Shown one piece after another: positions 1-25,528 of a stretch of 25,528 nucleotides of DNA. This DNA comes from a virus. Both the position numbers and the translations under genes were made by a program. How positions within the stretch are numbered: the first letter of the stretch is position 1; the number at the start of each line of letters is the position of its first letter. The stretch spans positions 1-25,528 of IMG/VR virus record IMGVR_UViG_3300036791_000248; one strand, written 5' to 3'. The notes beneath the pieces were generated by a model, which was not told the origin of the DNA, searched no databases, and saw nothing but the letters and a program-made list of their open reading frames with translations.

Positions 1-943
1 GCGTGCTGACCGTCGCGGAACCACCGCTGGTATTAGCGCCGTAGACATCCCACAGCTGACCGCTGCTGTTGGTCCAGCCATAGACCACAATCTCGGCTTG
101 AATCTCAAAACTATTGTCCCACATGTTTTCGTAATTGGTACGCGTGATCGCACCTTGCTGGTCGGTCGGAATTTCGCTGTGGAATTGCTTCCCGCCAGTG
201 CCGGAACCAGTCGAGTGAGCGGAGACTTGCGATGCCTTTTTGCCGTGCGCCTGATCGTCCCCCTGATTTTGCCCACTCATGTCGACGTTTGAATGTTTAT
301 ACCAAGTCGAGATCGTTGATTGGCCGCGCAATATGTTTTTGCCTTCGACGAGCTGATCGCCGCCGCCCCCGCCGCCCTGATCTCCAACGCCCCACAGCTG
401 GCCTTGCGCATCCTCAACGAATGAAACGCCACGGCCTCGCGCTAGTCGGTCTATCGCGTGCCGAATTTTCTCGCCTGGATTGATCTGGAAGTTTTTGAAC
501 GGAGCATTGGCGTTACCTGACGCATTGCGCAGCTGCAGCGTGCGGCCGATCGGTTTCATCAAGTAGTTGGCGAGCGTCACCAGAGGATACCCGCGCTTCT
601 GCCCACCGCCCTTCATGTCGGTTGCCGAGGCTCGATTCACATCATAGTTTTTGCCACGACCCTTGAGCAACACATCGTGCTTATTTGCATCGTAGCTTGT
701 GATGCGATCGACCACGAACCCGGTGAACGCCAGTTGCCCGCCGAACATGATCTGGCAATCTGATCCGGGCTTGATTTGCATAGCGGCCATACTGCTGCCG
801 CCAGTCGCGTCGAGCACCTCGACCGCCTGAAACTGAAATTCGCGATCGGTCTGTCCGAATACGACCGTCACCATCGCAGAGACCCAGTTTTGATAACTGG
901 TGCCACCGACGACAATCGCCACGGTCGGGTCTTGGCCGGGCAT
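1..943 (-). CDS. Baseplate hub protein, Mu gp44/gpD-like, C-terminus cut by window edge
   Basis: The minus-strand frame opens with ATG at 943 and stays open to position 1, giving 314 codons with the C-terminus missing. The N-terminus (MPGQDPTVAIVVGGTSY, then about 80 residues of beta-rich sequence with FTGFVVDRI and VLLKGRGK) matches the pattern of the Mu gp44/P2 gpD/T4 gp27-like hub, which forms the ring at the tip of the tail tube. A run of six glycines lies near residue 200, followed by a Gln/Gly/Ser-rich stretch. The start abuts the upstream stop as TAAATG and no good Shine-Dalgarno is visible, so translation is probably coupled. Position after the DNA-circulation genes is exactly the Mu N-P order. 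The hub assignment rests on order plus general resemblance. Confidence 0.72.
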   Translation of the reverse strand, partial: MPGQDPTVAIVVGGTSYQNWVSAMVTVVFGQTDREFQFQAVEVLDATGGSSMAAMQIKPGSDCQIMFGGQLAFTGFVVDRITSYDANKHDVLLKGRGKNYDVNRASATDMKGGGQKRGYPLVTLANYLMKPIGRTLQLRNASGNANAPFKNFQINPGEKIRHAIDRLARGRGVSFVEDAQGQLWGVGDQGGGGGGDQLVEGKNILRGQSTISTWYKHSNVDMSGQNQGDDQAHGKKASQVSAHSTGSGTGGKQFHSEIPTDQQGAITRTNYENMWDNSFEIQAEIVVYGWTNSSGQLWDVYGANTSGGSATVST

Positions 944-1666
944 TTACGCACTCAACGCGCGAATCTGCAGCGGCATGAACAGCGGATGCACGATCTTATT
1001 CTCGGAGATTAGATCATCACTGCGTTGAGCGATTGTCTCGCCTGCCCCGCCAGTGTCTACCATCGTCGCTTCCGGATAGAGCCGGTTTGCCATCGTGAGC
1101 GTCGGGAAGGTCCTTGCGAACGTGTAGTTCACCACATACGGCAGCAGCCGCCCGCGCGCCGTGAGATCGTGGATGATCGCACTACGCAATGCGATCAGCG
1201 CCATATATGTCGCTGACTCGCCCGTGTCGGCCACCACCTCGACCGCGTCTGCGAATGCCGCAATTATCTCGTTCATATAAGTATTGACATCCTCGCGACT
1301 GACAAACGTGGTGCCGGCGAGAATCCGCCCCTGCTGTGCCAGGCAATATCGAATGCCTGCATTTTGGATGGCGGTCGCTTGCAGCCCGGTATTCGTTGCA
1401 TCATTGATGCTGACGCGAACCGCATCCATTGATTCAAACGTCGCGCCCATCAGGCGAGTGAGATTGAATAAATTCAGCAGCGGAGCTGCGAGCCCACCGT
1501 TCCTGACATAGAATTCGGCATTGACCTTGAGCGATCCTGCTTGCTGGCGATATTGTGCGCCCACCGTACCTGCAGCCATATTAGGAATTGCGTTAGTCAG
1601 CCAATCAACGATGTTGTTGATCAGCGCCATCGCACTCGAAACTGAATCATAATAGTAGATGGTCAT
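944..1666 (-). CDS. C-terminal half of a split DNA-circulation (Mu N/gp43-like) protein
   Basis: This 240-residue protein resembles only the C-terminal part of the Mu N / DNA-circulation family. The diagnostic stretch is near its end: a helix with ALIALRSAIIHDL, then a hydrophobic strand, RLYPEATMVD, and a final ISENKIVHPLFMP segment, the usual last motif of the family. It has no N-terminal circulation domain of its own. That domain is in the gene immediately upstream, in another frame, and the two overlap as ATGA. Together they total about 448 residues, close to a normal single-chain member. In Mu-like phages this protein acts in the tail tip/baseplate region; the older DNA-circularisation label should be treated cautiously. 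Split genes with coupled translation are favoured over a sequencing frameshift because stop and start overlap neatly. Confidence 0.7.
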   Translation of the reverse strand: MTIYYYDSVSSAMALINNIVDWLTNAIPNMAAGTVGAQYRQQAGSLKVNAEFYVRNGGLAAPLLNLFNLTRLMGATFESMDAVRVSINDATNTGLQATAIQNAGIRYCLAQQGRILAGTTFVSREDVNTYMNEIIAAFADAVEVVADTGESATYMALIALRSAIIHDLTARGRLLPYVVNYTFARTFPTLTMANRLYPEATMVDTGGAGETIAQRSDDLISENKIVHPLFMPLQIRALSA

Positions 1667-2289
1667 ACGCTAATGGTGCCAGTTGGCGGCGGCGGTGGTG
1701 TCGTGGTTGTGGTCTTACCGTTCGTCGGCACGTTGTTGTTCAGTTCATTGCCGGTTTGCGTTTCAGAATTGCCCGCCGCAGAAGTGACCCCCTGATCAGT
1801 CTGATCAGATGTCATCCCTTGCACCGATCCGGCCTCGATGAACGACATTTCGAATTGCGTGACACCGCCGCGCCGTTGATCATCGGTGACCGAATAGGTG
1901 TCGCAGATAACGCTCGCAACACCCAATAACGGATGCACGATCTGGCCTGGACCGCGCTGATCCAGCGCCGCGACTAACCGCTTGCGATCGCCAGTCTGAT
2001 CAAAACCATTGTTGATGTTGGCGATTACATAACCAACGAAAAAATGCTTTTGAGCCTTACGCCCCATATCTTCTAACAGAGGGACATCACGCTTGGGGAA
2101 CTCATGCAGCGCGAGCCGACGACCACCAGCTTGACCGTCAACGTCGGTATAGAACCGCGCGCCGCGAAACGAGGCGGGCTGCAGTTTCCCGCGCCACGGG
2201 TTCATCGGCATCCCGCTGGCCGTGCGCGAGCCCCACGCCTGCGTGGCGATCGGCGGTGTCTGACCTATGCCGGGATCAATGAATGACAT
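1663..2289 (-). CDS. N-terminal domain of split DNA-circulation (Mu N/gp43-like) protein
   Basis: The protein has 208 residues. Positions 31-155 carry the DNA-circulation N-terminal signature: PWRGKLQPASFRGARF, GGRRLALHEFPKRD, LLEDMGRKAQ, a GPGQIVHP turn, and FEMSFIEAG at the end. After residue 155 the sequence becomes Gln/Asn/Thr-rich and ends in a Thr-Pro run (TTTTTPPPPP) that looks like an unstructured linker. A full-length family member would continue into a helical C-terminal half; here that half is the next gene. The start codon overlaps the stop of the upstream tape measure as TGATG. The linker-like tail suggests that the two chains meet in the assembled tail tip. Confidence 0.8.
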   Translation of the reverse strand: MSFIDPGIGQTPPIATQAWGSRTASGMPMNPWRGKLQPASFRGARFYTDVDGQAGGRRLALHEFPKRDVPLLEDMGRKAQKHFFVGYVIANINNGFDQTGDRKRLVAALDQRGPGQIVHPLLGVASVICDTYSVTDDQRRGGVTQFEMSFIEAGSVQGMTSDQTDQGVTSAAGNSETQTGNELNNNVPTNGKTTTTTPPPPPTGTISV

Positions 2290-4964
2290 CAGTAATCCAC
2301 ACTCTCTTTCATTTGCCTGGTGTTAGGACGAGCAAAGTCATCATCGTATGAGCTGCTGGTTTTCTTTTGTGCATCCTCCCGCACATGTACCTTGATGTCA
2401 GCCGTGGGTCTGGCATCGACCATCTTATGTTCGGCAACGGCCTTTTTAATCCGGTCGTCCAATGCGGCCTGACGATCCTCTGGTGTAGCAGGACCCGCAA
2501 TCATCGGCGGGATCGCCGCGAGATTTTCAATCCTATTTCGCGCGTAACGTCCTCGATGACCGCCAAGATCAAAATGCATCAAGTCTGGAGCAAGATCACC
2601 TTTCTGCGCCGCTGCTGGAAAAGCGCCGCCCCAAGTAAACCGCTCTTCCAACTCTGGATGACGCGCGTGCTGCTGACCTTTGGAGATCCGTGCCAGTTCA
2701 TGATACAGGCCGGTCGGATCAGATCCCTCGGCTGAGATGAGGGTGCCATCCTTATCAAGAATTCGCACATCCAAGGCTTGGTGTAGGCCATGAAATCCTG
2801 CACCCTTCCTATAACCTGAGGACGCTTCGACATGATAGCCCGGATGGGCGGCCTCGAACTGGTTCGCCGCTGCACCAACGATCTCTCTAAGAGCCGGATC
2901 GAGAGACCTCCAACCGATGCCTTCCGGCGTGCGGCCCTCCCGCATACGCATGACATCAGGCGCTGGAGCGAGACCCGGCGCCATCGATGACAATGTAGGC
3001 GTCCCCGCTGTAGGCGTTGTAGTTGGAGCTGGAGCGGTCGGCCCCGTCGGAATGCCAGGAGTGCCGAGGGCCGGACTATCGAATCCACCACGCCCCGGAA
3101 ATTTTGCCATAGACGCGTCGAGCGCTCTACTCCAGCCAGCCAAAAATGTTTGCCAAGTCTGCGGGCCTTTCATCCCAGGATAAGGATTGCCCTTGATGTT
3201 CGTCATCGTGTGGTGAGGGCCAAAGAACCCACGACCTTGTTGATGCATCAAATAAAGTTCGCCTGGAGTTGGATCGTGCTTGAAGGTTTCTTTGAACCAC
3301 TTCGCGTTAGCAGCCATATATTCCGCAGCGGCCCTAGCATTGTCCCGCGCGTTATAGATGTCGCCGCCGTGGCCGTAGGTGCGCCATTCCTCACCTCGCC
3401 CGAGTTGGAACAGACCCTTGTACTGGGTTCGCTTGTTCCGATTAGATCCAGGGTCGAGGTCGCTTTCAATTTTCGCGATACCCTTCATCATTTGCGGATC
3501 GAGACCATAGGCTTTTGCAGCGCTCTCAATCGCGCCCATCACGCCTTCACTGGCGCCGGTATATCCCTCCGTGGTAAAGACCGGGCGACCGCCGCCCGGC
3601 GCGCTCACGCCGCTATCTGTTGCCACGCCCTTGTTGGTCAAACCCGTGCCGGGACGATAGGCCGCCTGGATTATGCGGGCACTGCTGGCACCAGCACTCA
3701 CACCAGCGCCCATCCCGCCCGCCATCAAGCCGGTCGTCATCGAGGCGAGCAGCAAGCGCGCCTGATTGTCTGATCCGCCGCCGCCTTGAGTGGAACCTTG
3801 ATCGCGCTGCGCCTGCGTCGGCCCCTGACCGCCAATGCCGCCGCCGCCGAACGATGTCGGGCTTAATCCGGCTCGGCTGCTTGGGCGCGCGCCCTTGATC
3901 GCGTCCTCAATTGCCTTCTCTAGCGTCTTTTTGACGGTTTCACTGATCTTGCCGCCTTCGATTTTCCGCGACCATTCCGGATCTTGATAAACTGGTGATT
4001 TTGTGAAATCAAAAAACTTGTAGACGTTTTCGCGCATCCATTTGCCAATGCTCTTGCCGGGTACATCTTTTAACCAATAGTCCGGGTCGCTCGGTGTTAG
4101 ATCCTCTGTTGGTGGTTTGATCTTAGGTGTCTCGCCGGTCGAAAATAACTTGTTCAATTCCTTGAGACCTTCGACGATCTTCGGCCCGAACGCCACCATC
4201 ACGTTATCCTTGAATTTTTGCCAATTCAAAAACAACGCATTCTGCGTCTCGATGTATTTGGTGAGGTCCTTATCATCGATCGGCATTTTGCTCTTGTCAG
4301 CCAACGCTTTCCGAATCGTCTCAAGCAGCTTTACCGGATCATCCAATCCAAGGACGTGAGATATATAACTTGCTGATCCCCTTGTTTCTGGATCGCTCAG
4401 TAATTGGTCCATCTTGTCGGCAAACAGCTTCATTGCCTGTTCGGACCCCTCAGCTGTGTGTGGCAATTCTTGGATTTGACGAATTAACGGCTGCAATCCC
4501 TTGAACTGTCCCAACTCGGTTTGCAAACCATGCTGCAATCTAAAGATTATATCGCCCATCGTTTTTGCGACTTGCAACGGCTGCTGCAGACCAGTTGTCT
4601 CGGCCGCCCGTTTCAGATGGAAAATCGTGTCGGCTGAAAACACCGACGCTTTCGATAAATCCTGAATATCTTTTTGGCTGCGCGTCCATTCGCCGAATGC
4701 CCTAGCAAGTCCATAAACGGCGCCGGTAGCCGTTCCGGCCGACAATCCGAACGCCGTCAGCGCTGGTGCGATGCCTTCCTTGATGTTGCGTTCGAGCGTT
4801 TGCCCGACCTTACTCATCTCCTGAAAATGCCTGGTGACGCGACCGGCCGCGCTCTGCTCGCCGCCCTTGCCGATCTGATCTAAAACTTTGTTGATCTCTT
4901 TCAGCGGCCCGCTCATCTGATCGGTGAGCGACGCGACGAGTTTTAGTTGGTCCTCTTCTGCCAT
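2289..4964 (-). CDS. Second tape-measure-like protein with lytic transglycosylase and M15-like peptidase domains
   Basis: This 891-residue protein has a helical tape-measure N-terminus (about 1-350), a Gly/Gln-rich spacer (370-400), and the motif ARLLLASMTTGLMAGG at 402-417. A soluble lytic transglycosylase-like domain covers about 475-600, with likely catalytic Glu500 in KIESDLDP and the KGLFQL strand after it. After a Pro/Thr linker (630-665), a D,D/L,D-peptidase-like domain covers about 685-810: SSGYRK, H725-GLHQAL-D732 and MHFDL with H797 fit the HxxxxxxD...H zinc pattern of the M15/VanY group, with His where Gly is usual at 728. It is paralogous to the next gene upstream, which starts the same way and carries a different hydrolase. 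The two genes are one base apart. The likely role is setting tail length and opening the cell wall on injection. Domain calls are by motif only. Confidence 0.85.
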   Translation of the reverse strand: MAEEDQLKLVASLTDQMSGPLKEINKVLDQIGKGGEQSAAGRVTRHFQEMSKVGQTLERNIKEGIAPALTAFGLSAGTATGAVYGLARAFGEWTRSQKDIQDLSKASVFSADTIFHLKRAAETTGLQQPLQVAKTMGDIIFRLQHGLQTELGQFKGLQPLIRQIQELPHTAEGSEQAMKLFADKMDQLLSDPETRGSASYISHVLGLDDPVKLLETIRKALADKSKMPIDDKDLTKYIETQNALFLNWQKFKDNVMVAFGPKIVEGLKELNKLFSTGETPKIKPPTEDLTPSDPDYWLKDVPGKSIGKWMRENVYKFFDFTKSPVYQDPEWSRKIEGGKISETVKKTLEKAIEDAIKGARPSSRAGLSPTSFGGGGIGGQGPTQAQRDQGSTQGGGGSDNQARLLLASMTTGLMAGGMGAGVSAGASSARIIQAAYRPGTGLTNKGVATDSGVSAPGGGRPVFTTEGYTGASEGVMGAIESAAKAYGLDPQMMKGIAKIESDLDPGSNRNKRTQYKGLFQLGRGEEWRTYGHGGDIYNARDNARAAAEYMAANAKWFKETFKHDPTPGELYLMHQQGRGFFGPHHTMTNIKGNPYPGMKGPQTWQTFLAGWSRALDASMAKFPGRGGFDSPALGTPGIPTGPTAPAPTTTPTAGTPTLSSMAPGLAPAPDVMRMREGRTPEGIGWRSLDPALREIVGAAANQFEAAHPGYHVEASSGYRKGAGFHGLHQALDVRILDKDGTLISAEGSDPTGLYHELARISKGQQHARHPELEERFTWGGAFPAAAQKGDLAPDLMHFDLGGHRGRYARNRIENLAAIPPMIAGPATPEDRQAALDDRIKKAVAEHKMVDARPTADIKVHVREDAQKKTSSSYDDDFARPNTRQMKESVDY

Positions 4965-4965
4965 A

Positions 4966-6726
4966 TCAGATGCTCATGGTGTCCATACGACGCCGCATTG
5001 TTGTCTCTTCCCAGTTGTTGAATTCGGTTGTTATTTTAGTGCTGGGCGGCGCGATCACCTCGACGTTGAGACTGGGCTGGTTCGGTGCGACCGCGGCGTT
5101 GATTGACTGCGCCATCGGCTTTTGATCTTGGCTGCTACTACTCGTGGTCGGTTGATATTGATGATAATAGGTGCGGGCGCGATTAACGCGCTGACCGTAG
5201 GTCGAGGTCGAATAGCCCTCATAGCGTCGGCCCAGCGGCGCCAAATAATCCATGTTGGTGCTTTTGACTGAATCATTACCGTATCGCCCGCGGAATTCAT
5301 GATCCAGAAAGTCCATTTGGACCTGCGGATCGCGCCAATTACGGTTACCAGCAAACTGCTTTAACGCCACGAAACGCGGGCCGTGCCATTGCACGATGCC
5401 GAACGATGTGCCGCGGTCGCCGACCGAGTTCGGATTGAAATTGCTTTCGACCGACACGTTCCCGGCCATCATGGCGGCGGCCTCTTTTGACCAGCCACGA
5501 TTCATCATTCCGCTGATGAATTGATTAGGTCCAAAACTTCCGGTGCCGCCAGGCGCCTTGCCATCGCCGCCGCCACCACCACCGCCACCGCCGCCATCCA
5601 TTCCATCGCCGCCACCACCGCTGCCGAGCGCGCCAGGCATCAGACCCGTCGTCAGTGACGCCAACATCAGCTGCGCATCTCCGCTGAAACCGGTCGGCGT
5701 CAAACTTTGCGTGGCAGCGCCCGGTTGCGTGGAAAAGAATTTTTTGAGCATTTCGGTGATACCGGGCTGCGCATCCTGAACGCCCTTTTGAATCTGATCG
5801 CTGATGCCATCACCGGGCGGTTTTTTGCCCTGGTCTAACGGCGGCATCTCTGGCATCGGATACTCGCCCGGCATCACATCGCGTGCCGTGCCGATGCCCT
5901 TGCCCTCGGCCAAGTTGTTCAACCCCTTCACGATGTCGAGCGCCGGGCCAGCCATGAACCCCATGAACCCGTCGACGAAATTATCCCAATGTATTTGTAG
6001 CTTGTTTACGTTTTCGTTGAGCACCACCATCTGCTCAACCATATCTTTGGTCATATCGCTGTGGACTTCCTTCGCCTCCTTCATCCAATCAAGAAATTTA
6101 GCAGCATCATCACCGAACCCAAGATGTTCCAGTACCTCGCCCACATGCGGCGCTAATGCTGGATCAGCCAGCATGCGCTGCATCTCATTTTCTACTGCAG
6201 CAAGCGCGCCCTTGAGATCATTACTTTGGGCAAATTTGCGCAGTTGTTCTTGCAGCGGCAAAAGATTGTATTGTTTGCTGAGTGTGTCATCGACGCCGCG
6301 CCCGATATTTTGATACACTCTCTGGAAACTACGCAGCTTTGATTCCCAATCAGGCAAATCGACAAGACCGGCGGCGGTCTGCAGATCTTTTAATTGATTG
6401 ATGCTTAACCCGAGTTCAATGTTCAAACGCTTGAGCTGCACAATGTTTGCGGCATAGCCGGCCACCTGTTTGCTGGCGTTCATCACCACCGCGACGGCAG
6501 TTCCGCCAACGAGGCCCAACCGCAGCAATGCCGGGTTAATCAGATCCAGTGCGTTGGTCTTGAAATTGAAAAACTCGCCGCCAAGGTCCTTGAGGCCCTT
6601 GGTCGTTTTTTCGAGATCGCCGGCGCCTTGAATACGGGCCAGGTTAGCCTGCATCTGTTGCAGCGGTTCGCGCAGATTGTCGGAAAGCGTCGCAATGACT
6701 TTCCACTCAATCGTGGTATCAGGCAT
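4966..6726 (-). CDS. First tape-measure-like protein with tail lysozyme domain
   Basis: This 586-residue protein follows the tail chaperone, the usual tape-measure slot. The N-terminal 280 residues are helical with a hydrophobic Ala/Val/Gly patch at 70-95. The motif AQLMLASLTTGLMPGA at 351-366 matches one in the downstream paralogue. A spacer with an almost unbroken run of glycines (about 370-390) leads to a phage tail lysozyme domain at about 401-515: FISGMMNRGWSKEAAAMMAG, then SVESNFNP with probable catalytic Glu427, then SFGIVQWHGPR. The tail ends in a short beta strand and a charged segment. At 586 residues it is short for a sole contractile-tail tape measure, consistent with sharing the job with the 891-residue paralogue. 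Its start overlaps the chaperone frameshift product by 8 nt. Confidence 0.85.
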   Translation of the reverse strand: MPDTTIEWKVIATLSDNLREPLQQMQANLARIQGAGDLEKTTKGLKDLGGEFFNFKTNALDLINPALLRLGLVGGTAVAVVMNASKQVAGYAANIVQLKRLNIELGLSINQLKDLQTAAGLVDLPDWESKLRSFQRVYQNIGRGVDDTLSKQYNLLPLQEQLRKFAQSNDLKGALAAVENEMQRMLADPALAPHVGEVLEHLGFGDDAAKFLDWMKEAKEVHSDMTKDMVEQMVVLNENVNKLQIHWDNFVDGFMGFMAGPALDIVKGLNNLAEGKGIGTARDVMPGEYPMPEMPPLDQGKKPPGDGISDQIQKGVQDAQPGITEMLKKFFSTQPGAATQSLTPTGFSGDAQLMLASLTTGLMPGALGSGGGGDGMDGGGGGGGGGGDGKAPGGTGSFGPNQFISGMMNRGWSKEAAAMMAGNVSVESNFNPNSVGDRGTSFGIVQWHGPRFVALKQFAGNRNWRDPQVQMDFLDHEFRGRYGNDSVKSTNMDYLAPLGRRYEGYSTSTYGQRVNRARTYYHQYQPTTSSSSQDQKPMAQSINAAVAPNQPSLNVEVIAPPSTKITTEFNNWEETTMRRRMDTMSI

Positions 6727-7278
6727 CAGCGTTGTCCGCGATCATCCGGTTCGTCCAGTATTGATGACGCTGAATCTCGGAGATTTTCATGTCCAAGAAT
6801 TCAGTCGGGTTGCGATTGTAGTATTTCGCCAGTCGGTAGCAGCCGACTATGATAGTGTCCCGAAATCCGGCACGAAAAAACGTGAGACGCCCCACGCTGC
6901 GCTGATCCAGTCGCGCGGGTCCATTTGCTCGATCACCATCGGCGCCACGACACCAAGAGCAGCGAGCATTTGCGTCATCGCCACAGGCTCGAATTCCGTT
7001 ATCGCACGGCCTTGCTCGAATATGATCTTGACTGGAATGCCGTAGTCCATCAGGTCGCGAATCGTCGGCTCACGAAACACAAGCTTGTCGACCTCGCCCT
7101 CGTGCGATCTAACCTTTTTCCATTTCAGATGGATGGTGACGTTCTTAGGCAGATCTGGCGGCGGCGGCGCTGGCGCTGGCGCAGCCGTGCCGCCCCCATT
7201 GCTCTTGTCCATATCGACCGGCCGCATTGCAGCCGCACGCGGATTAGGGCGATCAGATGTAACGGGATCGATCGGCAT
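6719..7278 (-). CDS. Tail assembly chaperone, -1 frameshift fusion product
   Basis: On the minus strand the zero frame reads CGT TTT TTC, so positions 6880-6874 form the heptamer T TTT TTC, a textbook X XXY YYZ -1 slippery site. Slipping back one base extends the 135 residues read to that point by 51 more, ending with TGA at 6721-6719. The extension includes DTIIVGCYRLAKYY and EIQRHQYWTNRM and has no convincing start of its own (its only Met lies 23 codons from the stop). The product is about 186 residues. This is the lambda G/GT arrangement: a chaperone and a longer frameshifted form made just before the tape measure, which the longer form binds. The fusion stop overlaps the tape-measure start. 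No downstream pseudoknot was assessed. Confidence 0.85.
6847..7278 (-). CDS. Tail assembly chaperone, zero-frame product
   Basis: The 143-residue protein has a Pro/Ala-rich start (APAPAPPPPDLP near 32-43) followed by the compact fold typical of myovirus chaperones of the gpE/Mu gp41 type: a beta strand (VTIHLKWKKV), VFREPTIRDLMDYG, then a helix-rich segment to WISAAWGVSRFF. The REPT-x-RDL motif is the recognisable part of the family. It sits between tail tube and tape measure, the conserved position. Ribosomes that do not slip at 6880-6874 finish eight codons later at a TAG. It is expected to coat the tape measure during tail assembly and not to be part of the virion. The assignment is strong because of position, motif and frameshift site together. 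Confidence 0.82.
   Translation of the reverse strand: MPIDPVTSDRPNPRAAAMRPVDMDKSNGGGTAAPAPAPPPPDLPKNVTIHLKWKKVRSHEGEVDKLVFREPTIRDLMDYGIPVKIIFEQGRAITEFEPVAMTQMLAALGVVAPMVIEQMDPRDWISAAWGVSRFFVPDFGTLS
6874..6880 (-). promoter_or_regulatory. Programmed -1 ribosomal frameshift site (T TTT TTC)
   Basis: The slippery heptamer T TTT TTC lies in the correct zero frame, eight codons before the zero-frame stop. The -1 frame downstream is open for 51 codons up to the start of the tape-measure gene. Coordinates are given in minus-strand reading direction. Confidence 0.82.
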
Positions 7279-7310
7279 TGATTAGCTCCAGATGATTAAC
7301 TGATCAAAGT

Positions 7311-7706
7311 TTACGGTCCAGCCACGCCGACACCGATTGAGGCGCCTGCGAAGCCTTGCACGGCCATGCCTTCAAAGCGCACGGCGACCGAGCCTTCGCG
7401 AGTGTTCAGCTCGCGCCGTCCGGCCGACCAGGCGTTGCGCAACACGAAGGTCCAGCCGTTGACGAGCTGGCACATGATCGTTGAGTTGACGATCGACTCT
7501 GTGCCGATCCAATCGATTGCAGGGTCGGTGGTCATGTCGCCCTCGAAATACGCGGCAACAGGAAGTTCCTGATAGCCGTGTACGCCGTCCTGACCGACCA
7601 CGGCGGTACGCTCAATTGTTGATGGCGAAACGCGGAAGTTTCCACGCAAGGGCCAACGCGATCCATCAACAAATAGATACGCGGTCCCTGCAACCGGGAT
7701 ACCCAT
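7311..7706 (-). CDS. Tail tube protein (Mu gpM-like)
   Basis: This 131-residue protein fits the Mu/P2-type tail tube family in length and pattern: GTAYLFVDGSRWPLRGNF at the N-terminus, VVGQDGVHGYQE in the middle, YFEGDMTTDPAIDW, then a beta strand (TFVLRNAWSAG) and EGSVAVRFEGMAVQ near the end. The protein polymerises into the inner tube through which DNA passes. It lies directly downstream of the sheath gene, as in Mu (L then M). A good ribosome site (CAGGAGACTAAT before ATG) supports the start. The C-terminus has a short Gly/Val-rich extension (GASIGVGVAGP) beyond the conserved core. Confidence 0.88.
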   Translation of the reverse strand: MGIPVAGTAYLFVDGSRWPLRGNFRVSPSTIERTAVVGQDGVHGYQELPVAAYFEGDMTTDPAIDWIGTESIVNSTIMCQLVNGWTFVLRNAWSAGRRELNTREGSVAVRFEGMAVQGFAGASIGVGVAGP

Positions 7707-7754
7707 ATTAGTCTCCTGAGTTTAGGTTACGGGGGAGTTAGTTGTTGTAGTAGA

Positions 7755-9353
7755 TCAGGGCGTGATCGGACCAATGATGTTGATGTCGACGCCACGATCA
7801 TATTGCAGGCGAAATTGAGCAAGCACCGCAAAAATTCGTAATTGATTCACGAGGTCCGGCGGATAGACGACATCTAGCCGATTCGGATTATTTGGATTTC
7901 GCTGCACGATCAAATTTTGGATATACGCGGTCGAGTTCTCAACAAGTCCATTGTACTCATCTTCCGCGTACTCAGCGATAAGTTCGGCCTTCGCCATCGA
8001 GGGCGTCAAAATTGCCTGGCCCGGACCAAACTTTGTGCCGTCATCAGCAAGTTTGTGCCTCGGATACTTGCTGGTGATTGCTTGACGTTGATTGGTGAAC
8101 AACCGAGCCAGCGTCGCCAGCGTGGTGACCAACTCGTAAGCGTCGTCGCTCTGGCCGTATTGGTTGAGTTGGTACTGCGTGCTTTCACGCATGATCATCG
8201 GAATGCCGTTGGGATCGACCGTCTGCACGGCTTGTCCCCACAAATTGATCGAGTTCTGTTCCGACTTGATGAATCTCTGGTGGAACGGCGCCGGTTTAAT
8301 CGAGGTCAACTCCAGCGTCTGCAACGGCCGTGCCGGATCGTTCAGCAGCGCGCGTGCAGCTTTTGAACAGTACGCCGCCGCCCATTGCCAACCTGACGAC
8401 GGCGAATTGGTCTCGAAGCACATCGTCGAAATTGTGAACCTGTTATTCCCTTCGCCCCAGGTGATTGCACCTGAGAAAATATCTCGCCGAGCCGAAAAAA
8501 TGACTCCGTAAAGTTGGCGCATCCAGCCCCAGCGTCCGTTGTCACCGCTGTTGTATTCGGTATCCCAGGCGTTCATGTTGGCTGTGTCGGTGAACGGCAT
8601 GGCGACATACTGATAATCCTCTTCGCCCATGTTGATGATGCAGGCGCTGCAATCAGCAACACCAGTTCCACCACCAAGCTTGCCGCCAGCGCTGCCGGGC
8701 CAGACCGCACTATTCGGATGCGAATAAGTCAGCGTGACACCATCAGGCAACACCTCGGCGCCAGGAGATCCGAGATAGTTGTCGCGTATGTCGATGTCGT
8801 TGCCGGTGACATCCGGCCAGTTACAAGTCAATGTGACTATGGCCGCCGCCGCCGTCGCCTTGACGGGTAATCCGAGCTGCCCAAGCGTAGGCGCCGTGTT
8901 GATCTGCGCCGCGAGATTGGCCGCGATCGTGGTCGCGGTGTCAGTCGCCCCGACGAGGATCGAGATCTTCGTACCGGCGATGTAGATCACCAACGTGCCA
9001 GCATCGGTCGGTGGCGTTGCGATCGTGATCGTTCCGCTAGCAGCGACGGCACTCGCTGGATGTGTGATAGCCACACCATAGACGAGCTGCCCGTAACTAT
9101 TCGCAAAGAATGCAGCAAACATCGCTTCCAGCATCGAGCCAGAACCGAATAGAGCCGTAGCCTGCGCCAATTCGCCGATCGGAATCGGCACATCAAGCTG
9201 GTTATTGGTCACGACTTGCGCGGTCGCCAGCGCATAGCCGACCAACAGCGCTTTTGGTCGCTGCACAGGCAACCCGGCCTTACTCGGATCTACCTCAAGC
9301 CACCAGAGTGGCAGGCGCCAATTATCAGGAAATTGTGCGAAGTCCACAGGCAT
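7755..9353 (-). CDS. Contractile tail sheath protein (Mu gpL-like)
   Basis: The 532-residue protein is a Mu-type sheath in length and layout. The N-terminus has DFAQFPDNWRLPLWWLEVD followed by a Pro-rich beta segment (RPKALLVGYA). An inserted Thr/Ala-rich beta domain spans about 105-200. The conserved C-terminal sheath core includes RWGWMRQLYGVIFSA, LARLFTNQRQAITSKYPRHK and the final FRLQYDRGVDINIIGPI strand, which in contractile sheaths takes part in subunit handshaking. Sheath subunits surround the tube and contract on infection, so this gene makes the phage a myovirus. The start is supported by ATAGGAGAGCAAC just before ATG. It is followed closely by the tube gene. Confidence 0.92.
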   Translation of the reverse strand: MPVDFAQFPDNWRLPLWWLEVDPSKAGLPVQRPKALLVGYALATAQVVTNNQLDVPIPIGELAQATALFGSGSMLEAMFAAFFANSYGQLVYGVAITHPASAVAASGTITIATPPTDAGTLVIYIAGTKISILVGATDTATTIAANLAAQINTAPTLGQLGLPVKATAAAAIVTLTCNWPDVTGNDIDIRDNYLGSPGAEVLPDGVTLTYSHPNSAVWPGSAGGKLGGGTGVADCSACIINMGEEDYQYVAMPFTDTANMNAWDTEYNSGDNGRWGWMRQLYGVIFSARRDIFSGAITWGEGNNRFTISTMCFETNSPSSGWQWAAAYCSKAARALLNDPARPLQTLELTSIKPAPFHQRFIKSEQNSINLWGQAVQTVDPNGIPMIMRESTQYQLNQYGQSDDAYELVTTLATLARLFTNQRQAITSKYPRHKLADDGTKFGPGQAILTPSMAKAELIAEYAEDEYNGLVENSTAYIQNLIVQRNPNNPNRLDVVYPPDLVNQLRIFAVLAQFRLQYDRGVDINIIGPITP

Positions 9354-9390
9354 GTTGCTCTCCTATCAACAACAAATAGTCAGCCGCCAC

Positions 9391-9408
9391 CGCCCGATTG
9401 CTCGGGCG
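9391..9408 (-). other. Hairpin in the sheath-gene leader
   Basis: A perfect 7-bp GC-rich inverted repeat (CGCCCGA, loop TTGC, TCGGGCG) lies in the gap between the DUF2635-like gene and the sheath gene. There is no T-tract on either strand, so it does not look like an intrinsic terminator. It could slow decay or mark a processing site upstream of the highly expressed sheath and tube genes. Function is inferred from position only. Confidence 0.4.
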
Positions 9409-9449
9409 ATGTTTGGTCGGCTCGGGTGAGTAGGTTTAGATCAGATCGA

Positions 9450-9656
9450 TTACTGCTTGGTCTGTTCGACCCTGGTCACGTCACCGAATTGCAGGCGGCG
9501 CAGGGTGAATTGATCCAAAGGCCAGTCGGCTGGGCCACCCGCTGGCGGGAATGGTCCGCCGCCCGGGTGTCGCATGATGCGCCGCAACGTCTCATTTTTC
9601 GGTTCGACCTTGATGGTCTCCAATCGGCGAGCAAACGGGATTGCGCTTTTTGCCAT
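9450..9656 (-). CDS. Small DUF2635-like tail protein (Mu gp38 position)
   Basis: The start at 9656 (MAKSAIPFARRL, 68 residues) is chosen because GAGG sits just upstream; a longer reading from 9716 would overlap the preceding gene deeply. The core (ETLRRIMRHPGGGPFP, then WPLDQFTLRRLQFGDVTR) resembles the short DUF2635 family found just before the sheath in Mu-like phages, with its typical turn, a Gly/Pro loop and a final arm describing Leu-x-x-Gly-Asp-Val. Function is unknown in the family. Eight bases separate it from the upstream gene. Confidence 0.65.
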   Translation of the reverse strand: MAKSAIPFARRLETIKVEPKNETLRRIMRHPGGGPFPPAGGPADWPLDQFTLRRLQFGDVTRVEQTKQ

Positions 9657-9663
9657 GTTGTCC

Positions 9664-10488
9664 TCACGGTCCAGATGAAATCGGTTCACCAGTCGCAGCG
9701 TCGTACTCGCCCTCATGCACGGTCTGCCATCCGGCGCTGCCTCGGATCTCGCGATCGATGTGCCAGATCAGGAAGTCGTCATAGAGCACGGGCGACCATT
9801 CATCACGGTAGCCATATTGATGTTGTAGATTGCACTCGGCGATCGGTGTTTCTGCCACCTGCGAGTAATTCGATCGGCACGTCCAGTTGATAACGCCGTC
9901 GTGCAGCTGCATGAAATGCCCATTCGTCATCAGGGCATTATTGAGGTCGCGGCAGAGCTGCCAAACCCATTTGAACTGCTGGTCGTCGTCGGTGCGCACG
10001 ACTGCAGCCGAATAGGTCATCGTCATGACAACGTTGAATCTTGCATTCCCCGAGTTCCAATCACCCTCGGGCGCTGCCGCCACGTTGCGGTAAACACCGA
10101 GACGTGGCAGCTGGCTCGGCTGCGTTAGCAGCATTGGCGAAACTCTGATTGTCTTGAATTGCGGAATCGTATTGGTGCCGTCGCCGTTGTAGGCGCTCAC
10201 CACGGCCGACGCGATGTTGAACGCGGTTTGATAGATCAGATCGGGATCACGATTAACCGGTGGCTTATCGATCAGCCGGATCGGAGCCAGCGCAAGCTGC
10301 GGATGACCCGCCTTGCCGCGCACACCGATGAGCGTTGTACCTTGCGGCGGCCACGGCGCTGCGACATGGCCGGTTATGCTCGCGGTGTCGGCCGCCTCGG
10401 TCGCAGCCAGCGCGCCGGCGATCGGGACGACGCCCCTTATCGTTGCATTGTCGGGCGCCTCGGTCGCGGCCAGCGTGCCAATGGGCAT
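9664..10488 (-). CDS. Putative tail terminator/connector with duplicated N-terminal repeat
   Basis: This 274-residue protein sits where Mu-like phages encode the tail terminator (gp37 region), upstream of the DUF2635-like and sheath genes. Its main body (about 60-260) has features seen in such proteins: DLIYQTAFNIASAVV, a strand describing LLTQPSQLPRLGVYRNV, and aromatic-rich strands later. The first 42 residues are two copies of a unit beginning G-x-LAATEA-x-D-x-A-x-I-x-G (residues 4-20 and 25-42), of the sort that occurs in surface and fibre-like proteins of rhizobia. The repeat looks grafted onto the tail protein. The terminator role is inferred from gene order; the body was not matched with certainty. 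Confidence 0.5.
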   Translation of the reverse strand: MPIGTLAATEAPDNATIRGVVPIAGALAATEAADTASITGHVAAPWPPQGTTLIGVRGKAGHPQLALAPIRLIDKPPVNRDPDLIYQTAFNIASAVVSAYNGDGTNTIPQFKTIRVSPMLLTQPSQLPRLGVYRNVAAAPEGDWNSGNARFNVVMTMTYSAAVVRTDDDQQFKWVWQLCRDLNNALMTNGHFMQLHDGVINWTCRSNYSQVAETPIAECNLQHQYGYRDEWSPVLYDDFLIWHIDREIRGSAGWQTVHEGEYDAATGEPISSGP

Positions 10489-10498
10489 CTATTCGCCC

Positions 10499-10876
10499 TC
10501 AAGGAGAATGTGAGATCGAACCGCTCGTGAGCGTCACGTTCTGGCCTATCGCAATCGATACCGAGTCGAGATTAATGTCAGCGCCGCCCGTAGAGACAGT
10601 GAGACCCGTCACGATCGTGTTGCCGCCACCATCTTGGATGATGGCTGCCGCCGCCGTGCCAGCTGCAATGGCCGCATGCGACAAAGGCACGCCCAACATC
10701 GTGATGACGCCGCCGCTCTGGCTGAACGATGGCTTTTGCAGTGTGACCCTTGCCAGCGTCGCGTTCATCGCAGCCGTGCCGATCACGACCACGCCAGGCG
10801 AGGCATTCGCATCGATGGCGTTGATCACGTCCTGCATACGTGTCGCTTTCAACGATGCCTCGTAACTAACGGACAT
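10499..10876 (-). CDS. Unknown virion-region protein, beta-rich
   Basis: A 125-residue protein in the head-tail part of the operon. The N-terminal helix has RMQDVINAIDANASPG. The rest is Ala/Gly/Thr-rich with ITMLGVPLSHAAIAAGTAAA and closing strands (NIDLDSVSI-like, then VTLTSGSISHS). Similar proteins recur in alphaproteobacterial prophages at this site without known function, by general recollection of the pattern. A ribosome site (ATAGGAGTCGTGTGA) precedes ATG, and its start overlaps the stop of the preceding gene (TGA-ATG). It may be a structural component such as a collar or decoration protein. No catalytic motif is visible. Confidence 0.6.
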   Translation of the reverse strand: MSVSYEASLKATRMQDVINAIDANASPGVVVIGTAAMNATLARVTLQKPSFSQSGGVITMLGVPLSHAAIAAGTAAAAIIQDGGGNTIVTGLTVSTGGADINLDSVSIAIGQNVTLTSGSISHSP

Positions 10877-11503
10877 TCACACGACTCCTATGGTGATCGA
10901 TCCAGCCGAGAACGTCACGACTTGCCCGCCAGGAACCACGACCGGACCGCCCGCGAGATAATCGGCTGCGAGTAAATCACCAGCCGTCGGATCATCGAAC
11001 AAAGCGAACCCGATGACAGTGCCCCAGCCGGCGCCAGTCGCGGTGCCGCAGGCGATGGCGACATTGTTGATGAAATTCAGCGGGTCCTCACCGCTCGGAT
11101 CGCCGAACACCGAGAACGTCAAGGTATCGCCTTGCAAGATCGAGCCGTCCGGATTCGCCGCCAGCGTGACGGTGTTGGCCGTTGTTGATAGGACCTCGCC
11201 GGTCATTAGAAACGCTTCCGGATTGGTCAGATCAGCCACGCTCATACTCGGCAGAACCCACGCCGGAACGTTCCCAAACGTCAGCACGGGTGTTTGAATT
11301 GCATCCGCCGTGGTGACGAGCTGGCCCGCCACCTGCACGCGCGCATAGCCGTTGCCAGCGACCTCGACGCCGCCCGCGTCGGTGTCGTCCGGCAAGGTCG
11401 TGAACAACGCCATCCAGACAGTCGGCACAGCTGCCGGCAGCTCGTGCTGACCAGTGATCCAGCGGCCGAACAGATTGGCGGCGTACTGGCTGGCGCCGGT
11501 CAT
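10877..11503 (-). CDS. Unknown virion-region protein with beta-sandwich-like pattern
   Basis: The 208-residue protein starts with a short helix (QYAANLFGRWITG) followed by VWMALFTTLP, GGVEVAGNGYARVQV and, near the end, WGTVIGFALFDDPTAGDLLA. The G-x-G-YARV and WGTVxGF-x-FD motifs recur in small beta-rich phage tail or head proteins annotated as fibre-like or hypothetical. It overlaps the upstream gene by ATGA and the downstream gene begins at its stop, so it is inside the coupled late operon. A structural role is likely, but the exact one is not recognised. Confidence 0.6.
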   Translation of the reverse strand: MTGASQYAANLFGRWITGQHELPAAVPTVWMALFTTLPDDTDAGGVEVAGNGYARVQVAGQLVTTADAIQTPVLTFGNVPAWVLPSMSVADLTNPEAFLMTGEVLSTTANTVTLAANPDGSILQGDTLTFSVFGDPSGEDPLNFINNVAIACGTATGAGWGTVIGFALFDDPTAGDLLAADYLAGGPVVVPGGQVVTFSAGSITIGVV

Positions 11504-11856
11504 TCGTCGATTTTCCGCAGCTGGAGTTGCAACCCGCCCTGGCCGTCAGCACGAACGTCGCTGATCCAGAATTGCTGATCGTTAGCGTAACCTGGCAAGC
11601 CGCCCTCGACCATCAGCCTGTCGTTGATCATCGGCAGAATGGGTTGCAGATCGACGATCCGCACACCCATCCACGTCGTTTGATCGGTGACGACAGTGCC
11701 ATCCGCGAGCAGAAAGTTTTGCGGGTTGGATGTAAAGATCGCCTTCACAACGTCGTAGGCTTCCGCACCAGGCTGCGACACAGCTGGAGCAATCACAACA
11801 GGTCGCCCGAACACGACCATATTCGGGCCGAGTACGAGCGACTGAAAGTCCAGCAT
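11500..11856 (-). CDS. Putative head-tail joining protein (lambda FII-like position)
   Basis: This 118-residue protein follows the decoration protein gene, where lambda-like and Mu-like heads encode the head-completion or joining protein. A beta strand (VFGRPVVIAP) and a later segment WMGVRIVDLQPILPMINDR suggest the small barrel of FII/attachment proteins. The segment FWISDVRADGQGGLQLQL forms the closing strands. Its start overlaps the decoration gene stop as TGATG. The identification is moderate; size and order argue more than sequence. Confidence 0.5.
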   Translation of the reverse strand: MLDFQSLVLGPNMVVFGRPVVIAPAVSQPGAEAYDVVKAIFTSNPQNFLLADGTVVTDQTTWMGVRIVDLQPILPMINDRLMVEGGLPGYANDQQFWISDVRADGQGGLQLQLRKIDE

Positions 11857-12191
11857 CAGAACGCGCCGCCGAGCCGGACATCCACCGTCGCGTCACCAGC
11901 CGCTTGTATGGATGTCGCGACACCGAGCGGAGCGTCGGTGTTGGTTGCCGTCACCGTGTTGGTGGCGGCGTTGTAGTACAGCTTCTCGCCCATCGTCGTG
12001 ACGAGACCCGCGGCTTTTGGCATTCGGAAAATTCCGACAACCCACAAGGCACACAGCGGCGTGCCTGCGGGTTCGGTTACGGCCGAGATGCCGATCATGG
12101 CGCCAAACACATAAGCTTGGCCGCCCACCATCCCACCTGCTGGCGCGGTGACGTACACCATATCGCCATACATCTGGACGCAATTTTTCAT
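11856..12191 (-). CDS. DUF2190 capsid decoration/stabilisation protein
   Basis: The 111-residue protein has the DUF2190 layout: MKNCVQMYGDMVYVTAPAGG at the start, an internal Gly-Val rich turn, a VGIFRMPKAAG segment, LYYNAATNTVTAT and a final VDVRLGG strand. Family members bind the outer capsid surface as decoration or stabilising trimers. It lies directly downstream of the capsid gene, as expected. AAAGGACCTGAGTC before ATG gives the ribosome site. A strong hairpin lies between it and the capsid gene and may lower its expression relative to capsid. Confidence 0.82.
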   Translation of the reverse strand: MKNCVQMYGDMVYVTAPAGGMVGGQAYVFGAMIGISAVTEPAGTPLCALWVVGIFRMPKAAGLVTTMGEKLYYNAATNTVTATNTDAPLGVATSIQAAGDATVDVRLGGAF

Positions 12192-12215
12192 GACTCAGGT
12201 CCTTTCGATTTGAAT

Positions 12216-12255
12216 GGGCAATGAGGCCGCAGCGTGCGGCCTCGATGTTGTGCCC
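12216..12255 (-). terminator. Strong hairpin after capsid gene, possible attenuator without T-tract
   Basis: A perfect 9-bp stem (GAGGCCGCA at 12223-12231 with TGCGGCCTC at 12235-12243, loop of 3) lies within a second pair GGGCA (12216-12220) / TGCCC (12251-12255). It starts just after the capsid stop codon. There is no T-run after it on the minus strand, so a partial attenuator or mRNA-stabilising structure fits better than a full intrinsic terminator. It would favour capsid output over downstream genes. Confidence 0.5.
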
Positions 12256-12257
12256 GG

Positions 12258-13892
12258 TTAGACCGTGTGCGACGTGTAGGCGATGTCGGTCGGCGGTGCG
12301 CCGGTGTCCTTGTAGACACCACGATAATCGATCGCAGCGACGCCGAAATCCATCTCCAGACTGACGCGGATGCCCTGATAGCCGAACGGCTCGTCAGTGC
12401 GCATTCGCGGGCCGTAGCCTCCAGATAGGAAGCCGTAGACGAAGCACGGCACCGCCGCCGGATCAGCGATCAAGAACCACTCGTTGCCCGGAATCAACGG
12501 CTCACAAACGCCTTCTAGCTTGCCGTGGAACGGATTGATGGCGCCAGTGAACGTCGGTTGGAACGCTCCCGCCGTCATCTGATCGACGCGGGTCTCGTGC
12601 GCCGCGCCACTCAACAACACGCGCGCTGCTGTGTTGAGAATGTTGCCGCTCAACGACTTTTGCACGCGCATCGATGCCCGACCGGCACCGACCGGCCCGA
12701 TCGTTGGTTCGTTTCCTGCCGCCGACACGTTGTGATGGTTCGTCGCGTCAAAGACGTTGAAGTTGTCCTGATTCAATACCGGACCAGCGCCAGCATTCGA
12801 GTTGAACATGTTCCAGAACGTGACGTTCTCAAACACCAACACCGCGTCGCCGGTCGATCCCAACAGTTGATCAATCGCCCCGAGGTCATCGTTGACGATC
12901 ATCTGCCGTGAGATCGGGAACACGACGCCATATGGCAAGACCGACGCGGTCTCACTCAAGTCGGCCGAGGCACCCGCCCGCAATTCGCCGGTTTCCGAAA
13001 GTGGTTGCGGCTGCGGGAATTCGCCCGCCCTGATCTGCGGATGCGGACGGAAATCGTTGAACGTCCGTTCGATTCCGACCGCGCGATATGTTGGCATCGC
13101 GAGTTGATAGCGAGCCAACAGCGCCTTATTGAGTGCGTTCATGAAGATCGCCGGATAGTCCGTCGTCGACTGGAACGCGCGTTGGATCAGCTCTTCGGCG
13201 TGGCGCGGTGTACGCACATGCCCGCGATAGTCCAAGCAGATGCACGCCATTTCGAGAAAACCCGCGCCCATGAATTCACGCGTGCGCGGGATCGCCGGCT
13301 GCTCGTGCCCGTCGATGATCCTCATTGATCGATCGACAAGGTCGACGCGCCCCATCGCCCTGCACCATTCACGCTGCGCATTGGTTTTGACACCGGGGAT
13401 ACGCCGCGAGGCGAGGATGCGGATCGCGAGTGCTTCCGACATTGCCTCGGCGCGCTGATTTTGCTCGTCATAGCCGACGACGACGCGGCCGTAGCTATCG
13501 AGCCGCGTTGCCATCGGATCGCCACCGCCGTGGCTGCCCTGACCGTTGCCGTTGCTTCCGTTGGTCATGCGCTTGGCGGATTCCGCGGCGAGGTGTTCAA
13601 GCGCCCGCTTGCGGAAGGTGTCGACCGTGTCGCTGGCGCGGATCGCCTTCTCGACCTCGGCGACCTCGATGCCCGCCTGACGGCCGACGGCCATCATTTC
13701 GAGCGCGTAGTCGGTGGCCTGCTTTTGCTTGGCCGATTCGTCCTCGGCGCGCTTTTTGGCCGCCTCTTCCTCGGCAGCTTGCTTGCGCGTGGCTTCCTCT
13801 TCCACCGCTCGCTTGCGGGCTGCCTCGGCCCGCGCGGTTTCCTCGGCTGTTGGTTGGGCGCCGCTCGCGCCCGCACCAGTCTTGTCGTTCAT
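12258..13892 (-). CDS. Nested in-frame scaffold-capsid product (internal start)
   Basis: An ATG at 13892 (MNDKTGAG) is in frame with the fusion at codon 303 and is preceded by GGAGTGAACGCC, a GGAG with an 8-nt spacing nearly identical to the site of the full-length gene (GGAGTGGGCC). It falls exactly between the protease domain and the coiled-coil scaffold. Independent initiation would give a 544-residue scaffold-capsid chain in excess over protease, the same logic as lambda C/Nu3. This is predicted from the sequence and not proven. Confidence 0.6.
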   Translation of the reverse strand: MNDKTGAGASGAQPTAEETARAEAARKRAVEEEATRKQAAEEEAAKKRAEDESAKQKQATDYALEMMAVGRQAGIEVAEVEKAIRASDTVDTFRKRALEHLAAESAKRMTNGSNGNGQGSHGGGDPMATRLDSYGRVVVGYDEQNQRAEAMSEALAIRILASRRIPGVKTNAQREWCRAMGRVDLVDRSMRIIDGHEQPAIPRTREFMGAGFLEMACICLDYRGHVRTPRHAEELIQRAFQSTTDYPAIFMNALNKALLARYQLAMPTYRAVGIERTFNDFRPHPQIRAGEFPQPQPLSETGELRAGASADLSETASVLPYGVVFPISRQMIVNDDLGAIDQLLGSTGDAVLVFENVTFWNMFNSNAGAGPVLNQDNFNVFDATNHHNVSAAGNEPTIGPVGAGRASMRVQKSLSGNILNTAARVLLSGAAHETRVDQMTAGAFQPTFTGAINPFHGKLEGVCEPLIPGNEWFLIADPAAVPCFVYGFLSGGYGPRMRTDEPFGYQGIRVSLEMDFGVAAIDYRGVYKDTGAPPTDIAYTSHTV

Positions 13893-14798
13893 GGCGTTCA
13901 CTCCATCTTGTGGGCTGCGCCCGTGGGGAATATCCGCCGCACGGAATGCGGCGCCCGCCTCGTGAGGAATCGGCGCGTAGGAAACCTCATAAGGTTCCCA
14001 GTCGACGGCGACCCGTGTTTCAGGTGATGTCGTGGTGTCTTTCACCTCACGGTGCGTTCGGTAACCGACGCTCACGGGGACCGTGAGACCGTCGGAAAGA
14101 TCTTGCGCAATGCGATTGCCCTTATCGCTGCGCGACAATTTGATTTTGGCGGATAGCTTGCCCTCAACGATACGCGCGGACCCCGGCACGACGGCGCCGA
14201 GCACGGCATCCAACCCGCGATAGTATTGATGCGCGTCGATGAATTGCGCGCCGTGGTTCAAGCGATCTGTGCGCACCGACGCGGGCGACATGTCGAGAAT
14301 TTCGTCATAGGCGCCGTCCCAGTCGTTGCGACGCACGCGCGCGCCGGTCGAGATCATCACATCGGCCGTGCGCGTTTTTGAATCGTAGGAATTGAGTTTG
14401 ACCGAGGCGCCGTTCGAGGCGTCGCGTGTCATAATGTCGAGTTTGGCGAACGCGCGTTTTTCCTTTTTTTCCTTATCCTTTTTGGCTTGTTCGGCGTCCT
14501 TTTCCTCGTCCTCTTCATCATCCTCGTCGTCGTCCTCGTCGTCCTTCTCGTCGTCCTCTTGGTCCTCGTCGTCATCATCGGCGCGGTTGTTGTCAGCTGC
14601 CCGCGTGCGCACCGATCTATCGTCGTCCTTGCCGTTGCTCATTTTGTCGACCGTCGCGTTAGCCGTGGCGACCGCCTTTTGCTCGTCGCCGTCGTATTGC
14701 TTGAGCGCCGCGTTGGCCGCTTTCGCCCAAGCTTTTCGCTTGGCCGGCGTGTCGGCTTTTTTGGTGTGAGATGTGGCGTCCGCAGAAGTCCACGGCAT
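12258..14798 (-). CDS. ChaB-like/prohead protease/scaffold/major capsid fusion protein
   Basis: The 846-residue protein joins several parts. Residues 1-52 are ChaB-like (MPWTSADATSHTKKADTPAK, then WAKAANAAL). Residues 69-112 are almost only Asp, Glu and Lys. Residues about 115-290 look like an HK97-type prohead protease, with GAQFIDAHQYYRGLDAVLG and VPVSVGYR holding the likely His and Ser. Residues about 318-420 are a charged Ala/Glu/Lys/Arg coiled coil, a scaffold domain. Residues about 440-846 are the major capsid protein (SRQMIVNDDLGAIDQL, then GNEWFLIADP near the end). The protease should cut itself and the scaffold away during maturation. GGAGTGGGCC precedes ATG. An in-frame ATG at codon 303 also has its own ribosome site. 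Confidence 0.88.
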   Translation of the reverse strand: MPWTSADATSHTKKADTPAKRKAWAKAANAALKQYDGDEQKAVATANATVDKMSNGKDDDRSVRTRAADNNRADDDDEDQEDDEKDDEDDDEDDEEDEEKDAEQAKKDKEKKEKRAFAKLDIMTRDASNGASVKLNSYDSKTRTADVMISTGARVRRNDWDGAYDEILDMSPASVRTDRLNHGAQFIDAHQYYRGLDAVLGAVVPGSARIVEGKLSAKIKLSRSDKGNRIAQDLSDGLTVPVSVGYRTHREVKDTTTSPETRVAVDWEPYEVSYAPIPHEAGAAFRAADIPHGRSPQDGVNAMNDKTGAGASGAQPTAEETARAEAARKRAVEEEATRKQAAEEEAAKKRAEDESAKQKQATDYALEMMAVGRQAGIEVAEVEKAIRASDTVDTFRKRALEHLAAESAKRMTNGSNGNGQGSHGGGDPMATRLDSYGRVVVGYDEQNQRAEAMSEALAIRILASRRIPGVKTNAQREWCRAMGRVDLVDRSMRIIDGHEQPAIPRTREFMGAGFLEMACICLDYRGHVRTPRHAEELIQRAFQSTTDYPAIFMNALNKALLARYQLAMPTYRAVGIERTFNDFRPHPQIRAGEFPQPQPLSETGELRAGASADLSETASVLPYGVVFPISRQMIVNDDLGAIDQLLGSTGDAVLVFENVTFWNMFNSNAGAGPVLNQDNFNVFDATNHHNVSAAGNEPTIGPVGAGRASMRVQKSLSGNILNTAARVLLSGAAHETRVDQMTAGAFQPTFTGAINPFHGKLEGVCEPLIPGNEWFLIADPAAVPCFVYGFLSGGYGPRMRTDEPFGYQGIRVSLEMDFGVAAIDYRGVYKDTGAPPTDIAYTSHTV

Positions 14799-14832
14799 GG
14801 CCCACTCCTATGTTGAGTTGTTTGATTGCTGC

Positions 14833-16536
14833 TTAATCGGTCGCGTCGGCCTCGTCGCCGTCGCCGTTGTCTTTCATTTCGATCGGATTGCCATCCGCGT
14901 CGAATACCGTGCCTGCCTCAAATTGAGATGTGTCAAATCCTTCGCCATTGGTTTTGCCGTTGGCTTGTTGTTCATCGGCGCCCGCGGGTAACCCGGCTTT
15001 TTGTGCGACGCCGGTGCGCGTCGTGTGCCTGACATCGATGTCGAACACGAGTTTTAGCTTATCGGCACGATCGAAAAATTCCTTGAAATCGTCCTGCACC
15101 TTGCGCCAGTCGCTGCCCTTGCCTGCGATGTATTCCTGCGGCGACACCCGGCCGGATCGCACCTCGTGCTGCTCGGCATCGAGATCGATCTTCGGGTTGA
15201 TCGGTTCCCATGCTGGCGTCACCCAATTACACGGATAACCCTTGGCGCGCTCGCGCAAGGCACCGGCCAGGATCGCCCGCGCGATGAAACGGTCCCACAC
15301 TGGCTGACATAGTTGCGGGATCAACATGTGGAATTGGACCTGCTCGATGAGTCGTCGGAAATCGAGCTTGCCAGCGCGCAGCGACGAGTAATTCGCCTGC
15401 CGTAGATCGCCGCTAAGTTGGTCATAAGTTACACCAACGCCAGCGGCCATCGCCATCAGATCAAACAACACCATCGTGTCGATCTGCGTGTTGGTCGTCG
15501 GCTGCGCGAACTTGATGTCCTGCCCCGAGCGTAACGTCTTGAGCATTCCAGGCTCAAGCGTGGTCACATCGAGATTCGGATTTGACACACTCGTGTTGGT
15601 CGCCGGACCCTCGGTCGTGATGTCGACCAACGGCTCAAGATCATCAGGATTGACGATGAACCCGGCAAAGCATGCCTCGACCCGCGCCTTGACCCGAACC
15701 GCGTCGACAAAATCTGCATGATCGCGGGCGGTGGTTAGGATCGGCGCGAACCACGGCACGCCACGCACTTGCCCCGGTCGCAGTTCGCGGAAGATATGCA
15801 GCACATCGCCGCCTTGCGTGTGTGCCATCGTGTAGAACGATGACATGAAACTTTTGAAGCCCATGCCCGGCCCGCGCGTGGTGTAGAGCAATTCGCCGGG
15901 ATGCCACGGCCATAACCATAAGCCGGTGCGCAGATCAAACTCGCCGAGGCCGATGCCGAGCCGCGAACGCAGTGTTTGTGGCGTCAACCCAGTGCCCTCG
16001 CGCGCATAATAGCCGTCGCGATATTCATCGATGAAATCCGCTTCCAGTAATTGCACGCGAAGCGGCACCGGAGAGCACGCGACTTTGTCGGGTTTCCTAT
16101 CGATCATGCGCAGCACGACCTCGCCGGACTCCACGGTCGAGCGCAGCGCCAGCGCTTGCATGGCGTCAAACCCTAACCGTCCTTCGATGTCGGCTTCCTT
16201 TTGCCACTCTTCCCATAGATCGATGACTTGATTGTCGATCCGATCACTGCCGGTGCGCGGCACCGGGCGCAACCCGATGCCGATCGCGTTGTTCACCAGC
16301 ACGTCGATCATGCGCGGTGCGTGCGGCGTGTTGCGCACGAGTTCGCGCGAGCGTTCGCGCAACGGCCGGATCGCCTGCCAGATCTCGACGTTGGCCGAGC
16401 CGAAATGCCCGCGGAACGACGAGGTCCGGCGGCCGACTTGGGCGCCCTCGTACACGCGCAACGCCATGCGTGCTCGTTCGCGTTTGAGCGCCGTCGTCGG
16501 CGAAAAGAATCCGATGACGCGATCGAGCGGGTTCAA
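14833..16536 (-). CDS. Portal protein, lambda (gpB) family
   Basis: The 567-residue length and sequence fit the lambda-type portal family. Recognisable parts are the N-terminus MNPLDRVIGFFSPTTALKRE, the segment RERSRELVRNTPHAPRMIDV followed by VNNAIGIGLRP, SGEVVLRMI around 145, and the later GVTYDQLSGDLRQANYSSLR motif, which is typical of the family. Twelve copies form the head vertex through which DNA enters. Its start overlaps the gpW-like gene stop by 4 nt (ATGA), as in lambda W-B. The C-terminal 40 residues are acidic and low in complexity (ending GDGDEADATD). Confidence 0.93.
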   Translation of the reverse strand: MNPLDRVIGFFSPTTALKRERARMALRVYEGAQVGRRTSSFRGHFGSANVEIWQAIRPLRERSRELVRNTPHAPRMIDVLVNNAIGIGLRPVPRTGSDRIDNQVIDLWEEWQKEADIEGRLGFDAMQALALRSTVESGEVVLRMIDRKPDKVACSPVPLRVQLLEADFIDEYRDGYYAREGTGLTPQTLRSRLGIGLGEFDLRTGLWLWPWHPGELLYTTRGPGMGFKSFMSSFYTMAHTQGGDVLHIFRELRPGQVRGVPWFAPILTTARDHADFVDAVRVKARVEACFAGFIVNPDDLEPLVDITTEGPATNTSVSNPNLDVTTLEPGMLKTLRSGQDIKFAQPTTNTQIDTMVLFDLMAMAAGVGVTYDQLSGDLRQANYSSLRAGKLDFRRLIEQVQFHMLIPQLCQPVWDRFIARAILAGALRERAKGYPCNWVTPAWEPINPKIDLDAEQHEVRSGRVSPQEYIAGKGSDWRKVQDDFKEFFDRADKLKLVFDIDVRHTTRTGVAQKAGLPAGADEQQANGKTNGEGFDTSQFEAGTVFDADGNPIEMKDNGDGDEADATD

Positions 16537-16835
16537 TAGGGATAACCGTAGCCGCCGGTGAACACGTTCGGATAGCCGCGATCGTGCGCGACCAATACGG
16601 TCGTTGTGGTGCGGCCAGGTTCCTGCAGGCCAAGCGCGTTTTGCATGATCTCTTGCAGCCGCAGCAGATCATCGAGCGATCGAAATTCGCTCGACTTGCC
16701 ATCATAAGCCACGCGTGTGACGCCGGACGCGATCGCCTCGGTGACTGCCTGCAGCTGCGCCAGCGTATATAGCGGCGTGGGCGCCGGCAGCGTGGTCGCG
16801 CCGTTGCTGCGCGCGCTAACTCTGCGTCTAATCAT
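16533..16835 (-). CDS. Head-to-tail joining protein (gpW-like)
   Basis: The 100-residue reading from ATG at 16835 (MIRRRVSARS) is preferred because GTAGGAGAACGCAAA lies just before it; a longer reading would overlap the terminase gene by about 270 nt. The helix YTLAQLQAVTEAIASGVTRV followed by AYDGKSSEFRSLDDLL and LRLQEIMQNAL is the gpW fold: helix, two-strand hairpin, helix. The last 25 residues are extra and end in a Gly/Tyr-rich tail (VFTGGYGYPY). The gene lies between large terminase and portal, as in lambda. Confidence 0.85.
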   Translation of the reverse strand: MIRRRVSARSNGATTLPAPTPLYTLAQLQAVTEAIASGVTRVAYDGKSSEFRSLDDLLRLQEIMQNALGLQEPGRTTTTVLVAHDRGYPNVFTGGYGYPY

Positions 16836-16846
16836 TTTGCGTTCTC

Positions 16847-18757
16847 CTACCGACGATAGAACCAATCGCGTCCGCGATCGCCCATCCAGGCATTTTGCGC
16901 GAGCGTTGGAATGCGCGGCGCGATCGGATGCTTGACCGGCGGCGGTGTATTTGCCGGTTCTAGATCTTGCGGCTCTTGTTCGCTCATATCCGGCAGCCGC
17001 GGCGCCGCCACCGCTACTGGTACGATGTCGAGCCGCACCGGCGCCGACATCCGCGCGGCGAGGCACAGCACCATCGTGTCGAGCGCTTCGTTCTTGCGGC
17101 CGGATGGCAACACCCATAGCCGCATGGCCTTGCCGAACTTCCGTCTGGTGACGACGTGTTCGCTGGTTAGTTGGTCGAAGTATTCGGCATCAAACATCTT
17201 ACCGATCGGGAAATGCACGTAACCCGGTCCCGGCTTCGGGATACGCAGCCGTCCATACACCACATCCTTGGCGACATCGGTGCCGATCGAGTACAGCGTC
17301 TCGGCGCCTTTGAACCCGGCGCGGCTGGTGCGCGCCGGCCAGATCGGTCGCGCCAGGCCGGTGGTCGGGGCGCCCTTGGTCGCGAACACCCGGCGCTTGT
17401 GACGCTTACGGCAGAACGCGAGCACTTGATTAGCGTGATGCCCGCCACTGTCGACACATGCGATCCGGATGCGCAACTCGCGGCCGGTGTCGGTGTGATA
17501 CGGCTTCAACAATAACTTATCGAGCGTGTTCCAAACGTCGGGCTGTGCCGGATCGCCGTGAATGATCACATAGTCGGCGACCCACGACTCATCGTGTGCG
17601 CCCCAGCCGACGACCTGCAGCTCCAGCCGGTCGGCTTGCGTGTCGATCCCCGCGGTGAGCAAGCGCACGCCGTCGGGCAGGCTGTCGGGTCCATAGTTCT
17701 CGCCGCGGCCGACCAAGCCAGCGCCCTCGATCTTTTCGACCGGCTCTTCCCACGGATCGCCGAGGACCGTGTTAGTCCACACTTGCAGCAGGAACGGATC
17801 TTTACGCGCGGCTAGAAATTCCTTGACGATGTCGGTGAGCGAAAGCCACGAGGATAACATGCCAGGCACATGAAAGCCGGCGACGCCGTCAACCTTGCGC
17901 GTCGGCTGCCAATGTCCCTGCGCGATCGCATCCCAGCGCTCGATGTCGGACCACAGCGAACCGCAATGCTCGCAGACATAGTGCGCGGTTTCCGGCCGAT
18001 GCCTGCCGCGCTCGTCCTTGTCCCATCGCACCTGCGCCCATTTTAGGAATTGCTCGCTGGCGCAATCCGGACACGGCACCATGAACCGGCGCATATCCGA
18101 CTTGAGCCACTCGCGCCACACGACGCTCGTTTCGAGGTGCAGCGGCGTCGAGCCGATCAGCGTCTTGCGGTTCCAAAAAGTTTGTTGGCGCTTGGCAGCG
18201 AGCGCGAGCGGATCGCCTTCCGTCCCGGCCGATTCCGGATAGCGATCGACTTCGTCGGCGAGCACGATGCGCACCGGCCGCGCCGCCAGTCCCGCGGGAG
18301 CATTGGCACCGATGATGGTGAGCCGGCCGCCGGTGAAAATTTTCTGCCGCAGCGTGTTGTCGCCGTCGCGTGACTTGGCTTCTGCGACCTTGGCATTGAT
18401 CACCGGCGTGTCACGGATCATCGGCGCCAGCCGATCCTTAGACCACGCCTCGGCCAGCTCGATCGTCGGCTGGATCATCAACATCACGCTCGGGTCCTGA
18501 TCGATGAAAAACCCGACCGTGTTGTTGAGCATTTCCGTCCATCCGACCTGCGTTCCCTTGGCGCACACCACGGTGGTGATGTTGGGATCGCTGATCGCAT
18601 CCATAATGCCGCGTTGATATTCGGCGCGCGCGGTGTCCCAGCGCCCCGGCTCGGCGGATGACTCGGACGACAAGTAACGCTTTTGATCAGACCATTCGCT
18701 AATTGATAGATGAGGCGGCGGCGCCATCATCCGGAAGATCGTCGTCAGTATCTTCAT
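16847..18757 (-). CDS. terL: Terminase large subunit, GpA family
   Basis: The packaging motor and nuclease, 636 residues from ATG at 18757. Visible motifs are HLSISEWSDQKRYLSSESSA and EPGRW near the start, a Walker A-like VVCAKGTQVGWTE, Walker B IVLADEVDRYP, and nuclease-domain strands LTAGIDTQADRLELQVVGWG and RIACVDSGGHH. These are hallmarks of lambda gpA-type terminases, which cut at cos sites. A GTG 25 codons earlier (18832) keeps the frame open but would overlap the small-subunit gene by about 130 nt; the chosen start still overlaps it by 59 nt. Neither start has a clear ribosome site, so the start is uncertain by up to 25 codons. Confidence 0.93.
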   Translation of the reverse strand: MKILTTIFRMMAPPPHLSISEWSDQKRYLSSESSAEPGRWDTARAEYQRGIMDAISDPNITTVVCAKGTQVGWTEMLNNTVGFFIDQDPSVMLMIQPTIELAEAWSKDRLAPMIRDTPVINAKVAEAKSRDGDNTLRQKIFTGGRLTIIGANAPAGLAARPVRIVLADEVDRYPESAGTEGDPLALAAKRQQTFWNRKTLIGSTPLHLETSVVWREWLKSDMRRFMVPCPDCASEQFLKWAQVRWDKDERGRHRPETAHYVCEHCGSLWSDIERWDAIAQGHWQPTRKVDGVAGFHVPGMLSSWLSLTDIVKEFLAARKDPFLLQVWTNTVLGDPWEEPVEKIEGAGLVGRGENYGPDSLPDGVRLLTAGIDTQADRLELQVVGWGAHDESWVADYVIIHGDPAQPDVWNTLDKLLLKPYHTDTGRELRIRIACVDSGGHHANQVLAFCRKRHKRRVFATKGAPTTGLARPIWPARTSRAGFKGAETLYSIGTDVAKDVVYGRLRIPKPGPGYVHFPIGKMFDAEYFDQLTSEHVVTRRKFGKAMRLWVLPSGRKNEALDTMVLCLAARMSAPVRLDIVPVAVAAPRLPDMSEQEPQDLEPANTPPPVKHPIAPRIPTLAQNAWMGDRGRDWFYRR

Positions 18758-19265
18758 CAATTCTGGATGCGTCGTCGCCGGCAGCGTCAGCACCCGGCGC
18801 TTCGATGACGATGTTGATTTTTGCAAGTTCACTTAATGCGTCCTCGATCTCACGGCGCAACAACGCCTGCACCTCGATCGTGCTTTTGCACATGCCGACT
18901 CGCGCCGCAACCTTTGACGGGATGCCCAACAGATGTGAGCGCATCGCCATCGCTGGTTCGGCCCATATCCGGATCACTTGCTCCCGCGGGATCATCTCGC
19001 CTGCGAGTCGCGCGCGTTTCAACTCTTCGATCTCGGCGCGCGTGCCGGTGAGCCGCGCCTTGTTGCGCGCCTCGGTCTTGTCGCGACCGCGGGCGAATTC
19101 GCGCAGGAAATGCACATAACCGCGCACCGCGGGCGCGAGTTCATACACGCCGCGCTTGGTGCGCGGGATGATGCCCTCGTCGGCCAGCTGGTTCACGCGC
19201 CGCGGCGTCAAGTCAATCAGGTTTGCCAGCGTTTCCAGCGATACTGTCGGCACTTTTGCAGCCAT
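18699..19265 (-). CDS. terS: Terminase small subunit, Nu1-like
   Basis: The 188-residue protein has an N-terminal winged helix of the Nu1 type (LETLANLIDLTPRRVNQLAD, then EGIIPRTKRGVYELAP), a charged coiled coil in the middle (EARNKARLTGTRAEIEELKR), a conserved GEMIPREQVIR segment, and an acidic C-terminal tail (DEDTDDDLPDDG). Nu1-like subunits bind the cos region and hand the DNA to the large subunit. AGAGGGGTAAA precedes ATG. It is the first gene of the minus-strand operon, so the cos site would be expected just upstream, in 19266-19846. Confidence 0.88.
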   Translation of the reverse strand: MAAKVPTVSLETLANLIDLTPRRVNQLADEGIIPRTKRGVYELAPAVRGYVHFLREFARGRDKTEARNKARLTGTRAEIEELKRARLAGEMIPREQVIRIWAEPAMAMRSHLLGIPSKVAARVGMCKSTIEVQALLRREIEDALSELAKINIVIEAPGADAAGDDASRIDEDTDDDLPDDGAAASSIN

Positions 19266-19276
19266 TTTACCCCTCT

Positions 19277-19336
19277 GAAAACGCCCGTTTTGACGGGGCA
19301 GACTTGGTCGGGAAGGCTCGTTTTAGGGCGTTTTTC
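19277..19336 (-). other. Imperfect hairpin abutting the terS ribosome site
   Basis: GAAAACGCCC (19277-19286) pairs with GGGCGTTTTTC (19326-19336) with one bulged A. On the minus strand the hairpin ends exactly where the terS ribosome site (AGAGGGG) begins. Inside lies the inverted repeat AAAACG-CC-CGTTTT (19278-19291), which recurs with one change at 19617-19630. It may tune terS translation or be part of a terminase-binding site. Confidence 0.4.
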
Positions 19337-19403
19337 CAAGATGTCGCACCACTTTTCCATAATGATTTCAATGACATTCGGATACCGCCCGATCCGATTG
19401 TCC

Positions 19404-19432
19404 TTGACCACTCGGGCACTATGCCCTATATT
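19404..19432 (+). promoter_or_regulatory. Promoter P1 with operator dyad in the spacer
   Basis: TTGACC (19404-19409), a 17-nt spacer and TATATT (19427-19432) form a near-consensus sigma70 promoter. The spacer ends in the dyad GGGCA-CTA-TGCCC (19414-19426), touching the -10. A repressor there would block RNA polymerase. A start near 19439 gives a leader of about 400 nt before the first gene. The same design recurs at 22408-22436. Confidence 0.72.
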
Positions 19433-19593
19433 CACATCATCAGAACGGAACTGGGAATAGGGACGCCAGGTCGGCATGCCCAACACAAGACCCCCGACAA
19501 GGCAACGGCGATCGGCTTCCACCACCGACCGCGCGGGCAGGCGCTACGGCAACCTGCCCCAGCAACGTAAGCCATCGGACACAAAGTTACGAT

Positions 19594-19821
19594 CTCTGGA
19601 GTTTTGGAGATCAGCAAAAACACCCGTTTTAGCAAGGTGCCCGGTGCAAGTCCGGCGCGGGTTTGATGAGCGTCCTATAGCAAGAGGGCGGCAGAGTTTT
19701 TGCTGGTCCCCCAAACTCCAGAGCGTCTCTATATGGTCACGTATCGCAAGGTCACCGCACTGGTTACGATCGGCGCGGGCGCGCAACGCAACCCCAGGGT
19801 CCCCGTGATCATTTAGAGACG
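19594..19821 (+). ncRNA. Structured leader RNA with two abutting long helices
   Basis: Helix I pairs 19594-19621 with 19696-19723: 25 of 28 positions are Watson-Crick and one more is G-U. Its 74-nt loop contains ACCCG (19622-19626) facing CGGGT (19658-19662), and within that a small hairpin CCGG-TGCAAGT-CCGG (19641-19655). Helix II starts at the very next base and pairs 19724-19741 with 19804-19821: 16 of 18 Watson-Crick plus one G-U. Both lie downstream of P1 and end 25 nt before the first start codon. It could be a regulatory leader, a separate small RNA, or a DNA element for packaging or replication. It does not match any riboswitch or tRNA well enough to name. Confidence 0.55.
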
Positions 19822-19846
19822 TTCAACACAAACCGGAGTCTACAAA

Positions 19847-20137
19847 ATGCTTACCATCCAGCAAGAAGTCGCCGACAGTATGTCGCAAGTCGTCGCCAAA
19901 GTGTTCGGCAACGACGTGACGCGCGCCCAACTGACGTTTTTTTTCAATTTGGTTGCCGATAAGGCGAATTGGAAAAATCCGATCGACGCGGTCGTGTCCA
20001 TCGATTGCGATTTTGACATGGCGATGATCCGCGAGGCGGTGATTTTCTTTACCGGCTCGGTGCCGAATTTCACGGCCAAGGGTCGCAGCAAGTACCGCGT
20101 GACCGCGCAAGGCTATTACGTGGTCTGCGGCGCCTGA
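19847..20137 (+). CDS. Unknown small protein, first gene of P1 operon
   Basis: A 96-residue protein, not recognised. It begins with a helical stretch (QQEVADSMSQVVAKVFGNDV), continues through RAQLTFFFNLVADKANWKNP and IDCDFDMAMIREAVIFFTGS, and ends in YRVTAQGYYVVCGA. No signal peptide, membrane segment or known catalytic motif is visible. The alternation of amphipathic helices and a final strand suggests a folded cytoplasmic domain. The start is fixed by GGAGTCTAC eight bases upstream. The stop TGA is the first three bases of the first intergenic hairpin element. Confidence 0.75.
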   Translation: MLTIQQEVADSMSQVVAKVFGNDVTRAQLTFFFNLVADKANWKNPIDAVVSIDCDFDMAMIREAVIFFTGSVPNFTAKGRSKYRVTAQGYYVVCGA

Positions 20138-20175
20138 TCACTAAGGTCGCCCCACGGGGCGACTCATAGTGCTCA
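20135..20175 (+). repeat. Intergenic hairpin element, copy A (CACTA/TAGTG arms)
   Basis: The element starts with the stop codon of the previous gene (TGATCACTAAG). Outer arms are CACTA (20139-20143) and TAGTG (20167-20171). The inner stem is GTCGCCCC (20146-20153) with GGGGCGAC (20156-20163), perfectly paired. The order is CACTA, AG, 8-bp stem, TCA, TAGTG. There is no T-tract. Confidence 0.8.
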
Positions 20176-20193
20176 CCAACAACGGAGTCTAAC

Positions 20194-20361
20194 GTGAATA
20201 CCAAAGGCACATTCCGCACGCGCCAGACTGGCTATCAATTCGTGCTGGAACAGTTACGCAACGGAACGTGGGTTATCATCGAGTCGCTCTATTCATGGGA
20301 GCAAGTGGAGCAAGCGCATCTCGAATATACGGCTGATGGCCACACCATCGCTCATCACTGA
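20194..20361 (+). CDS. Unknown 55-residue protein with GTG start
   Basis: A small gene starting with GTG at 20194, six bases after the GGAG of GGAGTCTAA, and ending with the TGA that opens the second intergenic hairpin element. The product begins MNTKGTFRTRQTGYQFVLEQ and contains NGTWVIIESLYSWEQVEQAH. A strand-turn-strand-helix pattern is plausible. No family is recognised. Evidence that it is real is the same ribosome motif and stop-codon element as its neighbours, with a full frame between them. Confidence 0.7.
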   Translation: MNTKGTFRTRQTGYQFVLEQLRNGTWVIIESLYSWEQVEQAHLEYTADGHTIAHH

Positions 20362-20399
20362 TCACTAAGCGCCGCCCACGGGCGGCGTCATAGTGCTCA
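20359..20399 (+). repeat. Intergenic hairpin element, copy B
   Basis: Same layout as copy A: TGATCACTAAG including the stop codon, CACTA (20363-20367), inner stem CGCCGCCC (20370-20377) with GGGCGGCG (20380-20387), then TCA and TAGTG (20391-20395). The inner stem differs from copy A yet is fully paired. Confidence 0.8.
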
Positions 20400-20402
20400 C
20401 CC

Positions 20403-20417
20403 GGCCCTTGCAAGGCC
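20403..20417 (+). repeat. CTTGCA-loop hairpin, copy 1
   Basis: GGCC, 7-nt loop CTTGCAA, GGCC. It lies between hairpin element B and the GGAGTCTAC motif of the 78-residue gene. Confidence 0.6.
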
Positions 20418-20438
20418 ATCAACTAACGGAGTCTACAA

Positions 20439-20675
20439 ATGTTCGTTCACAACCCGAACGCTTTCCCGAAGCATCACAAGCCGAAAAACGTCAAACTGAC
20501 GGGCAAGGCTTACAGCAACCCGCGCGGCAACGTCGCACAAACCTTCAAAGGCGAGCACGTCAACAAGATAGACGGAGCTTGGGTGCTTGCGAAGCCGCAC
20601 CACGAGACCGCCGAGCAAGCCGCAAGCCGCGCCCTCGCGCGGATGCTGGCCCAGCCGCTCAAGCTGGCTGCTTGA
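20439..20675 (+). CDS. Unknown basic 78-residue protein
   Basis: The protein starts MFVHNPNAFPKHHKPKNVKL and is Lys/His/Asn-rich in its first half, then a predicted helix (ETAEQAASRALARMLAQPLK) closes it. The basic N-terminus suggests nucleic-acid binding, but nothing specific is recognised. The start is set by GGAGTCTAC seven to eight bases before ATG. The stop TGA begins intergenic element C. It is the third gene of the P1 operon, whose genes share these flanking elements. Confidence 0.72.
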   Translation: MFVHNPNAFPKHHKPKNVKLTGKAYSNPRGNVAQTFKGEHVNKIDGAWVLAKPHHETAEQAASRALARMLAQPLKLAA

Positions 20676-20717
20676 TCACTAAGGCCGACCCCGACGCGGG
20701 TCGGCTCATAGTGTTCA
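20673..20717 (+). repeat. Intergenic hairpin element, copy C
   Basis: Same layout: TGATCACTAAG with the stop codon, CACTA (20677-20681), inner stem GCCGACCC (20684-20691) with GGGTCGGC (20698-20705), TCA, TAGTG (20709-20713). The inner loop is 6 nt here against 2 nt in A and B. Stem sequence differs from both other copies and is perfectly paired. Confidence 0.8.
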
Positions 20718-20721
20718 TTCC

Positions 20722-20738
20722 CGACCACTTGCAGGTCG
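20722..20738 (+). repeat. CTTGCA-loop hairpin, copy 2
   Basis: CGACC, 7-nt loop ACTTGCA, GGTCG. It lies between element C and the ribosome motif of the 212-residue gene. Confidence 0.6.
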
Positions 20739-20758
20739 ATCTAACCAAGGAGTCTACA

Positions 20759-21397
20759 ATGTCACACTATCGTACATCTGAGGCGCACGTTGCCCGGCTG
20801 CTGAACCCGGACGACCCGCGCAAATTCTACATCGGCAAAGGCTCGACCAAGATCTCGGATAAGAATTCCGACGCGGTCGCCTACCTCGAAGATCGGCCCA
20901 ACGTGCAAACCGGCAAGATGCGTTATTTTGTCGTCGCGTTCGTTGGCAAGCAGACCAAGCCGATCGCTAACTTCTACTACACCAAGCCGGAAACCCGCGC
21001 CGCGAAGATCAAGGAAATCTTCGATGGCCGGCAAGCCAGCATGAAGTACAAGGCCGAACAGCGCGAAGCGAACAAGCAGACGCCCGACTACGCCGTCGGC
21101 GATGTGTTCGGGACCTGCTGGGGTTACGACCAGACCAACGTCGAGTTTTACGAGATCGTCGCGATCAAAGGTAAGACCGCGACGTTGCGCGAGTTGGCGC
21201 AGGATCGAAAAGAAACCCACTGGGCGCAAGGCCACACCGTGCCGCTGCCCGGTAAGTACATCGGTGAGGCGTTCGAAAAGCGCATCACGCCGTATGGTTT
21301 CAAAATCTCTTCATGCCAGCGCGCCACGCCTGAGTCGTTCGACACGGTCGCTGGCGTGAAGGTCTACAAGCCCCGGCATTGGTCGGCCTACGCATAA
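20759..21397 (+). CDS. Unknown 212-residue cytoplasmic protein
   Basis: The largest gene of the P1 operon. The start at 20759 (MSHYRTSEAH) is set by GGAGTCTAC; the frame is open far upstream, but that would run through element C and the previous gene. The N-terminal third has LNPDDPRKFYIGKGSTKISD and MRYFVVAFVGKQTKPIANFY, a beta-rich domain. A Lys/Glu-rich helix follows (AAKIKEIFDGRQASMKYKAE), then a second beta-rich domain (VGDVFGTCWGYDQTNVEFYE, later LPGKYIGEAFEKRI) that resembles small SH3-like or DUF folds. No catalytic motif or family was recognised. No membrane or signal segment is present. Confidence 0.78.
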   Translation: MSHYRTSEAHVARLLNPDDPRKFYIGKGSTKISDKNSDAVAYLEDRPNVQTGKMRYFVVAFVGKQTKPIANFYYTKPETRAAKIKEIFDGRQASMKYKAEQREANKQTPDYAVGDVFGTCWGYDQTNVEFYEIVAIKGKTATLRELAQDRKETHWAQGHTVPLPGKYIGEAFEKRITPYGFKISSCQRATPESFDTVAGVKVYKPRHWSAYA

Positions 21398-21407
21398 CCA
21401 TCAACTA

Positions 21408-21431
21408 CGGCGGCGCCTACGGGCGCCGTCG
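21408..21431 (+). repeat. Intergenic hairpin of divergent type (TACG loop)
   Basis: A 10-bp stem with one G-U pair (CGGCGGCGCC with GGCGCCGTCG) and tetraloop TACG lies between the 212- and 134-residue genes. It lacks CACTA/TAGTG arms. GTTGCAAAC follows, then GGAGTCTAC. It occupies the slot of elements A-C but has a different build. Confidence 0.65.
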
Positions 21432-21450
21432 TTGCAAACAGGAGTCTACA

Positions 21451-21855
21451 ATGCGCTTTGTTATCTTACTCGCGGCATGCTTGTTCGCAGGCAACGCCTA
21501 CGCCGCCCCGCAGATGCCGAAAGACCTGCAGGGCAAGTGGTGCGTCGACGATATTTTCACCTCCAACACGGCCACAGTCGGAACCAAAAGCTGCATCGGC
21601 TTGAATGAAGGCGCGGCGTACATTGTTAGCCCGCGCGGCTACTTCCATGACGGCGATCACTGCGATGTTGTTAAGATCAGGAAGCACGCCGCGCCGCCGT
21701 GGGATGACTCGTTCCGCCATCCCTGGCTCGGGCCGATCTATCATCTCGCGTTCAAATGCCGGGAAGGTGATATGGAAGGGTTCAATCCTGGCATCATCAA
21801 ACAGAGATGGCAAACGGTCGGCGAACGACTCGAAATCAAAAGGAGTCTACAATGA
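21451..21855 (+). CDS. Unknown secreted protein (Sec signal), 134 residues
   Basis: ATG at 21451 follows GGAGTCTAC. The N-terminus MRFVILLAACLFAGNAYA is a standard Sec signal peptide with likely cleavage before APQMP, so the mature protein of about 116 residues is periplasmic or released. It holds four or more cysteines (KWCVDD, KSCIGL, DHCDVV, FKCREG), suggesting disulphides. The pattern 'LQGKWC...' resembles small rhizobial secreted proteins of unknown function. Its last codons are read from the next ribosome motif (AGG AGT CTA CAA TGA), and it overlaps the next gene as ATGA. Confidence 0.75.
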   Translation: MRFVILLAACLFAGNAYAAPQMPKDLQGKWCVDDIFTSNTATVGTKSCIGLNEGAAYIVSPRGYFHDGDHCDVVKIRKHAAPPWDDSFRHPWLGPIYHLAFKCREGDMEGFNPGIIKQRWQTVGERLEIKRSLQ

Positions 21856-22163
21856 AAGTGATCTTACTCGCGGCGATGCTGGTGGCGTTCACCAGCTCGG
21901 CGCACGCGTACACTACCTGCACATATGTCGGCCCGTCGCTCGTGTGCAGCGAGTTCGGCAGCAACCGAACGCCTACTGTGATTAACCGCTACGGCTCGAC
22001 CTACTCGATCTCTGGTGGCGAATCCCGCCAGCTGCGATCGCCGCCGCCAAAGCCGTTGCGGCTGCCGCCGCCGCCAACGCCGGATCTTAATTGGAACGGG
22101 CAACCCTGCCCGCCGAACACCCAGCTGGTTGAGCACCGCGGGGAGCAAATAGTCTGCCAATAA
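21852..22163 (+). CDS. Unknown secreted Pro-rich protein, 103 residues
   Basis: MKVILLAAMLVAFTSSAHA is a Sec signal, with likely cleavage before YTTC. The mature part has two cysteines early (TCTYVGPSLVC), a short strand segment (VINRYGSTYSISGG), a Pro/Lys stretch (SPPPKPLRLPPPPTP) and two late cysteines (QPCPPNTQLVEHRGEQIVC). It reads as a small disulphide-bonded module with a Pro hinge. It starts inside the stop of the preceding secreted gene and is the last gene before the terminator. The tandem of two exported proteins suggests a moron-like function at the host envelope. That is inference. Confidence 0.72.
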   Translation: MKVILLAAMLVAFTSSAHAYTTCTYVGPSLVCSEFGSNRTPTVINRYGSTYSISGGESRQLRSPPPKPLRLPPPPTPDLNWNGQPCPPNTQLVEHRGEQIVCQ

Positions 22164-22171
22164 AAGCGGGC

Positions 22172-22198
22172 CGGGTGACGCTTGCAACGTCGATCCCG
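22172..22198 (+). repeat. CTTGCA-loop hairpin, copy 3
   Basis: GACG (22177-22180), 7-nt loop CTTGCAA, CGTC (22188-22191), with an outer pair CGGG (22172-22175) / CCCG (22195-22198) across a small internal loop. It follows the stop of the 103-residue gene. Confidence 0.6.
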
Positions 22199-22208
22199 AC
22201 CCTATGCT

Positions 22209-22234
22209 CGACGCGAGGAGTCTACCACTCGCGT
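22209..22234 (+). repeat. Orphan GGAGTCTAC in a hairpin loop, no gene following
   Basis: ACGCGAG (22211-22217) pairs with CTCGCGT (22228-22234), and the motif GGAGTCTAC (22217-22225) lies in the loop. No start codon with a usable frame follows before the terminator. It is probably the remnant left after loss of a gene at the end of the P1 operon. Confidence 0.55.
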
Positions 22235-22260
22235 TGAGCCTCCCTGGAACTTACACTAAC

Positions 22261-22292
22261 CGCCCCGGCCTCACCAGCCGGGGCGTTTTTTT
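22261..22292 (+). terminator. Intrinsic terminator of the P1 operon
   Basis: A perfect 9-bp GC-rich stem (CGCCCCGGC with GCCGGGGCG, loop CTCACCA) is followed directly by seven T on the plus strand. It ends the first plus-strand operon. Confidence 0.92.
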
Positions 22293-22311
22293 GTGTCCAA
22301 AATCCGGCGCC

Positions 22312-22398
22312 CTACAGATACAGCAGGACTATCACGAGGCCGATCGCCGCCAGCGCCAGCACTGTCAGCGCGTAGATAAACCAGCGATCATCGAGCAT
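22312..22398 (-). CDS. Possible 28-residue single-span membrane miniprotein
   Basis: ATG at 22398 to TAG at 22312-22314 encodes 28 residues. MLDDRWFIY is followed by about 18 hydrophobic residues (LTVLALAAIGLVIVLLYL), a clean transmembrane helix with a charged N-terminus. No ribosome site is visible and it sits back to back with promoter P2, so it could be chance. Small phage membrane peptides of this kind do occur as inhibitors or lysis regulators. The function is unknown. Confidence 0.35.
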   Translation of the reverse strand: MLDDRWFIYALTVLALAAIGLVIVLLYL

Positions 22399-22407
22399 AT
22401 ATTTGGC

Positions 22408-22436
22408 TTGCGTTACCGGGCACATTGCCCTATGTA
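22408..22436 (+). promoter_or_regulatory. Promoter P2 with the same operator dyad as P1
   Basis: TTGCGT (22408-22413), 17-nt spacer, TATGTA (22431-22436). The spacer ends in GGGCA-CAT-TGCCC (22418-22430), with the same arms, spacing and place against the -10 as P1. The shared core reads CGGGCA-N3-TGCCCTAT. The predicted start near 22443 places the CTTGCA hairpin at the very 5' end of the transcript. Confidence 0.7.
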
Positions 22437-22444
22437 TTGAACCT

Positions 22445-22461
22445 GGCGGCCTTGCACCGCC
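22445..22461 (+). repeat. CTTGCA-loop hairpin, copy 4
   Basis: GGCGG, 7-nt loop CCTTGCA, CCGCC. It would be the first structure in the P2 transcript, 14 nt before GGAGTCTAC. Confidence 0.62.
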
Positions 22462-22486
22462 GACTAAGTCCAACGGAGTCTACGCC

Positions 22487-22768
22487 ATGCTCACCGACAA
22501 CAAACGCCTTGACGAAATCCGCGCCATCATACGCGCACGCACTGGCAAACCGAAAACCTGCCGCGCCGCCCTGATCATCTTACGCGGCTGTCCGACCGGC
22601 GCCACCGAGCGCGCCCTGGAGGTCAACGGCGTCACGCTCGCAGCCCTCGACGAACTCGTGCGCCTCGGCCTCGCGTGCTGCACGATCGACACACTCACCA
22701 ACGGGATGCAGATCCCGCGCTACACCATCACGCCCGTGGGGCGCGGCACACTGGAGGGCGGGCGATGA
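22487..22768 (+). CDS. Winged-helix-like small protein, first gene of P2 operon
   Basis: The 93-residue protein starts at 22487 after GGAGTCTAC. The pattern CRAALIILRGCPTGATERAL, then TLAALDELVRLGLACCTID and RYTITPVGR, fits a small winged helix: two helices, a recognition-type helix and a beta wing. Such proteins are often regulators, and this one is a candidate for the factor that binds the shared P1/P2 dyad. The call is by pattern only. It contains three cysteines of unclear role. It overlaps the next gene as ATGA. Confidence 0.6.
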   Translation: MLTDNKRLDEIRAIIRARTGKPKTCRAALIILRGCPTGATERALEVNGVTLAALDELVRLGLACCTIDTLTNGMQIPRYTITPVGRGTLEGGR

Positions 22769-23001
22769 CCACGCGGCTTCCACCGTCCGTCGCGCAGGCG
22801 ATCCGCAAAGCGCGGCACGTCCATCTCGCTGTCGAGGATCGCTATCACGATCTCGTCCGAACCCAATGGGTCCGCGTCAGCAAGGCCGAGGCTCGGCGCA
22901 TCATGCGGATGCGGCCCGACGAGGCCGAGTTGCCGATCATCCAGATCAGCGACGAGGGCGATGCCTACATCGCGCCCGGCTATCAGGAGGGTCGCGAATG
23001 A
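22765..23001 (+). CDS. Unknown 78-residue protein
   Basis: ATG at 22765 overlaps the previous stop (ATGA), with GGAGGGCGGGCG just upstream. The protein starts with a helix (PPSVAQAIRKARHVHLAVED), has VRVSKAEARRIMRMRP and ends with a short beta hairpin (LPIIQISDEGDAYIAPGY). It is basic in the middle. No family is recognised. The tight overlaps on both sides suggest expression together with its neighbours. Confidence 0.65.
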   Translation: MTTRLPPSVAQAIRKARHVHLAVEDRYHDLVRTQWVRVSKAEARRIMRMRPDEAELPIIQISDEGDAYIAPGYQEGRE

Positions 23002-23165
23002 CCCGTCGCTTTAATCTGTGCTCGGTCTGCGGCCATCGGCACGCACCGGCCTATGATTTCCGGCGAGTGTTGCAACGCTTCGGGCTCAAGGGTGAGCGCG
23101 CGGCGGTCGGATGTATCCAGCGACTTTTCGCACGAACATTGGAGCACGATGACAATGGCAACTAA
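22998..23165 (+). CDS. Unknown 55-residue protein with CxxCGxxH cluster
   Basis: ATG at 22998 overlaps the previous stop as ATGA, and AGGAGGGTCGCGA precedes it. The N-terminus FNLCSVCGHRHAP holds a Cys-x-x-Cys-Gly-x-x-His cluster that could bind zinc, followed by a basic helix (FRRVLQRFGLKGERAAVGC). A single ligand cluster with one more Cys could complete a site. The size suits a small nucleic-acid-binding knuckle. Function unknown. Confidence 0.6.
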   Translation: MTRRFNLCSVCGHRHAPAYDFRRVLQRFGLKGERAAVGCIQRLFARTLEHDDNGN

Positions 23166-23391
23166 GCGATCAAAGCGTAAGCCGCGCGCGCCCAAGGTGA
23201 TAGTGCGCGACACACAGTCAAAATTCGGCGACCACCTCGACGAACTCGGGCTGCATTTCCTGCGCTTCGCACAGATCATCGGCCGCGACGAGCGCACCGT
23301 GCGGCGTTGGCGAACCGGCGAAAAGCCCACACCGACCGAGGTGATGATGCTGCTGGAGTCTTGGATCAGGCACGGAGACGGACCACGATGA
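23149..23391 (+). CDS. Helix-turn-helix DNA-binding protein (Cro/XRE-like)
   Basis: The 80-residue protein has a very basic start (TKRSKRKPRAPK) and an HTH in FLRFAQIIGRDERTVRRWRT, a form frequent in alphaproteobacterial prophage regulators (two helices, GRDERTVRRW recognition helix, GEKPTPTEV). It is a leading candidate for the repressor of P1 and P2, since it lies in the P2 operon and could regulate itself. Two starts are possible: 23149 (GGAG spacing 4) or 23155 (spacing 10). The gene overlaps its upstream neighbour by 17 nt and the next gene by ATGA. Confidence 0.68.
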   Translation: MTMATKRSKRKPRAPKVIVRDTQSKFGDHLDELGLHFLRFAQIIGRDERTVRRWRTGEKPTPTEVMMLLESWIRHGDGPR

Positions 23392-23690
23392 CCGACGCCG
23401 ACGACCACCGTGACGCCCTCATCATTGCAGAGATCTCATCAGCGATCATGCCGATGCTCAAGGGCAAAGGTCCGGCGATCCAGACCGCTGTGCTCGGCGA
23501 TCTGATCTCGATGTGCCTCGCCGGCCATTTCATGCTCGACGACGCCAACCAGATCAACCGTGAGGCTACCGAGGCGATGCGCGAAGAGATCTTGCAGGGC
23601 ATCGTCGGCCTCGCCCGCGATCTCATTCCGGCGAACGAGGCCGATCTACTCGTGCGCTTGGAAAACCAGACCAGGGGCAAGCGCCGATGA
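23388..23690 (+). CDS. Unknown 100-residue helical protein
   Basis: ATG at 23388 overlaps the previous stop as ATGA. The protein is mostly helical: ALIIAEISSAIMPMLKGKGP, then QTAVLGDLISMCLAGHFMLD and EAMREEILQGIVGLARDLIP. It resembles unnamed small proteins in rhizobial prophages in composition, but no function is known to this reader. It has no signal or membrane segment. It lies between the HTH gene and a membrane protein, with four-base overlaps to both. Confidence 0.65.
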   Translation: MTDADDHRDALIIAEISSAIMPMLKGKGPAIQTAVLGDLISMCLAGHFMLDDANQINREATEAMREEILQGIVGLARDLIPANEADLLVRLENQTRGKRR

Positions 23691-24304
23691 TCATCACCAT
23701 CGCGGTCGGCGTCGTGCTCGGGCTGCTGGTGTTCACACACTTGCGCACCGTGTTCACGACGTTGGCCGTGCTCGCAGTCCTGTTTGGGATCTTCCTTGCT
23801 GCGAACTGGCCGCGGGACGCCGAGCCGCAAATCCTACCGCAGCCGCTGCGATCTCATTCAATGAACGAGAACCGCGTCGCCGTGCCGACGCCATGCGTGC
23901 GCACGCCGTTGTCAGTCGCCGACCTCGATCGCTTGTGCAGCAAGCCCGCGGCGACCCTGGTGCCGAGCGAGCGCGATACACCCGCCGTGCGCAGGATCGC
24001 CCCGACGGCGGCACCGGACGCCTTGCCGGGAGTTACGGCGCCGCCGCCGGTCATCAAGCACACGATTGGCCGCACCTCGTCGATCGCATGCTTGGATCTG
24101 AAAATGCTGGCCGACGTGTCGCGTGATTCTTATCCGTCGGGCTGCGTCGAATTCGCGCCCGGCACCGAGGTGGTCGTCATCAAAAAATCGACCGATGCGC
24201 TCGGGATGAAAGGCGGCGTCCGCTACAACGTCGCCTGCATTAAGTGGTCGCCGAGTGTCGCCAGCGATTCCTGTTACTGGTTGATCGCTGGCGACCTCGA
24301 CTAA
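23687..24304 (+). CDS. Unknown membrane-anchored protein, 205 residues
   Basis: Two hydrophobic segments (about 3-17 and 22-40) form an N-terminal hairpin anchor. A Pro/Arg-rich linker (45-125) follows, then a compact C-terminal domain (128-205) with cysteines at 135, 153, 184 and 196, and the segments CVEFAPGTEVVVIKK and NVACIKWSPSVASDSCYWLI. The C-terminal domain could be a disulphide-linked beta fold facing the periplasm. This layout could suit envelope modification or superinfection functions. No family was recognised. It is the last gene of the P2 operon. Confidence 0.65.
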   Translation: MIITIAVGVVLGLLVFTHLRTVFTTLAVLAVLFGIFLAANWPRDAEPQILPQPLRSHSMNENRVAVPTPCVRTPLSVADLDRLCSKPAATLVPSERDTPAVRRIAPTAAPDALPGVTAPPPVIKHTIGRTSSIACLDLKMLADVSRDSYPSGCVEFAPGTEVVVIKKSTDALGMKGGVRYNVACIKWSPSVASDSCYWLIAGDLD

Positions 24305-24323
24305 GCGAGCAGGGTCCTGGAAC

Positions 24324-24842
24324 TTACGCGGGCTTCGGCGTCGCTCCCGGCGGTGGCGTCACGATCGGATGCGTCGGTGCCGGCGGCGGTTCCTCAATCA
24401 AGAACCACACCCCGCCGTAGCCAATCACAAACACATGCACCAGCGCCTTGTTGCTGTCTGGCTGTTGCACCGGCGGCAAATAAATCGGATGCGTCGGTGA
24501 GTTGCCATTACCCGCCTCTGGCGGCTTTTCGCCCGGCGGCAGGTAGATCGGCGGCATCGCTACCGGCGGCCAACCGGGAATCGGCTGCGGACCCGGCGGT
24601 GTGATGTCGACCCACGGCGGCGCGACGCCGCCCCAAAATCCGGGCGGCCTTCCGCCAGGGGCGATCGGATGCGCGGGGTGTCCAGGGCTCGGCCAGATAC
24701 TCGGCGGCCAATAGATCGGATGCGTGGGAACACCCGGAGGACCGCCCGGTGCGATCGGATGCGCCGGCCAGCCAGGTACACCAAAGCCTGGATCAACCGG
24801 ACCGCCACCGATCGGAGTAATCATCGCCAAAAATGGCTGCAT
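24324..24842 (-). CDS. Pro-rich protein with repeated His-Pro-Ile motif
   Basis: The 172-residue protein starts after CAGGAGACGAAC at ATG 24842. It is about a quarter proline, with HPI at residues 28-30, 41-43, 58-60, 118-120 and 158-160 and a degenerate PPI at 97-99, usually as [TA]HPI followed by a hydrophobic residue and PP. A conserved-looking beta segment (ALVHVFVIGYGGVWFLIEE) precedes the last repeat. Similar proteins occur across Rhizobiales genomes without known function, by recollection. At DNA level each motif shares ATCGGATGCG on the plus strand (24364, 24484, 24664, 24715, 24754). It is the last gene of a minus-strand cluster. Confidence 0.7.
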   Translation of the reverse strand: MQPFLAMITPIGGGPVDPGFGVPGWPAHPIAPGGPPGVPTHPIYWPPSIWPSPGHPAHPIAPGGRPPGFWGGVAPPWVDITPPGPQPIPGWPPVAMPPIYLPPGEKPPEAGNGNSPTHPIYLPPVQQPDSNKALVHVFVIGYGGVWFLIEEPPPAPTHPIVTPPPGATPKPA

Positions 24843-24945
24843 GTTCGTCTCCTGCTGTATGAGATGGATTTTCAGACACTCAACGCCGTGACCCTAACCG
24901 GGCTTGCTGTCCGGCGTCCAGCCGCGGCGGAAATCTTTTCCACTG

Positions 24946-25146
24946 TCATCCGCGCGTCACAAGGTCTTGCGGCCGAAATGGATCTGCCCGGTAGAGCACC
25001 CGAAACTTCGCGCCCGTGTCAGTCGCCGATGACGGCACATAGATCACATTCACGATCCGATCCGGCGTGATCCCAAGATCCTCACACGCTGCATTCACAG
25101 CACTAATCGTCGGCGGCGTAATGACCTCGCGGATCGTCTCGACCAT
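24946..25146 (-). CDS. Unknown 66-residue protein
   Basis: ATG at 25146 overlaps the preceding stop as TGATG (a GTG one codon earlier is less likely). The product (MVETIREVITPPTISAVNAA, then LGITPDRIVNVIYVPSSATD and KFRVLYRADPF) has a helix-strand-strand pattern; the segment IVNVIYV plus FRVLYR suggests a small two-stranded sheet. No family is recognised. It is the middle gene of the three-gene minus cluster. Confidence 0.6.
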   Translation of the reverse strand: MVETIREVITPPTISAVNAACEDLGITPDRIVNVIYVPSSATDTGAKFRVLYRADPFRPQDLVTRG

Positions 25147-25385
25147 CACGCAGCCGCGGGCTTGCCCTCGGCTTCCTTCGCCTTCGCCGCCTCTTCCGCT
25201 TCCGCCTTGGCTTTCGCTGCCGCCTCGGCCGCTTCCTTTTCCTTTTTCTCGCGCGCTTCCTTTAGCTCGGGCGCCGCCGCTTCCATCCCACGGCGCAGCG
25301 CCGCCTTGGTCGCGGGATCGACAAACACCGTCGCCGCCTCAACAGTCGCTTGTAATTTCTGCGCCACCGATTGCTCTTCCGCCAT
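25146..25385 (-). CDS. Ala/Glu/Lys-rich coiled-coil protein, 79 residues
   Basis: ATG at 25385 is chosen over a TTG two codons earlier because GGGAG lies six bases before it. The N-terminal half is a plain helical segment (EEQSVAQKLQATVEAATVFV, DPATKAALRRGMEAA). From residue 37 the sequence is a long Ala/Glu/Lys helix (KEAREKKEKEAAEAAAKAKA) typical of a coiled coil or low-complexity helix. Function is unknown. It overlaps the next gene as TGATG. It leads the minus-strand cluster that converges on the P2 operon. Confidence 0.62.
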   Translation of the reverse strand: MAEEQSVAQKLQATVEAATVFVDPATKAALRRGMEAAAPELKEAREKKEKEAAEAAAKAKAEAEEAAKAKEAEGKPAAA

Positions 25386-25528
25386 CGTCAACTCCCTTTG
25401 CTGGAACGAATTTCAAACTCTTGCGCGTTTACTCGATCCTTTTTTACTTTCACGCGTTAATCACCCAAACGAATCGAAATCCCTAACTATTTGTTGTAGC
25501 TAAATAAAAATTGAGCTGCGGCGCGACC

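Follow-up and report, generated by a model that had tools for sequence, protein, structure and literature searches.

Two plus-strand promoters of this phage DNA, P1 and P2, share one layout, in which an inverted repeat lies inside the core promoter and abuts the -10 hexamer. The comparisons described here show this layout, its recurrence in other phages, where the arms change symmetrically, its linkage to one family of small HTH proteins, and its match to the acr-aca1 promoter of the Pseudomonas phage JBD30. A single Aca-like autorepressor, the HTH protein g10, most likely uses both promoters as its operators, because of the JBD30 layout, the linkage to the HTH family, the match of the family profile to Aca1, and the covariation of a helix residue with an operator base. 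The action of g10 on both promoters is inferred, without binding or repression data.

Layout of the two promoters and its recurrence

The window, the whole stretch of DNA analyzed, is a linear IMG/VR fragment of 25,528 bp and comprises the entire record. Direct reading places TTGACC at 19404, followed by the 17-nt spacer ACTCGGGCACTATGCCC and by TATATT ending at 19432 (P1, 19404 to 19432), and TTGCGT at 22408, followed by the 17-nt spacer TACCGGGCACATTGCCC and by TATGTA ending at 22436 (P2, 22408 to 22436). The plus-strand dyads GGGCA-CTA-TGCCC (19414 to 19426) and GGGCA-CAT-TGCCC (22418 to 22430), whose role as operators is inferred, share a C on the 5' side and TAT on the 3' side, so that the common frame is TTG-N7-[GGGCA-N3-TGCCC]-TAT. 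P1 fits the sigma-70 consensus at 10 of 12 hexamer positions; P2 has weak hexamers with 3 of 6 fitting positions each and is not flagged by a consensus scan. The original prediction holds by direct reading for coordinates, hexamers, equal 17-nt spacers, equal arms, and the position touching the -10. The dyad scan proposed with it finds only two exact copies of GGGCA-N3-TGCCC in the window, both at promoters; the record is a fragment, and there is no full genome to scan.

The geometry of P1 recurs outside the window, also in unrelated phages, with other arms that remain symmetric. At the corresponding place in L211, a phage with the same leader RNA, the DNA reads TTGCGT-CCTA-GGCCA-TTG-TGGCC-TATGTT, a symmetric arm change. 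Three loci gathered for other purposes show the arms GGCCA (L152), GGACC (L163), and GGGCC (L181). A blind scan of IMG/VR viral contigs with the pattern CTTGAC-N5-GG-N9-CC-TATATT, which by design fixes good -35 and -10 hexamers at 17 bp, yields 51 stretches with 53 promoter sites, including 12 perfect dyads and 19 dyads with one mismatch. When near-duplicates are removed, 28 sites remain, in which complementarity holds at 47 of 84 free arm positions, compared to a permuted mean of 23.7 and a maximum of 41 in 10,000 permutations. This complementarity works with a gap of 3 alone, and the arms vary from phage to phage. Six other phage records carry 4 to 7 such promoters on one strand. The 23 loci with relatives of gene g4 (L003 to L025) contain no GGGCA-N3-TGCCC, and no TTG-N6..8-dyad-TA is found upstream of g4 in these relatives. 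The motif CGGGCA-N3-TGCCCTAT occurs in at least 119 stretches of viral contigs, with a rightly placed TTG in 8 of the 119 (6 distinct). The dyad without its promoter frame is uninformative, since most of these stretches lack TTG at the right place.

The candidate repressor and its relation to Aca1

The gene g10 (23149 to 23391, plus strand) encodes an 80-residue Aca-like HTH protein with the recognition helix ERTVRRW and is the best-supported repressor of P1 and P2. Its HTH family is the commonest protein family across 36 promoter loci, present at 19, with the next family at 5. The family profile matches 21 of the 36 promoter loci and none of 54 control loci; for whole records at an E value of ≤1e-6, 27 of 49 promoter records match, compared to 1 of 50 controls, and 7 of the 29 promoter records left out of profile building match at the same threshold. 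The HTH gene lies on the promoter strand in 21/21 loci and downstream of the promoter in 19/21, L032 and L181 having it upstream. The family is absent from the DNA examined at 15 of the 36 promoter loci and from 22 of the 49 whole records at an E value of ≤0.001, some of which are short or do not contain dyads. The best match of the profile among solved structures (PDB) is Aca1 (E = 2.4e-8). An AF2 model of g10 superimposes on Aca2 with a Z score of 9.2 and on DNA-bound Aca1 with a Z score of 7.3 (rmsd of 1.8 over 57 residues, 25% identity). No numbered Aca family is claimed for g10, because g10 alone finds nothing above the Pfam cutoffs.

Residue R53 of g10 is linked to position 4 of the operator arm. 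Arginine at this site in 14 records goes with C4 in most half-sites, compared to C4 in none of the 5 records with another residue (permutation P = 0.00014; collapsed P = 0.00028). Two exceptions, L032 (N) and L110 (G), have C4 without arginine; the pattern that retrieved them has C4 built in, and the test does not include them. The covariation gives indirect support for operator recognition by the HTH protein, for which gel-shift or reporter data are absent.

The two candidates named in the original prediction fared differently: g10 gains support, and the "winged-helix-like" protein g7 (22487 to 22768, plus strand, 93 aa) receives none as a repressor. The latter has no family match in Pfam, PHROGs, or NCBIfam and no tblastn relative at an E value of 1e-3 among the loci gathered by then. 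Support for the proposal that one repressor controls both operons comes from comparisons that do not depend on the window: symmetric arm changes, HTH linkage, covariation, and the JBD30 layout.

The acrIF1-aca1 promoter of JBD30 reads TTG-N7-[GGCAC-AAT-GTGCC]-TA, with the 17-nt spacer and the 5-N3-5 dyad abutting the -10 found in the window, and its inverted repeats are the known Aca1 repressor sites. In both cases, the operon encodes a small HTH protein, and the two proteins share a fold. JBD30 has a single promoter, preceded by a second dyad, and a single acr gene; the window has a pair of promoters, each with its own single dyad, at least six genes, and no known acr gene. The arms are GGGCA, and the helix has an arginine where JBD30 Aca1 has a tyrosine; this tyrosine occupies the R53-equivalent site, and position 4 of the JBD30 operator is A. 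P1 and P2 fit the acr-aca promoter type in layout, with an inverted repeat inside a sigma-70 core promoter in the register of JBD30, the hexamers of P2 being weak. The protein g10 is Aca1-like as a small HTH protein homologous to Aca1 that is encoded, downstream of P2 and on the same strand, in an operon it is inferred to control. Aca families 1 to 10 (PMC9410906) likewise combine a strong core promoter containing an internal inverted repeat with an HTH autorepressor in the operon, but with one promoter per operon, compared to two in the window and the 4 to 7 mentioned above.

The antitoxins HigA2 (Z score of 7.7) and MqsA (Z score of 7.6), HTH proteins that autorepress toxin-antitoxin operons, share the HTH fold of g10, and g10 matches the MqsA family TIGR03830 with an E value of 0.0097, below the cutoff of that family. 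MqsA binds a palindrome of the 5-N3-5 type and contains a zinc domain, for which the 80 residues of g10 leave no room. MqsRA and HigBA operons have a toxin gene beside the HTH gene; no toxin family is found among the scanned neighbors g1 to g8 and g11 (g9 and g12 lie outside the scan). A common early promoter element marks several candidate anti-defense genes per virus in archaeal viruses (PMC11065993); the window differs from these in its bacterial sigma-70 promoters and Aca1-type operator.

Genes and RNA elements of the two operons

All features of the two operons lie on the plus strand. The P1 operon contains g1 (19847 to 20137, 96 aa), an open reading frame with a GGAGTCTAC leader and no family match, followed by the open reading frames g2 (20194 to 20361, 55 aa, GTG start) and g3 (20439 to 20675, 78 aa), by g4 (20759 to 21397, 212 aa), which matches phrog_37844, a family of unknown function, and by g5 (21451 to 21855, 134 aa) and g6 (21852 to 22163, 103 aa). 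Apart from the family match of g4, these proteins are unknown. In 7 of the 23 relatives of g4, a same-strand HTH gene of the g10 family follows within 91 to 458 bp. An intrinsic terminator (22261 to 22292) ends the operon. Downstream of P2, g7 is followed by g8 (22765 to 23001, 78 aa, unknown). Searches of g1 to g8, g10, and g11 against Pfam, PHROGs, and NCBIfam, libraries with few Acr families, give no confident match to a known Acr family (g9 and g12 outside the scan). An anti-defense role of the small genes is plausible but remains a guess, as none matches a known family.

The P1 operon begins with a structured leader RNA of ∼400 nt (19433 to 19846) with two long hairpins at about 19594 to 19723 and 19723 to 19823; the part from 19560 to 19846 folds with a z score of -4.0. 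Leader blocks are 87% and 93% identical in L211, making the leader common to one other phage. L211 is the sole blastn homologue among the loci gathered and the sole viral contig with an exact 21-mer of the leader; other whole records give only short, weak matches, and phages and plasmids give none. Rfam gives no family, a group II intron match at an E value of 0.97 being far below the gathering score. As a leader probe of the genome collection, GGGAATAGGGACGCC was rejected as too short, with at least 119 stretches.

A recurrent intergenic hairpin, A, begins on the UGA stop codons of g1 (20135 to 20175), g2 (20359 to 20399), and g3 (20673 to 20717) and shows strong covariation, with 100% paired stem positions. 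The arrangement resembles the SAS/ESAS elements of cluster K mycobacteriophages (PMC3203893) in the repeat at translation starts, here GGAGTCTAC, and the inverted repeat upstream of some of them; it differs in sequences and hosts and in the overlap of the hairpin with the upstream stop codon. Other dyad phages (L363, L390, L380, L381, L382, L385, L032, and L110) carry 5'-UTR hairpins of the GGGCA type. Aca2 reportedly binds RNA (2024 paper). RNA binding by g10 is unsupported, because within a given phage the 5'-UTR hairpins do not follow the operator arms.

Proposed regulation, alternatives, and implications

The likely explanation as a whole takes P1 and P2 for acr-aca-type promoters that act early in phage infection and limit their own activity; binding, dimerization, repression, timing, and the functions of the other genes are inferred. 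Upon infection, the host sigma-70 RNA polymerase would transcribe from both promoters at once. The P2 operon would supply g10, a small HTH repressor related to the anti-CRISPR-associated Aca1 and presumably dimeric. Binding of g10 to the 13-bp dyads between -35 and -10 would block the polymerase and shut off both operons, including its own, and the small unknown genes may serve in anti-defense.

An accidental likeness of two GC-rich spacers is all but excluded as the source of the twin dyads. Arms alone were rejected as proof of common control, as repeated 5-bp dyads of any class (gap of 0 to 12) with ≥4 extra matching flank bases arise in 93 of 200 window shuffles; for gap-3 classes only, this number falls to 6 of 200. 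The full geometry TTG-N7-(5-N3-5)-TA, present twice in the window, occurs twice in none of 500 shuffles, once in 12, and not at all in 488, and other phages show it again with compensating arms. The original statement that the agreement is very unlikely by chance is too strong for the arms alone. A host transcription factor binding to host operator sites carried by the phage would agree with the host sigma-70 type of the hexamers and with the frequency of palindromic operators in promoters. This is very unlikely: in alphaproteobacterial genomes, not including that of the unknown true host, the blind-scan pattern occurs in none of 297 genomes of one order and in 1 of 385 genomes of a class, there without a dyad, compared to 51 viral-contig stretches. 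In addition, the arms differ between phages and covary with a phage-encoded helix.

Also very unlikely is a DNA hairpin aiding RNA polymerase in place of an operator, in the manner of the phage N4 virion polymerase, whose promoters use DNA hairpins, or of Frpo, the single-strand promoters of plasmids (PMC11541004). A 5-bp stem with a 3-nt loop and pairing kept by symmetric changes speak for such a hairpin. Against it stand the good hexamers at 17 bp in P1 and the scanned copies (in the latter by design), the conserved GG...CC ends, the covariation of one position with a protein residue, and the absence of any virion RNA polymerase gene from the scanned structural genes. The last alternative, that a different protein binds the dyad and the HTH gene merely travels with these phages, in which it is common, and regulates something else, is unlikely but less remote. 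Phages often carry small HTH genes, and the loci without the family or with the gene upstream of the promoter fit this view; the enrichment in promoter records over controls, the helix-base covariation, and the parallel of fold and promoter with Aca1 speak against it.

The acr-aca-type reading may extend further, although this bolder version does not quite reach an even chance. It would describe a widespread class of environmental phages in which Aca-like HTH master regulators control early regulons with several promoters, 2 here and up to 7 elsewhere. The residue at the R53 site would set operator position 4, making the operator partly readable from the protein; every gene behind such promoters would be an anti-defense candidate, and the ∼400-nt leader would represent a novel RNA with a regulatory or anti-defense role. 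Their small size and mutual dissimilarity make anti-CRISPR and other counter-defense genes difficult to detect. The combined signature of promoter and repressor can be searched by sequence without a known Acr and would give candidate lists from uncultured phages. The helix-to-operator rule, if true, predicts which repressor controls which promoter, and regulons in which one Aca-like protein governs several promoters would go beyond the one-operon arrangement known so far.

Promoter frame in the window and in other phages

The window, a linear viral fragment of 25,528 bp, carries packaging, head and contractile-tail proteins on its minus strand, with a large terminase closest to that of the Paracoccus phage vB_PyeM_Pyei1 (52%), and small genes on the plus strand from 19404 onward. 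The original prediction placed two plus-strand promoters here, P1 (19404-19432, TTGACC-N17-TATATT) and P2 (22408-22436, TTGCGT-N17-TATGTA), each with the dyad GGGCA-N3-TGCCC abutting the -10. Read off the sequence, this description holds exactly, and the window contains no third exact copy of the dyad. A plus-strand terminator (22261-22285 and a T run) ends the P1 operon ahead of P2.

The claim that this arrangement is very unlikely by chance is too strong for the twin dyads alone and holds for the complete frame. Twin dyads with a few equal flanking bases arise in 93 of 200 shuffles with all dyad classes allowed, and are not rare on their own when every class counts. The full frame TTG-N7-(5-N3-5)-TA occurs twice in the window, compared to two occurrences in 0/500 shuffles and one in 12/500.

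The viral locus L211, picked up via an intergenic hairpin, has a leader RNA in common with the window (87% over 186 nt and 93% over 138 nt), preceded by the promoter TTGCGT-CCTAGGCCATTGTGGCC-TATGTT, with arms GGCCA/TGGCC where the window has GGGCA/TGCCC. The arms differ among phages, and the symmetry is retained. A search for the frame with any arms, covering the collected loci other than those fetched via the dyad itself, gives 9 matches at the right offset versus 0 to 4 at each of 15 other offsets. Two are from the window, and the others are L211, its repeat L342, L152 (obtained through its terminase, 56% identical), L163, L181, L168 and L198; the last two are AT-rich and are probably chance matches.

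A blind scan of viral contigs with CTTGAC-N5-GG-N9-CC-TATATT, leaving three positions per arm unconstrained, yields 51 stretches comprising 53 sites, of which 12 are perfect dyads and 19, 12 and 10 have one, two and three mismatches, respectively. With near-duplicates removed (n = 28), complementarity extends to 47 of the 84 free positions, where 10,000 permutations of right arms among sites average 23.7 and reach 41 at most; perfect dyads number 6 versus 0.93 under permutation. The excess of complementarity is found with a gap of 3 only. The pattern is absent from 297 bacterial genomes of one order and occurs in 1 of 385 of one class, not as a dyad. Six of 34 phage records examined whole contain four to seven such promoters, on a single strand within each record. 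All 34 together show 61 matches versus 1 for the pattern read backwards, with the caveat that each record was preselected for at least one match. A small open reading frame lies close behind many of these promoters.

HTH family and its proposed operator

An all-against-all comparison of the open reading frames in 36 promoter loci, with no candidate named, shows the family of the proposed repressor g10 (23149-23391, plus strand, an 80-residue HTH protein) as the commonest shared family, with 19 loci compared to 5 for the runner-up. Its profile matches 21/36 promoter loci versus 0/54 control viral loci, and 27/49 whole records versus 1/50 controls at E ≤ 1e-6 (5/50 controls at the looser E ≤ 1e-3). 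The profile rows were drawn from 20 of the 49 records; among the 29 outside this set, 7 match. The HTH gene shares the promoter strand in 21/21 loci and lies downstream in 19/21, within about 300 bp in several.

Against solved structures, the profile ranks Aca1 at the top (E 2.4e-8), followed by HigA2, Aca3 and Aca2. For the AlphaFold2 model of g10 (mean pLDDT 86), the top structural alignment is to Aca2 (Z 9.2, rmsd 1.1 over 53 residues); the model also superposes on Aca1 in complex with its palindrome (Z 7.3, rmsd 1.8 over 57 residues). A Z under 8 may mean merely a common fold.

The residue of interest is taken to be R53 of g10, the second R of RRW, from a by-eye alignment to the 434 repressor. 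Covariation was assessed on blind-scan sites only, as arm position 4 was free there, in 19 records with a readable HTH protein (near-duplicate L393 left out). In the 14 records with R at this residue, C occupies position 4 of most half-sites; in the 5 records with A, L, Y, S or G, no half-site carries C there. The permutation p is 0.00014; collapsing related array phages (n = 15) gives 0.00028, and a strict set of 12 gives 0.0048. Outside the tested set, N in L032 and G in L110 occur together with C and are exceptions. Aca2 R30, Q33 and Y34 are among the residues important for promoter recognition (PMC9410881), and judging from spacing, Y34 seems equivalent to R53. In Aca1 of phage JBD30, Y occupies the helix position equivalent to R53 of g10, and position 4 of the Aca1 operator is A.

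Leader RNA, hairpins and ribosome-site motif

A structured leader RNA of about 400 nt (19433-19846, plus strand) lies between P1 and the first gene, and 19560-19846 folds better than shuffles (z -4.0). It matches no Rfam family, and no homologue was found beyond L211, where the counterpart (4934-5442) has nearly identical ends and a different middle hairpin domain. In L211, the cassette of promoter, leader and small genes (4300-7732) is a plus-strand island amid long minus-strand open frames, unlike that of the window, which adjoins the small terminase; the cassette appears to be movable.

Hairpin A (plus strand, 20135-20175, 20359-20399 and 20673-20717) starts on the UGA stop of g1, g2 and g3, respectively, and also occurs in L088, L159, L163, L164, L192, L193, L194, L211 and L212. 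Its form is UGAUCACU(A/G)..(C/U)AGUG(U/C)UCA, with compensating inner stems and a UNCG-like loop in some copies. Seventeen distinct copies, excluding duplicates and the L181 copy without the outer three pairs, show standard pairs in 272/272 pair cells and both-sided changes in 7/16 pairs, with a covariation score reached by 0/500 shuffles. Hairpin A looks to be a novel RNA element carried by these phages.

A second small hairpin with a CUUGCA loop and varying stems (20404-20420, 20725-20740, 22174-22190 and 22445-22461) precedes several genes, and is also found behind hairpin A in other phages. The ribosome-site motif GGAGTCTA has eight copies confined to the P1/P2 region, extended as GGAGTCTA(C) ahead of early genes at 19835, 20184, 20428, 20749, 21441, 21842, 22217 and 22475. 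The 22217 copy is without a gene; it falls within the loop of what may be a hairpin, immediately before the terminator. In eight loci (L363, L390, L380, L381, L382, L385, L032 and L110), a GGGCA-like hairpin followed by GCC or GGC lies near the transcript 5' end just downstream of the -10; it shows no correspondence with the operator arms in those dyad-promoter phages.

Parallel with acr-aca promoters

The acrIF1-aca1 promoter of JBD30, TTGCGA-ATTAGGCACAATGTGCC-TAATCT, has a frame identical to that of P1 and P2 and is the sole match in the 12.5 kb of JBD30 searched; its repeats are printed as the Aca1-binding site (PMC9410881). The core promoter of every Aca family contains an inverted repeat, and Acas repress their own promoters in E. 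coli (PMC9410906). By anatomy, P1 and P2 look like acr-aca promoters.

Aca autorepression as a kind is already known, and a shared promoter motif has been described for anti-defence genes of archaeal viruses (PMC11065993). In the open-licence literature searched, no description was seen of a single Aca-like protein acting at several promoters of a bacteriophage, or of a family-wide helix-to-operator rule.

A lead on the counter-defence question is g4 (20759-21397), whose relatives are followed by an HTH gene of the g10 family in 7/23 viral loci, 91 to 458 bp away on the same strand. Its tblastn matches include 2,742 plasmid records (2,531 classed as conjugative), mostly partial, with only 31 covering at least 80% of its length. 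In one of them, an E. coli plasmid of the IncI2 type, an Xre-like HTH gene lies downstream.

In the proposed mechanism, P1 and P2 would be on at once, and the Aca-like protein from the P2 operon would then shut both promoters. The small genes under their control might serve to counter host defence.

Follow-up and report, generated by a model that had tools for sequence, protein, structure and literature searches.

Hairpins at gene junctions of the window

The window, that is, the whole 25,528-nt stretch of viral DNA analysed here (IMG/VR record IMGVR_UViG_3300036791_000248), carries three copies of a hairpin, designated H1, at consecutive gene junctions of the plus strand. The copies were recognized by sequence, by RNA folding and by matches to a covariance model (CM) described below. 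The features of this region are listed here.

19404–19432, plus strand: promoter-like site TTGACC-17-TATATT (consensus match only; 1.2 expected by chance)
20135–20175, plus strand: copy 1, hairpin H1 (sequence, fold, CM match of 58.7 bits); P1, TGA 20135–20137 / TCA 20173–20175; P2, CACTA 20139–20143 / TAGTG 20167–20171; internal loop AG/TCA; P3, GTCGCCC 20146–20152 / GGGCGAC 20157–20163, loop CACG; TGA is the stop codon of ORF 19847–20137
20359–20399, plus strand: copy 2, hairpin H1 (sequence, fold, CM match of 64.7 bits); P1, TGA 20359–20361 / TCA 20397–20399; P2, 20363–20367 / 20391–20395; P3, CGCCGCC 20370–20376 / GGCGGCG 20381–20387, loop CACG; TGA is the stop codon of ORF 20194–20361
20403–20417, plus strand: copy 2, hairpin H3, GGCC-CTTGCAA-GGCC, located 5′ of the Shine-Dalgarno sequence (SD) CGGAG and ATG 20439
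20673–20717, plus strand: copy 3, hairpin H1 (sequence, fold, CM match of 61.2 bits); P1, TGA 20673–20675 / TCA 20715–20717; P2, 20677–20681 / 20709–20713; P3, GCCGACCC 20684–20691 / GGGTCGGC 20698–20705, loop CGACGC; TGA is the stop codon of ORF 20439–20675
20722–20738, plus strand: copy 3, hairpin H3, CGACC-ACTTGCA-GGTCG, located 5′ of SD AGGAG and the next start
21407–21432, plus strand: fourth, degenerate junction hairpin of 10–11 bp with a TACG loop (fold z −4.45)
22261–22293, plus strand: canonical intrinsic terminator with 9 GC pairs and a run of seven T, 1.5 kb downstream

All three copies start with TGATCACTAAG, at 20135, 20359 and 20673, and their TCA-TAGTG 3′ ends lie at 20171, 20395 and 20713. 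The initial annotation had placed them at these positions and had included in each element the stop codon of the preceding gene; direct reading of the sequence agreed on both points, the TGA being an in-frame stop in every copy. RNA folding revealed that the outer helix runs past CACTA/TAGTG: across one mismatch, TGA pairs with the TCA located 3′ of TAGTG, so the stop codon is inside the stem. Each H1 beat 200 of 200 dinucleotide shuffles (z of −4.45, −3.80, and −4.14 for copies 1–3), and no chance match to the fixed-flank pattern, present in copies 1 and 3, is expected in the window. The inner stems had been described as 8 bp long with exact complements. Their complementarity is exact, and the length applies to copy 3 (6-nt loop); copies 1 and 2 form 7 bp closed by a CACG tetraloop.

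Copy 1 is followed directly by SD GGAG near 20184 and by the GTG start codon at 20194, with no second hairpin. Copies 2 and 3 each precede another hairpin, H3, whose loop is CTTGCA(A). The fourth hairpin lies 10 nt after stop codon TAA 21395–21397, is devoid of CACTA/TAGTG and gave a weak partial CM match at 21409–21430 (11.2 bits). The promoter-like site is a possible start of the operon with the three copies, and the canonical terminator is likely its end. GGAGTC is the SD of nearly every plus-strand gene in 19847–22487, with or without a junction hairpin, and occurs also in most element-bearing relatives; GGAGTCTAC stands directly 5′ of most starts in the same region.

Distribution of the family

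The window hairpins belong to a larger RNA-structure family that is absent from Rfam 15. When 2.9 million viral contigs were scanned with TGATCACTAAG-gap-TCATAGTG, 12 loci were obtained, ten of which had a GC hairpin with differing stems; matches L005 and L013, lacking a stem, were discarded as chance. Looser scans added further copies. We then trained a covariance model on 37 copies and ran it over whole records (its E-values are rough). Each of the 20 contigs tested yielded copies, which share a single strand in any one contig and mostly cluster in one region of a few kb. Where the model also matched the opposite strand, it had picked up these hairpins as weak mirror images. After curation, the set comprised 52 distinct copies, located at gene junctions of 20 IMG/VR contigs (the window and 19 others), which often have more than one. 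Independent lineages number fewer than 20, because certain contigs are closely related to each other (G003 with G007; G001 with G004).

No Rfam 15 model matched the window or five element-bearing loci at or above its gathering threshold; relaxing the E-value limit to 5 added nothing but a group II intron match, which lay elsewhere and was at chance level. A blastn search with positions 19500–22500 against 50,697 phage records yielded no match, and the consensus 68-mer gave only short GC-stem matches in phages. Twelve isolate or named phage records, chosen as related by terminase, VWA gene or short match, were searched whole with the covariance model; a single weak partial match (Bradyrhizobium phage, 16.7 bits) was taken as chance. 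The attribution to rhizobial phages made in the initial annotation was not confirmed, no copy being present in the rhizobial isolates 16-3, RHph_X2_25, ort11, and RHph_X3_15. Pattern scanning of 84,980 bacterial and archaeal species genomes (257 billion bases) produced one match, which was stemless, and the covariance model detected none in 299 Pseudomonadota genomes under stricter filters and without a positive control. Within the searches made, the module was seen in viruses alone, and none of the open-access papers listed in the literature searches was found to describe such a module.

The window phage encodes a tail sheath protein and a gpA-like terminase, and contigs G009 and G014 encode HK97-type terminases; hence, the module occurs with at least two terminase types. 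A DUF2201-VWA gene is present on ten contigs. In the contigs read, ATPase and DUF3150-like genes precede it, and copies occupy the junctions. An N4-like (Schitoviridae) origin, considered on account of the ATPase and DUF2201-VWA genes, was discarded because the terminases in the contigs examined were HK97-type or gpA-like and because the stretches read revealed no gene for a giant virion RNA polymerase. A second hairpin subtype, in which a symmetric CA/GA internal loop replaces AG/TCA, occurs at L002, L052, L057, L103, and L104, and both subtypes coexist in several phages. L053 carries on its minus strand two modules, at 4589 and at 8817 (strand coordinates), that match at every base from stop codon through SD, which indicates that entire modules are duplicated inside one genome even as others diverge.

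Conservation of the RNA structure

In the 37 aligned copies, 97.5% of H1 cells were paired compared to 80.4% after shuffling, and two-sided changes were found at 11 of 16 pairs. The covariation score of 0.405 (0.099 for shuffled alignments) was reached by none of 500 shuffles, which strongly supports the earlier proposal that selection acts on the RNA fold. P1 alone also covaries: 50 of its 63 unique combinations were paired vs. 28.7 ± 3.9 shuffled (0/20000), and where the stop codon lies at −5 to −11, P1 pairing persists with another sequence. At the orthologous junction between the AAA ATPase gene and the DUF3150 gene, compared in eight contigs, the stems nearly all differ and all pair. These orthologous junctions reject the possibility, raised in the initial annotation, of recent duplications with unpaired stems, though some copies within a genome are indeed duplicates.

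P1 and P3 covary, and P2 with its AG/TCA internal loop is near-fixed, a constancy partly built in by scan patterns that preset CACTAAG and TCATAGTG. The outer arms CACTA/TAGTG, reported as fixed, are so in the window copies but not across the family: the model search recovered the variants TACTA/TAGTG, CACTG/CAGTG, TACTT/AAGTG, and CGCTA/TAGTG, which keep the pairing. G.U outnumbered A.C pairs 12:2 in P3 and 6:0 in P2, where only standard pairs could pass the extraction step; in P1 the bias was reversed (2:8). UNCG tetraloops were found in 11 copies. Pair types and UNCG loops favour, without proving, folding of the sense-strand RNA.

The NEMIS/Correia and ERIC repeats are likewise repeated, intergenic and co-transcribed, form stem-loops and have a proposed role in mRNA processing or stability (PMC2229807). 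Those repeats are of the MITE type: their sequence is conserved, and they have terminal inverted repeats and target duplications (PMC2229807), whereas in the present family most stems differ, only the pairing is kept, and the carriers are phage contigs only. The occurrence of 33 distinct P3 arms in 52 copies argues against a MITE or a NEMIS-like conserved repeat. We regard as very improbable any element acting at the DNA level, such as an attC-like recombination site or a miniature mobile repeat marking gene cassettes. Integron attC sites resemble the copies in having conserved outer boxes around a variable inner stem just 3′ of stop codons, and several copies per genome, some of them identical, and carriage by phages with different terminase types would fit such an element. 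However, the outer boxes are CACTA/TAGTG with minor variants, not GTTRRRY/RYYYAAC, and the attC core GTTRRRY is absent. The copies have a single orientation relative to transcription, the pair types are those of sense RNA with G.U exceeding A.C, and gene order is kept across several junctions. The B:C helix described below, H3 and the SD spacing would also be left unexplained.

Position at gene junctions

The typical order at a junction is the upstream stop codon, H1, strand C where present, H3, SD and the next start. Of the 52 copies, 27 have the upstream stop codon exactly at position −4 relative to CACTA, and 45 have it no more than 16 nt upstream, compared to 6% of random positions. The next start usually lies 47–65 nt after strand B (TAGTGnnn) and 22–45 nt in the window. 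H3, scored as a hairpin mostly with a CUUGCA-type loop, was present in 48 of 52 copies with 36 distinct stems (11 expected from shuffles), and two of the three window copies retain it. The loop CUUGCAA has the form of a canonical 7-nt anticodon loop; an anticodon-loop mimic and a palindromic kissing loop were both considered for H3 and rejected because of the loop lengths and the variants CTTGCA, CTGCAA, TAGCAA, and CTTGCT.

An alternative helix

In most copies outside the window, strand B is followed downstream by strand C (nnnCACT); the window copies have no strand C. Among unique B:C combinations, 50 of 69 were paired vs. 32.0 ± 3.6 shuffled (0/20000). Altogether, 95.5% of B:C cells were paired, the score was 0.277 vs. 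0.103, and the helix covaries at the nnn positions. Because B is complementary to both A and C, the helices A:B and B:C are mutually exclusive. Their computed energies are alike, with a mean gain of −4.4 kcal/mol for A:B and −3.6 kcal/mol for B:C. In ensemble folding, B was mostly paired with or without A blocked (unpaired 0.15 to 0.26), as expected of a refolding strand. Strand C was also inspected as a possible anti-SD, which proved inconsistent across copies.

The exclusion of A:B by B:C resembles attenuators, and H1 places a GC-rich hairpin right 3′ of the stop codon; even so, a transcription terminator or attenuator working without a U-tract, with B:C as antiterminator, is quite improbable. 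The longest T-run within 20 nt after P3 was 1–2 in 50 of 52 copies, and runs of at least four T were absent 3′ of 51 of 52, in agreement with the earlier statement that these are not standard terminators. An intrinsic-terminator search of the window called none of the three copies, and a canonical terminator stands elsewhere in the operon. Internal copies, several in series, would silence the genes behind them, and a third-helix partner for C was not seen in the copies inspected.

Mutually exclusive helices beside a translated stop codon are also known from attenuator and translational-coupling leaders (PMC12548453). A ribosome ending at UGA could cover A and stop against P3, leaving B to pair with C, while A:B would form when no ribosome is present. 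Such ribosome-gated refolding would either report upstream translation to the downstream gene (coupling), or place just past the stop a strong hairpin that insulates neighbouring genes from ribosome scanning. It accounts for the stop-codon position better than processing of the mRNA does: with the stop exactly at −4 from P2, P3 begins 11 nt after the first base of the stop. The similar energies of the two helices fit as well, and a correlation of structure just past a stop with reduced coupling has been reported (PMC12548453), which we count in its favour. On the other hand, blocking A gave no consistent exposure of the SD (mean unpaired 0.37 vs. 0.40; 11 up and 5 down of 48), P1, with a different sequence, still pairs in copies whose stop is found at −5 to −11, and a stop-to-start distance of ~90–100 nt is long for coupling. 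In contrast to the known leaders, the module has no terminator helix or consistent SD effect in folding and is repeated at many junctions. We consider ribosome gating rather unlikely, although it is the strongest competitor of the processing model described next.

Proposed function

From the structure, position and orientation of the copies, we infer that an intercistronic processing and end-protection module is the best explanation, with a probability of roughly 40%. H1 would be the recognition fold for an endoribonuclease, either host RNase III or another nuclease, that reads the near-invariant P2 with its internal loop and cuts near UCA. The upstream mRNA would then end in the GC-rich P3 hairpin, which would protect its 3′ end, and strand B, freed on the downstream mRNA, would refold with C into a 5′-terminal hairpin protecting the 5′ end. 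The polycistronic phage mRNA would thus be divided into separately stabilized messages. The refolding half of this model is inapplicable to the window copies, as they have no strand C; they may represent a minimal form serving 3′-end definition only.

We favour this processing model since it assigns a function to every part: recognition for the near-fixed core, 3′ protection for P3 and, after the loss of A, 5′ protection for B:C. The missing T-runs at the copies and the canonical terminator further downstream of those in the window were also counted for it. Like T7-type intercistronic RNase III signals, which are irregular hairpins with an internal loop and no U-tract between genes of a polycistronic phage transcript, H1 lies between cistrons and is a long hairpin with most of its bases paired. 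Unlike these signals, it has a near-fixed P2 and internal loop and a stop codon in the stem, and is accompanied by the B:C helix and the CUUGCAA hairpin; cleavage is here a prediction. H1, with ~16–20 interrupted base pairs, would be a rather short substrate for RNase III. The stop-codon linkage exceeds what processing alone requires, and the function of the CUUGCAA loop is left unexplained by the processing model. Transcripts of intergenic NEMIS are proposed RNase III substrates (PMC2229807), and 5′ stem-loops stabilize mRNA according to papers cited in a review (PMC3997798).

The near-fixed core could also be bound by a protein of the phage or the host (a repressor, an antiterminator or another RNA-binding protein) that reads P2 and the AG/UCA loop and perhaps the CUUGCAA loop. 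A fixed sequence between two covarying helices, together with a fixed loop on a variable stem, is the footprint expected of such recognition. However, the near-invariance of P2 can also be explained by the need of B to pair with both A and C, the B:C helix itself would have no explanation, and no candidate protein was found, though without a systematic search; a protein site is thus unlikely.

Returning to processing, we propose only tentatively, and with some doubt, that the family is a type of phage RNA not described before, a bistable module of three strands (A:B or B:C) at successive junctions that would split a polycistronic transcript into separately stabilized messages, cleavage shifting B from pairing within the upstream message to a 5′ hairpin on the downstream one. 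The family itself is a well-supported structured RNA without a curated model, located at successive junctions in phages with different terminase types. Its freely covarying stems and near-fixed core allow clean tests of how phage operon mRNA is partitioned, and it may lead to a new RNA-binding protein or nuclease specificity.

Other features of the window

The noncoding region 19411–19850, located 5′ of the first plus-strand gene, shares 89–93% DNA identity in two blocks with contig G008 (L011 4912–5453). Between them, positions 19585–19713 diverge in sequence and length and hold a 28-nt inverted repeat (19594–19621 / 19696–19723). Rfam gave no match to the noncoding region, and a 24-mer scan found no other viral contig with it. 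Positions 19560–19846 fold with a z of −4.0. The region is possibly a large structured leader RNA, or else an origin or packaging region. On the minus strand, the protein at 24324–24842 is encoded by repetitive DNA (repeat families D8 and D19), and a 58-residue stretch of it is 67% identical to a protein segment of G014 (L083 17190–17363), a phage with a different terminase.
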